Assembly (NCBI GenBank): GCA_016937175.1
Contig: JAFGWL010000018.1
Span: 1 to 64,000, forward strand
Reading direction: 5' to 3'
Origin: Candidatus Mcinerneyibacteriota bacterium
Lineage (GTDB): Bacteria > Macinerneyibacteriota > Macinerneyibacteria > Macinerneyibacteriales > DSCS01
DNA length: 64,000 nt
Under the pieces are notes generated by a model. The model searched no databases. It had not been told where the DNA came from and saw nothing but the letters and a program-made list of their open reading frames with translations. Below are positions 1 through 64,000 of this stretch, piece after piece (positions within the stretch are counted from its first letter, which is position 1; the number at the start of each line of letters is the position of its first letter). The position numbers and the translations under genes are program-made.

Positions 1-756
1 ACCGATAGCCTCTTCGAGTTCCTTCAATGTCTGAGTCTCAAAGACATCATGAAGATCGACCAGGTGCTTTCCGCGATAGACGCAGCGGGTCCTGTTACAG
101 GAATAACACATCCCCATCCCGGTGCAGATGATGCCCTTCTGTTCCCCGAGCCCCAGGATCTTCCGCCCAGCTGAGTTGATATTGGCCAGCAGGCTCCGGT
201 CAGCGGACATGAGGCCGAAAGGGATCCCTTCGTAGAGAGCGGCATTCAAATTCACAAAGGACCGAAGGGCTCCGAAAGCGCTGTAGCGGATCGCATACTG
301 ATTGACCAGAAGAGAGAGCTGGACGATCTCTGTCTCGGTGATAGCATTAGCGCGTTTAAACCCGATGTGCATGATGTCTTTCAGGTCGAAATAGAATTCC
401 CTGTTCTGAAAAGCCGGTTTTGACCTGAATTCCATCCTCAAGGGGATGAAAATGGAGGTCCGGCTTCCGGTCTTTTCAAAGACATCCTTGAAAAATGGGT
501 CTGAGGAAGCATCCAGAGAGTAATGGACATCCACCTGCCCGGCAAACTCTTTGACATAGGGCTCCATCCACTTTTCGATCTCATAACCCTTTTTATCCAA
601 CCCGTAATGAAGGCACTTCTCATGATCCATGTCCAGGAGAAAAAGCGAATCGATCCCGTAGGTATGGGTCAGGACTCCGAAGACATCTTTGAAGAAATTA
701 TAGGCATCGTCATTGAAATAGATTTTAAACCGAGAAAAAAAATTGATCGTTTTCAT
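1..756 (-). CDS. GAF/PAS-type sensor protein, 3' part beyond window
   Basis: This reading frame is open from an ATG at 756 to the left edge (252 codons), so the C-terminus is missing. Residues 1-160 look like a GAF-type sensor domain. Residues about 170-250 look like a PAS domain, with the typical stretch EGIPFGLMSADRSLL and the following AGRKILGL. The PAS part carries a cysteine cluster C211-x5-C217-x2-C220-x4-C225, which is unusual and might bind iron-sulfur or zinc. The start overlaps the stop of the upstream cyclic-nucleotide-binding gene by ATGA, so the two are translationally coupled. The missing part could be a histidine kinase, a GGDEF domain or a PP2C phosphatase; nothing in the window decides this. 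The domain calls come from pattern recognition only. Confidence 0.7.
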   Translation of the reverse strand, partial: MKTINFFSRFKIYFNDDAYNFFKDVFGVLTHTYGIDSLFLLDMDHEKCLHYGLDKKGYEIEKWMEPYVKEFAGQVDVHYSLDASSDPFFKDVFEKTGSRTSIFIPLRMEFRSKPAFQNREFYFDLKDIMHIGFKRANAITETEIVQLSLLVNQYAIRYSAFGALRSFVNLNAALYEGIPFGLMSADRSLLANINSAGRKILGLGEQKGIICTGMGMCYSCNRTRCVYRGKHLVDLHDVFETQTLKELEEAIG

Positions 757-1208
757 TGTTCCCGATGGAGGACTTCTTTAAAAAAGGACTTGAAGGTCTC
801 ATCCGACCGCCGGAGGCGGATGACCATCTCGCGGATAAAAGACCTATAGATCTTGTACCTTATCTCGTCATGATCTCCCAGAATGCGTTCGAAATCGCTT
901 CGCAGAAGGACGAGAAGCTCCAGGTCTGTCTTGGCCCTGGCATTGGCGAAACGCCCTTTGGAGTCGATGATGCCTACTTCGCCGAAGAAATCACCGTTTT
1001 TGAAGGTCATGACCGTCTGGGCCGGTTTTTCACGGATATATCGGAAGATCTCGACTTCCCCTTTCTGAATAATGAAAAAAGCATCGGCGGCCTCCCCTTC
1101 TTCGAAGATCATCGTCCCGGCTTCATGGGCTTTGAGAAAAAGCCTCTTTTCGATAAGAGCTGCCTCTTCGGGGTTCAGAAGTGAAAAGAGATAGTATTTT
1201 TCGATCAT
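753..1208 (-). CDS. Cyclic-nucleotide-binding domain protein (no DNA-binding domain)
   Basis: A 151-residue protein that is essentially one Crp-type cyclic-nucleotide-binding beta-roll. The phosphate-binding cassette is recognisable as FGEVGIIDSKGRFANARA around residue 75-95; it has the Glu and an Arg, but the residue after the Arg is Phe rather than the usual Ser/Thr/Ala, so ligand binding is uncertain. There is no helix-turn-helix, so it is unlikely to bind DNA like Crp. It is the second of two such genes in a row and is coupled by ATGA overlap to the GAF/PAS protein downstream. It probably acts as a ligand-sensing or partner subunit in the same signalling pathway; that is inference. Confidence 0.8.
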   Translation of the reverse strand: MIEKYYLFSLLNPEEAALIEKRLFLKAHEAGTMIFEEGEAADAFFIIQKGEVEIFRYIREKPAQTVMTFKNGDFFGEVGIIDSKGRFANARAKTDLELLVLLRSDFERILGDHDEIRYKIYRSFIREMVIRLRRSDETFKSFFKEVLHREQ

Positions 1209-1209
1209 G

Positions 1210-1674
1210 TCAGACCCCCATATCCATGAGATAAAACATATTCAATTTATCACTGGTCGATCGGATGCGTATGCTCAGCTTGAGGATGATATTCTCCAGG
1301 ATCACCGTGGCATAGGGAGCCTTTTCGTCGATGAGGGAAAGAAAGTCCTTCCGGCTGATCCGAAGAAGTTCCGTCCCCTTATGGGCGATGGCGGTAGCGC
1401 TCCGGACATCACCGTCTATGATCGCCATCTCTCCGAAAAAGTCATAAGGATGAAGGATCGCCACCTCCTCTTCCCCGACTCCCGGGATGTTCAGGATAAT
1501 ACTGACTCCTCCTTCCCCCAGGATATAGATATCTTCCCCGACATCCCCCTCCTGAAAGATCGTCTCCCTTTTGTCATAGCTCATTTTTTCAAAGAGAGAG
1601 ATGACCCCTGGAAAGAAGGCCAGGGGAAGTCCTTTGAAGAGGTCTGTCTGTTTCAGGATTTCAATTTTTTCCAC
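1210..1674 (-). CDS. Cyclic-nucleotide-binding domain protein (no DNA-binding domain)
   Basis: A 154-residue stand-alone Crp-type cyclic-nucleotide-binding domain. The phosphate-binding cassette FGEMAIIDGDVRSATAIA is close to canonical, with the Glu, the Arg and the following Ser-Ala, so this paralogue is the better candidate for binding cAMP, cGMP or a related ligand. No helix-turn-helix is present. Its start lies 22 bases inside the 3' end of surE, and it is followed with one base between stop and start region by the second cyclic-nucleotide-binding gene. The two paralogues share layout but have diverged in the cassette, suggesting different ligands or one regulatory subunit without ligand. 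Confidence 0.82.
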   Translation of the reverse strand: MEKIEILKQTDLFKGLPLAFFPGVISLFEKMSYDKRETIFQEGDVGEDIYILGEGGVSIILNIPGVGEEEVAILHPYDFFGEMAIIDGDVRSATAIAHKGTELLRISRKDFLSLIDEKAPYATVILENIILKLSIRIRSTSDKLNMFYLMDMGV

Positions 1675-2429
1675 AAGGGCTCCTCCAATGCTCTCATTTT
1701 ATCCAAAGCCTTATAATCTGTCAAATCAAACTTCAGAGGAGTGATAGAGACATACCCCTTCATCAAAGCCCCGTCATCACTTACCCCCTCCTCATCGGGG
1801 ACCATATGCCCGGAAAACCAGTAATATTTCTCCCCCATGGGATCGGTCCGCTCCACCAGGCGGGTATGGGTAAAGCTGCTGCCCTGACGGGTAAACCTGA
1901 CCCCGTTGATCCTGTCCAGAGGCAGGTCGGGATAGTTGATGTTAAGGACCAGCCTCTCCTTAAAGAAGGGGCTCTCCGCCCAAACGGGGAGAAAAAGGGA
2001 TATAAAACGGGCGATCTCCGGAGAACGGTTATAATGAAACGCTGTGGAGACAGCCAGAGATGGGATCCCGGCCATATAGCCTTCGGCTGCGGCCGACACC
2101 GTTCCTGAATAGAGAATATTGTTGGATGTATTGAATCCGCGGTTGATCCCTGAGATGAGGGCCTCAAAGGGAGGTCCTTCATTGATATGGGACAAAGCGA
2201 TCTTCACACAGTCGGCCGGTGTCCCTGTCACACCCCAGCCTGTGAACCCCCCTCTCCTGCTGACCTGTTCGATACGAAGAGGATGGAAGAGGGTTATGGC
2301 GTGGCCCGTGGCGGATTGCTCCTCCAGAGGGGCCACTACTGTGACTTCATTCTGCTCACTCAGAGTCTTCCACAGAGCTTGGATCCCGTCGGAATAGATC
2401 CCGTCGTCATTGACTAGAAGAATCTTCAT
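1653..2429 (-). CDS. surE: 5'/3'-nucleotidase SurE
   Basis: A 258-residue SurE family phosphatase that removes phosphate from nucleoside 5'- and 3'-monophosphates in the cytoplasm. The N-terminal signature KILLVNDDGIYSDGI holds the paired Asp ligands for the divalent metal, and the later motifs VTGTPADCVKIAL, SGINRGFN and YSGTVSAAAEG are all present. Length is typical of the family. The start is three bases after the fecR-type gene's stop, and the 3' end overlaps the next gene by 22 bases, so it sits inside a minus-strand operon. There is no strong ribosome site, which fits translation coupled to the upstream gene. Confidence 0.95.
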   Translation of the reverse strand: MKILLVNDDGIYSDGIQALWKTLSEQNEVTVVAPLEEQSATGHAITLFHPLRIEQVSRRGGFTGWGVTGTPADCVKIALSHINEGPPFEALISGINRGFNTSNNILYSGTVSAAAEGYMAGIPSLAVSTAFHYNRSPEIARFISLFLPVWAESPFFKERLVLNINYPDLPLDRINGVRFTRQGSSFTHTRLVERTDPMGEKYYWFSGHMVPDEEGVSDDGALMKGYVSITPLKFDLTDYKALDKMRALEEPLWKKLKS

Positions 2430-2430
2430 C

Positions 2431-3168
2431 TTAATGTTTGGCCGGGCTCTTCAGGTCACGTTCCTGGTTCCACTTGACCCATGCGGACTGTTCTTCAGCG
2501 CTCATGGGTTTGATGGCATCCATACGGACGATACGCCCCTGGGCATCGACTTTCAGCTCCATCATCTCCCGGACGATGATCGTCCACTCCTCTAAGGTAA
2601 CCTCTTTAGGCCCTTCCACTTCCGTGGGCCCCTGGATCTCACGGGGTTCGTCATCAGCGGGGGCATCTTTGGGAGGAGAAGGTTTTCCGGAGACCTCCAC
2701 GTTCCCGCGATAGACTTTTATCAGAGTCCCGTCATCTCCCGTGTCGATGCGGAAAATGGTCCCGATAATAGAAGAGGAGACAGCTGTGGAATCCACGGAG
2801 AAGAGTTCGTCCTCTCCGGTCTTATTGACGTTACCCCAGATCTCACCTTCGGCCACCTCGATATTGGTCACGATCTTGTCTTCGGCTTCTTCATACAATT
2901 TGTTCATATTGACCGTGGTCTTGGGAGCCAGACGGATCACAGAGCCTCTGGAAAGAGAGATCTCGGCAAAAGATTCGGGAAGGGTCCGCACCATCTCTCT
3001 GGAATAGATATCCATTTCCAGGGCCGCCTCCAGCCAGTCCGCTTCGGGAGCCTGACGCTTTTCAGCCTCTCCCTCCAGGGCTGTAATAACTCCCCGGCCT
3101 AACTCCTGGGCTCCTGCAAAAGCAATCATAAGAACGATTATGGCAAAAAGAATCATCTTCCTCTTCAT
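2431..3168 (-). CDS. Exported FecR-domain protein
   Basis: A 245-residue protein with a clear signal peptide (hydrophobic residues about 5-20, ending near AGAQE) followed by a FecR domain, the beta-rich fold that begins with the 'level of aversive' stretch and contains RGSVIRLAPKTTVNMNKL and a GTIFRID segment. FecR domains are found in periplasmic sensors and envelope proteins; here there is no transmembrane anchor or anti-sigma N-terminus, so a soluble periplasmic role is likely. The C-terminal ~65 residues contain VEGPKEVTLEEW and WVKWNQERD, which recur in the second FecR protein of this window. It leads the operon fecR-surE-two CNB genes-GAF/PAS and has a good ribosome site (CGGAGG) before the ATG. 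Confidence 0.8.
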   Translation of the reverse strand: MKRKMILFAIIVLMIAFAGAQELGRGVITALEGEAEKRQAPEADWLEAALEMDIYSREMVRTLPESFAEISLSRGSVIRLAPKTTVNMNKLYEEAEDKIVTNIEVAEGEIWGNVNKTGEDELFSVDSTAVSSSIIGTIFRIDTGDDGTLIKVYRGNVEVSGKPSPPKDAPADDEPREIQGPTEVEGPKEVTLEEWTIIVREMMELKVDAQGRIVRMDAIKPMSAEEQSAWVKWNQERDLKSPAKH

Positions 3169-3196
3169 ATTTACCTCCGTTAGTTGGTCTATAGGA

Positions 3197-3225
3197 ATAA
3201 TATCACTGAAAAGAGCGCTTCACAA
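3197..3225 (-). promoter_or_regulatory. Promoter for the fecR-surE operon
   Basis: On the minus strand TTGTGA and TATTAT are separated by 17 bases, about 30 bases before the FecR gene's start. The same TTGTGA-17 arrangement recurs before the beta-barrel gene at 54 kb. Confidence 0.5.
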
Positions 3226-3237
3226 GGGGAGGAGGGC

Positions 3238-3654
3238 TTACTCTCCGATGATTTTTATGAGGACACGTTTTCTGCGCCTCCCGTCGAACTCACCATAGAA
3301 GATCTGTTCCCAGGGGCCGAAATCAAGGGTCCCCCCTGTCACAGCTACAACGGCCTCCCTTCCCATGAGCTGTCTTTTAATATGGGCATCCCCGTTATCC
3401 TCTCCGGTTCGGTTATGGTCGTACCTTTGCGGGTCATGGGGGACTTTTTCCTCCAGCCACCGGGCATAGTCCCGGTGCAGTCCGGTTTCATTGTCGTTGA
3501 TAAAGACACTGGCGGTGATATGCATGGGATTCACCAGGCAGAGGCCTTCGCTGATCCCACTCTCTGCGAGAGCCTCCTCCACCTGTCTTGTGATATTAAT
3601 GAAAGCCATTCGCGTTTCTGTATGGAACCACAACTCTTTTCTATAGGACTTCAT
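3238..3654 (-). CDS. YjbQ/UPF0047 family protein
   Basis: A 138-residue member of the secondary thiamine-phosphate synthase / YjbQ family (UPF0047). The typical features are the N-terminal [13 protein letters not shown] stretch, [23 protein letters not shown], and the C-terminal [28 protein letters not shown]. The E. coli member has weak thiamine-phosphate-synthase activity in genetic tests, but the natural function is not settled. Length is normal. The ATG has a ribosome site AAAGGAGAG. It is a single gene between the FecR operon and the tRNA. Confidence 0.92.
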
Positions 3655-3678
3655 CTCTCTCCTTTCCTTTGATTTCGC

Positions 3679-3706
3679 TTGACAGAAGAGGGTGAATGAT
3701 TATAAT
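3679..3706 (+). promoter_or_regulatory. Promoter for tRNA-Leu
   Basis: Perfect consensus hexamers TTGACA (3679-3684) and TATAAT (3701-3706) with a 16-base spacer, 14 bases before the mature tRNA 5' end. Confidence 0.85.
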
Positions 3707-3720
3707 TCAACCGCCTTTAT

Positions 3721-3805
3721 GCCGAAGTGGCGGAATTGGTAGACGCGCTGGATTCAAAATCCAGTGGAGGTTAACTTCGTAAGGGTTCGAGTCCCTTCTT
3801 CGGCA
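3721..3805 (+). tRNA. tRNA-Leu (anticodon CAA)
   Basis: An 85-nt class II tRNA. The acceptor stem pairs GCCGAAG with CTTCGGC, with A as discriminator. The anticodon stem CTGGA/TCCAG encloses the loop TTCAAAA, giving anticodon CAA, which reads UUG. A variable arm and the T-arm GGGTTCGAGTCCC follow. The 3' CCA is not encoded, so it must be added after transcription. No clear terminator follows, only a T-rich stretch. Confidence 0.95.
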
Positions 3806-3808
3806 TTT

Positions 3809-4777
3809 TCAAGGCTTTTCCTTCTTCTTGCCAAGCCCCAGCTCCTTGATCAGCCTTGAAAGGTAACTGGGCTGGATTCCCATCTCCCGGGCTGTCTTTC
3901 TCTGCATCCATCGGTTTTTCTCCAGCCTGAACCTGATATATCTTTTTTTAAATTCCTGCTGTGCCTCTTTAAAGGGCAGGGTGTAGAGTTCTGAGTCTCT
4001 TTGTCCCGGCAGGAATCCCATGGGCCGGATATGATCCCGGACATCTTTCAGGCGTAGGGGCCCCTCCCCGGGATAAAAGACCAGGATCCTCTGGATATTG
4101 TTGTAGAGCTCCCTGATATTCCCGTGCCACTCAAAACTCTGCAAAGTAGCCATCAGTTCTTCATCTATCTCCGGGATAGTGCCTAGTTCCTGACGGATGA
4201 TAAAACGGGCCAGGTAAGGGATATCTTCAGGACGCTCTTTCAAAGGGGGTATATTGATGGTAATGACATTCAGGCGGTAATAGAGATCCTCTCTGAACAG
4301 CCCTTCTGAAATCATCTCCTCCAGGTCCCGGTGCGTAGCAGCGATAAAACGGACATCTGCGTCCAGGGGGGTGACCCCCCCTAAGCGCTCAAAGGTCTTT
4401 TCCTGAAGGACCCGGAGCAGCTTGACCTGAAGAGGAAGAGGCAGATCCCCGATCTCATCGAGAAAAAAGCTTCCCCCTTCTGCTGTCTCGATCTTGCCCG
4501 GCTTTCGGCTCTCAGCCCCGGTAAAAGCTCCCTTCTCATATCCGAAGATCTCCGATTCGATAAGCTTTTCCGGGAAGGCTCCTGCATTGATAGCGACAAA
4601 AGGATTCTCCCGCCGCCTACTCAGGTAATGGATCCACCGGGCCGCCAGCTCTTTTCCTGAGCCGCTGGGCCCTCTGATGAGCACCGTGTTCTCAAAGGCG
4701 GCCACGCGCCGGATCAACCGGCGGACTTCCCGGAGAGCATCGGAGACACCGATCAAAGAGAGAGGCCGTTTCATCAT
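3809..4777 (-). CDS. Sigma-54-dependent transcriptional activator (AAA+ and Fis-type HTH)
   Basis: A 322-residue bacterial enhancer-binding protein of the PspF layout, with no N-terminal receiver, PAS or GAF domain. The AAA+ domain starts near residue 8; Walker A is GPSGSGKE (36-43), the sigma-54-contact loop GAFTGA is intact (83-88), and Walker B is SFFLDEIGD. The C-terminal ~35 residues form a Fis-type helix-turn-helix (RKTAREMGIQPSYLSRLIKEL). It should remodel RNA polymerase with RpoN. With no sensory domain, control must come from a partner or from expression. It is the last gene after three M42 peptidases with 18 bases between, so it may be co-expressed with them. The target promoters are unknown. 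Confidence 0.93.
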   Translation of the reverse strand: MMKRPLSLIGVSDALREVRRLIRRVAAFENTVLIRGPSGSGKELAARWIHYLSRRRENPFVAINAGAFPEKLIESEIFGYEKGAFTGAESRKPGKIETAEGGSFFLDEIGDLPLPLQVKLLRVLQEKTFERLGGVTPLDADVRFIAATHRDLEEMISEGLFREDLYYRLNVITINIPPLKERPEDIPYLARFIIRQELGTIPEIDEELMATLQSFEWHGNIRELYNNIQRILVFYPGEGPLRLKDVRDHIRPMGFLPGQRDSELYTLPFKEAQQEFKKRYIRFRLEKNRWMQRKTAREMGIQPSYLSRLIKELGLGKKKEKP

Positions 4778-4795
4778 GGGAACAGCCTCCGCCTG

Positions 4796-5797
4796 TTAAT
4801 CTTCAAGTTCTTTTTTAACATCGCTCTCCAGGATCTTCACCAGTAGTTTTATTGCTTCTTCGATATCACTGAGTGAAGCAGTCTCTGACACAGAGTGGAT
4901 GTAGCGTGTGGGAATGGAGAGACATCCCGCCAGGACCCCCGAACGGGAGAGGTTGATCGCGCCGGCATCCGTTCCTCCGAAGGTGAGGATCTCTGGCTGA
5001 TAGATGATCTTGTTCTTTTCGGCTACGCGCATGAAAAAATCCTTGACTCGCCTGGGAACAAGAAGAGAGTTGTCCTTGATCTTTACAGCGACTCCCTCTC
5101 TGAGTTTCATGGGCATCTTCGGAGCATCGGGAGTATCTCCTGTTCCTGTGACATCCAGGGCGATCCCCAGGTCCGGCTCGATATTGTAAGCGGCTGCAAT
5201 AGCTCCCCTGAGGCCGACCTCTTCCTGGACCGTAAAGACAAAATGGATCTCGTTGGGACTCTTTTTCAGCTGCCGGGCTGCCTCAACAGCGATGACACAA
5301 CCTACCCGGTCATCCAGCGATTTGGCTGTGATCAGGCCGTTCATCTCAGTCATCTCATTGAGAAATGCTCCGAAAAGCCCCTCTTGAGCCAATTTGCGGG
5401 CTTCTTTCTCATCACGGGCCCCGATATCCACATAGAGTTTGGAAAAATCGATATCATTGGGGTTTTTGACACTCTCAACTCCCACGACTCCCCTGGCTCC
5501 GTTTTCCAGGAGGACCCGCTGATAAAGGCAGCGGACAGGAGCCACACCGCCTACGGGAGAGATTCTTAGAAAACCCTTCTCGTCGATATGAGTCACGACA
5601 AACCCTATCTCGTCCATATGAGCTGCCACCATGACCCGGGCTCCCTTTCCCTCTTTCACCGCATGAAGGTTCCCCATATTATCGATGAAAGTCCGGTCCA
5701 CATAGGGTTTGATCTCATCAAGAAGAAGCTGCCGGATCGCGTCTTCGCGCCCTGAGGGGCCGAAGGTTTCCACTACTTTTTTCAACAATGCCTTCAT
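4796..5797 (-). CDS. M42 family aminopeptidase (third of three)
   Basis: A 333-residue cytoplasmic metallo-aminopeptidase of family M42 (glutamyl aminopeptidase / endoglucanase M family), which usually forms dodecamers and trims peptides made by proteases. The metal and catalytic motifs are complete: AAHMDEIGF, SLDDRVGC, TVQEEVGLRGA, ALDVTGTGD, FGGTDAGAIN and the late His in YIHS. Its ATG overlaps the stop of the preceding M42 gene by ATGA. Three such genes in tandem suggest subunits of mixed complexes or distinct residue specificities. The sigma-54 activator gene follows. Confidence 0.93.
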   Translation of the reverse strand: MKALLKKVVETFGPSGREDAIRQLLLDEIKPYVDRTFIDNMGNLHAVKEGKGARVMVAAHMDEIGFVVTHIDEKGFLRISPVGGVAPVRCLYQRVLLENGARGVVGVESVKNPNDIDFSKLYVDIGARDEKEARKLAQEGLFGAFLNEMTEMNGLITAKSLDDRVGCVIAVEAARQLKKSPNEIHFVFTVQEEVGLRGAIAAAYNIEPDLGIALDVTGTGDTPDAPKMPMKLREGVAVKIKDNSLLVPRRVKDFFMRVAEKNKIIYQPEILTFGGTDAGAINLSRSGVLAGCLSIPTRYIHSVSETASLSDIEEAIKLLVKILESDVKKELED

Positions 5798-6825
5798 AGG
5801 ACCTCCTTAAAATTCATCAGGGCTGCTTTAGCCAGACGAATGGTATTCTTATAATCCTCAACAGCCAGAATCCCCCGGGGAGCGTGGATATACCGGACAG
5901 GGACAGAGACCACCACAGAGGGGATCCCTCCTTTGGTGTGAATGACTCCGATATCCGTACCCCCCGAAACGGTCTTTTTCATCTGGAAGGGGATCTTGTT
6001 CTTCTCGGCTGTCTTCTTTAAATGTTCGATAAGACGGGGAGAACCGATGGCCGTACGGTCCATAAAACTGATAGCCGGCCCTTTTCTCATTTCAGTGGAA
6101 GGACTGGCATAATCGTCCCGGGGGACATCGCCGGCTGTGGTCCCTTCAAAAGCAATGACAAAATCGGGGCGGACTCTTTCAGCTAAGAGAGAGGCCCCGC
6201 GCAGCCCCACTTCTTCCTGGACGGTAAAGACCGCCGTAATATCCACAGGATAGGATTCGTCCTCTTCGGTCATGAGCAGTTCTGTGATCAAAGCACATCC
6301 CGCCCTGTCGTCGAAGGCCTTCCCGAAGACGACATCCTCCTGAGCCTCGAAAAAGGTATGGAAGGTACCGGCGGTACCGGGGGGGACTTTGGCCGCAGCC
6401 TCTTTTTCATCTGACGCCCCAATATCGATATAGAGCCCCGACAGGGGGATGGGAGATTTCCATTCATCACGGCTTTGGAGATGAATCGGCTTGGCTCCGA
6501 TCACCCCGGGGACGCGCTCCTTGCCGAGGATGACCCTTTTAGAGACAAGAAGACGGGGATCTACACCTCCCACCAGAACGAACCGGAGCATCCCGTTACT
6601 TTCCACTCCGTTGATCAGCAGGCCCACTTCATCCATATGGGCTACCAGAAGAAGGTGGGGCGCATTTTTTCGGCCGCAGGGCTTGTGAGCGTAGAGATTG
6701 CCCATGAAATCCGTTGAAAGTGAGTCCACATGGTCACGTACACTCTCCTCGATCCTGCGCCGGATATCTTCTTCATGTCCGGATACCCCGAAGGCCTTCG
6801 AATACTTTTCTAAAATATGTATCAT
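5794..6825 (-). CDS. M42 family aminopeptidase (second of three)
   Basis: A 343-residue M42 aminopeptidase. The frame stays open further upstream, but the ATG at 6825 (MIHILEKYSKAFGVSG) is chosen because it overlaps the upstream gene's stop by ATGA, and the homology to M42 proteins begins there. Metal ligand motifs are present: VAHMDEVGLLI, AFDDRAGC, TVQEEVGLRGAS, GGTDIGVIH and YIHA. At the position where the neighbour has ALDVTGTGD this copy has IAFEGTTAGD, so a metal ligand is Glu in place of Asp, a variation that may mark a subfamily with another specificity. Confidence 0.92.
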   Translation of the reverse strand: MIHILEKYSKAFGVSGHEEDIRRRIEESVRDHVDSLSTDFMGNLYAHKPCGRKNAPHLLLVAHMDEVGLLINGVESNGMLRFVLVGGVDPRLLVSKRVILGKERVPGVIGAKPIHLQSRDEWKSPIPLSGLYIDIGASDEKEAAAKVPPGTAGTFHTFFEAQEDVVFGKAFDDRAGCALITELLMTEEDESYPVDITAVFTVQEEVGLRGASLLAERVRPDFVIAFEGTTAGDVPRDDYASPSTEMRKGPAISFMDRTAIGSPRLIEHLKKTAEKNKIPFQMKKTVSGGTDIGVIHTKGGIPSVVVSVPVRYIHAPRGILAVEDYKNTIRLAKAALMNFKEVL

Positions 6826-7865
6826 CCCAAAACCTCCCTGTGGGTCTGTTCCAACTGCGCTGCAAAGAGAGCCAGAAGCCTGGCAGCCCGTTTGATATCC
6901 TTGAGATCCAGCGTTTCCACCGTCGTATGCATATAGCGCAGGGGGATACTCACCTGTACCATAGGAACACCCCGTGCAGCGATCTGCATAGATACAGCAT
7001 CTGTCCCGCCCGGACGGGGGATAAACTCTTTCTGAAAGGGGACTTCCCACTCCTGCGCCAACTCCATCAGCTTTTCGGTGAGCGCCGGATGAAAATTAGG
7101 CCCGATGGCCACAGCCCCGCCTTTTCCGAGTTTCGCTGTATCTCTTTCCGGTATCCCGGGGAAATCGCCGAACGTCACGTCGATGGCGATCCCCACATCC
7201 GGGGCGATCTCATAAGCTGTCATGGCTGCTCCGCGGGTCCCCACCTCTTCCTGGACAGTCCCCACCATATAGACATCCCAGTCATGTCTCATCTTCTCCA
7301 GGATCTTCAAGGTCTCCAGAAGTACCAGGACGCCGGCCCTGTTGTCCATGGCGGCTCCGGCGTAAAGCCCTCCCTGAAGCTCCGTACAGACATTGTCAAA
7401 GAGGACAGGGTCTCCGACCTGTACCTTGCTCTTAAGCGTTATTTCATCCAGGCCGGTATCTACATAAAGGTCATCAAGGGAAGTAATTTTAGCCGTATCC
7501 CCCGGTTTCTGGAGATGAGGCGGAGTAGTTCCGATGATCCCCCTGACCTGCTCTTTCCCGTAAATCACCACACTCTGGCCCGGAAGGACGCGGGGGTCAT
7601 GCCCTCCTACAGCGGCAAGGCGGATAAATCCTCCCTTATCGAATGTCTTGACTAAAAATCCGATCTGGTCGATATGAGCGGCCATCATCACTTTCCCGCC
7701 CGATGTCCTTCCCTTCTTCACACCGATGACATTCTGAAACTTATCAATGGTCGCTTCATCAGCCAAACGGGCAAAATAATTTCTGAGAAGGTGAGCCACA
7801 TCGTCTTCCGCCCCTGATATCCCCGGGGCTTCCGTAAGGGCTTTCAGCATATCTTCAGTTTTCAC
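6822..7865 (-). CDS. M42 family aminopeptidase (first of three)
   Basis: A 347-residue M42 aminopeptidase. A GTG at 7865 is taken as the start because GGGAGGA lies 7 bases ahead of it; the frame opens 15 codons further upstream but that ATG has no ribosome site and lies inside the promoter region. Motifs are AAHIDQIGF, AMDNRAGV (Asn in place of the second Asp of DDR), TVQEEVGTRGA, AIDVTFGD and PGGTDAV, with the late His in RYMHTT. It is the first gene of the M42-M42-M42-activator operon, read from the divergent promoter at 7.9 kb. Confidence 0.92.
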   Translation of the reverse strand: MKTEDMLKALTEAPGISGAEDDVAHLLRNYFARLADEATIDKFQNVIGVKKGRTSGGKVMMAAHIDQIGFLVKTFDKGGFIRLAAVGGHDPRVLPGQSVVIYGKEQVRGIIGTTPPHLQKPGDTAKITSLDDLYVDTGLDEITLKSKVQVGDPVLFDNVCTELQGGLYAGAAMDNRAGVLVLLETLKILEKMRHDWDVYMVGTVQEEVGTRGAAMTAYEIAPDVGIAIDVTFGDFPGIPERDTAKLGKGGAVAIGPNFHPALTEKLMELAQEWEVPFQKEFIPRPGGTDAVSMQIAARGVPMVQVSIPLRYMHTTVETLDLKDIKRAARLLALFAAQLEQTHREVLG

Positions 7866-7895
7866 AGACAAATCCTCCCTTGTTTGCGTGCCTCC

Positions 7896-7938
7896 TTGAC
7901 ACTGATACAATTTTATTTATAATCAGAGGAACTGTCAA
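7896..7938. promoter_or_regulatory. Overlapping divergent promoters, M42 operon and TPR gene
   Basis: Plus strand: TTGACA (7896-7901), 16 bases, TATAAT (7918-7923), directed at the TPR gene. Minus strand: TTGACA (7938-7933), 17 bases, TAAAAT (7915-7910), directed at the M42 operon. The two promoters overlap almost completely, facing each other, so polymerase should not be able to occupy both at once. Confidence 0.7.
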
Positions 7939-7962
7939 GATATTAAGCATAAGGAGGATTTT

Positions 7963-8907
7963 ATGAAACGCATGATACTTTTGACCCTCATTATCGTGTC
8001 CGGCTGGTGCTTTCTGGCTGCTCAAAATGCAGCTTCGTTCTATAACCAAGGCGTTTCCCTGCTGAATCAGGGACAATATCAGGAGGCCGCTGAACAATTC
8101 AAACGCGCCGCCATCGAAGATTCGACTCATCTGGAAGCACGCCTCGGGTTGGCTCAGGCCTATTTCAAGCTCTCCCAATGGGAAAACGCCGAAATCGCTT
8201 TGAAAGAAGCCCGGGATCTCTCTCCGGATAACCCTGCTATTCTGGATATGCTGGCAAAAGTCAAATATATGCTCAAAAAATATGAAGAGAGCGCCACTCT
8301 TCTTGAAGAGCTTTCTGTCAAAGATCCCCAGCCCGACAACCTTTCCCTTCTCGGGAACGCCTACTACCGTGCTGACAAGGGAACCAAAGCTATCAGAGCC
8401 TTCGAGCGCTCCCTTGAAGCGGGAAACCGCAATACGGGCGATTACCGTATTCTGGCCTCTCTATACTATCAGGAGTTTAAACAGAAAAAAGATAAAAACG
8501 ACCTCAAACGTTCATTGTCCATTCTGGACCAGGCTGTTTCCATCAAGCCTGAGCCGGAGACTTACTATTTTAAAGGGCGCTACGCCTATTTCAGTAAAGA
8601 ACTGGACACCGCCAAAGAAGCTCTGGCAGAAGCCCTGACTCTGGATCCCGGCCACACAGATGCTCTCTACTACCTGACCAGGACCCTTTTTAAGCTCCAT
8701 GAATACGATGAAGCTCTTGCCACCGGACGCAAACTCATCAACAGGAGTCAGAATTCCAAATATTATGCCTTGTTAGGGGATATCTGCCGGGAGAACGGAG
8801 ACAACCTTTCAGCTTTGGATTACTACAAACAAGGGGCCACCTATTCCGATAAAACAGGACAATACTGTGCTCAGTATTATGAATACCTGAATCAGCCGAA
8901 GCAATAG
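7963..8907 (+). CDS. Exported tetratricopeptide-repeat protein
   Basis: A 314-residue protein with an N-terminal signal peptide (MKRMILLTLIIVSGWCFLAA, probably cleaved after AAQ; the Cys at residue 16 could alternatively make a lipoprotein) followed by about eight tetratricopeptide repeats covering the rest. TPR arrays hold protein-protein contacts, so it is probably a periplasmic scaffold. The ATG has an AAGGAGG ribosome site. It stands alone, divergent from the M42 operon and convergent with the fecR gene, from which it is separated by a strong terminator. No enzymatic motif is visible. Confidence 0.85.
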   Translation: MKRMILLTLIIVSGWCFLAAQNAASFYNQGVSLLNQGQYQEAAEQFKRAAIEDSTHLEARLGLAQAYFKLSQWENAEIALKEARDLSPDNPAILDMLAKVKYMLKKYEESATLLEELSVKDPQPDNLSLLGNAYYRADKGTKAIRAFERSLEAGNRNTGDYRILASLYYQEFKQKKDKNDLKRSLSILDQAVSIKPEPETYYFKGRYAYFSKELDTAKEALAEALTLDPGHTDALYYLTRTLFKLHEYDEALATGRKLINRSQNSKYYALLGDICRENGDNLSALDYYKQGATYSDKTGQYCAQYYEYLNQPKQ

Positions 8908-8930
8908 ACGGTTAAAGGGATCAAAAAGAC

Positions 8931-8956
8931 GGGGGGAGGAACACTCCCCCCTTTTT
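8931..8956. terminator. Bidirectional intrinsic terminator
   Basis: An 8-bp stem GGGGGGAG / CTCCCCCC with a 5-base loop, followed by TTTTT on the plus strand and preceded by AAAAAG, which gives a T-tract on the minus strand. It lies between two convergent genes. Confidence 0.9.
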
Positions 8957-8960
8957 CTAT

Positions 8961-9656
8961 CTATTCACTTGCCTTGTCACGCTCCAGGTTCCAGCTGACC
9001 CAGGGGTCCTGGCTGTCTTTTTCAGGATCGAACTCGACCGGGTCGGTGGGGACTCCCTCAGGGGAGATAGCGATCCGGTTCAGCTGTTTCACGATTTTGA
9101 CCCATTCTTCCATGCTCACTTCTTTTGGGCCTTCGATCTCTACGGGGCCGTCGATCTCCGCCGGAACTGCGGGCATCTGATCGGCATCCCCTGAAGGTTT
9201 TTCCCCCCGGACTTCTACTTTTCCGTCATAGACAAAAAGCTGGGCTGAGTCATCCGCATACTGGTCCAAGCGATAGACGGTCCCCCTGACTCCGGCGGTG
9301 CCTGTCCTGAAACTGACATTATACTCATCCTTTGAAACGAGCCTTTTGACCTTGGTCCAGAACCGTCCCAGAGTCACTTTGATAGAGACTTTTTTTCGTC
9401 CCTTTTCTTCTTTGAGGCTTTCCATATAGATTTTTGAATCGGGGCCTACCCGTACAAGGGTCCCGTCGTCCAATGTGATCTCCAGCTTTCCCTTCTGGGT
9501 CGAGATGAAATCTCCTTCACGGACTTCCTGGCGCAGTTCGGCCACAGCATAATTGATCATGACCTGGCCTTCGATATAAGAGACCTTGCCGCTTATCGCA
9601 AAGAGCGGGACAGCCAGGGCAAAAATGACAAATGAGATCAGAAGCAAACGTTTCAT
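8961..9656 (-). CDS. Exported FecR-domain protein, paralogue of 2431-3168
   Basis: A 231-residue protein with a signal peptide (MKRLLLISFVIFALAVPLFA) and a FecR domain containing RVGPDSKIYMESL and GTAGVRGTVYRLD. The last ~75 residues carry VEIEGPKEVSMEEWVKIV and WVSWNLERD, the same signature as in the FecR protein at 2.4-3.2 kb, indicating paralogy across the full length. Its ATG overlaps the preceding gene's stop by ATGA. Sitting downstream of an ECF sigma factor it invites comparison with FecI-FecR signalling, but here the protein is exported and lacks the inner-membrane anti-sigma segment, so it is not a classical FecR. Confidence 0.8.
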   Translation of the reverse strand: MKRLLLISFVIFALAVPLFAISGKVSYIEGQVMINYAVAELRQEVREGDFISTQKGKLEITLDDGTLVRVGPDSKIYMESLKEEKGRKKVSIKVTLGRFWTKVKRLVSKDEYNVSFRTGTAGVRGTVYRLDQYADDSAQLFVYDGKVEVRGEKPSGDADQMPAVPAEIDGPVEIEGPKEVSMEEWVKIVKQLNRIAISPEGVPTDPVEFDPEKDSQDPWVSWNLERDKASE

Positions 9657-10093
9657 ACTTTTTCCTCTCCTTTTTTCTCTGTTAAACCCTCAATATTATG
9701 AACAAAATCATCATATCTTTCAATGGAAGAGGGAACGATCATTTCACGCTCTTTTCCTTTGACCAGCGCCCCGTTTTGGAAAAGTGTAACAGACTCCACC
9801 TCGGCCAGGAGGATCTCTTCCCGTTTCCCTCCGGGAGCAAGTTTTGTAAGGCTCTTCTCATCCAGAAGGAATCGCGTAGTCGACATCTTCATAAAAAGGC
9901 GGCTGTACTTCATCAGTGGAAAAAACAGGATGAAGGCTCCCAGGATGAGTATATCCGGAACGGCCCCTTCCCTGCTGTTAAGGCGAAAATAAAGATAGGC
10001 TCCCACAGCTACCGCCATGGCAATGAGAATACCTCTGGACAGGTAGGACATCTGTCTGATCTTTTTCCTTTGGTAACCGTATTTTTCGAACAT
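9653..10093 (-). CDS. Small membrane protein with PH-like cytoplasmic domain
   Basis: A 146-residue hypothetical. Two hydrophobic segments (about residues 18-36 and 47-65) are followed by a beta-rich stretch (MKMSTTRFLLDEKSLTK to IVPSSIERYDDFV) that resembles the small bacterial pleckstrin-homology-like domains. The N-terminus is basic (YQRKKIRQ), placing it inside. It is encoded 10 bases after an ECF sigma factor and overlaps the FecR gene, the position in which anti-sigma factors are often found, but no zinc-binding anti-sigma motif is present. The function is unknown. Confidence 0.65.
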   Translation of the reverse strand: MFEKYGYQRKKIRQMSYLSRGILIAMAVAVGAYLYFRLNSREGAVPDILILGAFILFFPLMKYSRLFMKMSTTRFLLDEKSLTKLAPGGKREEILLAEVESVTLFQNGALVKGKEREMIVPSSIERYDDFVHNIEGLTEKKGEEKV

Positions 10094-10103
10094 CTCTTCT
10101 CCC

Positions 10104-10709
10104 TCACTCCTCGAAATAATCCTTCAGCATCTCTTCGAGCATCTTTCGCGCCCTGAAAAGCCGGCTTTTGACCTGGCCGCTCGTCAATTCAAGTTCTTCA
10201 GCGATGGACTCATAACTCTTTCCTTCCAAAGCAGCCTTCTCCACCACTTTCCGGTAATGAACCGGCAGGTCCCTGATGGCAGCCTCTACCGCTCGGGAAA
10301 TCTCCCGATATTCCATGGTCTCTTCCATGGTAGCCCGCCCGCTTCTCTCCATACGCTCCAACTCCTCTTCGGGGTTGGGGATAAAATGACGCTTCACGAG
10401 ATTCCGAAGATACATCTTCCACTCATTGGAGACGACAGTGGAGAGCCAGGCCGAAAACGGCCCTTCTCCCTTGTATGTCTCTATCTTATAGTATACCGTA
10501 ATAAAGACATTTTGAAAAAGCTCTTCCATGATTTCTTCTTCACCATTGAGTTTTCTGATATGCTTCATGACAAACAGAGTATACCGGCGCACCAATTCAT
10601 CGAAACTTTTCACGTCTCCTTTTTGAACCTGCCTGATAAGCTCCTTTTCGTCAAGCTGCTGAAGATCATCGCTAGTCTTTATATTTTTCCATAATTTCAT
10701 AAATATCAC
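10104..10709 (-). CDS. ECF-type RNA polymerase sigma factor
   Basis: A protein of up to 201 residues with sigma region 2 (DELVRRYTLFVMKHIRKL, followed by ELFQNVFITVYYKIETYKG) and sigma region 4 (DLPVHYRKVVEKAALEGKSYESIAEEL and QVKSRLFRARKML). The two regions are joined by an ordinary linker; no region 3 is present, so it belongs to the ECF group. The start overlaps folC by up to 38 bases; the second Met (10700) or a later start would shorten the overlap. The two downstream genes encode a membrane protein and an exported FecR protein and may be its regulators or targets. Confidence 0.88.
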   Translation of the reverse strand: MIFMKLWKNIKTSDDLQQLDEKELIRQVQKGDVKSFDELVRRYTLFVMKHIRKLNGEEEIMEELFQNVFITVYYKIETYKGEGPFSAWLSTVVSNEWKMYLRNLVKRHFIPNPEEELERMERSGRATMEETMEYREISRAVEAAIRDLPVHYRKVVEKAALEGKSYESIAEELELTSGQVKSRLFRARKMLEEMLKDYFEE

Positions 10710-11955
10710 CCATGAGATAAAAGGAACCGTGGGCTACGATAAGGTCAGAGGGGCCTGCCTCTGCCAATGCCCTCTCCAGCGCTTTTTCCAGGTCTCTTTC
10801 CGTCAGTATCCCCGCCCTCTCTCCCGCAGCCATCCGTAATTCTTCCACAGTGGCCGACCGGAAAGAAGAGTTTTCCGTTAAAATCACCTTCCGACAATAT
10901 TCAAAATCAAGGGAAAGCATTCCCTCAAGGTTTTTCCCGCGTGAATAAGAGACCACCGAGACCAGCCTGCGCCCCGGATACTTCTCCTTCAGAGCTGTAT
11001 AAAGAGCCCCGACTGATTCCACCGTATGGCCGACGTCTAAGACCCAGAGTCCTCCCCTGAAGACCCTCTCCTCGATACGGCCTCCCAGGAGAGTCTTCTC
11101 CGCAGCCCTGACCAGGGTTTCCCTTTCCTCTGAGGACTCTCCCATGCAGTGGAGCGCCTGGTAGGCACAGGCGAAATTACGGATCTGATGTTCTCCTTCC
11201 ATGGCGAGCTTTACCGGCCCTATTTTTTCCCTGCCGACAAAGAGAAACGAACCCTCAGCAGTGAAATCCCTCCCGTAAAGAAACGGCTTGCCTCCGGCTT
11301 CCAGGGCTAGCTCTTCCAGATAGTCCGGGATCCCCTCTTTCTGGGGACCGATGACCACAGGGATCCCGGGTTTGACGATCCCCGCTTTTTCCCGGGCGAT
11401 ATGCCTCAAAGTAGGGCCCAGAGTCTCTGTATGGTCAAGTCCGATGGTATTGATCACAGCACATCGGGGTATGATAATGTTGGTACTGTCCAGACGTCCC
11501 CCCATCCCTACTTCATATACGACCCAATCGGCCTTCTTTTCCCTGAAATAGAGAAAGCTCATAAGGGTGATCAGTTCAAAGAAAGTCCTGTAGCGTTTTT
11601 CCCGCCCTGAGGTGGCCGGCCTGATCTTCTCCACCAGGCCTGCAAAATCCTCTTCTGAGATCCACTCATCATTGATTCTGATCCGTTCCCGGACATTATA
11701 AAGATGCGGGGATGTAAATGTCCCCACACGGAATCCCCGGGCCATGAGCATGTTTTTCAAAAACTCCACCACGCTCCCTTTCCCCTTGGTCCCGGTCACA
11801 TGGATTGATGGAACCGCTTCCTGAGGGTGGCCGAAGAGAGCGGCCAAAGCGCGAAAGGACTCCAGATTATAATGCGACTCATCATACTGGACGTCTTTCT
11901 TGACCTCATAATTGATAAAGGAATTGAGATAAGCTGTCGCTTCCTGAAAATCCAT
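10672..11955 (-). CDS. folC: Folylpolyglutamate synthase / dihydrofolate synthase
   Basis: A 427-residue Mur-ligase-family enzyme that adds glutamate to folates and, in many bacteria, also joins dihydropteroate to glutamate. The ATP loop is VTGTKGKGSVVEFL, followed by the family's SPHLYNVRERIRIN, EVGMGGRLDSTN and GLDHTETLG motifs. The ATG at 11955 (MDFQEATAYLNSF) is chosen over an upstream one because GTGAGGA precedes it and the protein then begins where the family does. It is transcribed from its own promoter at 12.0 kb and shares its 3' end with the sigma-factor gene. Confidence 0.93.
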   Translation of the reverse strand: MDFQEATAYLNSFINYEVKKDVQYDESHYNLESFRALAALFGHPQEAVPSIHVTGTKGKGSVVEFLKNMLMARGFRVGTFTSPHLYNVRERIRINDEWISEEDFAGLVEKIRPATSGREKRYRTFFELITLMSFLYFREKKADWVVYEVGMGGRLDSTNIIIPRCAVINTIGLDHTETLGPTLRHIAREKAGIVKPGIPVVIGPQKEGIPDYLEELALEAGGKPFLYGRDFTAEGSFLFVGREKIGPVKLAMEGEHQIRNFACAYQALHCMGESSEERETLVRAAEKTLLGGRIEERVFRGGLWVLDVGHTVESVGALYTALKEKYPGRRLVSVVSYSRGKNLEGMLSLDFEYCRKVILTENSSFRSATVEELRMAAGERAGILTERDLEKALERALAEAGPSDLIVAHGSFYLMGDIYEIMEKYKD

Positions 11956-11977
11956 AATATCCTCACTGTTAACCACA

Positions 11978-12006
11978 AAAATATCACAATTATCAGCAGA
12001 TGCCAA
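11978..12006 (-). promoter_or_regulatory. Promoter for folC operon
   Basis: On the minus strand TTGGCA and TATTTT are 17 bases apart; the expected start of transcription is about 15 bases before the folC ATG, leaving just enough room for the ribosome site. Confidence 0.5.
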
Positions 12007-12022
12007 TGGGAAAGAATGGAAA

Positions 12023-12042
12023 GGGGCGGGTGAACCCGCCCC
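12023..12042 (-). terminator. Terminator after the FAD oxidoreductase operon
   Basis: A stem of GGGGCGGG paired with CCCGCCCC around a 4-base loop, followed on the minus strand by TTTCCATTCTTT. It separates the dehydrogenase operon from folC. Confidence 0.7.
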
Positions 12043-12048
12043 GCCGGC

Positions 12049-13209
12049 CTATTTGAATGCTTCCTGGCCGGAAAAATCCCGGTATAGGGTCAGATCGTTA
12101 AGGATCTCCTTCTCCTGAGTACTGAGCTCGCCCAAAATATCCTTCGATGCATAGTAACCGAGCCCGGGGCCCAGCATATAGCCCTGTCCGCACATCCCCA
12201 CCATGTTATAGTAATTTTCCACATCACGGGTAAATCCGACAATGGGGAACCCGTCGGGAGTATTGGGATAGAGGCCCCTCCAGGTCCTTCGCACATTGAG
12301 GTTTTTAAGGATCGGCATCAGATCGATCATCCGCCGTGAGATCTGGGGGAGAAAGCGTGATGTCGGGCGCTCGTCTTTTCCCAGGATGGCCGGAGATGGA
12401 GTAATACAAAAGATAAACTGTCCCGTCTTATGCTGATAAAAGTAGTAGTTCTTGGATCCGGGAGCTTCCCTCATGTCCACGATCATTGTGGGCAGGATAG
12501 GCTGAACAGCATCGGTGATGCCTCCTTCATGGGAATCGGGATTCACAGGGACATCGATCCCCGCAAGACGGGCGACTTCTGCAGCGAATCCGCCGGCGGC
12601 ATTGACCACGACATCCCCGTGATAAGTCCCTTTATCCGTTCTGATCGAGGTAATCTGTGTGCCCTTTTTCTCCATGGCGATGACTTTTTCACGAAAATGA
12701 AAGGTCACGCCGTTTTCCAGGGCATTGAAATAAAAGGCGTTGATAGATCTCATGGGAGAAGCCGATCCGTCATCGGGAGAGAAAGTCCCCCCCCGGAGCC
12801 CCTCAGGATTGATCATGGGAAACATCTTTAAGTAGTCGTCCCGGTCAAGCCAATCGATATTGAGCCCATATTTTTTCTGTTTTATCAACAGCTCTTTATA
12901 GGTCTTCTCATGGGTTTCTGTATAGGCAGGATAGGAATAGCCGCCCTTTTCCCACTCGATAGGATCTCCGTATGTCTCTTCCCATGTGGAAAAGATCTCA
13001 AGGCTTTTCTGACAGATGAGGATCTTGGAACGGTCAGAATGAGTGGCTCTGATTCCTCCGATTGCGCGTTTGTTCTGCCCTTGTCCCGGAGAAGGTTTTT
13101 CATCAAGAACGAGGACTTTTTTACCCGCCCGCCCCAGATACATGGCAAGAGGCGTCCCGACACTTCCGGCTCCGATGATGATCACGTCATAATTATTCAT
13201 GGCTCTCAC
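12049..13209 (-). CDS. FAD-dependent oxidoreductase, DAO family (dehydrogenase beta-type subunit)
   Basis: A 386-residue flavoprotein of the D-amino-acid oxidase / sarcosine oxidase beta family. The N-terminal dinucleotide fold is NYDVIIIGAGSVGTPLAMYL with the usual Glu-containing beta-2 strand (VLVLDEKP), and the C-terminal FAD region has YNMVGMCGQGYMLGPGLG. Enzymes of this family oxidise secondary amines or imino acids such as sarcosine, hydroxyproline or opines. It overlaps by 17 bases the gene for the large Fe-S/FAD subunit, so they should form one heteromeric dehydrogenase that passes electrons to ferredoxin-like centres rather than to oxygen. The substrate cannot be read from the sequence. 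Confidence 0.85.
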   Translation of the reverse strand: MRAMNNYDVIIIGAGSVGTPLAMYLGRAGKKVLVLDEKPSPGQGQNKRAIGGIRATHSDRSKILICQKSLEIFSTWEETYGDPIEWEKGGYSYPAYTETHEKTYKELLIKQKKYGLNIDWLDRDDYLKMFPMINPEGLRGGTFSPDDGSASPMRSINAFYFNALENGVTFHFREKVIAMEKKGTQITSIRTDKGTYHGDVVVNAAGGFAAEVARLAGIDVPVNPDSHEGGITDAVQPILPTMIVDMREAPGSKNYYFYQHKTGQFIFCITPSPAILGKDERPTSRFLPQISRRMIDLMPILKNLNVRRTWRGLYPNTPDGFPIVGFTRDVENYYNMVGMCGQGYMLGPGLGYYASKDILGELSTQEKEILNDLTLYRDFSGQEAFK

Positions 13210-15286
13210 CGTCCTTTATCCCCGCGAAATAACGAAGAGGCGTATCAAAGAAAAGGGGCCTTAGCGTGTCCCGGGTGATCTCTGAGACATCAGCACCCTC
13301 TTCCCGCATGAGCCTCAGAATAATGCTCTGACAGGTCTTCCCTCCGCAAGCCCCCATTCCGGCCCTTGTAATCGCTTTAAGCTGGTTGATGTCACGCACT
13401 CCTTTACGGATCAGCTCCCGGATCTCCCCGGCTGTCACACGCTCACACCGGCAGACGATCTCATCGTCGCGGATCTCGGGAATATACTCTCTCAGGGGTT
13501 CTGTGACAGTATGGTCTTCCTGAATGATCAGGCCGGCAGCCTTTTTGGCTTCTTCAGCAGGCATTCTGAACTGGACGAGATAGGTATTGGAAACCTTCCC
13601 TGCCTTTCTCAGGCTGATCACTTCATATTCCCCGAGAGGATTCCCCGCTTTGTCGGTAACGAAAGCCTTGTCGCCGGCATTCAATCCCTTGTCCCCGAAT
13701 TCATAGGGCAAAGTGACAGTGGGCATATCACTTTCTTTACGGAAATCCACCAGCGTCACAGCCAATCCCGGACAGATGGCGACACACTGCATACATCCGA
13801 TACAACCCTTATCTTCCAAAAAAACCGGGACACCCATCATATTCTCAGGGTCGATATAGATGGCATTTTTAGGGCAGACAGACGTACAGGGGTTACACGG
13901 GATCTCCTGTCCGCAATTGAATACAGGATAGACTCCCTGATTATGTCCGCTTGTCTGCGGTTCTACATCCCTTCCGGGCCTGCTCTTGAGGATCTCCATC
14001 TTTTTTGTCCATTCAGCAGGGATCTTTTTCGACTCTTTCTTTAATTTGCCTGTTATCTCCAGGCCCTTGATCTTTCCGCTGAACATAGCAGCAGAGGCTT
14101 CCGCGATCTCTTCGGCATCTCCGGCCAGGTAACTTTCCATGCCGAAATCCAGAGCCTGAAGATGGAATTCATTGACGGGATCAAGCCCCACGGCGATGAG
14201 AAGAGTATCGCATGAAAAAGTTTTTTCCGTTCCCGGGACCACCCGGAAACTGTCGTCCACAGAAGCCACGGTCACACTCTCGACAGCCTTATCTCCGTTT
14301 GCGCTCACCACAGTGTGCCGGGTGTAGACAGGGACTCCCATACGCACGAGTTTATCTTTGTGGACTCTGTAACCACCCACATCTTTCTGAGCCTCGATAA
14401 GGCCCACCACATCGATTCCAGCCTGGAGGGCATGGTAGCCGGCGATGAGGCCCACATTCCCTCCTCCGACGATAAAGAGTTTATCGGATGCCTTCACCAG
14501 GTCACGGTTTACCAGTGTCTGAAACGCTCCGGCTCCGTAGACCCCCGGCAGGGTGTTCCCGGGGAAAGGCAAGCTCTTCTCACGAGCTCCTGTTGCGTTC
14601 AGGATGATCCGGGGTGTCACAAGGACATAGGTCTCATTGTTTTTAAGCACTCCCACCTTTTTATCACTGTATACGGCAATAGCAGCTGTATCCAGCCAGA
14701 TCTCCACAGAAGAGAGGCTGCGGACCTCCTTTTCCAGAAACCGGCCGATCTCAAACCCTCTTGTTCCGGCAAAGGAATCCTCCACAGACCCGAAAAATTT
14801 ATGTGTCTGTAACACAAGCTTTCCTCCAAGCTTGTCTTTGTCATCGATGAGCAGTGTCCTCACTCCGGCTTTTCCTAATTCAATGGCGGCGGTCAATCCT
14901 GCCGGGCCGCCTCCGATGATCAGGACATCTGTTTCCACATCTTCGATCTCGTGGAATGTCCCGCTCTCCTCTTCAGCAGAAAGAACCGGAAGCCCCCGCA
15001 GCGGTTCTATCCGCATATTTGATCGCAGAGGCGTCATACAGGCCTTCAGAGGCCTTCCATTGACTATCACCGTGCATTGCCCGCATTGGCCGTTAGCACA
15101 GAAAAGCCCCAGGGGGGCATCATCTTTCTGATGGTAAGAAAAGGTACGGACTCCGTTGGCAAAGAGCGCAGCGGAGATCATCTCGCCCTCCTGCCCTTTC
15201 ATCTCACGGCCTTCCCAAAAAAACGTGACTTCCTGTGTGGGAGGAATATCCAGGACCGGATGTTCCTTAATTCGATAATCAGACAT
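13193..15286 (-). CDS. Multidomain 2Fe-2S / FAD / 4Fe-4S oxidoreductase (dehydrogenase alpha-type subunit)
   Basis: A 697-residue protein combining several redox modules. Residues 20-95 are a plant-type 2Fe-2S domain with C63, C68, C71 and C83. Residues about 118-440 are an FAD/NAD(P) disulfide-reductase-type domain with GGGPAG at 125-130 and a second GGGNVG loop for NAD(P). Then follow two 4Fe-4S motifs (CNPCTSVCP and CIGCMQCVAICP) and a C-terminal BFD-type 2Fe-2S domain (VCRCERVT, CGGKTC). This is the sarcosine oxidase alpha / hydroxyproline dehydrogenase alpha layout with an added bacterial ferredoxin. With the DAO subunit it probably oxidises an amine or imino acid anaerobically. It is first in the operon. 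Confidence 0.88.
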   Translation of the reverse strand: MSDYRIKEHPVLDIPPTQEVTFFWEGREMKGQEGEMISAALFANGVRTFSYHQKDDAPLGLFCANGQCGQCTVIVNGRPLKACMTPLRSNMRIEPLRGLPVLSAEEESGTFHEIEDVETDVLIIGGGPAGLTAAIELGKAGVRTLLIDDKDKLGGKLVLQTHKFFGSVEDSFAGTRGFEIGRFLEKEVRSLSSVEIWLDTAAIAVYSDKKVGVLKNNETYVLVTPRIILNATGAREKSLPFPGNTLPGVYGAGAFQTLVNRDLVKASDKLFIVGGGNVGLIAGYHALQAGIDVVGLIEAQKDVGGYRVHKDKLVRMGVPVYTRHTVVSANGDKAVESVTVASVDDSFRVVPGTEKTFSCDTLLIAVGLDPVNEFHLQALDFGMESYLAGDAEEIAEASAAMFSGKIKGLEITGKLKKESKKIPAEWTKKMEILKSRPGRDVEPQTSGHNQGVYPVFNCGQEIPCNPCTSVCPKNAIYIDPENMMGVPVFLEDKGCIGCMQCVAICPGLAVTLVDFRKESDMPTVTLPYEFGDKGLNAGDKAFVTDKAGNPLGEYEVISLRKAGKVSNTYLVQFRMPAEEAKKAAGLIIQEDHTVTEPLREYIPEIRDDEIVCRCERVTAGEIRELIRKGVRDINQLKAITRAGMGACGGKTCQSIILRLMREEGADVSEITRDTLRPLFFDTPLRYFAGIKDGESHE

Positions 15287-15354
15287 ATCTCCTCCTCGTC
15301 ATTCCGTGAAAGGGAACCTGATCCTTCTTCTAAAGATCTTTTTTTAACAGGTGA

Positions 15355-15382
15355 ATTATACCAAATGGAACCGTGTTGTAAA
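15355..15382 (-). promoter_or_regulatory. Promoter for the FAD/Fe-S dehydrogenase operon
   Basis: Minus-strand TTTACA and TATAAT with a 16-base spacer. Transcription should begin about 60 bases before the start codon, which has a GAGGAGGAG ribosome site. Confidence 0.7.
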
Positions 15383-15413
15383 TCACTTTTTCAGAGAGAA
15401 AAAAGACAATTTA

Positions 15414-15668
15414 TTATTTAGGAAAGGAGGAAGGAGGGCAGCCTCTTTTTCTGCTGATATAAGAGAGGCATTTTTTTCTGAATAGAGAGAAAAAAAGGAA
15501 GGAGATAAAGAGAAAGGCGAAGAACTGCAAAGCCGGCTGGAAGACGGCCAAAGATAACAGCGCTGTGAGAAGGGCCGCAGCTCCCAACCCCCCCGCGTAC
15601 AGGCGCGCCGAAAAGATTTCCAGTGCGAAAAAAAGAAGGCCCGCGGAGATCCAGAAGAGCTGAGTCAT
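15414..15668 (-). CDS. Small membrane protein, possibly NfeD-like
   Basis: An 84-residue hydrophobic protein with two or three membrane segments (WISAGLLFFALEIFSARL, then a GGLGAAALL stretch, then a long Phe/Leu-rich helix) and a basic, Pro-containing tail. The pattern of a Glu in the first helix and a Gly/Ala-rich second helix is reminiscent of the membrane part of NfeD proteins, but the soluble OB-fold domain is absent. It is coupled to nadE by ATGA overlap and is the last gene of its operon. The function is unknown. Confidence 0.6.
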   Translation of the reverse strand: MTQLFWISAGLLFFALEIFSARLYAGGLGAAALLTALLSLAVFQPALQFFAFLFISFLFFSLFRKKCLSYISRKRGCPPSSFPK

Positions 15669-16471
15669 GGCCTGCCTCCTTGAGCGTGAGGCATGAAGAT
15701 CGGCGGAGGAAAACGTTTATGAGACGCTTTTTTGATCATCATGGCGACTTTCGTCCGGATCTCATCCCCGTTTTCGGGTACAGGACATTCTTCGGGAAGA
15801 GGCATGCCATAGACCATCCTGATCCCATATTCCATTTCGTCATAGGTCAGGCCGATCTCCCCTTCATCTGTCTGTCCGTGCCACAATCCTCCCGAAGGGA
15901 TACGGTTTAATATCTTTTCAGGCACGCCCAGAGCCCTGCCCAAATCGACCACTTCTCTTTTAAAAAGATGGCTGATAGGAAGAAGGTCTGCTCCTCCGTC
16001 CCCGTATTTTGTAAAATAACCGATTTCCAGCTCTGTTTTGTTCCCCGTTCCCAAAACAAGATAGTTCATCTTCTGAGCATAGGCATAGAGAAGGGTCATC
16101 CGCATCCTGGCCTTGATATTGGCCAGAGCTACCTTTTCCATCCGGTCTTCGACTTCTTTGAGATCGGCCCGTCGGACCTGTGATCCGGCAAGAGAGGCTA
16201 AGGGCCGATAAGCCTCCTCAAGGTCCAGAACATGATACGGGACAGAGTTTTCCTCACACAACTCCCGGGCGAGCGACTCATCATCGCTTTGGTTCCCGCA
16301 GGGCATGATCAGCCCCAGGGTCGTCCCCGGAAAAGCTTGCTTTGCCAGGAGGAGTGTCACGGCAGAATCCACTCCGCCTGAAACTCCCAGCACCACTCCG
16401 TCTCCCCCGGCATTGACGACTTTTTCATAGATCCATAAAACGATCTCTTCACGCAGCTGTCTTTGATCCAT
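15665..16471 (-). CDS. nadE: NH3-dependent NAD(+) synthetase
   Basis: A 268-residue NAD synthetase catalysing ATP-dependent amidation of deamido-NAD. The ATP pyrophosphatase loop is GVSGGVDSAVTLLLA; further family motifs are LGTGNKTELEIGYFTKYGDG and DLLPISHLFK. There is no glutaminase domain, so ammonia is the expected amide donor. The ATG at 16471 is used because it overlaps the previous stop as TAATG and GGGGAG lies just ahead; the longer frame upstream is an artefact of the preceding gene. Confidence 0.95.
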   Translation of the reverse strand: MDQRQLREEIVLWIYEKVVNAGGDGVVLGVSGGVDSAVTLLLAKQAFPGTTLGLIMPCGNQSDDESLARELCEENSVPYHVLDLEEAYRPLASLAGSQVRRADLKEVEDRMEKVALANIKARMRMTLLYAYAQKMNYLVLGTGNKTELEIGYFTKYGDGGADLLPISHLFKREVVDLGRALGVPEKILNRIPSGGLWHGQTDEGEIGLTYDEMEYGIRMVYGMPLPEECPVPENGDEIRTKVAMMIKKASHKRFPPPIFMPHAQGGRP

Positions 16472-16809
16472 TACGACTCCCCGTGTATCCTGACCCATCC
16501 TTTTCCGATGCGTCGTTCCCATCCTTTGAGTTTATAGACTGCCCCCCGGATACCCGGCATGATCCTGATCTGCCTGTCCAGGGCTTCCAGGGTAGAGCGA
16601 TACTCGTGACTCAGCTTCTCCTGGATCAATTCTTCAGAATAGTAATAATCACGCCGGATCCTCATTACGGCCACATCCTGGCGTTCGATCTTTCCCTTGA
16701 TATAGGCCACCCCGTTGATGACTGAGATATCCAGAAGCGCTGTCTGAAGCCCGAGGCTCACAATGACTCTTCTCACCATGGAGGTCAGCTGAAAATCATT
16801 AATACTCAT
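16471..16809 (-). CDS. Hypothetical protein, BON-like
   Basis: A 112-residue protein. The segment LQTALLDISVINGVAYIKGKIE followed by a second strand-helix unit near the C-terminus (LDRQIRIMPGIRGAVYKLKGW) resembles a BON domain, the small alpha-beta fold found in envelope and membrane-attached proteins. No signal peptide is seen. It shares single-base stop-start overlaps with the TPR gene before and nadE after, so all three are co-translated. Why it accompanies NAD synthetase is not apparent. Confidence 0.6.
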   Translation of the reverse strand: MSINDFQLTSMVRRVIVSLGLQTALLDISVINGVAYIKGKIERQDVAVMRIRRDYYYSEELIQEKLSHEYRSTLEALDRQIRIMPGIRGAVYKLKGWERRIGKGWVRIHGES

Positions 16810-17933
16810 TATCCGATATACCGTTTCAATGCGGCCAGGGCTTCCTCTTCTGTGATCATCTTCATTTCTTGCAGAAAGCGGATAAAGCCTTTCAGATAAT
16901 TTGAAGAGACTGACCTGACCACGTCATCCCATAAGCCTTCTATCATCTCATCCTTGAGGCCCGGAACTTTTTCCAGGAGAGCAAAAACAGACTCCTTCGG
17001 TTCCTCTTTCTTCATGGCATGGAATATCCTGAATGTACCTGCCAGAGAATCGTCTGCGATTCCCTGAATAAACTCGCCCACCAGTTCAGGATCCTCTTTC
17101 ATCATGAGCAGCCTGAATTTCAGCATATTGGCTGAATAGTAGCGGGGATTCACAGTAAGGGCTTTCTCGCAATAGTCCAGGGCTTTCCCGACATCATTTT
17201 CCGAGAAATAATATTCAGCCAGCCTGTAAGCCACATCGGGCCAATCAGGATGACTTTCGAAAATCACATGAAGGAGCTCCCTGGCCCGGTCAAAGTGACC
17301 AAGCTCCGATTCCACATAGGAAAGTTCCAACCCGATCTTTTCATGCTCCGGGTGGGCTGAATACCCTTCTCTAAGTGCTTCTCCGGCAAGGGACAGTTCC
17401 CCCTGGGCATAACACAGTTGCCCCAGGGAAAGAAGAAGCTCTGCTTTCTTCGCTGAAGCGAAAAAGGCCGTGACATAGTAGAGAAAGGCCCGCCTCCAAC
17501 GTCCTTCTGTCTGGGCGATCCTTCCCAGGATCAGATAATACTCCCCGGCCAACTCCCCTTTGAAAAATGAGCGCTCCAGGAGATCCCGATGTTTTTCGAC
17601 CTGTTCGCTTAACGCGAGAAACCGGACCTGCGGATAACCGCTCATCTCAGGAGGATGACGATCCCCCGATTCCATACAGGTTCGGGCTGTCTTATATTTT
17701 TCATAATGATCGTTGATCTTGACCAGTTCCGCCATATACCTTCGCGACTCCTCCTGACGGCCGGAACAGTGAAGAAGGACAGAAAAGGGAAAGAGGACAT
17801 CGGGATACCCCTTTCCCTGTTTCAGCATTTCTCTGAAGAAAGTCTCCGCTTCACGGCTGTCCTGTTCCACTTCACGGGAGAGCAGGGAGATCTCTTCGCT
17901 TTGAATAAGCGTTCTGATATTTTCACTCATCAT
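16809..17933 (-). CDS. Tetratricopeptide-repeat protein
   Basis: A 374-residue protein made mostly of TPR-like helical pairs (for example AEYYFSENDVGKALDYCEKA and ELSLAGEALREGYSAHPEHE). No signal peptide or membrane segment is visible, so it is cytoplasmic. It starts 8 bases after the aminotransferase gene ends and overlaps the BON-like gene by one base. The role is presumably in protein-protein contact; no more specific function can be read. Confidence 0.8.
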   Translation of the reverse strand: MMSENIRTLIQSEEISLLSREVEQDSREAETFFREMLKQGKGYPDVLFPFSVLLHCSGRQEESRRYMAELVKINDHYEKYKTARTCMESGDRHPPEMSGYPQVRFLALSEQVEKHRDLLERSFFKGELAGEYYLILGRIAQTEGRWRRAFLYYVTAFFASAKKAELLLSLGQLCYAQGELSLAGEALREGYSAHPEHEKIGLELSYVESELGHFDRARELLHVIFESHPDWPDVAYRLAEYYFSENDVGKALDYCEKALTVNPRYYSANMLKFRLLMMKEDPELVGEFIQGIADDSLAGTFRIFHAMKKEEPKESVFALLEKVPGLKDEMIEGLWDDVVRSVSSNYLKGFIRFLQEMKMITEEEALAALKRYIG

Positions 17934-17941
17934 TAATCATA

Positions 17942-19132
17942 TCACCTGTTTCTGTACTTCTCAAGGGCCAACCCTAACAACTGAATACTCCGCCGCATAT
18001 CTTCTTCTTTCAGGACATAAGCGATCCGGATCTCATTCTTCCCCTTCCCGGGAGTAGCATAAAAACCGCTGGCAGGAGCCACCATGACTGTCTCGCCTTC
18101 ATGGGAAAAGCTTTCCAAAAGCCACCGGGCAAAATCCTCGGCGTTTTCTATAGGGAGTCTTACCACTGTGTAAAAAGCTCCGGCCGGTTTATGAAAAGTC
18201 ACGCCTTCAATCAGCCCCAATTCTTCAAAGACCACATCACGGCGTTTTTTGTATTCTCTCCGGGCCTCATCCAGATAATCTGGTCCTGTCTCGTAGAGAG
18301 CCACAGAGAGCACCTGGTCGATGGTGGGCGGACAGAGCCTGGCCTGGGCCAGGACCATGGCGGCATCGATAAACTCCCTGTTCTTTGTGATCATGGCTCC
18401 GATACGGGCTCCGCAGGCGGAATAGCGTTTGGAGACAGAATCGATGAGGATCACGCGCTGAGCATTCTCTTTAAAATGCATGACGCTGCTGTGCTCCCGT
18501 CCGTCATAGACAAACTCGTTATAGACTTCGTCACCGATTACGGTGAGGTTGTAATCTTCGGCAAGCCGGAAGACTTTTTCCATGTCTTCACGTGTATGGA
18601 CAGTGCCTGTGGGATTATTTGGAGAGCAGATCAGGATAGCCCGGGTATTCTCTGTGACGGCCTCTTCCATCTCCTCTTCTGAAGGCAGGTGAAACCCGTT
18701 TTCCACGGTGGTCGTCAGAGGTTTGATTTTGACCCCGGCCATCTTTGCGAAACCGTTATAATTGGCGTAATAGGGCTCAGGGATAAGGACCTCGTCTCCG
18801 GTATCCAGTGAGACCATAAAGGCAAAGTAGATGGCCTCGCTGCCGCCATTGGTCACCATGATATCTTTTTCATTTACATCATAACCGATCCCGCTGAAAT
18901 AGCCGGCCATGGCTTCACGGAGTTCCGGAATACCGTTAGAGGGAGCATAGGAGAGGACTTTCTCCTTAAAGGACCGCAGGACTTCAAAAGCCTTCGGGGG
19001 CGTCTCCACATCGGGTTGTCCGATATTGATGTGGTAGACCTTGATCCCTCTTTTTTTGGCAGCATCGGAAAAAGGAACTAATTTTCTAATCGGGGACGGA
19101 GGAATAGTACTCATTCTTTTGCTCACAGGCAT
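17942..19132 (-). CDS. Class I/II pyridoxal-phosphate aminotransferase
   Basis: A 396-residue aspartate-aminotransferase-fold enzyme. Visible motifs are GQPDVETP near the N-terminus, NGGSEAIYFAF (phosphate-binding loop), CSPNNPTGTV, GDEVYNEFVYDG and the PLP lysine in DSVSKRYSACGARIG. The ATG at 19132 is preferred because AAAGGAG lies about 8 bases upstream; an ATG 11 codons further up lies in the tonB terminator. The sequence cannot fix the substrate; aspartate, aromatic or branched-chain amino acids are all possible. It opens the operon aminotransferase-TPR-BON-nadE-small membrane protein. Confidence 0.92.
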   Translation of the reverse strand: MPVSKRMSTIPPSPIRKLVPFSDAAKKRGIKVYHINIGQPDVETPPKAFEVLRSFKEKVLSYAPSNGIPELREAMAGYFSGIGYDVNEKDIMVTNGGSEAIYFAFMVSLDTGDEVLIPEPYYANYNGFAKMAGVKIKPLTTTVENGFHLPSEEEMEEAVTENTRAILICSPNNPTGTVHTREDMEKVFRLAEDYNLTVIGDEVYNEFVYDGREHSSVMHFKENAQRVILIDSVSKRYSACGARIGAMITKNREFIDAAMVLAQARLCPPTIDQVLSVALYETGPDYLDEARREYKKRRDVVFEELGLIEGVTFHKPAGAFYTVVRLPIENAEDFARWLLESFSHEGETVMVAPASGFYATPGKGKNEIRIAYVLKEEDMRRSIQLLGLALEKYRNR

Positions 19133-19152
19133 TGCAGGCTCCTTTTTTTGAT

Positions 19153-19189
19153 AAAAAAAAGGCACGAAGATGATATCCTCCGTGCCTTT
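19153..19189 (-). terminator. Terminator after the tonB-exbDDB operon
   Basis: On the minus strand AAAGGCACG pairs with CGTGCCTTT (9 bp, with further partial pairing inside) and runs into eight T residues. It lies between the tonB stop and the aminotransferase start. Confidence 0.92.
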
Positions 19190-19215
19190 CTCTTCTTAGA
19201 AATTGTATAGTCTCG

Positions 19216-19830
19216 TCAACGTAACGTGAAGTTGTACGTAAACCCGAACCATACGGCCACGGGAACACCATTGTTTTCTGCAGGCTTGAACTTGGCCCGG
19301 TAAGCAGCCTCGACGGCAGCTTTATCCAGAGCCTCGGAAACACCCTTCATCAGAACCACTTTCTTCACATCACCGTTGATGTCGATCCATGCTTTGACAA
19401 ACACACGCCCCTCAAGGCCGGCTTTTCTGGCCAGTTCGGGGTACTCCGGCGGTGGTTTACTCACAACGACCGGAGCATTGGAATAAGGGATGAAAGCATC
19501 CGGAGGCGGTATCTCAGTATCCACCGCCTGCTGATCCAGATCTAGGTCTGTATCGGCAATGGTCGCTTCCTCATCAACCTCTTCATCCTCTTCAGCTTCC
19601 ACGACCTGTTTAGGCTTCTGGACGACCTGAGGTTCCGTAGGCTCCTGGATCACTTCTGTCTGATCCACGACGTCGACTTTCACTTCCCTGATCTTCTTCG
19701 GCCTGTAAGGCTGCGGTTTGGGACTGGGAATCGTCCACAACATAAGAAGAATCAGAGCAAAGCTGGCAATAAGAGCTATCCGTGTGAACAACGGATCCAT
19801 GTCCTGTAATCGCTTAACATGTTCTGCCAT
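19216..19830 (-). CDS. tonB: TonB family protein
   Basis: A 204-residue energy-transducing protein. One membrane helix (about residues 16-35, IALIASFALILLMLWTIP) is followed by a Pro/Glu/Val-rich periplasmic linker and a C-terminal TonB domain with PPEYPELARKAGLEGRVFVK, AALDKAAVEAAYRAKFKPA and a final beta strand ending FGFTYNFTLR. It links the ExbB/ExbD motor to outer-membrane receptors, and the BtuB-like receptor at 49.7 kb is a plausible client. It is the last gene of the exbB-exbD-exbD-tonB operon. Confidence 0.95.
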   Translation of the reverse strand: MAEHVKRLQDMDPLFTRIALIASFALILLMLWTIPSPKPQPYRPKKIREVKVDVVDQTEVIQEPTEPQVVQKPKQVVEAEEDEEVDEEATIADTDLDLDQQAVDTEIPPPDAFIPYSNAPVVVSKPPPEYPELARKAGLEGRVFVKAWIDINGDVKKVVLMKGVSEALDKAAVEAAYRAKFKPAENNGVPVAVWFGFTYNFTLR

Positions 19831-19836
19831 TGCTCA

Positions 19837-20259
19837 TCACCTCCCGCCGCTTTCGACGTTTGCACCCAAAACCACCCGGAGGGCTCCGGAGGCTTTGAGC
19901 TCCTCAAAGACGGCATCGACGGCTCCGTAACGGGCAGTCTTGTCGGCTTTGATCTCCACGATCAGCTCTCCGTTGGTCTCAAACATTTTCTGGTCCATGA
20001 GATTGCTGACAAACTCCATAGGAACGAATTTGTCCTCGATGGCCACTTTTCCCTGATCGTTGATCCAGACGATGGCCAGATTTTTTCTCTGAAGCTTCTC
20101 AACCTTTTCAGCCAAGGGGAGTTGCAAGTCGATTCCACTGTCCACCTTAAATACCGTTGTGACCATGAAGAATACCAGCAAGAGGAAGGCGATATCTGCC
20201 ATGGAAGCGGTGGGTATCTTGGCGTCAGCGCTTTTCTTTTTCCGTTTAATAACAGCCAT
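19837..20259 (-). CDS. exbD: ExbD/TolR family biopolymer transport protein
   Basis: A 140-residue ExbD/TolR protein. A basic N-terminus is followed by one membrane helix (SMADIAFLLLVFFMVTTVF) containing the Asp that carries protons, and a periplasmic domain ending in DAVFEELKASGALRVVLGA. This is the second of two exbD genes, next to tonB. The two copies share the helix but differ in the periplasmic part, so they may form a heteromeric stator rather than being redundant. Confidence 0.95.
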   Translation of the reverse strand: MAVIKRKKKSADAKIPTASMADIAFLLLVFFMVTTVFKVDSGIDLQLPLAEKVEKLQRKNLAIVWINDQGKVAIEDKFVPMEFVSNLMDQKMFETNGELIVEIKADKTARYGAVDAVFEELKASGALRVVLGANVESGGR

Positions 20260-20270
20260 GACTTCCCTCG

Positions 20271-20681
20271 CTATCTTTTCTTGTTAACTTGTAATGAAAT
20301 CTTTTTCATTCCGATCTTCTTCATTTCGTCGAAGATACTCAACATCCATTCGTAGCGGGCATTGACGTCTGTCTTAATGATCACGACCAGCTTGTCGTTC
20401 TCCTTCATCCGGGATTCGACATAGTTGGAAATGGTGGTCAATTCCTGCATCGGCTGATCATCCACATAGATGTTTCCCGCGCTGTTGATAAAGATCTTGC
20501 ACAGATTCTGTTTGGGGATCTTCGCCGAACCTTGAGCTTCTCCGGGCAACATAATGGACAGGCCCTTGTCATTGAAGAACCCTGTCGTCACCATGAAGAA
20601 GATCAGCAGAAGGAACGCAATATCCGCCATGGATGAATCGGGGATATCCTCCTGCACTTTCAAGCGACTTTTTCTTAACAT
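20271..20681 (-). CDS. exbD: ExbD/TolR family biopolymer transport protein
   Basis: A 136-residue ExbD/TolR protein with the membrane helix SSMADIAFLLLIFFMVTTGF carrying the essential Asp. The periplasmic domain includes KIFINSAGNIYVDDQPM and ends in a Lys-rich tail. It lies 14 bases after exbB and 11 bases before the second exbD. Confidence 0.95.
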   Translation of the reverse strand: MLRKSRLKVQEDIPDSSMADIAFLLLIFFMVTTGFFNDKGLSIMLPGEAQGSAKIPKQNLCKIFINSAGNIYVDDQPMQELTTISNYVESRMKENDKLVVIIKTDVNARYEWMLSIFDEMKKIGMKKISLQVNKKR

Positions 20682-20695
20682 GCGTCCCCCTTCAA

Positions 20696-21319
20696 TTATT
20701 TGGCCTTGGTCTGGGTCTTCAAAATCTCAAGAAATTCTCTTGTGCTCTCTTCAACGCTCAGAATAATGGCCGATACTTTGGCGGTAAAATAGTTGTAAAA
20801 CAGGTTGACCGGAATAGCGATAGTCAGTCCTGTAGCTGTGGTGATCAACGCTTCGGAGATACCGGAGGCCACGACAGTGGCTTCAACGCTTCCCGCCATG
20901 GCGATAGCATCAAAGGCGTGGATCATACCGAGAACTGTCCCGAGGAACCCGATCATGGGGGCGACTGTAAAACCGGTCACCAAAAAGGTCAGGTTCTTCT
21001 CAAGGAAAGCCAGCTCAGTGTTGGCTGTACTCTCGATTGACTTTTCCACTTCATTCATGTCCCCGCTCGTCTGCTGGAATTTCAGCAAGCCGGCTCTCAT
21101 GATAGAGGGTACGGGGCCGGGAGTGACTTCGCACACTTCGATCGCTTCATCAACGTTTCCCTGAACGAGGTGAGATTTGAATTCCACGAGGAATTTCTTG
21201 GCTGACCTGGTCGCTTTGGCGTAGACAATAAAACGCTCAATAATTACGACTAATGATAATATTGCCACCAGGGCAAGAAGATACATTACAGATCCACCTC
21301 TTACAAAAAGTTCCATCAT
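20696..21319 (-). CDS. exbB: ExbB/TolQ/MotA-type proton channel protein
   Basis: A 207-residue protein with three membrane helices: one near the N-terminus (GGSVMYLLALVAILSLVVII) and two in the conserved C-terminal half (NLTFLVTGFTVAPMIGFLGTV and the GISEALITTATGLTIAIPVN stretch). With ExbD it forms the proton-driven motor for TonB. The ATG at 21319 (MMELFVRGG) is chosen because GGGAGG lies 8 bases ahead, and the longer start at 21349 would place the -10 box inside the coding region. Confidence 0.94.
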   Translation of the reverse strand: MMELFVRGGSVMYLLALVAILSLVVIIERFIVYAKATRSAKKFLVEFKSHLVQGNVDEAIEVCEVTPGPVPSIMRAGLLKFQQTSGDMNEVEKSIESTANTELAFLEKNLTFLVTGFTVAPMIGFLGTVLGMIHAFDAIAMAGSVEATVVASGISEALITTATGLTIAIPVNLFYNYFTAKVSAIILSVEESTREFLEILKTQTKAK

Positions 21320-21348
21320 AATAAAAACCTCCCTATTCTGTTTTTTCA

Positions 21349-21377
21349 ATTATAATAACCCCAAAATCAGAAGTCAA
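21349..21377 (-). promoter_or_regulatory. Promoter for exbB-exbD-exbD-tonB
   Basis: Minus-strand TTGACT (21377-21372), 17 bases, TATAAT (21354-21349). The expected start of transcription is near 21342, just upstream of the ribosome site. Confidence 0.8.
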
Positions 21378-21400
21378 TAAAAATATTGAAAAGCCAAGAC

Positions 21401-21434
21401 AAAAAGCCTGAAACTCTTTTTTATTGTTTTCAGG
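21401..21434 (-). terminator. Terminator of the envelope operon, after bioY
   Basis: On the minus strand CCTGAAA pairs with TTTCAGG around an A-rich loop and is followed by CTTTTTG. It lies between the bioY stop and the exbB promoter. Confidence 0.65.
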
Positions 21435-21483
21435 GCACTTAACAATTCTTTTCGTTTTGAATTATTTTAATATAGTGTTTGAT

Positions 21484-22029
21484 TTAACGATTCAGCTGTC
21501 CCAGGGCCGGCCGGATCCTCCGAGCTGTCCAGAGAACCCCTGCTGCCTTGAGTAAGTCCAAAGGAAGAAAGGGCGCCACCCCGTATTTGATGACCAGGAT
21601 CATGGGGAAATCTCCCTCCATATAGATATTCTTCACCCAGTAGAGCCAGGCGCCGCCCGTCAGGTAGATCACGCCCAAACCGGCGGACAGGGCCAGAAAT
21701 CCGCCTGCCGTAGTCTTCGCCCGGGGATAGAGGACCCCGGCCAGGGCCCCGCCCAGGACAAACCCTGCCAGATAACCGAAGGTAGGTGAGACAAAGTACC
21801 CCGGGCCGCCGCCTCCTGAAAAGACCGGAAGCCCTGCCAGGCCCAGGAAAATGTAGAGAAGGGCAGGAAGAGCCCCTCTTATTCCAAGCAGCGCCGGGCC
21901 CAGAAGGGCGAAAAAGACCTGAAGGGTCAACGGAACCCCTCCCGGCAAAGGAATCCTGACAAAGGAACCGGCGATAAGAAGAGCCGTCAAAAGTGCCGTG
22001 ACAGTAAGACGGGAAGCAGGCCTTTTCAT
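21484..22029 (-). CDS. bioY: Biotin transporter BioY
   Basis: A 181-residue integral membrane protein with about six helices, the substrate-binding S component of an ECF biotin transporter. The N-terminal VPLTLQVFFALLGPALLG and the central SPTFGYLAGFVLGG segment match the family signatures for biotin binding. The ATG overlaps the pgeF stop by ATGA. No EcfA or EcfT genes are nearby, so it either uses shared energising subunits encoded elsewhere or works alone. Its place at the end of a cell-envelope and secretion operon is unusual. Confidence 0.93.
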   Translation of the reverse strand: MKRPASRLTVTALLTALLIAGSFVRIPLPGGVPLTLQVFFALLGPALLGIRGALPALLYIFLGLAGLPVFSGGGGPGYFVSPTFGYLAGFVLGGALAGVLYPRAKTTAGGFLALSAGLGVIYLTGGAWLYWVKNIYMEGDFPMILVIKYGVAPFLPLDLLKAAGVLWTARRIRPALGQLNR

Positions 22030-22640
22030 CCTTCTCCTCCCAGGCGGATCCAGGCGCCGTGCCTTTTGTGAGTCTTATCCCTTCTATAGCTGAAAAGGCC
22101 TGGCGAACAAATAGTGCATCGGGGGTCCACCGTGATCCGAAAGCAGCCCCTCGAGACAAGAATGCTCTTCAGATATCCGGGGATATCCAGGTAGGACTTC
22201 CCGCGTCTCCTTTCAATAAAGGGAGCCATGCTTTCGGGAAGAAGGGTAAAAATATCTTCCATGACCTCGTAACAACAGGCCCGCGCCGACGGGAAAAGAT
22301 GGACAGACAGCTTAGCTGCTTCGATCCCCTCCCGTGCCATGATCTCAAGTCCTTTTTCCAGGATACCTGCAGCAGCCCCTCTCCAACCTGCATGAAGGAT
22401 CATGGCAGGCCCCTCGTCGCCCCAGAGCGCCACAGCTGTGCAGTCCGCGACCCGGACCATCAGCGTCAACCCGGGGATCCGGGTCACCAGGCCGTCACAC
22501 GGCCCGTAGATACCCTCCTCAGCGACCGTCAGGATCGCACTTTCGTGTACCTGACGGCATAGCGCCGCAGGCTTGAGAAAGGCCGGGACATCCCCCGAAG
22601 AGAGGTCCTCAAGAAGAAAACCGGTCTCGGCCACACTCAA
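22026..22640 (-). CDS. pgeF: Peptidoglycan editing factor PgeF (YfiH / multicopper polyphenol oxidase fold)
   Basis: A 204-residue member of the YfiH/DUF152 family, shown in E. coli to keep non-canonical amino acids out of peptidoglycan precursors. The metal and substrate motifs are present: RQVHES, GPCDGLVT, VRVADCTAVAL, HAGWRGAAAG and SYRRDKT near the end. It is shorter than the usual 240-250 residues, mostly at the N-terminus. It overlaps secA by four bases. Its position after two M23 peptidases and a lytic transglycosylase fits a cell-wall role. Confidence 0.92.
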   Translation of the reverse strand: MSVAETGFLLEDLSSGDVPAFLKPAALCRQVHESAILTVAEEGIYGPCDGLVTRIPGLTLMVRVADCTAVALWGDEGPAMILHAGWRGAAAGILEKGLEIMAREGIEAAKLSVHLFPSARACCYEVMEDIFTLLPESMAPFIERRRGKSYLDIPGYLKSILVSRGCFRITVDPRCTICSPGLFSYRRDKTHKRHGAWIRLGGEG

Positions 22641-25600
22641 TCCTCATATTTCGGCCAGCAGCAATGCTTATATTTTTTCCCCGATCCGCAGGGACAGGGG
22701 TCGTTTCGTCCCACTTTAGCTGTCTTTGTGATGGTCTTGGTCTTCCCCCGCTCCCCCATAGCTGCATTTGTCGTCGTGCTGTATTCCAGGCGGGCGGCTT
22801 CAGTTTCAGGAGAGTTCTCCTTCTTTTCCACGGCGACATGGAAGACAGCGCGGATGATATGGTGTTCGATGGTGGTATCCAGTTGGGAAAACATCTCGAA
22901 GGACTCTTTTTTATATTCAAAGAGAGGGTCTTTCTGGGCGTAGGCCCTGAGATTGATCCCCTCCATGAGATTATCGATGGCATAGAGATGCTCCCGCCAG
23001 TTCCTGTCGATGGTGTCCAGCATGACCAGGCGCTGAATATTCCGCATGGTCTCCTCTCCGAACTCCGCTTCACGAAGATCGTAGAGTCTCTCTACCCCGT
23101 CCATGACCATGGACTTAAGCTCTTCACGGGAGGGATCTTTGTCCGGGTCAAAAGGAAAACGCAGCGCAAAATATTCAAGCAGATAATCATTAAGGCCTTC
23201 GTAATCCCAGTCAAAGGAACGGATATCGGGGGGACAGTAGAGATCCAGCCCCTCATCCACCACTCGCTCCATAATATTAAAGATCTCGTCTTTGAGAAGA
23301 TCCCTGCGATGCACCCTCAGGCGTCCGTCCTGTCCGGTTTCCAGCAGTTCATATTTTTTCAGAAGGTCCGTCAGGAGCCTTTCAAATCCAAGTTCTTCGA
23401 TAGTTACCCGAAGCTCTTTCTCATCGCGGAACTCTTCTTTTGAAAGAGTTTTGAAGAAGGAAGCGATGTAAGCTGTCTCCAGGACAAAGTTCCGGTTCTC
23501 ATAGATCACGGCACGTTGCTTGTTCATGACATCATCATATTCCAGCGTATGTTTCCGGATCTGGAAATTGCGATGCTCCACCTTTTTCTGAGCGCTTTCG
23601 ATCTGCCGTGAAATAAGAGGATGTTCTATGGCCTGCCCCTCTTCCATGTTGAGCCGGTCCAAAACAGAGATGATCCTGTCGGATCCGAAGAGACGCATGA
23701 GATTGTCTTCAAGAGAGACGAAAAAGCGCGAAAGTCCGGGATCCCCCTGACGTCCGCTTCGTCCCCGAAGCTGACGGTCGATCCGCCGGCTTTCATGGCG
23801 CTCTGTACCGATGACATAGAGGCCGCAGGGGACATCATCCATACACTCTTTGATAGGATGTGGAGGCTCACCTTCATGATCCCCGCCCACAAGGAAACAC
23901 TCTTCACACTCTTTGACTCCTTCCCCCAGTTTAATATCGGTCCCGCGCCCCGCCATATTGGTAGCGATGGTCACGGCGCCGGCTTTCCCGGCGTCGCTGA
24001 TGATCTCCGCTTCCTTGAGATGGTTTTTGGCATTGAGGACATTAGCCCTGATCCCTTTCCGTGTGAGCATCCTGGCAAGAAGCTCGGAATCCTCCACAGA
24101 GACCGTGCCTACAAGAATTGGCTGGGAAGAAGCGTGCTTCCGTTCTATTTCATCGATTACAGCATTAAACTTCTCTTTTTTCGTCTTGAAGACGAGATCG
24201 TTGTAATCAAACCGCCGGACAGGCTTATTGGTAGGGATGACGATGACCTCCATCCCGTAGATCTCCTTGAACTCGGCAGCCTCTGTGATAGCCGTTCCGG
24301 TCATCCCGGCCAGCTTGTCATACATCCGGAAAAAATTCTGGAGCGTGATGGTGGCAAAGGTCTGGGTCTCTCCTTCAATAGTTACCCCTTCCTTGGCTTC
24401 CAGGGCCTGATGCAGTCCGTCGCTGAAACGGCGGCCGGGCATGAGGCGCCCGGTATACTCGTCCACGATCAGGACTTTGTTATCCTGGACCACGTACTCC
24501 ACATCCTTTTCAAAAAGGGAGTAGGCCCGGAGAAGCTGAGAGACGGCATGAAGGATCTCGCTTTTTTCGGCATACTCCTTCTGGACTCTCCTTTTTTCCT
24601 TTTCCCTCTCCTTTTCATCATCTGTCGTCTCGTCGATACGGGCGAAGGTCTCCCCGATGTCTGTCAGTTCGAACAAAGCCGGGTTATCCGGGGACAAAAG
24701 GCGCCGTCCGTTCTCCGTCAGATCGGCCACATGCCTCTTCTCATCGATGACATAATAGAGATCCTCTTCAAGGAGATGAAGGCTCTTGTCTCTCAGATAG
24801 GCCAGTTCGGTATCCCCGATCAGCCGCTGTATCCTGGTCTCCTGTTTCATCTTCATCAGCTGTTTGTGTTTGGACAGCCCTTTTTCCGCTGTCAAAAGAA
24901 GCTTGCCGGCCAGCCGTTCCTCTCCCTTCTCCAGAGCCTCCTGGGCTTCCCGGACAAGACGGGAGACCTTGTCCCGCTGCTTCGAGACCAGGGCACGCAC
25001 CTTCGGGTTAAAATCCCTGAAATAGGAGTTATTGCTCCTCTGGACCGGGCCGGATATGATCAGCGGTGTCCTGGCTTCGTCGATGAGGATGGAATCCACT
25101 TCATCGATAATGGCGAATTCCCTGTATTTCTGGACCTGTTCATCCAGTGACCAGACCATATTGTCCCGGAGGTAGTCAAAGCCGAATTCGCTGTTTGTCC
25201 CGTAGACGATATCTTTCGTATAGGCTGCTTTCCTCTCGTTTGTATCCATCCCGTTCTGCAGACAGCTCACCGTCAGCCCCAAGGTCTCATAAAGAAGACC
25301 CATCCACTGACTGTCCCGAAGGGCCAGATAATCATTGACAGTGACCACATGGACCTGGCCCTTAAGGGCGTTCAGGTAAGCGGGCATGGTCGCTACAAGG
25401 GTCTTCCCTTCTCCGGTAGCCATCTCGGCGATCTGCCCGTCATGGATCACCATGCCTCCGATAAGCTGTACGTCAAAAGGGACCATATCCCACTCTTTGT
25501 CGTGCCCTGTGACTTGGGCTGCTGCTTTTGTGTCTGCAAGATACCGGCAGCTTCTTTTGACAAGAGCAAAAGCTTCGCAGAGGATATCGTCTGTTGTCTT

Positions 25601-25783
25601 GCCTTCACGGAGAGCTTCTCTCAACTCTTCTGTCTTCTTTCTGAAATCTCCGGGATCCTTCAGTGTCCCCAGGAAAATCTCATAAAAACGGTTGATCTCG
25701 TCAACACGCTTATTGTAGCGTTTTACTATCTTTTCCTGGTAATTGCCAAAAATCGTCTGAAAGATGTTTGCCATCGTTGTCAC
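22637..25783 (-). CDS. secA: Preprotein translocase ATPase SecA (long form)
   Basis: A 1048-residue SecA, the ATPase that pushes unfolded proteins through SecYEG. Walker A is EMATGEGKTLVATMPAYLN and the DEAD-type box is IIDEVDSILIDEARTPLIIS. The C-terminus has the zinc-binding SEC-C motif DPCPCGSGKKYKHCC. It is about 150 residues longer than E. coli-type SecA because of a charged, mostly helical insertion around residues 240-400 (for example VRALVSKQRDKVSRLVREAQ and AEKGLSKHKQLMKMKQE). In my recollection similar insertions occur in SecAs of the Bacteroidota/Chlorobiota side of the tree. The start is directly adjacent to the upstream M23 gene's stop. Confidence 0.97.
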   Translation of the reverse strand: MTTMANIFQTIFGNYQEKIVKRYNKRVDEINRFYEIFLGTLKDPGDFRKKTEELREALREGKTTDDILCEAFALVKRSCRYLADTKAAAQVTGHDKEWDMVPFDVQLIGGMVIHDGQIAEMATGEGKTLVATMPAYLNALKGQVHVVTVNDYLALRDSQWMGLLYETLGLTVSCLQNGMDTNERKAAYTKDIVYGTNSEFGFDYLRDNMVWSLDEQVQKYREFAIIDEVDSILIDEARTPLIISGPVQRSNNSYFRDFNPKVRALVSKQRDKVSRLVREAQEALEKGEERLAGKLLLTAEKGLSKHKQLMKMKQETRIQRLIGDTELAYLRDKSLHLLEEDLYYVIDEKRHVADLTENGRRLLSPDNPALFELTDIGETFARIDETTDDEKEREKEKRRVQKEYAEKSEILHAVSQLLRAYSLFEKDVEYVVQDNKVLIVDEYTGRLMPGRRFSDGLHQALEAKEGVTIEGETQTFATITLQNFFRMYDKLAGMTGTAITEAAEFKEIYGMEVIVIPTNKPVRRFDYNDLVFKTKKEKFNAVIDEIERKHASSQPILVGTVSVEDSELLARMLTRKGIRANVLNAKNHLKEAEIISDAGKAGAVTIATNMAGRGTDIKLGEGVKECEECFLVGGDHEGEPPHPIKECMDDVPCGLYVIGTERHESRRIDRQLRGRSGRQGDPGLSRFFVSLEDNLMRLFGSDRIISVLDRLNMEEGQAIEHPLISRQIESAQKKVEHRNFQIRKHTLEYDDVMNKQRAVIYENRNFVLETAYIASFFKTLSKEEFRDEKELRVTIEELGFERLLTDLLKKYELLETGQDGRLRVHRRDLLKDEIFNIMERVVDEGLDLYCPPDIRSFDWDYEGLNDYLLEYFALRFPFDPDKDPSREELKSMVMDGVERLYDLREAEFGEETMRNIQRLVMLDTIDRNWREHLYAIDNLMEGINLRAYAQKDPLFEYKKESFEMFSQLDTTIEHHIIRAVFHVAVEKKENSPETEAARLEYSTTTNAAMGERGKTKTITKTAKVGRNDPCPCGSGKKYKHCCWPKYED

Positions 25784-26722
25784 CTACCTTAATACTTTAA
25801 GTGGATTAATCGTTTCGTTATTTATCCTGACCTCAAAATGGAGATGAGGGCCGGTAGATCTTCCGGTAGACCCCACAAAACCGATAATGGATCCCTTCTC
25901 AATAAAATCACCTGTCTTCGCACTGCACACACTGAGATGTCCGTACCGTGTGGAAAGGGCCCCTCCATGGTCGATGATGATCAGGTTCCCGTACTCTCCC
26001 GCCATCCCGCTCCATAAGATCCTTCCCCGTTCCGCAGCGTAGACAGGAGCCCCCATACTGTTCCCCAGATCCACAGCATTATGAAAATAGCTCTCCCCTG
26101 TGATAGGGTCCCAACGCATCCCGTAGTAAGATGTAATATGCCCTTCACGCACAGGGTAGATAAAAGAGAGTCCCCGGTTAAAGACATATCGGCGTATCAG
26201 CTCGTTCTCCTCTTTGGACAGGACCCCGTCCAGATTGTCGATCTTTTTATGGAGAGACGAATAGACCGAGGAATAAGCTTCAAGGTCCCTTTCGTTAAAA
26301 AGCAGACGGACCTGTTCTGCCTGAGAACCCCCGATCCCCTCTTCACGGATCTCTCTGCCCCCCTGCAGCCGGGCTACGTGGGTCACTTTCTCTTCCAGTT
26401 CCGCATAACGTTCTTCAGCATCTCTTTTCCAGTTCAAAAAGGTAAATGTAACCCTGCGGAATTCCCCATGCAGAGACTCCATCTCCCGGCGAAGGGCGAT
26501 ATTCTGTTTTTGAAGCCACGAGTTCTCATCCAGAAGCGGAGCTGTATCGCATTTGAGTCTGTGATACTCAGAAACCCACATCCCCGCAAGAAACAGCCCT
26601 CCCGTAAAGGCCGTGATAAGCAGGATCACTCCGATACGGAGCCATCTGTGTCTGATGGAAAAGCGCTTGATCTCCGCTGTGTCTTCACCAAGGATGAGAA
26701 TATGATAACGTCTATTGTCCAT
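25784..26722 (-). CDS. M23 family metallopeptidase (second)
   Basis: A 312-residue membrane-anchored protein. One helix (about residues 28-50, RIGVILLITAFTGGLFLAG) is followed by a coiled-coil region (about 65-120) and a C-terminal LytM/M23 domain. The zinc ligands are present: His and Asp in FHNAVDLGNSMG and the HLHFEV motif near the end, so it is probably an active endopeptidase that cuts peptidoglycan cross-links. The start overlaps the preceding M23 gene by 11 bases. The N-terminus, NRRYHILILGEDTAEIKRF, resembles that of its neighbour, indicating an old duplication. Confidence 0.92.
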   Translation of the reverse strand: MDNRRYHILILGEDTAEIKRFSIRHRWLRIGVILLITAFTGGLFLAGMWVSEYHRLKCDTAPLLDENSWLQKQNIALRREMESLHGEFRRVTFTFLNWKRDAEERYAELEEKVTHVARLQGGREIREEGIGGSQAEQVRLLFNERDLEAYSSVYSSLHKKIDNLDGVLSKEENELIRRYVFNRGLSFIYPVREGHITSYYGMRWDPITGESYFHNAVDLGNSMGAPVYAAERGRILWSGMAGEYGNLIIIDHGGALSTRYGHLSVCSAKTGDFIEKGSIIGFVGSTGRSTGPHLHFEVRINNETINPLKVLR

Positions 26723-27653
26723 GAAGACGTGTCACACCCCTCAAGACCTTGTTCTCTTCGGGAATGAGATACTTCATAGGGTCTTCCAATTTGCCGTTAT
26801 GGATAACTTCATAATGAAGATGTGTCCCCGTGCTGCGTCCGCTGTCCCCCATCGTTCCCAGATATTGCCCTTTGGAGACATACTGTCCTTTCCGCACGCT
26901 GATCGTGTCCATATGGCCATAGCGGGTCTCATAACCGAACCCGTGTTCGATCATGATGACATTGCCATAGACCCCGAACCATCCGGCAAAGACCACATAG
27001 CCGTTGGCAGCGGCTTTGATGGGAGTCGACGGCATATTGGCTATATCCAGTCCTGTATGGAATTCACGCTGTCCGTTAAAAGGGGATTTCCTCCAGCCAA
27101 ACTTCGATGAGATCCACCCGTCAGCGGGCCAGATGGTGGGAACATGCTCCCATTTCTGCACGCTGTTCTCCATCTTTTCCACGACACGGTAGAAACCGCT
27201 TTTCAGAAGGTTCAGCTTAAGCTCCACCTGGGAAAAGACGATATTGAAATCGTTGGTCATAGAGGATTCATCCACTCCCGACAGGTCGTCCGCTTCGGAC
27301 AATCCGATCCCACCCATGGAGAGGTTCTCTTTTCCCTGAAAGATCGGAGGAAGGGAGTTCAGGATAAGGACATTATCGCAGATCTCCTGCAGTTCCACAA
27401 GTTTTCCGTCGAACTGCCCCAGTTTTTCTTCCAGTCTGACATAGTTCTGCTTCAGACTTTTATTCCGTGTCTTGAGTAAAGCGATCTCCCCTTTCAGAGC
27501 GGCCTTCGTCAGAGGCCCGGAGATATCGACAAGTGCAAAGATAATGATCAGCCCCGCGCCCACAAGGACCGTCCAGAAAAGAGAGGCAGGTATTGAGATC
27601 TGCCAGACGCGTCTGTTGGAAGGAGGGATGACCTTAACGGTAAATTCTTTCAT
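26712..27653 (-). CDS. M23 family metallopeptidase (first)
   Basis: A 313-residue membrane-anchored M23 peptidase. A helix (about residues 25-47) is followed by a coiled coil (about 55-90) and the LytM domain, with zinc-ligand motifs FHTGLDIANMPS and HLHYEV. It should cut peptidoglycan peptides in the periplasm. It starts directly after the lytic transglycosylase stop and overlaps the second M23 gene, so the wall hydrolases form one translational unit. Confidence 0.92.
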   Translation of the reverse strand: MKEFTVKVIPPSNRRVWQISIPASLFWTVLVGAGLIIIFALVDISGPLTKAALKGEIALLKTRNKSLKQNYVRLEEKLGQFDGKLVELQEICDNVLILNSLPPIFQGKENLSMGGIGLSEADDLSGVDESSMTNDFNIVFSQVELKLNLLKSGFYRVVEKMENSVQKWEHVPTIWPADGWISSKFGWRKSPFNGQREFHTGLDIANMPSTPIKAAANGYVVFAGWFGVYGNVIMIEHGFGYETRYGHMDTISVRKGQYVSKGQYLGTMGDSGRSTGTHLHYEVIHNGKLEDPMKYLIPEENKVLRGVTRLHGQ

Positions 27654-28310
27654 CTATCGTCCTTTGGAATAGATTTCATTGGTAATGACCAGCCCTCCGG
27701 AAGAACGCTCCACGCGGAGAGGTGTTCCGGAAGCCGTCTGCCCCCCCGCCTCCCTGAAGAGCCGTATGATCTTTTCCACATAACTCATGGTCTCCGGATA
27801 GGGCGGGACTCCCCCGTACATCTCCACCGCAGCAGGGCCGGCATTGTAGGCAGCCAGAGTCAGGCGGAGATTGCCGCTGAAACGGTTGTACAGAGACTTG
27901 AAATAACGGACCCCGGCATAGACATTCTCTTCGATATCAAAGGGGTTGGATACCCCCAGCTGACGGGCGGTCTCCGGCATGAGCTGCATCAGGCCCATGG
28001 CCCCCACACGGGAGACGGCATAAGGTTCGAACTGAGATTCCACCTGGACCATGGCCGCGATCAGGCGTGAATCGACATTGTAATGACGGGCGGCTTTCCG
28101 GATGGTCTCATAGATGGACCCCCCCTTTTCCCGCAGGGGGGCTCTGCTGGCATACTGATATCCGGAACGGAGAGGAGTCTCCGTCATATCAGGATCCTCT
28201 TCTTTTATAAGGGACATGGTCTTGGTATCTGCCTTCTGGATCACGATCTCTGCCTGAAGAGAAAGTGTGGCGAATAAGAGAAAAACAAAGATCCCCGGCA
28301 GGCGCATCAT
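27654..28310 (-). CDS. Lytic transglycosylase, SLT domain
   Basis: A 218-residue exported protein (signal peptide about residues 1-19, MRLPGIFVFLLFATLSLQA). The SLT domain has the catalytic Glu in MVQVESQFEPYAVSR, followed by GAMGLMQLMPETARQLG and LAAYNAGPAAVEMYGG, as in Slt70-type transglycosylases that cleave glycan strands. The ATG overlaps the PQQ-propeller gene's stop by ATGA. Genomic order suggests it works with the two M23 peptidases. Confidence 0.93.
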   Translation of the reverse strand: MMRLPGIFVFLLFATLSLQAEIVIQKADTKTMSLIKEEDPDMTETPLRSGYQYASRAPLREKGGSIYETIRKAARHYNVDSRLIAAMVQVESQFEPYAVSRVGAMGLMQLMPETARQLGVSNPFDIEENVYAGVRYFKSLYNRFSGNLRLTLAAYNAGPAAVEMYGGVPPYPETMSYVEKIIRLFREAGGQTASGTPLRVERSSGGLVITNEIYSKGR

Positions 28311-30097
28311 TCTCCTAACGAAACAGGTTTCAGCTGTTTCAGGTCTGTGACAAAGGCCCGGACAAGGCCCGTATCATCTCCGGCCACAACAGTATCCCCC
28401 CAAACAAGAGGAGTCCCGTGGACAGGCCCGCCCATGGGCCCTTTCCAGACCAGTTCTCCTTTTTCGGCATCCAGGGCATAGAGTGATCCGTCATAACTCC
28501 CGATATAGAGGATCCCGTTATGGAGAGAGGCCCCGGACCTGACGACTCCTTCCGTGGCAAATTTCCATATAAGAACCCCGCTTTTCTTATCCAGGGCATA
28601 GACATGATGGTCTTCTGACCCGACATAGACGGCTTTTTCCCCTGCTGTGACCTTGCTCCCGATCTCTTTTTGGGCCTCAAAAGTCCATAGCACTTTCCCG
28701 GTGGTTGTATCCAGGGCATAGAGCCGATGATCGTCACATCCCACATAAAGTACTCCCTCGGAAAGAGCAGGGGTCGAATAGATATCGTCTCCCAGTTTTT
28801 TTGTCCAGAGGGGTTTGCCTGTTTCGGTATCAAGTGCATAGATCGTGTCGTCCAGAGAGGCAGCGAAGAGGATTCCTTCTCCCAGGGCCGGGCCGCTCCA
28901 GACAGGGTTTTTGGTGGGATAACGCCAGGCCATCTTTCCGTCGTTATTCCTGACTGCATAGACAAAACCGTCCATGGAGCCGAAATAGACCTTTTCTCCG
29001 TCACTCACGGCCTTGGAGATGATCTTCTCTCCTGTTTTGAATTTCCATACGATCTTTCCGGTGGACAGAGAGAGCCTGTAGAGATACCCCTTGAATGTTC
29101 CGATGAAAAAGGAATCGCCCTCTGCTAAAGGGGCGGCGGCGATCTCATACGCCATGGGAGCTCGCCAGGAGAGTTCATGGCCGGGATAGGGGTATGCATA
29201 GATATAAGTATCTTTTGAAGCGATGAGAAGGATGTCATCGGTGCCGGACGGGGAAGCTGTAATACTGCCTCCATACTTCTTTTCCCACGCGATCTTCGCT
29301 TCGAGGGGTAGGTTCTTTTCAAGGTAGGTGACCTGGGCGGGAGGATTATCCCCGGGCGGGGTAATATCCCCCTGAGGACCCTCTCCCGGGCCCGAATGCA
29401 AATAACCGCGGATAAGGTTGAATATCAGAAAGGAAAGGAGGAGAACAGCAGCCAGGACCCCCAGAGCTCTCCAGGGAATCATAATCCCGGGTGCAGAAAA
29501 TTCCAAAGTCAGGGTCAGGACTTCAGACTGGCCCAGACCATCCTGCTCGTAGGCTCTTTTAGACAGTTCGCGGGCAGCCACCTGGATCGTATATTCATCG
29601 AGGATATCGGCAAAAGGACGTTCAGAGACAGCTTCAGCGATATTTTCCGAGACGACAGCGATCTTGTCTCCCGGGAAAATGGTATATTCTCCGAACTGGA
29701 CATGCCCTTCCCAGTGGCAGCGGTCATTGCTCTCTCCGTTCACATGCCAGAGCTGGTCTTTCCGGGACAGAAAGGCCTTATAACGATCGGTGGTAGCAAA
29801 ATAGAGGGTCTTATGGGAAATGATCCCGATAAAAAAATCCCCTTCCTGGGCCAAATCCCTGAGAGTCAGTTTCAAAGCCATGAGGATCCCTGTCTTTTCG
29901 GTCCGTTCCAGATACTGGTCGATGACCGAGACGATCCACTCTTCCTGGATCAGCGGATTGGCAATCACAGAAAAGAGGTACCCATAGCGGGACATATCTT
30001 TGCGGGTATAGACGTTGTGATAATGAAAATGCTTTTTCCCGAGGGTCTCGCTTTTAAGCGGGATCGCTTCGCCCACAATAACCGGATATTTCGCCAT
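28307..30097 (-). CDS. PQQ-repeat beta-propeller protein with degenerate PP2C-like N-terminus
   Basis: A 596-residue protein. Residues 1-200 look like a degenerate PP2C/SpoIIE-type phosphatase fold: HHYHNVYTRKD-like N-terminal strand, GDKIAVVSENIAEAVSE near the end; the metal-binding Asp-Gly motifs are not visible, so it is probably inactive. A membrane helix follows (about 208-230, IPWRALGVLAAVLLLSFLIF), then a Pro-rich linker and seven or so PQQ/BamB-type blades (YALDTETGKPLWTKKLG, YALDTTTGKVLWTFEAQ and similar). The propeller should lie outside the inner membrane. It heads the envelope operon that includes SLT, M23 and SecA genes. Confidence 0.75.
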   Translation of the reverse strand: MAKYPVIVGEAIPLKSETLGKKHFHYHNVYTRKDMSRYGYLFSVIANPLIQEEWIVSVIDQYLERTEKTGILMALKLTLRDLAQEGDFFIGIISHKTLYFATTDRYKAFLSRKDQLWHVNGESNDRCHWEGHVQFGEYTIFPGDKIAVVSENIAEAVSERPFADILDEYTIQVAARELSKRAYEQDGLGQSEVLTLTLEFSAPGIMIPWRALGVLAAVLLLSFLIFNLIRGYLHSGPGEGPQGDITPPGDNPPAQVTYLEKNLPLEAKIAWEKKYGGSITASPSGTDDILLIASKDTYIYAYPYPGHELSWRAPMAYEIAAAPLAEGDSFFIGTFKGYLYRLSLSTGKIVWKFKTGEKIISKAVSDGEKVYFGSMDGFVYAVRNNDGKMAWRYPTKNPVWSGPALGEGILFAASLDDTIYALDTETGKPLWTKKLGDDIYSTPALSEGVLYVGCDDHRLYALDTTTGKVLWTFEAQKEIGSKVTAGEKAVYVGSEDHHVYALDKKSGVLIWKFATEGVVRSGASLHNGILYIGSYDGSLYALDAEKGELVWKGPMGGPVHGTPLVWGDTVVAGDDTGLVRAFVTDLKQLKPVSLGE

Positions 30098-30117
30098 AGT
30101 TTTTTCCTCCTTGGATA

Positions 30118-30145
30118 ATTATATAGTAAATACCTTCTATATCAA
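30118..30145 (-). promoter_or_regulatory. Promoter for the PQQ-SLT-M23-M23-secA-pgeF-bioY operon
   Basis: Minus-strand TTGATA, 16 bases, TATAAT, followed by an AAGGAGG ribosome site and the ATG at 30097. Confidence 0.78.
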
Positions 30146-30184
30146 GACTTTTCAACAACAGAAGGCCATCCGCCTCCTTTCCTG

Positions 30185-30212
30185 TTGCAATGCCTCTCAT
30201 TATGGGTATAAT
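30185..30212 (+). promoter_or_regulatory. Promoter with -10 box 7 bases before an ATG
   Basis: TTGCAA (30185-30190), 16 bases, TATAAT (30207-30212), then seven bases and ATG at 30220. There is no ribosome site, which suggests a leaderless transcript. Confidence 0.65.
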
Positions 30213-30219
30213 CCTTTTT

Positions 30220-31710
30220 ATGGTGTCTTTTCTTTGTGCAGCAGCCTTTTTCAGAGCAGAGAACACGCCGGGCTTTATTTCAGCCCTTCTGGAACTGGCC
30301 GGAAAAATATCCTCTTTTATCCTCTCAATCAGGTTTTCCCTGGAGGAGCGTTTTCTTCTGCTGACCAATGCCCTGTGGCTTTTTCTCCTGTGTGTCACAC
30401 TGGCCATGGCAGCCTACCTCGTTTTCCTCAGCTACAAATATCTGGATACCGTCAAGTTCCGGGCGCTAAGAAGCTTTTTCAACGGCAGTCCCTCTCCCTG
30501 GGTGATCCTCATCGTCAACATCGCCGTCAGCCTTGCTTTTTTCCTGGGAGGCTGGATCCTGGTCTTTTTTCTGAACCTTCATAACTTTACAAAAAAAGAG
30601 CTCAGGACTCTCACCATCTGGGCCCTTTTTATCTTTATCCCCTTTGGGGTCACGGTGACACATGCAGGCTGGTTCGACGCTGTGGCAGCCCGCTCTCCCC
30701 TGGCTCTTTTAAAAGCTTTTGACCGGGAGGATATCTCCCTTTTAAGGGAATACCGGGAAGACGCTTTTGTCCGGGACAACCCCCTCTATCTTTATCTCAT
30801 GGCCACAGGCCGGGGAACTCCTGCTGAAGGGACCTCTTACAGACGGACAGCGTCACTCCTTCAAAGAGCCGTTGCAGGGGGCTATGAGTCGGCAGCTGTC
30901 TACAATAACCTCGGGAATGCCCTGCTCATGCTGGATTCCTCAGAACAAGCTTTGGCCTATTATGAACGGGCACTCTCCGCCGCCTCCCGAGATCCTGTCA
31001 TCCTCTACAATATCTCCCAGTATTATCTCTACCGGGATGACTATGATACAGCAAAGATCTTTTATGACAAAGCTTTCGCCGCCAAGGGGCAGCTCGAACT
31101 CCCTGTACTGGACTGGGAGAATATCATCCTTCTGGAAAAGAAGATCGCTCCTTCCTTTGTCTGGCATTCGTTTTTGCGGGATACCGCCCGCTGGGATTTT
31201 CCTGTCAAAGCTCTCTCTTACAGCAAACTGGCCTTTTTCCCGGCCTTTTCCGCGATCCTGCTTATCCTTATCCTGTTTCTCTTCCCCCTGACAGTCAACT
31301 GGGCCTCATTTGTAAGGTGTGAATCTTGCGGCATCCCTATCATTCCGGGATCTGCCACCACTTCCCATCGGGGGCGCATCTTCTGTTCACGGTGTCATCT
31401 CATGCTGCCTGTCTATCTTCACCAGAAGGCCGGAAGGCATTCCATGGCCCGGAAGATCGATACTTTAAAGACCTATTTCATCAACCTGATCTACCCGGGG
31501 AGCGGCTATATTATCAAAGGAGCCACGGTCTCAGGTTCGATCTGGGTCTTTTTGACCACCTCTCTTATCACTACTGCTCTTTTCAGCCGTTATCTCCTCA
31601 TTTCCGACCTGAGGGCGATTTCTTCACTGAATGACCTGCTCCTCTTCTATCCTCTCTTTTCCCTGGTTTCCACGGTGATGCTGCCTTTCTTTGCCAGGAG
31701 GAGCCTATGA
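30220..31710 (+). CDS. Membrane protein with TPR region and zinc ribbon
   Basis: About 496 residues if the ATG at 30220 (MVSFLCAAAFF) is used. This ATG is preferred over one at 30190 because a TATAAT promoter ends 7 bases ahead of it. Two or three membrane helices at the N-terminus are followed by a soluble TPR segment (about 210-300, with LGNALLMLDSSEQALAYYERAL), another helix, a CxxC...CxxC zinc ribbon (CESCGIPIIPG and FCSRCH) and two more C-terminal helices (GATVSGSIWVFLTTSL and the last 25 residues). I do not recognise a family. It is coupled by ATGA to the DUF4388-like gene downstream. Confidence 0.72.
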   Translation: MVSFLCAAAFFRAENTPGFISALLELAGKISSFILSIRFSLEERFLLLTNALWLFLLCVTLAMAAYLVFLSYKYLDTVKFRALRSFFNGSPSPWVILIVNIAVSLAFFLGGWILVFFLNLHNFTKKELRTLTIWALFIFIPFGVTVTHAGWFDAVAARSPLALLKAFDREDISLLREYREDAFVRDNPLYLYLMATGRGTPAEGTSYRRTASLLQRAVAGGYESAAVYNNLGNALLMLDSSEQALAYYERALSAASRDPVILYNISQYYLYRDDYDTAKIFYDKAFAAKGQLELPVLDWENIILLEKKIAPSFVWHSFLRDTARWDFPVKALSYSKLAFFPAFSAILLILILFLFPLTVNWASFVRCESCGIPIIPGSATTSHRGRIFCSRCHLMLPVYLHQKAGRHSMARKIDTLKTYFINLIYPGSGYIIKGATVSGSIWVFLTTSLITTALFSRYLLISDLRAISSLNDLLLFYPLFSLVSTVMLPFFARRSL

Positions 31711-33086
31711 TCGACCATCCCGTCCTACTGGATTATTCCTCCTTTAAAAAAGCCGTGGAGAATATATCTCTTCTTGAAAAGACAGGTACGCTGGATATCC
31801 GCGATAAAAAGACAGAACAGTCTTATTACTTTTATATTAAAAACGGGGAGATCATCTATATCGAGGAGCATCCGGTCTGCCTTGAAAACAGGATCGGCGA
31901 CACCCTTCTGCGGCAGGGATTGATCACAGAAACCCAGCTTCAGCAGGCCCTGGAAAAACAGAAAAAGAATACCTATGAGTTTTTGGGAGACCTTCTTTTG
32001 AAAGAGGGGTATATCTCCCCCAGGGAGCTGCTGGCTTCGCTGACTTACCAGATTGAGAATGTCCTCTTCTCTATTTCCCTGATCCGGGACGGCGAGTTTG
32101 TCTTCAGGGAAGGCGAGACTCCCGACAGGATGCCTCAGATCCCCTACACGATCACTCTCAGCAACCTTCTGCTGATCTTTCTGAACTCCTCGGAGATCCT
32201 TGTCAAAATGCCTTTCCTCATCGAAGGGCTCGATATATCTCTGAGAATCGACTCTGTAGCAGTCAATATCCATCAACTCAACCCCATGGAGCAGTCAGTG
32301 ATCGACGACTTCAGAAAAGGCCGTTCTATCAAGGATATCCTCGAGAATGCCGGGGAGACCAACCACATTACCATGTTGAGCGTCATCGCCGACCTCTATG
32401 ACAGAAACATTCTTCGTCCTCCCGGCGAGAGTATGAAGAGTCAAAGCAAAACAGCACCTTCTGCTGCCCCTGAAGAAGCTCCGAAAAAGGAAACTCCTGT
32501 AACACCACCTGAAAAAAAGCCGGAACCGGAAAAACCCGCTCCTCAGGAAAAGACACCGGCTTCCCGGCCTCGCTATACGGAAGAGCCTATCCAGTTTGTC
32601 TATAAACCCGAACCTCAGCAGACGCCGGTGGCACCGGCCCCTCCCCCGCAACGGGAGATTCCGCATCGCCAGACACCTCGGAAGAGAACCCCGGCACCTC
32701 CTCAGAAGAGAATTCCTCCTCCCCGTCCGGCCGTTTCTTCCTCAGCCCGGCCGCCCAGGCCTTTGCAGCCCCCCCGTCCAGGGACATATGCCCTGGTTGA
32801 GGCCCTGTCCTTTATCTCAGTCCTCTTCCTTCTCATCCTCTACCTGGCCCTTTTGAAGCCTCTGTTTAAGACGCCTGTGACAGATCACTTAAGTATTATG
32901 AATCCGGAAGCTTTCCGGGAGATCAAAAAAGAGAGGACTCTTCAAATGGGAACAGTCTATACACGGGATGAACTTCTGAATCGGCGTGACGGGTGGCACA
33001 ATCCCTTCTCGGCCCGGGGAGAGGATATTTATTCATCGGGAGCTGACGGGATCCCGGATACTCCTGATGATTTCCGCGTCAAATAG
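31707..33086 (+). CDS. DUF4388/PatA-N-like protein with Pro-rich linker and pseudopilin-like C-terminus
   Basis: A 459-residue protein. Residues about 8-240 resemble the DUF4388/PatA N-terminal family, found in gliding and signalling proteins (KTGTLDIRD...YYFYIKNGEIIYIEE, then a GspE-N-like IGDTLLRQGLITETQLQQAL segment repeated). Residues 245-355 are a Pro/Glu/Lys-rich linker. A single membrane helix (about 365-388) precedes a short extracytoplasmic tail that reads GWHNPFS...IYSSGADGIPDTPDDF, like the C-terminal signature of GspG-type major pseudopilins. So the cytoplasmic domain is tethered through the membrane to a pseudopilin-like end. It overlaps the convergent hydrogenase-like gene by 8 bases at their stops. 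Confidence 0.68.
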   Translation: MIDHPVLLDYSSFKKAVENISLLEKTGTLDIRDKKTEQSYYFYIKNGEIIYIEEHPVCLENRIGDTLLRQGLITETQLQQALEKQKKNTYEFLGDLLLKEGYISPRELLASLTYQIENVLFSISLIRDGEFVFREGETPDRMPQIPYTITLSNLLLIFLNSSEILVKMPFLIEGLDISLRIDSVAVNIHQLNPMEQSVIDDFRKGRSIKDILENAGETNHITMLSVIADLYDRNILRPPGESMKSQSKTAPSAAPEEAPKKETPVTPPEKKPEPEKPAPQEKTPASRPRYTEEPIQFVYKPEPQQTPVAPAPPPQREIPHRQTPRKRTPAPPQKRIPPPRPAVSSSARPPRPLQPPRPGTYALVEALSFISVLFLLILYLALLKPLFKTPVTDHLSIMNPEAFREIKKERTLQMGTVYTRDELLNRRDGWHNPFSARGEDIYSSGADGIPDTPDDFRVK

Positions 33087-34419
33087 GACTGAACCCCTCA
33101 CTGTCGTTTTCAATGGGATTTACATGTCCCGCCATCTGGACGATATCTTTTGAAAGTTTTCGCAGCCTTTCCTTCAGAATTACAGGGCAATCGTAGATGG
33201 TGACATCTTTTCCGATGATGATATCCTCAGCCAGGTCGTAACAGGTAGGACAACCGCACATCCCGCAATTCAGCTGGGGGAGGAGCCGGTTGACTTCTTC
33301 GATCTTCTTCATCTTTTTCAGAGCTTCCTTGATATCCTCATCCAGGGGGCTGATCGGGCGGGGCTTAAGAGGCATTCCGATGGAACAGATCTCATCCCGG
33401 TCGAAGGGAAGCGCCAGGGCGGGTTCATCGGGAAGTCCTTCGGCGATCTTTTTGATCCTGTATTCACTGATAAAGGCATCTTCCTTGGTAAAGACGCCCC
33501 CCACACAGGAGTTGTCACAGGAATACATATCGACGAAATCAATATCCTTGATCTCCCCGTTCTCAAGACGCTCTAAAAAGCGGATGGCATTCTGTATCCC
33601 GTCTATTCTGAGAGTCACGGATTCGTTGAATTTGTTCTCGACATCTCCCAGGGCGCTCCAGCGAAGGGCGAATTTGGAAGAGACGATCTCCTCTTCCATA
33701 TCCATCTCGGAAAAGTCCTGTTTTTCCATGATCCTCCGGATCTCATTATACATGTCCCCCAGGCTGAAGACCCCGTCAAAGATCCTCTTTTCTTCGGCTT
33801 CGGGCTGATATATCGCCACCACTTTGGCAGGACAGGGCGAAAGGTAGAAAAGGCCGATCTCATCATCGGAAGCCCCTGTCTTCTCCTGATAGACATGCTT
33901 CAGATATTCTCCTGCCACATCCATAAGGTTGCGCAAAGGCACAAGGTGATTGATCAGCGAAGGGAACTTGACCTGGATCAACCTGACAACTGCGGGACAG
34001 TTGGTGGAAATATAGGGACGGTAGATATTCTTTTTGTCTTTGAGGAAATTCTTGATGATATCCGATATGATCATTCCGCCTGTATCTACTCCGATGATAT
34101 CGTCAAACCCCAGGAGTTTGAAGATTCCCAGGATCTTTTTGACATTGTCGGTCTTCCTGAACTGCCCGAAGAAGACCGGAGAGTAGACAAGGAGTTTATG
34201 TTTGTAGGCAGAGATGATCTCCAGGGTGTCGACTTTCGCTGAAATGGCCTTCTGGGGACAGACTCGGATGCATTCTCCGCAATCGATGCACTTGTTTTCC
34301 AGGATATTGGCCTTCCCGTGACGGATGCGCATCGCCTGGGTAGGGCAGACTCTCAGACAACGTGTACATCCGTTGCAGCGGCTCTGGTCAACGTAGACAG
34401 CATGAAAATAGTCCAACAT
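33079..34419 (-). CDS. [FeFe]-hydrogenase-like sensory protein with two ferredoxin clusters and C-terminal Fe-S domain
   Basis: A 446-residue protein. Two 4Fe-4S ferredoxin motifs come first (C15, C18, C21, C25 and C44, C47, C50, C54), then an [FeFe]-hydrogenase catalytic domain, then a C-terminal Fes-type 4Fe-4S domain (C385, C388, C393, C411). The H-cluster ligand cysteines appear retained: C141 in TNCPAVV, C196 in LSPCPAK, C301 and C305 in YSCDNSCVGG. The residue before C141, which is the proton-transfer Cys in catalytic hydrogenases (TSCCP), is Asn140. This favours a sensory or very slow enzyme. The operon continues from two GHKL ATPases, a PHP protein and two DRTGG proteins, so a redox or H2 signalling role is likely. 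Confidence 0.85.
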   Translation of the reverse strand: MLDYFHAVYVDQSRCNGCTRCLRVCPTQAMRIRHGKANILENKCIDCGECIRVCPQKAISAKVDTLEIISAYKHKLLVYSPVFFGQFRKTDNVKKILGIFKLLGFDDIIGVDTGGMIISDIIKNFLKDKKNIYRPYISTNCPAVVRLIQVKFPSLINHLVPLRNLMDVAGEYLKHVYQEKTGASDDEIGLFYLSPCPAKVVAIYQPEAEEKRIFDGVFSLGDMYNEIRRIMEKQDFSEMDMEEEIVSSKFALRWSALGDVENKFNESVTLRIDGIQNAIRFLERLENGEIKDIDFVDMYSCDNSCVGGVFTKEDAFISEYRIKKIAEGLPDEPALALPFDRDEICSIGMPLKPRPISPLDEDIKEALKKMKKIEEVNRLLPQLNCGMCGCPTCYDLAEDIIIGKDVTIYDCPVILKERLRKLSKDIVQMAGHVNPIENDSEGFSPI

Positions 34420-34428
34420 AATGCTCTG

Positions 34429-34854
34429 TCATCCTTTCTCTATGGTAAAGATCATCGTGACCTCGGTCCCTTTGTCGATCTCACTGGCGATCTCCATCTC
34501 ATCACTGTTCCGTTTCATATTGGGCAGCCCCATTCCGGCCCCGAACCCCATCTCCCGGACTTCGGGGCTTGCCGTGGAATATCCCTCTTCCATAGCTTTA
34601 TCGATATCCGGGATTCCCGGGCCCTTATCCCGGACGACAACCTTGACTTTGGTCTCATCCATATAGAAAGCGATGGTTCCGCTATAGGCATGGGCGACGA
34701 CATTCAGTTCGCCCTCATAGGCAGCGATAAGCACCCTGCGGATAAAGGCCGGCGGCAGTCCCAGCTTTTTAAGGTACTCTTTTATGACTCCGGAGGACTC
34801 TCCTGCGTTAAGAAAATCCCCGCCTTTGATTTCAAATTCCATGAGTAGTTCCAT
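34429..34854 (-). CDS. Anti-sigma regulatory factor-type ATPase (RsbW/SpoIIAB-like)
   Basis: A 141-residue GHKL-fold ATPase of the RsbW group. The N box is YEGELNVVAHAY, the G1 box DKGPGIPD, and the G2 box GFGAGMGLPNM. Such proteins phosphorylate or bind an anti-anti-sigma factor. The Asn within ELNVV, which binds Mg, is retained. It is 10 bases downstream of the other GHKL gene and 9 bases before the hydrogenase-like gene. No sigma factor or STAS-domain partner lies in the cluster, so the substrate is unknown; the hydrogenase-like protein could be the sensory partner. Confidence 0.88.
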   Translation of the reverse strand: MELLMEFEIKGGDFLNAGESSGVIKEYLKKLGLPPAFIRRVLIAAYEGELNVVAHAYSGTIAFYMDETKVKVVVRDKGPGIPDIDKAMEEGYSTASPEVREMGFGAGMGLPNMKRNSDEMEIASEIDKGTEVTMIFTIEKG

Positions 34855-34864
34855 AGTCCCGCCT

Positions 34865-35416
34865 CTAATCAGTCAAGTCCAGTTCCTTCAGGCCGCTTTG
34901 AATATCCTCTTCCAGAGCTCCCAGAACCTGGGGTGTAGCCAGGCTGACATCGCCCAGGATCTCCCGTATGATACGTGTATCGAATTCATATTTGGTTCCG
35001 TCTTTTTTAACCATGACATAGAGATCGATCTCCGGATGTCCCACGATAAGAGACAAAAGGGTATCCGTGATATTCCCCAGGGGAGGCCGGTCGATGTGGG
35101 ATAATCTCATCTCCACGCTGACCCTTGTATAGGAACCCTCTTTGGATTCGATGGAGAAGCCTCCGTCGCAGGTTTCAGCTGTCTGCATAAAGAGGGGTAT
35201 TCCCAGGCCCCATCCTTTCCCTTTTTTTGTAGAAAAGAGAGGATCCATAGCCTTTTCTATCATTTCCGTATCCATTCCCTTCCCGTTATCCACCACAGTG
35301 ATCTTCAGCCGGTCTTCTGCTGTATCGACCTCGATGAAAAGGTCAAGATGCCAGGCCCCGGCAGCGATCCCGTTTTCCATAATATCCATGATATGGAGGG
35401 AGAGTTCAGGCATCAT
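34865..35416 (-). CDS. GHKL-type ATP-binding protein
   Basis: A 183-residue protein with a histidine-kinase-type ATPase fold in the first ~115 residues (LSLHIMDIMENGIAAGA as N box, VVDNGKGMD as G1 box and STKKGKGWGLGIPLF as G2 box) and a C-terminal ~60-residue extension (GTKYEFDTRIIREILGDVSLA). There is no dimerisation or phospho-accepting His domain. It overlaps the PHP gene by 11 bases. It may act with the RsbW-like protein next door. Confidence 0.85.
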   Translation of the reverse strand: MMPELSLHIMDIMENGIAAGAWHLDLFIEVDTAEDRLKITVVDNGKGMDTEMIEKAMDPLFSTKKGKGWGLGIPLFMQTAETCDGGFSIESKEGSYTRVSVEMRLSHIDRPPLGNITDTLLSLIVGHPEIDLYVMVKKDGTKYEFDTRIIREILGDVSLATPQVLGALEEDIQSGLKELDLTD

Positions 35417-36143
35417 AGATGATCTTCCTTCCCCGGGCCCCTTTCAAAGCCAGCCGGAACTCTTCAAACGTGGGAGCTTCAAGCTCGTAAGTAGTGGACA
35501 CACAGCCCACATCGTCGATAAGATGCGCATCGGAGTTTGTGATAAAGGGGAAATGGGTATACTCCTCGTATCGGCTGCGTGCCTTTTCCAAAGAGAGATG
35601 CCTGGAGATCTCTATCCCGTCTACAAGGGTATCTTCGGGAATAAACCCCAGCTGTGAGATAACGCTGAAGGTATCCCGGTCTATATGAGAAAAAAATACC
35701 AAGCCGCCCCGGCTATGTACCTCTTCGGTTATCTCTTCGATCTCCATATTCACAGACTGTAAAAGCAATTTTTCCTCCATACGGATGATCTGGTCCCGGG
35801 CATCCACAACCACCTGATCCCCGAAGTAGTCCGGATTATTGGGTATCATAGGCAGCCGGGGATAGAGAAGACCTCCCATGTCTTCAGCACTTTTTCTCTC
35901 TCCGAAAAGGGCCAGGAGATGAGTCTCGGACGCACTCTGGATCTCCAGGCCGAAAAATAGGGCGATCCTGCCCCGGGCAGCCTCTTCAAGGGCTTCCAGG
36001 TTCCCGGCGCTGTTATGGTCTGCAAGGGCGATGATATCGATTCTCTTTTCCAGGGCTTTCTGCACGATGGCTGCGGGAGACATGTCGAGCCCCCCGCACG
36101 GTGAAAGCACAGAATGGATGTGAAGGTCAGCCCTGAAACGCAT
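35406..36143 (-). CDS. PHP-domain phosphoesterase
   Basis: A 245-residue PHP-domain protein with the HxH motif at residues 8-10 (DLHIHSVLSPCGGLD) and DHNSAGN, followed by FSHID and a final NSDAHLIDD, giving the usual metal ligands. Many PHP proteins hydrolyse phosphoesters such as nucleotide 3'-phosphates or short oligonucleotides. It is encoded between two DRTGG genes and two ATPases, a set that recurs in anaerobic bacteria by my recollection. The biochemical target is unknown. Confidence 0.88.
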   Translation of the reverse strand: MRFRADLHIHSVLSPCGGLDMSPAAIVQKALEKRIDIIALADHNSAGNLEALEEAARGRIALFFGLEIQSASETHLLALFGERKSAEDMGGLLYPRLPMIPNNPDYFGDQVVVDARDQIIRMEEKLLLQSVNMEIEEITEEVHSRGGLVFFSHIDRDTFSVISQLGFIPEDTLVDGIEISRHLSLEKARSRYEEYTHFPFITNSDAHLIDDVGCVSTTYELEAPTFEEFRLALKGARGRKIIYDA

Positions 36144-36476
36144 CTACTTCACCAGAGCATACAACATCCCAGCACAGGTAAAGGCATCTTTTTCCGTTAC
36201 AAAAAGGGGTACTCCGATTTTTTCAGCGGCTTCTACCAGATTTTGTTCAGGCTCTACGCCGTTGACGACGACGATCCCCGCGATATCTTTAGCTGTAGCT
36301 ACGGCGATGACGTTTTTGTGCCGCTGGATCGTAAACCAGAGAGAACCGCTTTTGGCATGGGCCAAAACATCACTTAGCAGATCCCCGCTGTATCCTCCCG
36401 TTACTTCTGTATCATCGATCTCACGCTGAGTCAGGGCCCTGAGTCCCAGCTTTTCTGCAGCTTCTTTCAATTTCAT
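36144..36476 (-). CDS. DRTGG-domain protein (second)
   Basis: A 110-residue stand-alone DRTGG domain, the small regulatory fold first noted next to CBS domains. GGYSGDLLSDVLAHAKSGSLWFTIQ and VIAVATAKDIAGIVVVNG are the family's typical segments. It is nearly contiguous with the PHP gene (stop and start adjoin). Its ligand is not known; the fold suggests nucleotide or small-molecule binding. Confidence 0.85.
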   Translation of the reverse strand: MKLKEAAEKLGLRALTQREIDDTEVTGGYSGDLLSDVLAHAKSGSLWFTIQRHKNVIAVATAKDIAGIVVVNGVEPEQNLVEAAEKIGVPLFVTEKDAFTCAGMLYALVK

Positions 36477-36477
36477 C

Positions 36478-36846
36478 TTATACCTCGCTTGCAGGACGGT
36501 TTTTACACGGCCTTACGCCGTTTTTATATAAGATCCCGCTGGTCTCAAACATGGTCTTTCTGGTGACGATCATGGGTATGTTCAGCCGCTTTCTGGCCAC
36601 ATCCATGACATCCTCCGAAGGCTGCTTCCCGCGGATGAATATGATCGCAGTGATCCCGAGGATCTCTGCTACGCGGATCACCTGAAGGGTCACAGTCCCG
36701 GTGATCAACAATGTATCTCCCTCGGTCAGAGCCAGGACATCACTCAAAAGGTCAGCGCTGTAGGCAGAAGAGACCTCTATATCCAGACTCTCCTCTCCTG
36801 CGATGACATCTCCATCCAGCAAATCAATGATCTCTTTGATACGCAT
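36478..36846 (-). CDS. DRTGG-domain protein (first)
   Basis: A 122-residue stand-alone DRTGG domain with AYSADLLSDVLALTEGDTLLITG and IFIRGKQPSEDVMDVA. It is paralogous to the next gene along nearly its whole length and has a GAGGAGGG ribosome site. It leads the signalling cluster DRTGG-DRTGG-PHP-GHKL-RsbW-hydrogenase-like and follows the OmpA-type gene by 15 bases, so it could share that transcript. Confidence 0.85.
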   Translation of the reverse strand: MRIKEIIDLLDGDVIAGEESLDIEVSSAYSADLLSDVLALTEGDTLLITGTVTLQVIRVAEILGITAIIFIRGKQPSEDVMDVARKRLNIPMIVTRKTMFETSGILYKNGVRPCKNRPASEV

Positions 36847-36861
36847 GGGCCCTCCTCACGC

Positions 36862-38931
36862 TCAGCGTGATATCATAATCACGTCGACGCGCCTGTTGTT
36901 CGCCCGTCCCTTTGCATTCTTGTTGGTATCGACGGGCATATCTTCTCCGTAGGCAACGGTGATAATCCGCTCTTCGCTCACCCCTTTATCCACAAGGTAT
37001 TTTTTTACCATTTCTGCGCGTTCACGGGAGAGCTTCTCATTAGCCTGCCTTGTCCCCACATTATCCGTATGTCCTTCCACCCGGACCTTAGCCTCCGGAT
37101 AAAGGGCCAGTGTCTCCACAGCTTTATCCAACTGGCTCTTCTGGGAAGCATCGAGGGTATAAGCATTCTCCGCAAAGCGTATCCTGGCCATGAGGAAGAG
37201 AGCCGGGACAGGAGGCTTCTCCTCGATAACGGGGGTCTCGATCACTTCCCCGGCAGGAGCAGTAACCGGGAGGGCGATGATCAGGCTTTCTCCGCTGTTT
37301 CCCGCTTTATCGGTGATACGGGCATAGACATCGAGTGATTCTCCTTCAGCCGGAACTGACCCGTCAGCCAGATACCCGCTCCACTCGAAACCGTCTTTCA
37401 ACCCGTTATAAATGATCTCATGGACCGTCTCTGTTCCCTTTTTAACAATAATACGGGTCTCTGTGACATCCACCGCTTCGTGAGGAGTAACGTTAAACGT
37501 GACTCCGGCTCCGGGGGAAAGGGCCTCAGGCATGACAGTCAATGTCACCCCCGGATTCTTTGCCCGTGCGGAAAACTGGACGGTATTACTGCTCCCTTTG
37601 TTGCCGAAACGGTCCTTGACCGTCATTACGGCCGTATAGGCACCGTCGGAAACATTTTTCCCCTTATCATCTTTTCCGTCCCATGTGATAAAGGGCGGGA
37701 AGGGCTTTTTGCCCTTATATTCTCTTTTTTCATTCCCGTTCTCATCGCTGATGACCAACTCCCAGCGGGTGATGATCTCGGCGTCTTTGCTGTCGGTCAG
37801 GATCCTGACCTGGTCTTTTACTCCGTCATTATTGGGTGAGATCCACTCGTTTTCGGCCATGATACGGACCACAGGAGGGATCTTATAGGCTGATGCCATG
37901 GTCTTTTCTCCGGTATAGGCTACCTGAAACGCCATGGATGACCCGGTGTACTCTCCTGCCAGGGCATAGCCGGCGGCGATCTCAAATCCGCTGAAACGGA
38001 ATCCCAGCCCTGCTGTTATCTGCCCTTCTCCGTCATAGACGGGATCGGTGGGAACCCCTTCAAAAAGGGCTCCGCCGTCCTTATAAAAGGTATTTTGCAG
38101 ATATCCCGCCCTGAGGGCGATGGTATTGTTGAAGAACCACTCTTCAGCTCCTACATGAAGAGCCGAGGAGTTGGCATGGTTCATCAGGTAGTCGGCCCCC
38201 AGAGAAAAAGCTGCTTCCCCCATGAGCTGATGGTTCACTTTAAGGCCCATTCCCACGTTGATCCCCATGGCCACATCCATGGGAGCTATGACATCCAGAA
38301 GAGAGAGGCCCAGGTTGAAGGTAGACCCCTCTTCGGTGAGAGGGACACGGGCCAGGAAAGATACATCTCCTCCCATGGCTCCGTCTACATAATTATCAGC
38401 CGCCGAAGGGACTTCATAAGCTTCGCCAAGGGTGGGCATGATATATTTTCCGGTAAAAGCCAGGGAGAGGTCGAAACCACCCATGTTGGCTTTCCGGATC
38501 AAAGAAAGCATGGCCATATCCACAGTACAGTCATCCGGATTACTCTCATCGATGGCTCCTGTTGTCCCGTCAGGAAGCAGAAGAGACGTTCTGACTCCGG
38601 TGATGTTCACCACGAACCAGTCTTTAAGGGGAAATGTAACCCCTCCGTAAATATTCTTATAGAGGTCAAGATCTGTATTGGGTTCTTTCATAAAAAGGCC
38701 CATCCCTCCAAAGGCATCGATCCCGTAAGAAAAACCGTATCCGGCAGGGTTGAGCAGATTACCGGTACTCCGGATCAGTCCGATGCCGGCACCCCCCATT
38801 CCCAGAGAAACGGCATCGGTATAGCCGATCCTGGTGTTCTCGTAAAAAGCTGAAGCCGGGTTCTCCCCGTCCACTGCCCACACAGAGAGGCTCAGGGACA
38901 CCATTAGAACCAACAGCAAATATCTTTTCAT
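36862..38931 (-). CDS. Outer-membrane UPF0164-like barrel fused to Ig-like and OmpA domains
   Basis: About 689 residues from the ATG at 38931, chosen because AAAGGGGG lies just ahead. A signal peptide (MKRYLLLVLMVSLSLSVWA) is followed by a UPF0164/PorV-like barrel of about 330 residues (AVSLGMGGAGIGLIRSTG, NPAGYG), a family of FadL-type proteins known in Treponema. Then come a segment WISPNNDGVKDQVRI, typical of gliding-motility-type domains, a FlgD-like Ig domain (WDGKDDKGKNVSDGAYT) and a C-terminal OmpA peptidoglycan-binding domain (VEGHTDNVGTRQAN, GRANNRRVDV). It should sit in the outer membrane and hold it to the wall. Confidence 0.85.
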   Translation of the reverse strand: MKRYLLLVLMVSLSLSVWAVDGENPASAFYENTRIGYTDAVSLGMGGAGIGLIRSTGNLLNPAGYGFSYGIDAFGGMGLFMKEPNTDLDLYKNIYGGVTFPLKDWFVVNITGVRTSLLLPDGTTGAIDESNPDDCTVDMAMLSLIRKANMGGFDLSLAFTGKYIMPTLGEAYEVPSAADNYVDGAMGGDVSFLARVPLTEEGSTFNLGLSLLDVIAPMDVAMGINVGMGLKVNHQLMGEAAFSLGADYLMNHANSSALHVGAEEWFFNNTIALRAGYLQNTFYKDGGALFEGVPTDPVYDGEGQITAGLGFRFSGFEIAAGYALAGEYTGSSMAFQVAYTGEKTMASAYKIPPVVRIMAENEWISPNNDGVKDQVRILTDSKDAEIITRWELVISDENGNEKREYKGKKPFPPFITWDGKDDKGKNVSDGAYTAVMTVKDRFGNKGSSNTVQFSARAKNPGVTLTVMPEALSPGAGVTFNVTPHEAVDVTETRIIVKKGTETVHEIIYNGLKDGFEWSGYLADGSVPAEGESLDVYARITDKAGNSGESLIIALPVTAPAGEVIETPVIEEKPPVPALFLMARIRFAENAYTLDASQKSQLDKAVETLALYPEAKVRVEGHTDNVGTRQANEKLSRERAEMVKKYLVDKGVSEERIITVAYGEDMPVDTNKNAKGRANNRRVDVIMISR

Positions 38932-38946
38932 ATTTCCCCCTTTCAC

Positions 38947-39738
38947 TCATTTACCCAAAAGCAATCTTTCGGCAAGTATATACGGCAAAGGCAGTTCTGC
39001 AAGTTTCTGCTGCGTTTTACGCACATCATAATCCAGCCGGACATATCGGATCGTCTTCTGTTCCGTATCCCATATGAGAAAAGAAGACATATAATTCCCG
39101 TCGCGGGGTTGTCCGACACTCCCCGGGTTGATGATATAGGCTGCCGTCTCATCCAGCTTCCAAGTTTTATCTTCAGGTTCATGCCCGGTCACCCGCTCAC
39201 TGTCCATCTTTTTAATATAGAGATAGGGTTTATGGGTATGGGCGACAAAGGTCAGTTTTCCCGTATGGCCGAAAGATTCCCGGGCCATTTCACTTGAATC
39301 CAGATAATACCAGTTCTCAGGCATCTGGGGAGTGGAGTGATAAAAAGAACCTCCGTGAAACCGTGCCGAATAGGGAAGGGATTTGACAAACCTCTGATGA
39401 GACAGGCCCATCTCTTTTTTGGTCCATATGATCGCTTCATAGGCGATCCTGTTAAAATAACTGATATCCGTAAAATTGATGACGGCAGCGTCATGGTTAC
39501 CCATGATGAGATCCGCTGAGAAGCCTGAAGCCAATTCAAGCTCGCCAGGTTCCAGTTTTTCGGTCTTTTCTCCGGCCATGGCCATAAAAAGCTCCAGACA
39601 CTTCACAGGATCCGGGCCATATCCCACGACATCTCCCACGTGTACGATCCTGCGGATCTTCTCTTCCCGCAGGAAGCGGAGTACAGTCGTGAAAGCTTCA
39701 AGATTCCCGTGTATATCGGCCATTACAGCTATTCTCAT
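38947..39738 (-). CDS. Metallophosphoesterase, YfcE-like
   Basis: A 263-residue calcineurin-fold phosphoesterase with all family motifs: MADIHGNLEAF, GDVVGYGPDP, MGNHDAAV, VAHTHKPYLY and NPGSVGQPRDGN. Substrates in this family are small phosphodiesters or phosphoproteins. It is co-directional with nusB and the rib genes and 15 bases ahead of the OmpA-type gene. Confidence 0.88.
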   Translation of the reverse strand: MRIAVMADIHGNLEAFTTVLRFLREEKIRRIVHVGDVVGYGPDPVKCLELFMAMAGEKTEKLEPGELELASGFSADLIMGNHDAAVINFTDISYFNRIAYEAIIWTKKEMGLSHQRFVKSLPYSARFHGGSFYHSTPQMPENWYYLDSSEMARESFGHTGKLTFVAHTHKPYLYIKKMDSERVTGHEPEDKTWKLDETAAYIINPGSVGQPRDGNYMSSFLIWDTEQKTIRYVRLDYDVRKTQQKLAELPLPYILAERLLLGK

Positions 39739-39747
39739 AATATCTTC

Positions 39748-40161
39748 TTACTCCAGGCTGTCCACATAGGCATGCAGTTTTTTGTCAAAATTCTGAGAGG
39801 CATACTTGTCGCTTAGACGAAGCCCCTCTGATATCACCAGTTTTTTGTCTGTCTTCAAGACAGTCAGCTCAAAGACACAAAGATAGATGAGAGCCTGCTC
39901 CACAAGGTGCAGCTCCCGGAAAGACCCTGTGAATGTCCGTTGAATGTAGGCCTCTATCTCCCCCATCCGCCCCTCAAGAAGAGAGATCGCTGTATGAAAA
40001 GATGCCGCTTTTCGGCTTTCCATTCCCCCGAAAAGGACCTCTTCTCCCCTCGGTTTTGCCGCCTCCCCCTCTTCGCTTTTAGCAAAAAGGTAGGCATAGA
40101 GCCATTGGAGAAGGCTGTCACGGACAGCTTTTTTGTCTTTGACATCCATGGCGGCCATCAT
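39748..40161 (-). CDS. nusB: Transcription antitermination factor NusB
   Basis: A 137-residue all-helical NusB, which with NusE/S10 binds the boxA RNA of rRNA leaders. The N-terminal AVRDSLLQWLYAYLF and the C-terminal LIYLCVFELTVLKTD and VISEGLRLSDKYASQNFDKKLHAYVDSL are typical. The ATG overlaps the ribH stop by one base. The ribH-nusB order is the same as in E. coli and many other bacteria. Confidence 0.93.
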   Translation of the reverse strand: MMAAMDVKDKKAVRDSLLQWLYAYLFAKSEEGEAAKPRGEEVLFGGMESRKAASFHTAISLLEGRMGEIEAYIQRTFTGSFRELHLVEQALIYLCVFELTVLKTDKKLVISEGLRLSDKYASQNFDKKLHAYVDSLE

Positions 40162-40625
40162 TATTTCATCTTTGCGGACAGATCCATGAGCTCAATAAGA
40201 GAGAGCGCGGCATCCCACCCTTTATTGCCCATTTTGGTCCCGGCTCTTTCAATGGCCTGTTCCACAGAGTCAGTGGTCAGGACACCGAAGGCCACAGGGA
40301 TCTTCCCCTCCATAGAAATATGGGCGATCCCCTTGGAGACTTCCGAGGCGACATATTCAAAATGGGGTGTCCCCCCGCGAATGACTGTCGCCAGGCAGAT
40401 GATCCCGTCGTAAGCCCCCTTGTCCACAAGTTTCCTCAGCAGGTACGGGATCTCAAAGGCTCCCGGGACGGGATAGACGTCCATATCGGCGCTTTTCCCG
40501 CCGTGCCGGACGAAGCAGTCCTCGGCCCCTTCCAACAGCTTTTTGTTGATGAAATCATTGAACCGGCCGATGATCACGGCCACCTTTTTTTTATCCGCGT
40601 TTAAATGGCCTTCGATGACACGCAT
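40161..40625 (-). CDS. ribH: 6,7-dimethyl-8-ribityllumazine synthase
   Basis: A 154-residue lumazine synthase that joins the RibBA product with the pyrimidine made by RibD. Motifs are [35 protein letters not shown] and [10 protein letters not shown]. It is preceded by GGGGGA as ribosome site, and followed by nusB with a one-base overlap. The enzyme normally assembles as a 60-mer or pentamer. Confidence 0.97.
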
Positions 40626-40641
40626 AAATCCCCCTTTTTAC

Positions 40642-41859
40642 TCAGATTTCGTCGATGAGATGGCCCATCTTCTCTTTTTTCGTCTGCAGATACTTTCTGT
40701 TATACTCTGATATCTTACCATAGATCGGGACACGTTCCACAACTTCCATACCGTATCCTGATATCGCTACCATTTTTTTCGGGTTATTGGTCAATAGGCG
40801 GATCTTCCTGACTCCCAGGTCATGGAGTATCTGAGCCCCTATTCCGTATTCCCTGAGATCCGGAGGGAACCCCAGAGCTACGTTGGCTTCCACAGTATCC
40901 ATTCCTTTTTCCTGAAGATGGTAGGCATGGATCTTATTGATGAGTCCGATACCGCGACCTTCCTGACGAAGATAGACGATAACGCCGCGGCCTTCCTGTT
41001 CGATGAGTTCCATTGACCTGTGGAGCTGGTCTCCGCATTCACATTTCAGGCTTCCCAGAGCGTCTCCTGTGAGGCATTCGGAATGGACCCTGACCAGGAC
41101 CGGCTCTCCGTCACTCACATCTCCCTTGACTAAAGCAATATGCTCTTTACGGTCCAGTCTGTTTTCATATCCGTAAAGAATGAATTTCCCATATTCGGTC
41201 GGCATCTCAGCTGAAGCCTTCCGGACCATGAAGGGCTCATGGCTCAACCGGTACTCGATAAGGTCCGCTATCGTCAAAAGGAGAAGGCCGTGCTTTCGGG
41301 CGAATTTCCTGAGCCCCGGGAGCCGCATCATATGGCCGTCCTCCTCCATGATCTCACAGATGACTCCCGAAGGATTCATCCCGGCTATCCTCATGAGATC
41401 AACAGCGGCTTCCGTATGCCCTGCCCGCTCCAGGACACCCCCCTCTTTAGCTTTCAGGGGAAAGACATGGCCCGGTTTCACAATATCCGCGGGAGAAGCT
41501 TTGGGGTTGATAGCCGTCTGAATGGTCTTTGACCGGTCAAAGGCTGATATCCCTGTGGTCACTCCGTGCCGGGCTTCTATTGATTCTGTAAAGGCCGTCT
41601 CGTGACTGGACTCATTCACGTCAGTCATCATCTTCAGCCCCAGCCGTTTCACCTGGTCTGATGTGAGGGATAGGCAGATGAGCCCTCTGCCGTTTGCAGC
41701 CATAAAATTGACCGCTTCCGGGGTTGCTTTTTCAGCAGCCATGAGAAGGTCTCCTTCGTTCTCTCTTTTTTCGTCGTCGACGACGATGATCATCTCTCCC
41801 TGACGTAAAGCCTCAAGGGCTTGTTCCACGGTGCAAAAGCCGCCGCTTTGATTTACCAT
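40642..41859 (-). CDS. ribBA: 3,4-dihydroxy-2-butanone-4-phosphate synthase / GTP cyclohydrolase II
   Basis: A 405-residue bifunctional enzyme for both entry steps of riboflavin synthesis. The N-terminal ~200 residues are DHBP synthase (DDEKRENEGDLLMAAE, HGVTTGISAFDR, GHVFPLKAKEGGVLERAGHTEAAVDL). The C-terminal half is GTP cyclohydrolase II with the zinc Cys triad in HSECLTGDALGSLKCECGDQL and LRQEGRGIGL. It overlaps the ribE stop by 7 bases. Confidence 0.97.
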   Translation of the reverse strand: MVNQSGGFCTVEQALEALRQGEMIIVVDDEKRENEGDLLMAAEKATPEAVNFMAANGRGLICLSLTSDQVKRLGLKMMTDVNESSHETAFTESIEARHGVTTGISAFDRSKTIQTAINPKASPADIVKPGHVFPLKAKEGGVLERAGHTEAAVDLMRIAGMNPSGVICEIMEEDGHMMRLPGLRKFARKHGLLLLTIADLIEYRLSHEPFMVRKASAEMPTEYGKFILYGYENRLDRKEHIALVKGDVSDGEPVLVRVHSECLTGDALGSLKCECGDQLHRSMELIEQEGRGVIVYLRQEGRGIGLINKIHAYHLQEKGMDTVEANVALGFPPDLREYGIGAQILHDLGVRKIRLLTNNPKKMVAISGYGMEVVERVPIYGKISEYNRKYLQTKKEKMGHLIDEI

Positions 41860-42488
41860 TCTTTTAATGCCTCCTCAAGGGACCGGGATCCTTTGCCGCC
41901 CGTTATCCCTTTTAATGCCTTGTTGACATATTTACCGATCATATCATATTCCAGATGGAGACGGTCCCCCTCTTTTTTCTCCCTGAGAGAGGTATTCTCC
42001 CAAGTGTGAGGGATGATCCCCACCCGGAAAGAATCGTATCCCGCATCGATCACGGTGAGGCTGATCCCGTCAACAGCCACAGATCCTTTTTCTGTGACAA
42101 GAACGCTCTGTTCAGGGGAAAAAGCGATGGTCAGGATGCGGCTCTCACCGCGCCGTTCGATGGCCCTGATCACACCGGTCCCGTCCACGTGTCCCTGGAC
42201 AAAATGGCCGTCCAGCCGGCTTCCCACAGAAAGAGCACGCTCCATATTGATCTTTGTCCCCGGGGGCATCTCTCCGAAAAGGGTCCGTCGGACAGTCTCC
42301 TCCATGATCTCAAAACAGAGGGAATCCTTTGTGACGTCCACGACGGTGAGACAGGCTCCGTTACAGGCCACAGAGTCTCCGGCTTTCACATCCGGCCAGA
42401 CCGAAGCGGTGATCTCCACGGCAAGGACCATTCCCGAAAGCCGTTTGGTTTTAAGAGTTCCCACCTGTTCAATGAGGCCTGTAAACAT
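41853..42488 (-). CDS. ribE: Riboflavin synthase alpha subunit
   Basis: A 211-residue riboflavin synthase made of two lumazine-binding halves. It begins MFTGLIEQVGTL, has NGACLTVVD in the first half and GHFVQGHVDGTG and SVAVDGISLTVID in the second. It dismutates two lumazine molecules to riboflavin. It starts 20 bases before the ribD stop. Confidence 0.97.
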   Translation of the reverse strand: MFTGLIEQVGTLKTKRLSGMVLAVEITASVWPDVKAGDSVACNGACLTVVDVTKDSLCFEIMEETVRRTLFGEMPPGTKINMERALSVGSRLDGHFVQGHVDGTGVIRAIERRGESRILTIAFSPEQSVLVTEKGSVAVDGISLTVIDAGYDSFRVGIIPHTWENTSLREKKEGDRLHLEYDMIGKYVNKALKGITGGKGSRSLEEALKEW

Positions 42489-43545
42489 CGTGACACTTCC
42501 CTTTCAACATGATATCTTCTCCGACCTTGCGCCAAACAGGGTCTTTCAGTGGACGGGCCATTTCCATCTTCGGCACGCCCCGGCCGCCGGCCGGTGAAAG
42601 CCCTCCTCCCAGGATCCTGGGAGCGATAAAGACGACGACTTCATCAACGAGGCCTGCTTCAAGCAGGATATGGATCGTATGAGCGCCTCCCTCGATCAGA
42701 AGGGAATAGAGGCCTTCTTTCCATAAAACTTCTGTAAACTCCCGTCCAGATAAAGCAAATCCCCCAGGGAGAGTATAATTTCTAAACCCCTTGATATCAA
42801 GATATTTTTCCTGTTGGGTCAGAATGACACCTTTCCCTTCGAAGACATGGAACTCCGGAGAAGAGATCTCTCCCAGGGGGTCATAGATGACTTTCACCGG
42901 CTGCCACCCCCGGGGGTCGAGACGGGCGGTCAGCCGGGGATTATCCCGGAGGACAGTCCCGGCCCCTACCATGATCCCCTTGACATTGTGACGGAGCCGG
43001 TGGACCACTTCCCGGCTCTCTTCACAGGAGATCCATTTGGAATCACCGGTGCAGGTCGCGATATATCCGTCAGCGGTCATAGCATATTTCAAAATGATAT
43101 AAGGTCTCTTCTGAAGGATGTTTTTTATGAAAATGCGGTTCAGCTCCCTGGCCTTCTTCTCCTGAAAACCGACACGGACTTCAACTCCGGCATTTTTTAA
43201 CTTTCTGAAGCCCTCTCCGGCTACAAGGGGATTGGGGTCTTCCATGGCGGCATAGACAGCCCGGACTTTTTTTTTGATGATGAGGTCTGTACAGGGAGGA
43301 GTCTTCCCATGATGGCTGCAGGGTTCCAGAGTCACGTAAAGATCACATCCCTCGGCCAGGCGTTCATCGATATCCAGGGCTTTCACTTCAGCGTGGGCCT
43401 CTCCGAAACGGCTGTGAAACCCTTCCCCCACAATATGGCCATCTCTGACAGCCACGGCTCCCACATAGGGGTTAGGCTGCACAGCGGCGTCGGCTGAAGC
43501 CGCCAGTTCCAGAGCCCTTTTCATAAAACGGGGTTCATACGACAC
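42469..43545 (-). CDS. ribD: Diaminohydroxyphosphoribosylaminopyrimidine deaminase / 5-amino-6-(5-phosphoribosylamino)uracil reductase
   Basis: A 358-residue bifunctional enzyme. A GTG at 43545 is chosen because AGGAGG lies 7 bases ahead and inside the dgt 3' end; the longer frame has no such site. The N-terminal zinc deaminase has HAEVKALD and PCSHHGKTPPCTD; the C-terminal reductase has KYAMTADGYIATCTGDSKWIS, GIMVGAGTVLRDNPRLT and LIEGGAHT. The operon order ribD-ribE-ribBA-ribH is the classical one. I saw no FMN riboswitch ahead of it. Confidence 0.96.
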   Translation of the reverse strand: MSYEPRFMKRALELAASADAAVQPNPYVGAVAVRDGHIVGEGFHSRFGEAHAEVKALDIDERLAEGCDLYVTLEPCSHHGKTPPCTDLIIKKKVRAVYAAMEDPNPLVAGEGFRKLKNAGVEVRVGFQEKKARELNRIFIKNILQKRPYIILKYAMTADGYIATCTGDSKWISCEESREVVHRLRHNVKGIMVGAGTVLRDNPRLTARLDPRGWQPVKVIYDPLGEISSPEFHVFEGKGVILTQQEKYLDIKGFRNYTLPGGFALSGREFTEVLWKEGLYSLLIEGGAHTIHILLEAGLVDEVVVFIAPRILGGGLSPAGGRGVPKMEMARPLKDPVWRKVGEDIMLKGKCHDVYRPH

Positions 43546-44656
43546 CGGTAAGCCTCCTGAACTCATCCAGGGCAAACCGGTCTGTCATTCCGGCGATGTA
43601 ATCGGCAATAGCCCGCTCGGGGGAAGAGGCCTCCACCTCCCGCCGGTAACGTCCGGGCAGAATATTGGGATATTTCTTGTAGAGAGAAAAGAGGGTCTCA
43701 AGACAACCTTCTGCGCTGATGCGCATCCGCTCCACACGGGGATGATTATAGAGGTTGTCGTAGAGATATGTCTTCAGCTGCTGTCTTTTGTCGTCGATGG
43801 CGGGACTGAATCCCACCACCCGGATGTTTTTCCTTTTGATCTCTTCGAGGTCCCGGGCCTTGTTTTCATCAATATTCTTCTGAGTAGTCTCGATCAGATC
43901 GTTGATGAAAAAGGCGATGAGGGCACTTATAGTCCGGTATTTCAGGACCTTGCCCCCGAGCCCGGCATCATCGCGGCGGGCCTCCTCCATGGCTTCTGTC
44001 CAGATAGCGATCTCTGACAGGTCATCCCACTCCAGCAGGCCCGATTCCAGGCCATCATCAAGGTCATGGTTCAGATAGGCGATCTCGTCGGCATAGTCGA
44101 TGAGCTGGGCCTCCACCGTGGGGACCCGCCCCAGGTCGAAGAGCTCTTCCAGGTCTTTTGTGGATGGCTTGTCATAGGGCGTAGAGTGTTTGATGATCCC
44201 CTCCAGGGTCTCATAAGAGAGGTTCAGCCCCCTAAACGACCCGTAGCGCTCCTCCAGGTAAGTGACGATCCGATAGCTCTGCCTGTTGTGTTCAAATCCG
44301 CCGTGTCCCTCCATAAGCCTGTTGAGGACTTTCTCTCCGGTATGGCCGAAAGGAGTATGCCCCAGGTCATGGGCCAGGGCGATAGCCTCCACCAGCTCCA
44401 TGTTCAGCCTCAGCCTTTTTGCCATGCTCCTGGCGATCTGGGAGACCTCCATAGTATGGGTCAGCCGCGTCCTGTAATAATCTCCTTCATGGTTGACAAA
44501 GACCTGTGTCTTGTACTCGAGTTTCCGGAACGCTTCGCAATGAATGATCCGGTCGCGGTCCCTCTCATAGATCCCCCGGTTATCGTGAAAATTTTCTTTA
44601 TTCAAACGTCCCCGGCTCTTCTCGTCTCTCATGGCATAATTTGCATATAATTCCAT
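43535..44656 (-). CDS. dgt: dGTP triphosphohydrolase-like HD-domain protein
   Basis: A 373-residue HD-domain protein that splits dNTPs to nucleoside and triphosphate. Motifs are RDRIIHCEAFRKLEYKTQVF, TRLTHTMEVSQIARSMA, AHDLGHTPFGHTGE and YADEIAYLNHDLDD. The length fits the shorter Dgt type rather than the 500-residue E. coli enzyme. It heads the riboflavin operon with an 11-base overlap with ribD. Confidence 0.93.
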   Translation of the reverse strand: MELYANYAMRDEKSRGRLNKENFHDNRGIYERDRDRIIHCEAFRKLEYKTQVFVNHEGDYYRTRLTHTMEVSQIARSMAKRLRLNMELVEAIALAHDLGHTPFGHTGEKVLNRLMEGHGGFEHNRQSYRIVTYLEERYGSFRGLNLSYETLEGIIKHSTPYDKPSTKDLEELFDLGRVPTVEAQLIDYADEIAYLNHDLDDGLESGLLEWDDLSEIAIWTEAMEEARRDDAGLGGKVLKYRTISALIAFFINDLIETTQKNIDENKARDLEEIKRKNIRVVGFSPAIDDKRQQLKTYLYDNLYNHPRVERMRISAEGCLETLFSLYKKYPNILPGRYRREVEASSPERAIADYIAGMTDRFALDEFRRLTGVV

Positions 44657-44719
44657 AGTTAGCCTCCTTTTTCAGCATAACACAGCCCCTCCATTTTTGC
44701 AATCATTTCTCGATTTTGC

Positions 44720-46148
<1,429 letters not shown>

Positions 46149-46175
46149 TTCTTTGAACCTGGCTTATCTTTATCG

Positions 46176-46206
46176 GGGCGGTCCTTCGGGCCGCCCTTTT
46201 TTTTTC
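46176..46206 (+). terminator. Intrinsic terminator after gdhA
   Basis: GGGCGG with CC pairs back to CCGCCC around a TTCG-type loop and runs into a tract of ten T residues. Confidence 0.95.
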
Positions 46207-46246
46207 TTGCTCCCTTAGCGATATGCACTTATAATCATAACGCTAA
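46207..46246 (+). promoter_or_regulatory. Promoter with ModE-like operator before the molybdate/tungstate-binding gene
   Basis: TTGCTC (46207-46212), 17 bases, TATAAT (46230-46235). The -10 box is the spacer of an inverted repeat: TTAGCGATATG (46215-46225) and CATAACGCTAA (46236-46246), with 10 of 11 positions symmetric. Both halves contain CGNTATG when read inwards, and the CG-to-CG span is 24 bases. From memory this matches the core and span of the ModE operator (CGNTATA...TATANCG). A repressor bound here would block polymerase. Confidence 0.75.
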
Positions 46247-46257
46247 AGGAGGTTAAT

Positions 46258-47226
46258 ATGCGTAGAACACTTTTGATCCTGTTTGCTGTTGTCCTGTTAC
46301 TCACCGCCTGTTCCCAGGCCGGCCGTACTCCCAGGGAAGATACCCTTGTAGTAGTCCATGCCGGCAGCCTTTCTGTTCCCTTCGCGGAACTGGAAGCTGA
46401 ATTTGAAAAGGCCAATCCCGGGGTGGATGTGCTGAGAGAAGCCGCCGGCAGCCGGAAATGCGCCCGCATGATCTCAGAACTGGGAAAAGAAGTCGATATC
46501 TTCGGCAGTGCAGATTACTCTGTCATCGAAAATCTTCTTTTCGATGAATACGCCACATGGAATATCTCATTTGTGACCAATGAGATGGCCATCATGTATT
46601 CTGATAAAAGCCTCTACCGCGACGAGATCAACGGGGAAAACTGGATGGATATCCTGCTGCGCCCCGATGTCTCTGTGGGACGAAGCAATCCCAACGCGGA
46701 TCCCTGCGGATACCGTGCTCTTCTCACCTGGCAGCTGGCTGAACGCCATTACAACCGTCCCGGCCTCTATGACAAACTGGTGAATAAAAAGAAGACCTTC
46801 ATCCGCGACAAAGAGACGGATCTCATCGCCCTTGTGGAAGCCGGAGAACTGGATTATCTCTTTATCTACCGTTCTGTGGCCCAGCAGCACCATTCACCCC
46901 ACGTCATCCTGGACGATGAAATCAACCTGAAATCGCCGGCACAAGCCGATTTCTATTCATTGGCTAAAGTAGACATCTCCGGGAAAAACCCCGGTGAAAA
47001 GATCACACAGACAGGCGCTCCCATGATCTACGGGATCACCATCCCCAGGAATGCACCTCATCCGAAGCTGGCTGAGAAGTTCCTTCTCTATCTCTTTTCC
47101 GAGGAAGGAGTCTCTATCATGGAGAAGAACGGACAGCCTTTTATCCGTCCTCCTTACGTGACTGGTAACACTGACGATGTCCCCAAAGCCGTGAAAAAGG
47201 CCTTCTCAAAAATCACTTCTGAATAG
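46258..47226 (+). CDS. wtpA: Molybdate/tungstate ABC transporter substrate-binding lipoprotein (WtpA-like)
   Basis: A 322-residue exported lipoprotein: signal peptide with lipobox LLTAC (Cys at about 18) and a periplasmic-binding-protein fold of the ModA/WtpA class. Motifs are VVVHAGSLSVPFAELEAEFEKANPG, GSRKCARMISELGKEVDIFGSADY and SNPNADPCGYRALLTWQL, which are typical of WtpA. It should bind tungstate or molybdate and deliver it to a permease; no permease or ATPase gene is adjacent. The ModE-like palindrome over its promoter supports the Mo/W assignment independently. Confidence 0.92.
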   Translation: MRRTLLILFAVVLLLTACSQAGRTPREDTLVVVHAGSLSVPFAELEAEFEKANPGVDVLREAAGSRKCARMISELGKEVDIFGSADYSVIENLLFDEYATWNISFVTNEMAIMYSDKSLYRDEINGENWMDILLRPDVSVGRSNPNADPCGYRALLTWQLAERHYNRPGLYDKLVNKKKTFIRDKETDLIALVEAGELDYLFIYRSVAQQHHSPHVILDDEINLKSPAQADFYSLAKVDISGKNPGEKITQTGAPMIYGITIPRNAPHPKLAEKFLLYLFSEEGVSIMEKNGQPFIRPPYVTGNTDDVPKAVKKAFSKITSE

Positions 47227-47235
47227 ATACAGAGA

Positions 47236-47264
47236 GAGCCGGCATCAGCCGGCTCTTTTTTTTC
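47236..47264 (+). terminator. Intrinsic terminator after wtpA
   Basis: GAGCCGGC pairs with GCCGGCTC around ATCA, and eight T residues follow. The next gene is convergent. Confidence 0.95.
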
Positions 47265-47289
47265 TTTCTATTAATGAGAATCTCTATCT

Positions 47290-48126
47290 TTATCCCAGAA
47301 GGTCCCGGACGAAATTGGGAAGAGCAAAGGCCGCCGTATGGACCTCTCTGTTGTAATACTTCAGAATATCAGCAAAAGCAGGACATTCCTCCGGCACCCT
47401 CGGATCCCTTTTTTTGGAGGCAAACCCGAAGAGCCAATGTCCGCTGGGGTAGGTAGGGATAAAAGCTTGATAAAAGGAAAAGACCGGAAAGATCTTTTTC
47501 AGTTTTCCGGCAATCCCCGTGACCCACTCCGGGGAATAATGGGGGTTCTCCGCCTGGTTGATGATGATACCCTCATTACTGAGAATGTCAAAACAGGACT
47601 GATAGAAAGGTGTCCCGAAAAGGCCTTCTCCCGGGCCTACGGGATCTGTAGAATCTATGATGATCAGGTCGTAGGGTTCTCCCGAATACTCTTTGATGTA
47701 AGCGACGCCGTCCCGGACCATAAGACGGACCCGGGGATCATGGTTTCCTGTAGTGAGAGAAGGAAGGAAACGTTCGGAAAGCTCTACGACAGTGCCGTCG
47801 ATCTCCACCCAGTCGATGGTTCGGATATTGTCGTACCGCGTCAGTTCCCGGATCGTCCCACCGTCACCGGCTCCGATCACAAGAACCCGCTGAATACCGG
47901 GATGGACAGCCATGGCAGGATGAACGATCATCTCATGATAGACGAATTCGTCCCGGGTAGTCAGCATAGTCACTTCGTCGATGACCATGACACGACCAAA
48001 AAACGAGTTCTCGAAGATCATGATCTCCTGATAAGGACTCTTTTCACGACAGAGGAGCTTGTCGATCTTAAATCCCAGAGACGCCTGATTCTGATAGGTT
48101 ACCTCTTCCCTGAACCACTCTCCCAT
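47290..48126 (-). CDS. speE: Spermidine synthase (polyamine aminopropyltransferase)
   Basis: A 278-residue class I methyltransferase-fold enzyme that moves the aminopropyl group from decarboxylated SAM to putrescine. Motifs are VMVIDEVTMLTTRDEFVYHEM, VLVIGAGDGGTIREL and IIDSTDPVGPGEGLF with the catalytic Asp. It follows speD by 22 bases, so the enzyme and its co-substrate supplier are co-expressed. The ATG (48126) has a GGGGGAGAGG ribosome site. Confidence 0.97.
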   Translation of the reverse strand: MGEWFREEVTYQNQASLGFKIDKLLCREKSPYQEIMIFENSFFGRVMVIDEVTMLTTRDEFVYHEMIVHPAMAVHPGIQRVLVIGAGDGGTIRELTRYDNIRTIDWVEIDGTVVELSERFLPSLTTGNHDPRVRLMVRDGVAYIKEYSGEPYDLIIIDSTDPVGPGEGLFGTPFYQSCFDILSNEGIIINQAENPHYSPEWVTGIAGKLKKIFPVFSFYQAFIPTYPSGHWLFGFASKKRDPRVPEECPAFADILKYYNREVHTAAFALPNFVRDLLG

Positions 48127-48147
48127 ACCTCTCCCCCTTTTATACCT

Positions 48148-48567
48148 TTATCTGACGTTGATCTCTTTCTGGGGTTTGTGGGTCAGCTGGACCTGGTCGA
48201 TATGAGAATATTTTTTGACCTTTTCCACGATCCCCCGGGAGATCTCCTGTGTCTCTGTATGCTCGGCAGCAAAGACTTCTTTAAGATATTCGAACCCCAC
48301 CCAAGGATTTACATCGTCTCCGCAGGTAAAAATATCGATGGCAGCGTATTTGTATTCGGGCCAGGTATGGATACTGAGATGCGATTCCGAGATCACCACC
48401 ACTCCGCTCACCCCCCAGGGTTCGAATGTATGGAAGTTTGTCCCGATTACCGTTGCGCCGGCTATCCGCGCAGCTTCGGCCATAGCCGATTCTATGAAAC
48501 TGACATTGTTCATGACGCTTTCGCTGCAATTGTAAAACTCCGCAAGGATATGTCTTCCCAGCCTCAT
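48148..48567 (-). CDS. speD: S-adenosylmethionine decarboxylase proenzyme
   Basis: A 139-residue class 1B AdoMetDC. The proenzyme cleaves itself between Glu61 and Ser62 in [16 protein letters not shown], the Ser becoming the pyruvoyl cofactor; His67 and the later Cys in IDIFTCGDD are the other conserved active residues. This is the short Thermotoga/Bacillus type. It lies under its own promoter with a leader of about 125 bases and is followed by speE. Confidence 0.96.
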
Positions 48568-48692
48568 AGCAGCCTCCTTTCAATAGGGAGATATTGAAAT
48601 GCAAGCCGTATGTTGCGGATACCATCCGCACGGCAACCTCATCTGTGATGAACCAAACTTCAATACTTCCGAGGAAATATATGATGTAAAGC
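48568..48692 (-). promoter_or_regulatory. Structured leader of the speD-speE operon
   Basis: Between the promoter and the speD ATG two hairpins are visible on the minus strand. The first is GCCGT + GCGGAT ... ATCCGC + ACGGC with a bulge AACAT on one side (plus positions 48605-48634). The second is an 8-bp perfect stem TTTCAATA/TATTGAAA (48578-48599) whose loop TCTCCC is complementary to the ribosome site GGAGG lying immediately after it (48573-48577). This looks like a regulatory leader, perhaps sensing SAM or a polyamine, but I do not recognise a known riboswitch class. Confidence 0.5.
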
Positions 48693-48698
48693 CGATTA

Positions 48699-48726
48699 AT
48701 TATAAAAAGCGCACCCCCCCTGTCAA
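48699..48726 (-). promoter_or_regulatory. Promoter for speD-speE
   Basis: Minus-strand TTGACA, 16 bases, TATAAT; both hexamers are consensus. Confidence 0.85.
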
Positions 48727-48764
48727 GTTAAAATTTAACAGAAAGAGATCTCTTCTATTTTCAC

Positions 48765-49451
48765 TTAATCGGGCAGATTTTTTTCTGATGCATCCCGGTG
48801 TATCAGCGAAAGGGTAACCTCAGGGTTCTCCTCCCACGAGAGCCCAAGTTGTTCTGGACCCGAAAGAGTCCAGATGAGAGCCCCCTTCTCTTTTTGACGG
48901 GTCAGAGGCCCCTGAACGGATATCCTGCACTTATCGGGATCAAAAAGGGTGAATCTCTGGATACTGTCCCTGAACTCCCTACCTGAATGAAAAAGATATC
49001 GGAGAGTTGCCGATGAGACCGCAAGTTCCCATTCCAGCTCCAGGATCATCTGGCTTTCCGCCCTCCCCATACGAAACGTGACTAAGGGGAGATCACCGGA
49101 TAAACCCTTCTCTTCATAAAGCTCGTAGGGGAAGCCATCCTGTTCTCTGTCACTGAGAAGAACCAGCCTTCTTGTCTCCGGATCACGCCTGACAATACTC
49201 CTGCGGATAAAACGGAACTCGCAGGATCCGGATATGGTGACTCCCAACAGGGGATATAGATAAATGGGCCCCTCTTTCAAGATTTTTACCACTTCATACC
49301 CCCGGATACGAAAGCCTTCCGGGCCCGGATAGACCTCATGTTCTCTGGCTATGGATACGTAAGGGAGATTGTCCTCTCTTTTCCCTGCTCCCTGGAGAAG
49401 GAGCATGAGAAGCAGGAAGATGCCACCGGAAAGGATTCTGTGTTTAATCAT
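48765..49451 (-). CDS. Hypothetical exported protein
   Basis: About 228 residues if the ATG at 49451 (MIKHRILSGGIFLLLMLLLQGAG) is used, which gives a clean signal peptide. A longer frame from 49514 would run through the promoter. The mature part is beta-rich and includes YVSIAREHEVYPGPEGFRIR, LLSDREQDGFPYELYEEKG and an Arg-rich C-terminal half; I recognise no family. The promoter's -10 box ends 6 bases before this ATG and there is no ribosome site, which suggests a leaderless transcript. It lies convergent to nothing and back to back with the riboswitch-controlled receptor gene. Confidence 0.62.
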   Translation of the reverse strand: MIKHRILSGGIFLLLMLLLQGAGKREDNLPYVSIAREHEVYPGPEGFRIRGYEVVKILKEGPIYLYPLLGVTISGSCEFRFIRRSIVRRDPETRRLVLLSDREQDGFPYELYEEKGLSGDLPLVTFRMGRAESQMILELEWELAVSSATLRYLFHSGREFRDSIQRFTLFDPDKCRISVQGPLTRQKEKGALIWTLSGPEQLGLSWEENPEVTLSLIHRDASEKNLPD

Positions 49452-49457
49452 AGCGAC

Positions 49458-49485
49458 AGTATACCAAACAAAAGAGCGAGAGCAA
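49458..49485 (-). promoter_or_regulatory. Promoter with -10 box 6 bases before an ATG (hypothetical gene)
   Basis: Minus-strand TTGCTC (49485-49480), 16 bases, TATACT (49463-49458), 6 bases, ATG at 49451. Transcription is predicted to start on the A of the ATG. Confidence 0.6.
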
Positions 49486-49497
49486 GCAAGGTTTTCA

Positions 49498-49525
49498 TTG
49501 ACCATAAGAGACAAAGGTTTATACT
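49498..49525 (+). promoter_or_regulatory. Promoter for the cobalamin riboswitch and btuB
   Basis: TTGACC (49498-49503), 16 bases, TATACT (49520-49525), placing the start of transcription near the first riboswitch stem. Confidence 0.7.
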
Positions 49526-49529
49526 CACT

Positions 49530-49668
49530 CTGTTCAAAAGGGAAACAGGTGAAAAGCCTGTGCTGCCCCGCAACTGTAAGCGGAACGAAAACCTAATCCA
49601 GCCACTGTGTGTGATACACGGGAAGGCAGGTGAGTAGGCTGCCGCGAGCCAGGACACCTAATGAACAG
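49530..49668 (+). ncRNA. Cobalamin riboswitch
   Basis: The conserved elements are all present in order: a closing stem CTGTTCA (49530-49536) paired with TGAACAG (49662-49668), GGGAA and GGTG...GCCTG stems, the core GCCCCGCAACTGTAAGCGG followed by GAAA-type sequence, GCCACTG ... CGGGAAGGC, and the B12 box GCCAGGACACC (close to the consensus AGCCAGGAGACC). It should turn down the downstream receptor when adenosylcobalamin is plentiful, probably by hiding the ribosome site, because no terminator follows before the ATG at 49705. Confidence 0.95.
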
Positions 49669-49704
49669 AGGTTATCACTTTTCACCAACTCGAGGGGGTT
49701 GACT

Positions 49705-51639
49705 ATGCGTGTTGTTTTTTTGTTCATTCTGTTCTTGTCTGCCACACTTTCATCCGCTTTTCCTGAAGAATACCTCATCACGGCCAACCGGATCAAAGAA
49801 GATCCGGAAGAGGTCACAGCGGATGTCACCGTCATCGACGAAGAGGAGTTCAATGAAAAGGCCTTCAACGACCTTGATGCTCTTCTCTCTTCACTTCCGT
49901 TCTTTACAGTAGCGGAGTACGGGCCCTGGGGCGTCTCTTCTGTCCGGTTGGGCGGAAGTGCTTCAAAGAACCTTCTTGTCCTCCTGGACGGAGTCCCCCT
50001 GACCAACACGACGGGGATCGACCGAGGGTTCAGCCTCCCGAATTTCTCCCTGGCAGGTGTCAGCCGTGCCGAAATCGTCCGGGGGGGCAACAGCGCCGTT
50101 TATGGCTCCAATGCCGTCACCGGAGTCGTCAACCTGATGACAGAACCGGCTGCGGACCCGGCGTTGACGCTCTCTCTCGCAGGAGGGAGTTACGGCCTTT
50201 TTTCAGGGAAAACTTCCCTCTCCCACACTTTTCTGAACACCGCCGCCACACTTACGGCAGAGGTCATGACAGCAGAGGGTTATAATCTCTCCCCGGAGGG
50301 GCCTGAAAAGGACGGGGCCCGGGGATACACCTTCACCGCTTCACTGGAACGTCCCCTCTCTCCTGACTTCTCTCTCACAGGAAGAGCTCACTATATGAAC
50401 TCCTCTTTGGATTACGACAGCTGGACCCATCAGGCCTCCGATGCTCCGCTGACAGAAGAGAACAGAAACTTTCTGGCCATGGCCCGGGGAGAAGGAGAGA
50501 TCTTTCACGGACATCGGAGTCTTTTAACCCTAAGCTATAACCGGACTGACCGTATCTACAAAGACGCCGAGGTCGAAACAGACCGGTACCGGGGCTCTTC
50601 GTTACGCGTCTCTCTCCAGGACGACATCTCCGCCGGAAGGGCCGTCTGGTCGCTGGGGGGAGACTTGACTTATGAGGAGGCTCGTCAGAATACTTCCTAT
50701 GATTATGACATGGAAAAAGAGACCATGGCTCTTTCGGAAATATACACAGGCCTCTTCAGCTCCTTTTCCGAAAATCTTTCTTTCGATGCTGCAGCTCGGA
50801 TCCTGCTCCCTCATACAGAGAGCAGCGATACCGCCCTGGTCTATAAAGCCGGAGCGCGTTGGAACCTTCTCAAAGCTCCCTGGGAGACTCAGCTCTATGT
50901 CAATTACGGCACCTCCTACAATCTTCCGACTCTTTTCCAGCTTTACGGAACAGCAATCGACTGGATGACCTCAGACCCCGTCACCGTTGGGAACCGGGAC
51001 CTCAAACCGGAAAAGGGGACAAATCTCAATATACGAATGGCCAATAAGCTTTTTGGCGGACGTGCTATGATCGATTTTTTCTGGAGCCGTGAATTTTTTG
51101 AAGATTATATCACCATGGATTATGCTGCGAACCGTTATATCAACAACAAAAGGGCCCGCATCGACAATTTTGAGATCCGCTCCTCTCTCTTTTTCCATCC
51201 CGGTGCATGGAGACTCCGTCTTTACGGACACTACCTCATCACTACGGCCCGGGATATCACAGGGGGAGCTCAGGCCAAGATACCCATGGTCCCGGAAAAC
51301 TCCTCTCAGATAGGGCTGCATCTCTCCTCTTCCCGGATCGCTGCAGATATCTCTTTGAACACGACGGGAGAACGCCTCTCCGGATATCCCATCCTCACCA
51401 TGCCCCCCTATTCCCTTGTTTCGGCTTCCCTCACCTGGGATCTCTCTGAAACGATTTCCCTGAATCTCAAGGGAGACAACCTCACAGGAGAGGATTATCA
51501 CCAGACAGTGGAGATGGTTGATGCCGGCTTCGGCCCTGCTCCCATGATCACCGAAGTAAGCGGATATGTCCATTATCCCGGATACAGGACACCTGAACGT
51601 TCCTTTGAGCTCCGCGTGACCTACCGGCTTCCTCTGTGA
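49705..51639 (+). CDS. btuB: TonB-dependent outer-membrane receptor, cobalamin type
   Basis: A 644-residue TonB-dependent receptor. The ATG at 49705 (MRVVFLFILFLSATLSSA) gives a signal peptide and has GAGGGGG ahead. A plug domain (about residues 25-145, with VLLDGVPLTNTTG and VEIVRGGNSAVYGSNAVTGVVNL) is followed by a 22-strand barrel ending ERSFELRVTYRLPL. The cobalamin riboswitch upstream identifies the substrate as a corrinoid. Other B12 import genes (btuF, btuC, btuD) are not in the window. Confidence 0.93.
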   Translation: MRVVFLFILFLSATLSSAFPEEYLITANRIKEDPEEVTADVTVIDEEEFNEKAFNDLDALLSSLPFFTVAEYGPWGVSSVRLGGSASKNLLVLLDGVPLTNTTGIDRGFSLPNFSLAGVSRAEIVRGGNSAVYGSNAVTGVVNLMTEPAADPALTLSLAGGSYGLFSGKTSLSHTFLNTAATLTAEVMTAEGYNLSPEGPEKDGARGYTFTASLERPLSPDFSLTGRAHYMNSSLDYDSWTHQASDAPLTEENRNFLAMARGEGEIFHGHRSLLTLSYNRTDRIYKDAEVETDRYRGSSLRVSLQDDISAGRAVWSLGGDLTYEEARQNTSYDYDMEKETMALSEIYTGLFSSFSENLSFDAAARILLPHTESSDTALVYKAGARWNLLKAPWETQLYVNYGTSYNLPTLFQLYGTAIDWMTSDPVTVGNRDLKPEKGTNLNIRMANKLFGGRAMIDFFWSREFFEDYITMDYAANRYINNKRARIDNFEIRSSLFFHPGAWRLRLYGHYLITTARDITGGAQAKIPMVPENSSQIGLHLSSSRIAADISLNTTGERLSGYPILTMPPYSLVSASLTWDLSETISLNLKGDNLTGEDYHQTVEMVDAGFGPAPMITEVSGYVHYPGYRTPERSFELRVTYRLPL

Positions 51640-51645
51640 AATCAA

Positions 51646-51671
51646 GCCCCTCCCTTACCCGAGGGAGGGGC
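51646..51671. terminator. Hairpin after btuB, weak terminator
   Basis: GCCCCTCCC pairs perfectly with GGGAGGGGC around an 8-base loop, but the sequence after it is not T-rich. It may slow or end transcription with a protein factor. Confidence 0.5.
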
Positions 51672-51692
51672 ATCGCTCTCTGTCTGAGCCTC

Positions 51693-51720
51693 TTTACTTT
51701 ACTCTCCCCTATGGTAATAT
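51693..51720 (+). promoter_or_regulatory. Promoter with -10 box 6 bases before an ATG (RNA methyltransferase)
   Basis: TTTACT (51693-51698), 16 bases, TAATAT (51715-51720), then 6 bases to the ATG at 51727. No ribosome site is present. Confidence 0.45.
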
Positions 51721-51726
51721 AAAGTC

Positions 51727-52890
51727 ATGGAACGGTATGATACAGCGTTGATCACAGGATTGTCTCCCAAAGGTTTCTTTACAGGGCAGGGCAGTTCAGG
51801 ACGCGATCTTCTCTGCCTCTATACCGATATCGGCGAAGAGACGTCGGGGCCCTGGTTCAGAAAAAAGAGAAAGAATTACCTCAGAAGCGAACATGTTCTC
51901 AGCAACCCCTCCCCTTCCCGTATCGACCCTGTCTGTCCCTTCTTTACCCAGTGCGGAGGCTGCGACCTTCAGCATCTGAGCCTTGAACGGGAACATGAGA
52001 TCAAGGCTACCCTGGCCCGGGAGCTGTTGGGAAAGCCTTCCACAGGGTTTATATCCTCTCCCCTCACTTTCGGTTACCGGAATAATATGGAATTCTCTTT
52101 CAGCCACGGGGCCATAGGCCTTCACAGAAAGCTTTCCAGGCGCCTTCTGGATATCCGCTCCTGTCCCCTTGCAGACCCTGATATTGACCAGGCCCTGAGC
52201 CGTTTTCGTCTCTCCGATACACCTGAAGAGGGTGAAGTCCGTTTCGTGACCACAGATGAAGGGCTCCTGTCCCGCGTCTATCCCAAATATGTCTCCAAGG
52301 AGACCGATAAGGACCATCTGTCTGCCGGGCCCAAAAAGCTGGACGGCCTTACCTATTTCGTCTCTCCGGACACCTTTTTCCAATCCAATGATTCTGTCAT
52401 ATCGCCATGGCTGGCAGTTATCCTCGCCTGGGCTGGGGAAATCGCTGAACCCGGTTCATCCGCTTTGGACCTCTACTGCGGCTCGGGAACCATCACCATG
52501 AAACTGGCGACCCATTTCAGTCATGTGACAGGGATCGAAAGCAACCCCCTCTCTCTTTTTCTCTTTGAGAAAAGCCTCCGGGTCAACGGGTTTTCCCCTT
52601 CGGAAGTCTCTCTGATCCAGGGAGACCTCTTTACCCATGACCTGAAAGAACTGCACCCCGATTTCCTCGTCGTCAACCCGCCCCGGGGAGGGCTCTCCCC
52701 CCTGGTCCGCTCCTTCATCCGTGAAAAGAGGATCCCCTATATCATCTACAGCTCCTGTAATGTGGCCTCTTTTGCCAGGGATTTAGCTGAGATGACCTCT
52801 TATCAGCTTGAAAAATATATTATCGTCAATATGTTTCCCCGCACTTTTCATTTCGAAGTAGTCGGCCGCTTAAAATTAAAGGAGGAGTGA
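51727..52890 (+). CDS. RlmD/TrmA-type RNA uracil-5 methyltransferase
   Basis: A 387-residue RNA m5U methyltransferase of the RumA/TrmA family. It has the 4Fe-4S Cys motif VCPFFTQCGGCDLQHL, the SAM loop LDLYCGSGTITMKLA, and VVNPPRGGLSP with the catalytic Cys and neighbours in YIIYSSCNVASFARDL. The substrate is probably 23S rRNA, but tRNA is possible. No ribosome site precedes the ATG (see the promoter). The 3' end runs 3 bases into the ribosome site region of ndk. Confidence 0.92.
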   Translation: MERYDTALITGLSPKGFFTGQGSSGRDLLCLYTDIGEETSGPWFRKKRKNYLRSEHVLSNPSPSRIDPVCPFFTQCGGCDLQHLSLEREHEIKATLARELLGKPSTGFISSPLTFGYRNNMEFSFSHGAIGLHRKLSRRLLDIRSCPLADPDIDQALSRFRLSDTPEEGEVRFVTTDEGLLSRVYPKYVSKETDKDHLSAGPKKLDGLTYFVSPDTFFQSNDSVISPWLAVILAWAGEIAEPGSSALDLYCGSGTITMKLATHFSHVTGIESNPLSLFLFEKSLRVNGFSPSEVSLIQGDLFTHDLKELHPDFLVVNPPRGGLSPLVRSFIREKRIPYIIYSSCNVASFARDLAEMTSYQLEKYIIVNMFPRTFHFEVVGRLKLKEE

Positions 52891-52892
52891 TC

Positions 52893-53366
52893 GTGGTAGA
52901 AAAAACATTCATTATGGTGAAGCCCGACGGGCTTCAAAGGGCTCTGGTAGGTGATATCATCTCAAGGTTTGAGAACAAGGGATTGAAACTGGTGGCGCTC
53001 AAACTTCTACTTCTGGACCGGGAACGCGCAGAGCATCACTATGCTGCCCACCAAAAGAAATCCTTTTATGACGCTCTAATCGAATTCATCACATCAGGCC
53101 CCGTCGTGGCCATGGTCTGGGAGGCCGACAATGCCGTCTATATCGGAAGAAAACTCACAGGGCCTACCACTCCCAATGAAGCTCCTCCCGGAACCATCAG
53201 GGGAGATTACTGTCTCAATACCCAGTTCAATGTGATCCATGCCTCCGATTCCGTAGAAAATGCGCGTCGCGAAATCGATATCTTCTTTCAACCGCAGGAG
53301 ATCATCCGTTATGACAGGAGCATTAAGCACTGGCTGGGACTGGATGGGATGGAACCGGCCCTCTGA
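52893..53366 (+). CDS. ndk: Nucleoside diphosphate kinase
   Basis: A 157-residue kinase that balances NTP pools with ATP. The start is taken as the GTG at 52893 because GGAGG lies 7 bases ahead; a GTG two codons earlier is too close. TFIMVKPDGLQR, SGPVVAMVWEADNAV and the phosphohistidine in NVIHASDSVENA are present. Length is a little above the usual ~140 because of a C-terminal extension. Confidence 0.96.
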   Translation: MVEKTFIMVKPDGLQRALVGDIISRFENKGLKLVALKLLLLDRERAEHHYAAHQKKSFYDALIEFITSGPVVAMVWEADNAVYIGRKLTGPTTPNEAPPGTIRGDYCLNTQFNVIHASDSVENARREIDIFFQPQEIIRYDRSIKHWLGLDGMEPAL

Positions 53367-53376
53367 GGCCGGTTCC
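53351..53376. terminator. Hairpin spanning the ndk stop codon
   Basis: GGAACCGGCC pairs perfectly with GGCCGGTTCC around CTCTGA, in which the TGA is the ndk stop codon. No T-tract follows on either strand. It lies between two convergent genes and could act as a bidirectional, factor-assisted terminator or protect the 3' end. Confidence 0.55.
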
Positions 53377-53384
53377 CGTAAGAA

Positions 53385-54017
53385 TCAAAACATCAGAATA
53401 TTGAACCCGACTCGGAACATCAGCCCGGATGAGTTGAGTGTCGTGTAATAACCGCCTTCCTCATCCTTTTCAAATTTTGCTCCGTTATAGATCATTTCTC
53501 CGATGAGGCTGGAACGGGACCCGATCCTGTAGAGGATGCCCCCGCCGGCCTGCCAGACAAGGCCTGTATATGTCAGGGAGTCCTCCTGGGGGTCTGTCCC
53601 GTCATTGGCAAGGTCAGTAAAGGAGATATGGGTATATCCGATCCCCAGGCCCGCTGTCACAAAAGGTTTCAAAGACGAGTAATTGTCCAGAGGGATAGCC
53701 ATCCTGATCTTTGCGGTCAGGGGCATATGGAAACCCTTCCATTTGCTGAGATAACGGCCCGTCTCCAGATTGACGCCCACACTTTCCGTATCGCCCAGGT
53801 CTTCTTTGTCTTCTATGGTCTTCCAGTAGAGATCCCCCCCGAAGAGGAGAGAGACATTCTCGTCAATGGCATAGCCATATTCCAGTCCCCAGATGACCCC
53901 GGCTTTAAGCTCCGCCGGAGCATAGAGTCCCACCTTGAAAGTCATATTTTTGCTGGCATGGGCCGTTGAGAGGGCTGCAGCCAAAAGGATAACCGTCAGT
54001 AAAAGTGATCTTTTCAT
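53385..54017 (-). CDS. Outer-membrane beta-barrel protein
   Basis: A 210-residue protein with a signal peptide (MKRSLLLTVILLAAALSTAHA) and alternating strands ending in a C-terminal aromatic strand (SSGLMFRVGFNILMF), as in small OmpW/OmpX-type or porin-like barrels. The segments KPFVTAGLGIGYTH and GGGILYRIGSRSSLIGEMIY are typical of this group. The ligand is unknown. A consensus-like promoter and AAGGAGG ribosome site lie upstream. Confidence 0.82.
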   Translation of the reverse strand: MKRSLLLTVILLAAALSTAHASKNMTFKVGLYAPAELKAGVIWGLEYGYAIDENVSLLFGGDLYWKTIEDKEDLGDTESVGVNLETGRYLSKWKGFHMPLTAKIRMAIPLDNYSSLKPFVTAGLGIGYTHISFTDLANDGTDPQEDSLTYTGLVWQAGGGILYRIGSRSSLIGEMIYNGAKFEKDEEGGYYTTLNSSGLMFRVGFNILMF

Positions 54018-54045
54018 GAGAATTCCTCCTTGTATTATTTTTAAG

Positions 54046-54074
54046 ATTATAACGGAGGTTCAAAGGATTCACAA
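54046..54074 (-). promoter_or_regulatory. Promoter for the beta-barrel gene
   Basis: Minus-strand TTGTGA (54074-54069), 17 bases, TATAAT (54051-54046). Confidence 0.65.
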
Positions 54075-54078
54075 GGTA

Positions 54079-54234
54079 TCAGTCTGTTTTTTTAGACCGG
54101 ATGATAGTGCAGTTCCCCGCTGCGGGACATCCTGAACAAACGCCCCCGTGACAACGCCCCTTCCTTTTTTTCATCATGAGATAAAGAGCAAAGCCGGCCA
54201 GAAGCCCCACAGCGGCAATAAGAATATCGGTCAT
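54079..54234 (-). CDS. FeoB-associated Cys-rich membrane protein
   Basis: A 51-residue protein of the FeoB-associated Cys-rich family: one membrane helix (TDILIAAVGLLAGFALYLMM) and a Cys-rich basic tail (CHGGVCSGCPAAGNC). The ATG at 54234 overlaps the feoB stop by ATGA and has GGGGGG ahead; the longer upstream frame is the shadow of feoB. It probably assists iron transport by FeoB, but its mechanism is not established. Confidence 0.9.
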   Translation of the reverse strand: MTDILIAAVGLLAGFALYLMMKKRKGRCHGGVCSGCPAAGNCTIIRSKKTD

Positions 54235-56396
54235 GCTCCCCCCCATCCTATGAGAAGCCCTCCCTGATAGACAAGAAAGGAGGCCAGCCAGGGAACGATA
54301 AGGGTCAGAAGAAGGACATAAAACAGCATCTTCCAACCGAACTCGTGTTTCACCGCAGCAAGTACAGCAACACAGGGGACAAAAAGGAGGATGAAGACCA
54401 TATAGGAGAGAGCAGAGAGAGGAGTGAAGTCTTTTCCTATGCGCCGGCTCAACCCGGTCTCTTCCTCCTCGGGAAGGTCAAAAGCAGAAAGGGCCCGGAT
54501 ACCGAAAACACCCTTTACGGAATCCAAAGCCGCACGTCCCAGCCCAACTGCTTCCCGGGCCATGTCCTGCAGAGGCCTTAAAGGCTCGTTCTCTTGAACC
54601 GGCCCCTCTTCTGTCTCATGATACATCTGTCCGAGAGCCCCCACGACGACCTCTTTGGCGACGATTCCGGGGATCAGGGCTGCCACGGGCTCTACCTTGC
54701 CGAACCCGTTAGGTTTGAAGGCCGGTGTAATGATCCGGGCTCCGCGTCCCAAAAGCGTATTCTCCACAGGTGTTCCGTAGGGCAGGTTCATCATCACCCA
54801 GAGGATGACCATGGTAACTAAGATCAAGCTCCCCGCTTTCCGTACAAAGGACCTTGTCCTGATAAAAATGGAGTTCCATATCATTTTCCCCGTAGGAATC
54901 CTATACGGGGGAAGTTCCATGATAAGAGGGGTCCCCTCGCCTCTGACAAAAACCTTTTTATATATAAGGCCGATGATCATAGCCACAGCAATACCGCCGG
55001 CATACAGGCCAAAGATCACACCCGTTGCAGAATCTTTAAAGAAAACTGCTGTAAATAGAGCATACACCGGCAGCCGGGCTGCACAGGACATAAACGGAGT
55101 CAGCAGAGCTGTGAGCTTGCGCTCTTTCTCGCTGTCCAAAGTACGGGAGGCGTAAATGGCCGGGACATTACATCCGAATCCGATGAGAAGAGGGACAAAG
55201 GCCTTTCCGGGTAAACCCACAGCTCTCATCACCCGATCCATAACAAACGCTGCACGGGCCATGTAACCGCTCTCTTCCAAAAGGCCGAGGAAAAAATAGA
55301 GAAAGGCCATTAACGGGACAAAGGAGAGGACAGCACCTACACCACCTACGATTCCATCCCCCACCAAAGCCCGAATCCATTCAGCGGCACCTGCAGCTGA
55401 CAAACCAGCATCAATATAACGGCCTACAAAAGAGGTCAAAAAAGAATCGGTCCAATCAATAAAAGGGCCGCTTCCTTCAAAAGTAAACCGGAACATCAGA
55501 TACATCATAAGAAAAAACAGAGGAATGCCGAAAAAAGGGTGTAAAGCCACCGAGTCGATCAAATCGGTCCATTGTCTCCTTATTTTGCCTGACTGTTTCA
55601 AACATGTCCTCAGCAGGCCTTTGATATACCCTTCTCTGATATCAGAAAAAACGTCCGGGACGTCTTGTTTATGATATTTTCGGATCTCTTCCCGCAAAGG
55701 TTCGAACTGATCCTCGATTTCACATCTCTTGAGCCGTTCAAGGGTCTCCCGGTCCCCCTCCAGAGCTTTGACACTCATCCAATGAAGAGGATAACGTCCT
55801 TCAAGCCCGCACTCTTCCAGGATCTCAGAGGCCGCTATTACTTTTTCCTCAACCATAGTGTCTGTCATATGTTTATAAACCGGGACTTTGGGAACATAAG
55901 GAGCATCCGCGATCTTAACTACTTCCAAAATGAGATCATCGACGCCTTCTCCTGTGCGGGCTACAGTCTTGACCGATGGAAGCCCGATCTCCTGTGAAAA
56001 AAGTCCGATATTAAAATCCCCCCCGAGATGTCCGAACTCATCCCACATATTCAGAGCCAATACCATGGGGATCCCCAACTCCATAAGCTGAAGTGTGAGG
56101 GAAAGGTTTCTCTCTACATTGGTCATATCGATCACATTGACGATGATATCGGGACGTTCTTCCAGAAGGAAGTCACGCGCTACTTTCTCTTCCATTGAAT
56201 AGGGGGTCAATGCATAAATACCGGGAATATCCACTCCCCGAAACCGTTTACCGTTTCGGTTAAAAACAGCCTCTTTCTTTTCGACTGTCACACCCGGCCA
56301 GTTACCGACCTGGAGAGAACTGCCTGCTATGGCATTCATCAACGCGGTCTTCCCTACATTGGGATTCCCTGCAAAGGCGATTACGACTTCTTTCAT
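54231..56396 (-). CDS. feoB: Ferrous iron transporter FeoB
   Basis: A 721-residue inner-membrane Fe(II) transporter. The N-terminal GTPase has G1 GNPNVGKTALMNA, G3 DIPGIYAL and G4 NMWDE; the membrane part contains the Gate and C-terminal domains with LIGFGCNVPAIYASRTLDSEKERK. Length is near the family norm. It follows feoA by 16 bases and overlaps the small Cys-rich gene, giving the complete feoA-feoB-feo-associated set. Confidence 0.97.
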   Translation of the reverse strand: MKEVVIAFAGNPNVGKTALMNAIAGSSLQVGNWPGVTVEKKEAVFNRNGKRFRGVDIPGIYALTPYSMEEKVARDFLLEERPDIIVNVIDMTNVERNLSLTLQLMELGIPMVLALNMWDEFGHLGGDFNIGLFSQEIGLPSVKTVARTGEGVDDLILEVVKIADAPYVPKVPVYKHMTDTMVEEKVIAASEILEECGLEGRYPLHWMSVKALEGDRETLERLKRCEIEDQFEPLREEIRKYHKQDVPDVFSDIREGYIKGLLRTCLKQSGKIRRQWTDLIDSVALHPFFGIPLFFLMMYLMFRFTFEGSGPFIDWTDSFLTSFVGRYIDAGLSAAGAAEWIRALVGDGIVGGVGAVLSFVPLMAFLYFFLGLLEESGYMARAAFVMDRVMRAVGLPGKAFVPLLIGFGCNVPAIYASRTLDSEKERKLTALLTPFMSCAARLPVYALFTAVFFKDSATGVIFGLYAGGIAVAMIIGLIYKKVFVRGEGTPLIMELPPYRIPTGKMIWNSIFIRTRSFVRKAGSLILVTMVILWVMMNLPYGTPVENTLLGRGARIITPAFKPNGFGKVEPVAALIPGIVAKEVVVGALGQMYHETEEGPVQENEPLRPLQDMAREAVGLGRAALDSVKGVFGIRALSAFDLPEEEETGLSRRIGKDFTPLSALSYMVFILLFVPCVAVLAAVKHEFGWKMLFYVLLLTLIVPWLASFLVYQGGLLIGWGGA

Positions 56397-56412
56397 TACT
56401 GCGCTCCGTCTA

Positions 56413-56658
56413 TCAACTGAGGCGGCAAAGGATCTTCATCGCCTGCTTATACCCCAGGCCGATACGACAATTACCGACCTTCACCAGAAGCGGCCCGGGG
56501 CCGCCTTTCAAGACTTCTATTTTTTTTCCACGGGACAGCCCTAATGCCTGAAGCCTGTAAATAAATTGGCAACCGCCCTGGATCTCCTCAATCGTCAGAA
56601 GACTTCCCTTTTGAAATTGCGCTAATGGGGCCACGGCTCCACCTTTCTTTTCTACCAT
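56413..56658 (-). CDS. feoA: FeoA domain protein
   Basis: An 81-residue SH3-like FeoA protein with GSLLTIEEIQGGCQFIYRLQALGLSRGKKIEV and LLVKVGNCRIGLGYKQAMKI. It interacts with FeoB and is needed for iron uptake in other bacteria. It leads the feo operon under the promoter at 56.7 kb. Confidence 0.94.
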   Translation of the reverse strand: MVEKKGGAVAPLAQFQKGSLLTIEEIQGGCQFIYRLQALGLSRGKKIEVLKGGPGPLLVKVGNCRIGLGYKQAMKILCRLS

Positions 56659-56684
56659 AGGAGGCTCCTTAAATTATCCTCAGC

Positions 56685-56727
56685 TAACTTTATGAGTTAA
56701 AAATAACACCATTCATTTTTTTGTCAA
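56685..56727 (-). promoter_or_regulatory. feoAB promoter with palindromic operator candidate
   Basis: Minus-strand TTGACA (56727-56722), 16 bases, TATTTT (56705-56700). Immediately downstream, at the expected start of transcription, lies a perfect inverted repeat TAACT-N5-AGTTA (56685-56699). An iron-dependent repressor of the Fur or DtxR/TroR type is the natural candidate, but I cannot tell which. Confidence 0.6.
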
Positions 56728-56752
56728 GGGAATTTGGGTAAAAATCTGCGTT

Positions 56753-57568
56753 TTAAAAAATATCTTCGGGTATTCCGCCGTAGACATCGTCAGCAGCCAC
56801 CTGGATCAATGTCCCCAGGCCGGCCTGCTTTAAGTCGATACCCTCTTGTTTTAAAAGAAGGTTCAATTGTGCTGCAGCTCTTTCGTCATCCGTCACCCCG
56901 AAATAGACTTTGTTATACTGACCCCGGGATTGTCCAAACCCCATGGCTGTAAAATATGAAAAGATCCCCAGGCCGGCACTCAGGTTACGTCCCTGGAGTT
57001 CTGTGACAAGCCCTGCGCCGATCTCTGCAAAAAACGATGAGATCTTGGCTTCTTCAATATCATGATTCAAACTGAGAAGAAGAAAATACTTTTTTTGCTT
57101 CTTCTCATCAGCCTTGACCTGAAGACAATACTTTTTTACAGCATACAGAATATCATCCTTTAACTCAGCCTGCTTGATATCTTCCAGAAACGCATCATTA
57201 CTCACAAGACGTGAGATCGACGCCAAAAGCTTCAGATAGTTCTGATCACCCTCAGGCACCCCGATATAAAAGACAAGCTCAGCTTTCTTCCCCTTAGCTC
57301 CTTCGTAAGGTATTCCATGAGGAGAATACGCTACCAGGGCAAAAAGAGAATTGACGAAGCTGCCCCGGGCGTGGGGGAGGACAATATGGGGTTTAAGCTC
57401 AACGATCCCTTCGCTCTCCTTCTGGCGGACACTTCTGTTCATCTCTTCTACTGATGTGATCCAGCCTTCATCCAGGGCTTTTTGCCCCATTATTTGAAAA
57501 AGAGCTTCTTTATCCTCTGCTTTAGGTTCAAAAAAGATCTTTGAAACGTCCAAAAACCGCTGGAGCAT
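56753..57568 (-). CDS. PTS EIIA-domain protein with C-terminal P-II-like domain
   Basis: A 271-residue protein. Residues 1-150 are a PTS EIIA type-2 domain with phospho-acceptor His66 in LPHAR (the motif used by EIIA-Ntr). Residues about 160-265 resemble the P-II/GlnB-like ferredoxin fold, ending in a DDVYG stretch. It follows the antiporter gene by 11 bases, suggesting that phosphotransferase state or a nucleotide ligand controls transport. No sugar-PTS genes are nearby. Confidence 0.8.
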   Translation of the reverse strand: MLQRFLDVSKIFFEPKAEDKEALFQIMGQKALDEGWITSVEEMNRSVRQKESEGIVELKPHIVLPHARGSFVNSLFALVAYSPHGIPYEGAKGKKAELVFYIGVPEGDQNYLKLLASISRLVSNDAFLEDIKQAELKDDILYAVKKYCLQVKADEKKQKKYFLLLSLNHDIEEAKISSFFAEIGAGLVTELQGRNLSAGLGIFSYFTAMGFGQSRGQYNKVYFGVTDDERAAAQLNLLLKQEGIDLKQAGLGTLIQVAADDVYGGIPEDIF

Positions 57569-57579
57569 AAAACCCTCCT

Positions 57580-58737
57580 TTAATCTTTAAAAAGAAACTT
57601 CAATAAAAACGGTGTAATCAACGCCGTCACGGCTACCATAATCACAACAGCACTGAAATGAGTGTCTGTAAAATGGACTCCCTTCATCTCCGTTGCCACA
57701 AGCGAAGCCAATACCAATGCTACTTCTCCACGCGGGATCATCCCGGCTCCGATGGACAGGGAACGCCGCCAGCCGAATCCGATTCCCCGGGCGGTGAATC
57801 CTGCTCCCAATAATTTCCCTGCAATAGCTGCCAGAATAATAAACAGAGTGAAAAGCACATTAAGATTCGCCACTTTCAAATTGGTCTCAACCCCTATAAA
57901 AATAAAAAAGAGGGATATAAATACGGTGTGCCCCACCATGGAGACCCCTTCGTTGATCCGATGGCGAAAGGGAGTCTGCCCCATAAAGAGCCCGGCCAGG
58001 TAAGCTCCTGTAATGGCAGCGATTTCTGCTTTCTGAGCGGCCCAGGCAAAACAAAACAGCAGGGCAAGGGAAATAGAGACCACAGGGCGGTCAGCTTTCA
58101 TTTTGCTGGCGAAATTAAGTAAGCGTGGAAAGGCAAAAATCCCCAACAAAGCCGCTCCGACAATATAGAGAAAAATGACAGCCAGCGAAGAGAAGAGCCC
58201 CCCTTCCGAAGTCCCCGAAAAACCAAACAGAAAAGTAAGCATCAGAATTCCCAAAATATCATCTATGATGGCGGCCCCCAGAATAATATTGCCTTCGACG
58301 GTTTTTAGTTTTTTCATGTCCATCAAAGTCATAACCGTAATAGAGACCGATGTGGCTGTCAGGACCACACCCATGATAAGCGAGGCCATAATAGAATGGT
58401 AAAAAAGATAGGTCACGCCAAACCCCAGGCCCAGAGGGACAAAAACCCCGGCCAACGCTACCAGAAGAGCATTTTTCCCCACACTCTTCATTTGTCTGAG
58501 ATCTGTCTCCAATCCTGCCATGAAAAGAAGGATCGTTACGCCGATATCGGCAAAAAACTTTAATTTTTCATAATCAGCCGTTTCAGGGACGATAAAAGCA
58601 AACCCGCTTGGCCCCAGGATCAGCCCGATGATGATCATCCCCAGGACAGGGGGAAGATTGATCTTATAGAAAAAATCGGTCAGCAGCTTTGAAAAGAAAA
58701 TAAAGGCTGCCAGAAGAATCAATGCATTACTGACCAC
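57580..58737 (-). CDS. Monovalent cation:proton antiporter, CPA2 family
   Basis: A 385-residue membrane protein with about 12 to 13 helices of the Kef/CPA2 family. The N-terminal LPPVLGMIIIGLILGPSGF, the central TATSVSITVMTL and ITGAYLAGLFMG, and the AIAGKLLGAGFTARGIGFGWRRSLSIGAGMIPRGEVALVLA region are typical; the Asp-bearing ILGAAIIDDILGIL segment is the ion-binding site. There is no TrkA-N domain, so the soluble EIIA/P-II protein may supply regulation. The start is GTG with GGAAGG ahead. Confidence 0.92.
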   Translation of the reverse strand: MVSNALILLAAFIFFSKLLTDFFYKINLPPVLGMIIIGLILGPSGFAFIVPETADYEKLKFFADIGVTILLFMAGLETDLRQMKSVGKNALLVALAGVFVPLGLGFGVTYLFYHSIMASLIMGVVLTATSVSITVMTLMDMKKLKTVEGNIILGAAIIDDILGILMLTFLFGFSGTSEGGLFSSLAVIFLYIVGAALLGIFAFPRLLNFASKMKADRPVVSISLALLFCFAWAAQKAEIAAITGAYLAGLFMGQTPFRHRINEGVSMVGHTVFISLFFIFIGVETNLKVANLNVLFTLFIILAAIAGKLLGAGFTARGIGFGWRRSLSIGAGMIPRGEVALVLASLVATEMKGVHFTDTHFSAVVIMVAVTALITPFLLKFLFKD

Positions 58738-58760
58738 GCTTTTCCTTCCTCTTTAAGGCT

Positions 58761-58788
58761 ATTATAGTCATTTAGAAATAAAAAGCAA
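58761..58788 (-). promoter_or_regulatory. Promoter for antiporter-EIIA
   Basis: Minus-strand TTGCTT, 16 bases, TATAAT. Confidence 0.65.
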
Positions 58789-58797
58789 TGAAAGAGA

Positions 58798-58818
58798 GGG
58801 CGCCCGGAAAGGGCGCCC
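58798..58818 (-). terminator. Hairpin after the subtilisin gene
   Basis: GGGCGCCC pairs with GGGCGCCC around a 5-base loop. On the minus strand it is followed by a pyrimidine-rich run CTCTCTTTC rather than a pure T-tract. Confidence 0.6.
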
Positions 58819-58826
58819 TTAACAAA

Positions 58827-60005
58827 TCAATGATGGGCAATGGGATCGGGATTTCCGTCAGGGTCGTTGACAGCATACCCGTCCGCATGGACAGACCCGA
58901 GAAGAAGAAGGCCGGCCACATGGGGCGAAGCCATTGAGGTCCCGTCCAGAGTCGCCGTTCCACCGTTTTTATAGAGGGAGAGGATCCCAACACCGGGAGC
59001 GGCATAATCCACAGGAGGATTGGCATAATTAGAAAAATAAGCAAACCGGTCGGATGAATCGATAGCAGAGATCGTGTAGACATTGGTGTGATTGACACGA
59101 GCCGGTGAGCAGTTATTGGCATTCTGGGCTTCATTACCCGCAGCGATGGCGAATTTTATCCCGTTAGCAGCGGCATTGAGGACTGCTTCGTCCAGGGCTG
59201 TCGAGATCCCTCCGCCGAGGCTCATATTGGCCACATCACCCGGGGCGCCATTGGCAGCCACATAATCGACTCCGGCGATGACTCCGTCAGTCGTTCCGCT
59301 TCCGCGGCGGTCGAGGACACGGACAGCGATAACCGTGGCGTTGGCGGCTACACCGACGACTCCGATACTGTTGTCCTTAGCCGCGATGGTTCCGGCCACA
59401 TGTGTCCCATGGCCGTTTTCATCGTTGGCATCTTTGCTCCTCACCACAAAAGTCCGGCTCCTGTTTGTATCCACATTGAGGTCCGGATGATCCAGGTCGA
59501 TTCCTGTATCGATGACCCAGGCGACAGCACCTGTCGCATCCACACCACCGCCCACACGGGTAATACCCCAGGGAACGGCCTGGCCTGCAGGATCATCATC
59601 CGGAGGGACAACGGGTTTTTTGACGATTCCCACGACCTGGACAGGCTCGATATAGGCCACATCGATATCGTCAGCCAGCTTCTGCAGCTGATTTTCATTC
59701 AACCGGGCGGAAAAGCCTTTGAGGGCCGTTCCGAAGACATGCTTTTTGACTGCGGGGAAATCAACACCGTGACGGGCAGCCAATTTTTCAGCCACACGGG
59801 TCACAGCCTCGACGCCCCTGGATGAGGCATGGCTTTTCAGGACGACGATATACTCACCGGGGACAGATTGTCCCGGTACAGCGTTCATGGGAGCACTGAG
59901 GCTTCCCACACTGACCGATTCAGAGTTAAGCATATCACTGGCTTTCGTACACCCGAAAGAAAATGCGACCATCAGAACCAGGGACCACAAAAGAACTCGT
60001 TTCAC
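58827..60005 (-). CDS. Secreted subtilisin-type serine protease (S8), probable lipoprotein
   Basis: A 392-residue protease read from the GTG at 60005, which has AAAGGAGG 6 bases ahead; an ATG two bases upstream is followed at once by a stop. The N-terminus [19 protein letters not shown] has a lipobox ending in Cys. An I9-type propeptide ([11 protein letters not shown] to [13 protein letters not shown]) precedes the S8 domain, with Asp in [14 protein letters not shown], His in [14 protein letters not shown], an Asn in AIAAGNEA and the catalytic Ser in [13 protein letters not shown]. It probably breaks down extracellular protein for the peptide users in this genome. Confidence 0.93.
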
Positions 60006-60144
60006 ATGATACCTCCTTTTTATCTCACACACCGACTTAAATAATTCTTGCGGAAAACTAAACATAATAAATTTCCAAAGAATTATTTTCCCATATTCAT
60101 AATATATTAAGGCAAAGAGAAGGTATGTCAATTAATTTTTCACT

Positions 60145-60172
60145 TTGACGGTTGATTATTTCTGTGTAGACT
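60145..60172 (+). promoter_or_regulatory. Promoter with -10 box 6 bases before an ATG (small hypothetical gene)
   Basis: TTGACG (60145-60150), 16 bases, TAGACT (60167-60172), 6 bases, ATG at 60179. No ribosome site is visible. Confidence 0.6.
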
Positions 60173-60178
60173 TATCTG

Positions 60179-60616
60179 ATGATACGCCATCTTTTAGAAG
60201 CTATGCTTGTCATCCGTTTTGTCCGGTTTGAAGACCTTACCGGGATTCTTTTCCGCTTCGTAGCAAGGCGTGACGGCCACTTTTCAAAAAAAGAAGCAGC
60301 CCGGCTCTGGCGGGGATTTGACACGACTTCAGCCCCGGCCGTCAAGGGCTTTATCCTGCTTCTTGAAAAAGCTTACGGAATCAGATGGCGGGAAAATGAT
60401 TTTTCGCTGAAAGAAGAAGAGAAAAGGGCCCGAAGGGTACGAAGCGATATCATCCATGCCAAGGGCCCCTCATCCTGCCGCCTTCTTTTGGGAAGTTTGA
60501 AGACAGTGAGAAAGCTTATAAAGAAGCGGAAAAAGATCATCTTAAACCTCAAAAGAAGCTCCTGCCGCCTGGATACGGAAACCATGCGACGGGAAATCAG
60601 GGAACTGACCAAGTGA
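60179..60616 (+). CDS. Small basic hypothetical protein
   Basis: A 145-residue protein, strongly basic (RLWRGFD, a run of Lys/Arg around residues 75-140). No signal peptide or membrane helix is clear, and I do not recognise a family. The promoter ends 6 bases before the ATG with no ribosome site, suggesting a leaderless transcript. It lies between the subtilisin and hut operons and is convergent to hutU. That the promoter fits this ATG so well supports expression of an otherwise anonymous frame. Confidence 0.55.
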   Translation: MIRHLLEAMLVIRFVRFEDLTGILFRFVARRDGHFSKKEAARLWRGFDTTSAPAVKGFILLLEKAYGIRWRENDFSLKEEEKRARRVRSDIIHAKGPSSCRLLLGSLKTVRKLIKKRKKIILNLKRSSCRLDTETMRREIRELTK

Positions 60617-60621
60617 GGAAA

Positions 60622-60638
60622 GCGGGGGAGTCCCCCGC
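60622..60638. terminator. Hairpin between the hypothetical gene and hutU
   Basis: GCGGGGG pairs with CCCCCGC around AGT. A T7 run follows 11 bases later on the plus strand; on the minus strand it comes just after the hutU stop and is followed by TTTCC. Confidence 0.65.
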
Positions 60639-60643
60639 GAACC

Positions 60644-62680
60644 TTATTTTTTTGCTGCTTTCTTCAAAGACTGCCGGACAAGATCCGGGTCGGGGATATA
60701 GGGCAGGGTGATATGGTCCTTCCCCCTGAATGTTTTATTATACTCCATACTCGTGGCCATGGCATTCTCATTCCGGGCCCAGGCCCTGCGGGCGACTCCA
60801 CCCATGACATCCCAGGGAATGGCATTCCGGATGATCTCGTCAGTTTCTTCTCTTCCGTCCAGAAGAAGCCCGAAGCCGCCGTTGATGGCTTTCCCGATCC
60901 CGACACCGCCTCCGTTATGAAGCGCGATAAGAGTCATCCCCCGGGCAGCATTTCCGGCGAAACAGTTGACGGCCATCTCCGCCATGACATTACTGCCGTC
61001 TTTGATATTGGCAGTCTCGCGGAAAGGAGAATCCGTCCCTCCGGTATCATGGTGGTCGCGACCCAGCATGACAGGGCCTATCTCCCCGTTGCGGACCATC
61101 TCGTTAAACTTCAGGGCGATATTCATCCGGCCCAGGGCGTCCTGATAGAGGATCCGCGCCTGGGTCCCCACCACAAGGTTATTTTTATCGGCATCTTTGA
61201 TCCAGACATGATTATCCCTGTCCTGATAGCGGCGGTTGGGATCGATGCAGGCAGCCGCAGCGGCATCGGTCCTGAGAAGGTCCTCCTTCTTCCCCGAAAG
61301 ACAGACCCACCTGAAGGGGCCGTATCCATAGTCAAAGAGTTGAGGGCCGAGAATATCCTCCACGTAGGAGGGAAACACAAAGCCCTCTTTCTCATCTTTT
61401 CCATTTTTGGAGATCTCGGTGACCCCTGCATCGAAGACCGCTTTCATAAAGCTGTTCCCGTAGTCGAAAAAGTAGACACCGCGCCCGACCAATGTCTTGA
61501 TAAGCTCATAATGTTTCTGAAGAGAGCGGTCCACCAGCTTGACAAAGGTCTTTTTATCCTGTTCCAGAAGACGCGTCCGCTCTTCAAAGGTAACGCCCTG
61601 GGGGCAGTATCCTCCGTCATAAACAGCATGACAGGAAGTCTGGTCAGAGAGCAGGTCGATATGTCTCTCCGCCTTGACGGCATACTCCAGCAGGTCCACG
61701 ATATTTCCGTGATAGGCTATAGAAAGTGCCTTTCCCTTCCGGGCAGCCTCTTCAGCCAGCGAAAAAGCTTCTTCAGGGCTTTGGCACACGACAGAGACCC
61801 ATCCCTGGGAATGGCGGGTTTCGATGCGTGAAGCATCCACTTCAGCAAAGATCCCTACACCGTTGGCGATCTCCACCGCTTTGGGCTGAGCACCGCTCAT
61901 CCCCCCCAGGCCTGAAGAGACAAAGAGTTTCCCTGTCAGGTCTCCGTCGGCGGGGACCCCCAGCTTCATCCTCCCGGCATTGAGAATGGTGCTGTAGGTG
62001 CCATGGACGATCCCCTGAGGCCCGATATACATCCAGCCCCCGGCGGTCATCTGCCCGTAATTGGCGACTCCCATAGCTGCAGCGCGGTTCCAGTTCTCCA
62101 CATCGTCAAACATCCCGATCATAAGGGCATTGGTCAGGATCACCCGAGGCGCACCGGGATGGGAGTGAAAAAGTCCTGCCGGATGCCCTGAATGAAGGAC
62201 CAGTGTCTGTTCTTCCGTCATCTCCCGGAGATAGAACTTGATGAGATGATACTGCATCCAGTTTTGACAGACCTGTCCCGTCTCGCCGTAGGTCACCAGT
62301 TCATAGGGGTAGAGCGCTACGTCAAAATCAAGGTTATTGTCGATCATCACCTGAAAGGCTTTACCCGCCAGTGTCTTTCCCGGATACTCTTCCACCGGTT
62401 TCCCCTTGAGAGATCCCTGAGGACGAAAGCGGTATCCATAGATCCGGCCCCTGGTAATCAACTCTTCGGCAAATTCAGGAGCCAAAACCTCATGCCACTT
62501 TTCCGGGATGTAGCGGAGGGCATTGGCCAGAGCCAATTCCATATCGTGTGCAGAAAGGTTTAACTCTCTTTTGGGGGCTCTCCGTATCCCCTCCCGGAAT
62601 ACCGCAGGCGGGGGCAGTTCTTTAAAGACAGCATCCAGTTTAATGTCCATGGATTGCGAGATATCATGATTGGATAGCAT
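60644..62680 (-). CDS. hutU: Urocanate hydratase (long form)
   Basis: A 678-residue urocanase that adds water to urocanate using a tightly bound NAD. Recognisable motifs are SSGLGGMSGAQPKAVEIANG and GPVMLGRDHHDTGGTDSPFRET and the glycine-rich ALHNGGGVGIGKAINGGFG. It is about 120 residues longer than common bacterial HutU (~555) and about the size of the animal enzyme, with the extra sequence at the N-terminus and in several loops. It follows hutH by 15 bases. The next steps (imidazolonepropionase and later) are outside the window. Confidence 0.96.
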   Translation of the reverse strand: MLSNHDISQSMDIKLDAVFKELPPPAVFREGIRRAPKRELNLSAHDMELALANALRYIPEKWHEVLAPEFAEELITRGRIYGYRFRPQGSLKGKPVEEYPGKTLAGKAFQVMIDNNLDFDVALYPYELVTYGETGQVCQNWMQYHLIKFYLREMTEEQTLVLHSGHPAGLFHSHPGAPRVILTNALMIGMFDDVENWNRAAAMGVANYGQMTAGGWMYIGPQGIVHGTYSTILNAGRMKLGVPADGDLTGKLFVSSGLGGMSGAQPKAVEIANGVGIFAEVDASRIETRHSQGWVSVVCQSPEEAFSLAEEAARKGKALSIAYHGNIVDLLEYAVKAERHIDLLSDQTSCHAVYDGGYCPQGVTFEERTRLLEQDKKTFVKLVDRSLQKHYELIKTLVGRGVYFFDYGNSFMKAVFDAGVTEISKNGKDEKEGFVFPSYVEDILGPQLFDYGYGPFRWVCLSGKKEDLLRTDAAAAACIDPNRRYQDRDNHVWIKDADKNNLVVGTQARILYQDALGRMNIALKFNEMVRNGEIGPVMLGRDHHDTGGTDSPFRETANIKDGSNVMAEMAVNCFAGNAARGMTLIALHNGGGVGIGKAINGGFGLLLDGREETDEIIRNAIPWDVMGGVARRAWARNENAMATSMEYNKTFRGKDHITLPYIPDPDLVRQSLKKAAKK

Positions 62681-62695
62681 AGAGACCTCCTTTTC

Positions 62696-64000
62696 TCAGG
62701 GCAGCAACGGCTTCCCCAGAGCTTTTTCCACAATTTCGATAAAATCACCGGAATAGAAAAGATCCCGGACAGCCTCGATCTCCGGCTTGAACCAGCGGTC
62801 TTCGTTCAGAGGAGGCATCTTGTCCAGAATAAGGGAAGCGGCTATATCGACTCCTTCCCCGCCTCTGTGGGGTTTTCTATAGGTGAGTCCCTGGGCAGCT
62901 GCCATGGCTTCGATAGCATATATATAGTAGACATTCTCTGTGATCATCTGCAGCTGACGGGCAGCGATAGTCCCCATGCTTACATGGTCCTCCTTCCCGG
63001 CCGATGTCGGGATGGAATCAACAGAGGCCGGGTGGGCCAGGACCTTGTTCTCAGAGACCAGGCTCGCAGCCACATATTGGGGGATCATCCAGCCGGAATT
63101 CACCCCTCCTTTTTCAGTCAGGAAAGCCGGCAATCCCCTGTTGTAAGCAGGATGGACCAGTCGGTCGATACGGCGCTCGGAAATATTACCCCATTCCGCT
63201 ACAGCCGTCTTCATAAAATCCATGGCAAGGGCCACGGGCTGGCCGTGAAAATTCCCCCCGGAAATTGCCTCATCCTCAAAGATCAGGGGATTGTCTGTAA
63301 CGCTGTTGATCTCTGTCTCCACGACATTGACGGCATACCGCAGGGCATCTTTCGAGGCTCCATGCACCTGGGGCATACACCTTAAAGAGTAAGCGTCCTG
63401 CACCTCGTCACAATCGAGGTGGGAAGCCCGGATGGCACTCCCTTTAAGCAGCTCACGCAGATTGGTTGCTGCCGCCCCCTGTCCCCGGTGAGGACGAAGC
63501 AGGTTGATCCGCTCATCAAAAGCCTTGTCTGTCCCTAAAAGAGCATCCAGGGACATGGCGCCGACGATATCGGACAATACAGAAAGCCTTTTCACCCTGT
63601 AGAGAGCCAAAGCTCCTATGGCCGTCATGACCTGGGTCCCGTTGATGAGAGCCAATCCCTCTTTGGCCAATAGGGTATGCGTCTTGATGCCGGCCCTTTT
63701 CATGGCCTCTTTGCCGGCAAGGCGCTCGCCCCGGTAATCGGCCTCTCCCTCGCCCATAAGGACAAGCATGACATGGGCCAGAGGAGCCAGGTCTCCGCTT
63801 GCGCCCACGGAGCCCTGGGAGGGGACCACAGGATGGACTCCTCTATTGATCATTTCTGTAAGGGCCTCCACAGCCTCCAGAGTAATACCGGAAAAACCCA
63901 GCGCGAGGGCGTTGATACGCAAAAGCATAATGGCCCGCACAGTCTCCGCGGGAAGAGGAGTGCCCACCCCAACGGCATGGGACAAAATCAGGTTTCTCTG
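62696..64000 (-). CDS. hutH: Histidine ammonia-lyase, 5' end beyond window
   Basis: The frame is open to the right edge (435 codons), beginning within the family's NLILSHAVGVGTPLP region, so roughly the first 75 residues are missing. The MIO cofactor forms from Ala-Ser-Gly in VPSQGSVGASGDLAPLAH. The Tyr-and-Gln region QNNxHGQP appears as ISGGNFHGQPVALAM, with the later segment MIPQYVAASLVSENKVLAHPASVDSIPTSAGKEDHVSMG also standard. It removes ammonia from histidine to give urocanate, the substrate of the next gene. Confidence 0.96.
   Translation of the reverse strand, partial: QRNLILSHAVGVGTPLPAETVRAIMLLRINALALGFSGITLEAVEALTEMINRGVHPVVPSQGSVGASGDLAPLAHVMLVLMGEGEADYRGERLAGKEAMKRAGIKTHTLLAKEGLALINGTQVMTAIGALALYRVKRLSVLSDIVGAMSLDALLGTDKAFDERINLLRPHRGQGAAATNLRELLKGSAIRASHLDCDEVQDAYSLRCMPQVHGASKDALRYAVNVVETEINSVTDNPLIFEDEAISGGNFHGQPVALAMDFMKTAVAEWGNISERRIDRLVHPAYNRGLPAFLTEKGGVNSGWMIPQYVAASLVSENKVLAHPASVDSIPTSAGKEDHVSMGTIAARQLQMITENVYYIYAIEAMAAAQGLTYRKPHRGGEGVDIAASLILDKMPPLNEDRWFKPEIEAVRDLFYSGDFIEIVEKALGKPLLP

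Follow-up and report, generated by a model that had tools for sequence, protein, structure and literature searches.

A hydrogenase-like protein of putatively sensory group D type is conserved with GHKL ATPases, a PHP phosphoesterase and DRTGG proteins: a candidate H2- or redox-sensing module of anaerobes

Introduction

The closest described relatives of HydS, the hydrogenase-like protein considered here, are the group D (M2e) [FeFe]-hydrogenases, which have been proposed as sensory (PMC8163306). Their published traits are the absence of a PAS domain, loss of C299, replacement of M353 by Ser or Thr, and a C-terminal Cx2Cx4Cx16C iron-sulfur motif; the same authors ask how signal transduction works without a PAS domain (PMC8163306). 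The putatively sensory group D protein TamHydS of Thermoanaerobacter mathranii resembles HydS in domain layout, the lost relay cysteine, the serine at the M353 position, and the C-terminal FeS motif (PMC8163306, PMC13104023). HydS departs from TamHydS in its Asn at the relay position, its last C-terminal spacer of 17 rather than 16 residues, its gene order, and its site away from hydABC. In every Thermoanaerobacter strain studied, genes for a histidine kinase and a group D-like hydrogenase lie upstream of the hydrogenase (PMC3608648). For Halanaerobium hydrogeniformans, a putative operon, Halsa_1862-1871, is listed as comprising a hydrogenase, NADH dehydrogenase, ferredoxin-like protein, histidine kinase, NuoE, PHP, second iron-sulfur hydrogenase, and anti-sigma/Ser-Thr kinase (PMC4237134). 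Unlike the locus described here, that operon is joined to hydABC; the DRTGG proteins are unnamed, and neither a module nor a function is proposed in the passage that lists it (PMC4237134).

The group C sensory [FeFe]-hydrogenases (TmHydS, Thermoanaerobacterium HfsB/HfsC, and R. albus HydS) also possess a sensory-type H-domain with altered H-cluster surroundings, are encoded near another hydrogenase, and have an adjacent phosphatase (PP2C-like at locus L010). They differ from HydS in having a PAS domain, in standing separate from group D in our tree, and in their PP2C partner, which takes the place of PHP.

Parts of the operon are thus already listed for single genomes. In the literature searched, which covered few subscription papers, we found no paper defining the six-gene set, its DRTGG members, its fusions, or its HydS-free form. 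A fixed partner set, together with the fusions and the HydS-free form, names candidate signalling proteins and pairs to test, and control of the NADH-linked HydABC by H2 bears on fermentation yield, on the passage of H2 between species, and on methane formation in the rumen or digester.

Results

The window, by which we mean the whole 64,000-nucleotide stretch analysed, is contig C30 of a 1.88 Mb genome from a phylum represented by three genomes. A preliminary description had reported six genes in one direction with overlaps or gaps of at most 10 bases, encoding the hydrogenase-like protein, two GHKL ATPases, a PHP enzyme, and two DRTGG proteins. The single direction agrees with the ORF coordinates and the domain types agree with Pfam; the 10-base limit holds for all gaps and fails for one overlap, that of PHP and GHKL2, which measures 11 bases. 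The genes are as follows:

HydS, 33079-34419, minus strand, 446 aa: group D (M2e)-type [FeFe]-hydrogenase-like protein
GHKL1, 34429-34854, minus strand, 141 aa: SpoIIAB/RsbW-like ATPase, predicted Ser/Thr kinase
GHKL2, 34865-35416, minus strand, 183 aa: ATPase consisting of a single HATPase_c domain and a conserved C-terminal extension
PHP, 35406-36143, minus strand, 245 aa: predicted PHP-family metallophosphoesterase
DRT2, 36144-36476, minus strand, 110 aa: stand-alone DRTGG-domain protein
DRT1, 36478-36846, minus strand, 122 aa: stand-alone DRTGG-domain protein

Transcription proceeds in the order DRT1, DRT2, PHP, GHKL2, GHKL1, HydS, with successive junctions comprising a gap of 1 base, a gap of 0, the 11-base overlap, and gaps of 10 and 9 bases. 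Pfam assigns DRTGG to DRT1 and DRT2 (33.7 and 28.6 bits for the two proteins against PF07085, cut-off 25.2), PHP, above cut-off, to the phosphoesterase, HATPase_c and HATPase_c_2 to GHKL2 and GHKL1, and Fe_hyd_lg_C with N-terminal Fer4 and C-terminal FeS matches to HydS. The six-gene block recurs with its flanks in genome G001, at 75-90% protein identity (alignments reported for HydS, GHKL2, and PHP); because block and flanks are kept, we regard the six ORFs as real genes.

An OmpA-domain gene ends 15 bases upstream of DRT1, so the six genes may form the distal end of a longer transcription unit. A scan of 32800-43500 for promoters and terminators returned numerous consensus matches and did not clearly delimit an operon. 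The upstream block (43575-36862, minus strand), much of it kept in G001, has small gaps and carries riboflavin-synthesis-like genes (42469-43575, 41853-42488, 40642-41859, and 40161-40625), a NusB-like gene, a metallophosphoesterase gene, and the OmpA-domain gene; flavin genes may share a transcript here with regulators of a flavin-using hydrogenase. On the other side, a DUF4388 protein with a c-di-GMP-binding motif is encoded at 31707-33086 on the plus strand, converging on HydS and overlapping its 3' end by 8 bases.

The four H-cluster cysteines named in the preliminary description (C141, C196, C301, and C305) are all in place and are invariant in 60 relatives. Its placement of Asn140 at the proton-relay position, which corresponds to C299 in CpI, also stands: this phylum has Asn there, with Ser, Phe, Thr, Tyr, or Ala in others. 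Ser194 occupies the M353 position, and Pfam detects no PAS domain. Two [4Fe-4S] motifs lie at the N-terminus; of the eight ferredoxin-type cysteines, all but C18 are invariant among the 60 relatives, 58 of which retain C18 as well. The C-terminal cysteines C385, C388, C393, and C411, which match PF04060 and are likewise invariant, form a Cx2Cx4Cx17C motif whose last spacer is 16 in the compared relatives outside this phylum. A 100/100 branch separates all 20 HydS-D rows from groups A and C in a tree limited to the group A, C, and D rows of our own loci. Judged by sequence, HydS fits the putatively sensory group D (M2e) of [FeFe]-hydrogenases, with every published trait present except the length of that last spacer.

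The preliminary description had named absence of HydEFG as an observation that would refute its circuit reading. All three maturases are encoded elsewhere in the genome (HydG and HydE on contig C6, HydF on C2), so that the H-cluster can be made in the host and loss of the maturases is rejected. Contig C6 also encodes a HydABC-type hydrogenase.

GHKL1 displays the features of SpoIIAB-type GHKL proteins, an E-x3-N motif and G1 and G2 boxes. Its invariant residues are E47, N51, D76, G78, G80, G103, G105, G107, and G109, which include the G2-box glycines of the ATP site. A structural model of the DRT1::GHKL1 fusion at locus L013 (mean pLDDT 88.5) places the GHKL1 domain closest to SpoIIAB (1til; Z 18.7, rmsd 1.9 over 132 residues), compared with Z of about 10 for histidine kinases. 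The DRT1 part matches the DRTGG protein AF1212 (Z 17.6, rmsd 1.8, 111 residues) and, at Z 14.2, the CBS-DRTGG region of a family II pyrophosphatase. That region has the DRTGG fold and the company of CBS in common with the module; it differs in that DRTGG proteins are mostly stand-alone here and are linked to a hydrogenase and a kinase-type ATPase. S35 and T49 are invariant in DRT1, with D32 present in 57 of 58 sequences, and all three residues are invariant in DRT2.

Ser35 of DRT1 lies, in the L013 model, at the start of a helix that follows a strand. The acceptor serine of STAS proteins likewise sits at a helix start, and by analogy Ser35 may parallel it. Compared with the SpoIIAB/RsbW partner-switching systems, whose kinases share their fold and conserved ATP-site residues with GHKL1, the six-gene cluster encodes no STAS antagonist and no sigma factor by Pfam, and the DRTGG proteins stand in that place. 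Four STAS proteins are encoded elsewhere in the host genome; GHKL1 could therefore act on one of them instead of on DRTGG.

All nine putative metal ligands of PHP (H8, H10, D42, H43, E67, H75, H153, D205, and H207) are invariant in 53 sequences, with C16 and E178 likewise kept. GHKL2 (model mean pLDDT 88.8) is nearest in fold to the ATPase domains of topoisomerase VI, MutL, and GyrB, at Z of about 12. Its HATPase_c domain begins at residue 9 of 183, and Pfam finds no N-terminal domain before it that could supply a DHp region with a phosphoacceptor His; a classical two-component histidine kinase is rejected for GHKL2 on this ground.

The preliminary description had also proposed a search of other anaerobes for the same gene order, with scattering of the genes in relatives as the contrary outcome. 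We compiled 60 HydS-D loci that span at least five bacterial groups, comprising named ones from Bacillota, Bacteroidota, Aminicenantes, and Ignavibacteria, those of this phylum, and 40 from genomes of one Bacillota phylum. The set stays together: all five partners lie on the HydS strand at 50 of the 60 loci. HydA is near HydS at 50 of 60 as well, and rex at 15. Where at least 6 kb was available on both sides (n = 53), all five partners were present at 44 loci and HydA with NuoF at 46. In other phyla the genes usually run DRT1-GHKL1-HydS-DRT2-PHP-NuoE-GHKL2-Fd2-NuoF-HydA; here the order differs and the set is still together. In genome G002 the six genes lie directly behind a hydABC operon. The module is not adjacent to hydABC in the present genome or in G001, which counts against a link to HydABC.

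Across 398 Bacillota genomes, HydS was detected in 159, PHP in 154, GHKL2 in 169, and all three in 146. HydS and PHP occur together in 148 genomes (HydS without PHP in 11, PHP without HydS in 6), and HydS and GHKL2 in 154 (HydS without GHKL2 in 5, GHKL2 without HydS in 15). Each pairwise association among the three has a Fisher p below 1e-84, uncorrected for shared ancestry. Co-occurrence in these genomes and co-localisation at the 60 loci reject the idea of chance neighbours.

Four kinds of fusion connect members of the set: DRT1::GHKL1 in Tepidanaerobacter relatives (L013, L068, and L070), HydS::DRT2 (L075), PHP::GHKL2 (L103 and L104), and CBS::GHKL1 (L012, L069, L108, and L109). In the six Bacillota genomes scored with PHP and GHKL2 and no HydS, a complete DRT1-GHKL1-DRT2-PHP-GHKL2 module is present at four loci (L108, L109, L110, and L113), the other two (L111 and L112) being on cut contigs. 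These HydS-free loci carry a long GHKL1, with a CBS domain by Pfam at L108 and L109 and CBS-like by reading of the sequence at L110 and L113. Genomes G398 and G317 possess a HydS-free module (L120 and L122) together with HydS on another contig. The rex gene adjoins the module at L108, L117, L119, L120, and L122. Since a HydS-free form with CBS on GHKL1 exists, the other five genes look like a core for which HydS is one exchangeable input. HydS-free modules also occur away from hydABC (L109, L110, L113, L120, and L122), and HydABC therefore cannot be the sole target of the core.

Discussion

At the level of sequence, the integrity of the module, the conserved catalytic residues, the pairing of partners in fusions, and the association with hydABC are established. 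A sensing role for HydS and a link to HydABC are in turn well supported by family traits and gene context, and the preliminary reading of the locus as a redox- or H2-sensing circuit gains support from the group D fit and from the coupling to kinase-type ATPase, phosphoesterase, and DRTGG partners in distant bacteria. The account that we favour, and consider probable, is a module that senses H2 or redox state and tunes HydABC through DRTGG proteins, on which a SpoIIAB-like kinase and a PHP phosphatase both act. Because the genes keep together in many anaerobes, in most cases next to that hydrogenase, sensing of H2 or redox state and adjustment of the NADH-linked enzyme is the most likely function; with HydA nearby at 50 of the 60 loci, HydABC is the most likely output.

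HydS would bind or turn over H2 at its H-cluster and convey its redox state to protein partners, perhaps via the C-terminal [4Fe-4S] cluster. GHKL1 would serve as an ATP-dependent kinase of SpoIIAB type, with the DRTGG proteins as its regulatory partners or substrates and their invariant Ser35, at the helix start, as candidate phospho-acceptor. PHP would take off the phosphate, or a nucleotide signal, with GHKL2 as its ATPase partner. The output would adjust the synthesis or activity of the electron-bifurcating HydABC, matching H2 formation to H2 pressure and NADH load. We infer the DRTGG phospho-switch from the fold, the conserved residues, and the fusions; that H2 is the signal, that signalling runs in this direction, and that HydABC is its target are likewise inferred.

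More tentatively, and at appreciably lower odds than the HydABC-tuning module, DRT1-GHKL1-DRT2-PHP-GHKL2 might constitute a signalling system that is widespread among anaerobes and so far undescribed. Its kinase, of SpoIIAB type, and its PHP phosphatase would switch DRTGG proteins, in place of STAS proteins, on the invariant Ser; the inputs would be exchangeable, with HydS responding to H2 and CBS to adenine nucleotides, and the targets would extend beyond HydABC.

The six genes include no DNA-binding protein, response regulator, or sigma factor, and consequently the cluster offers no route to transcription. This fits an alternative in which the partners are assembly or activity-control factors acting directly on the HydABC protein, in an ATP-dependent, chaperone- or lock-like manner, with HydS as sensor or electron partner and no transcriptional signalling. 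At most loci the hydABC operon itself contains GHKL2 and the ferredoxin-like Fd2, placed between NuoE and NuoF; the MutL/GyrB-like fold of GHKL2 and its lack of DHp point the same way, as does its persistence in 9 genomes in which neither HydS nor PHP was scored, at least some of them with GHKL2 beside hydABC (L115, L116, and L118). We nevertheless judge direct control unlikely: the HydS-free modules far from any hydABC argue against it, as does the absence of the hisK and hydD products from the holoenzyme of a NiFe relative of HydABC (PMC9304861).

Somewhat less likely again is a nucleotide-signalling unit in which DRTGG domains, and CBS domains in some loci, bind an adenine nucleotide, PHP hydrolyses that or a related nucleotide, the ATPases report energy charge, and HydS provides redox input. 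The pyrophosphatase CBS-DRTGG region among the nearest solved DRTGG relatives, the CBS fusions to GHKL1 at some loci, and the presence of endonuclease Q and an exoribonuclease among the nearest PHP relatives by sequence are consistent with such a unit; ligand binding by DRTGG is only putative, however, and the module contains no nucleotide synthase or cyclase. Because TamHydS, itself of group D, is an active enzyme that turns over H2 reversibly (PMC8163306), a metabolic role for HydS is conceivable, but a slow metabolic hydrogenase among unrelated operon passengers is strongly disfavoured and highly improbable given co-occurrence and co-localisation in distant bacteria, rearranged orders that keep the set, and the four kinds of fusion.

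In genome G050 (L114:6658-7927), HydS is present as two short pieces and PHP as one short piece beside DRT2, NuoE, GHKL2, and HydA, and the module looks decayed. At L117:961-2125, in a genome scored without HydS, PHP is down to a weak match (31 bits), and DRT2, GHKL2, and rex remain. Genome G003 carries a second HydS copy (L027:10001-11383) split into three pieces. In genome G002, a group C-type HydS adjoins a PP2C-type phosphatase gene (L010:7558-15608) within a second hydrogenase operon, which follows a Rex-like gene.
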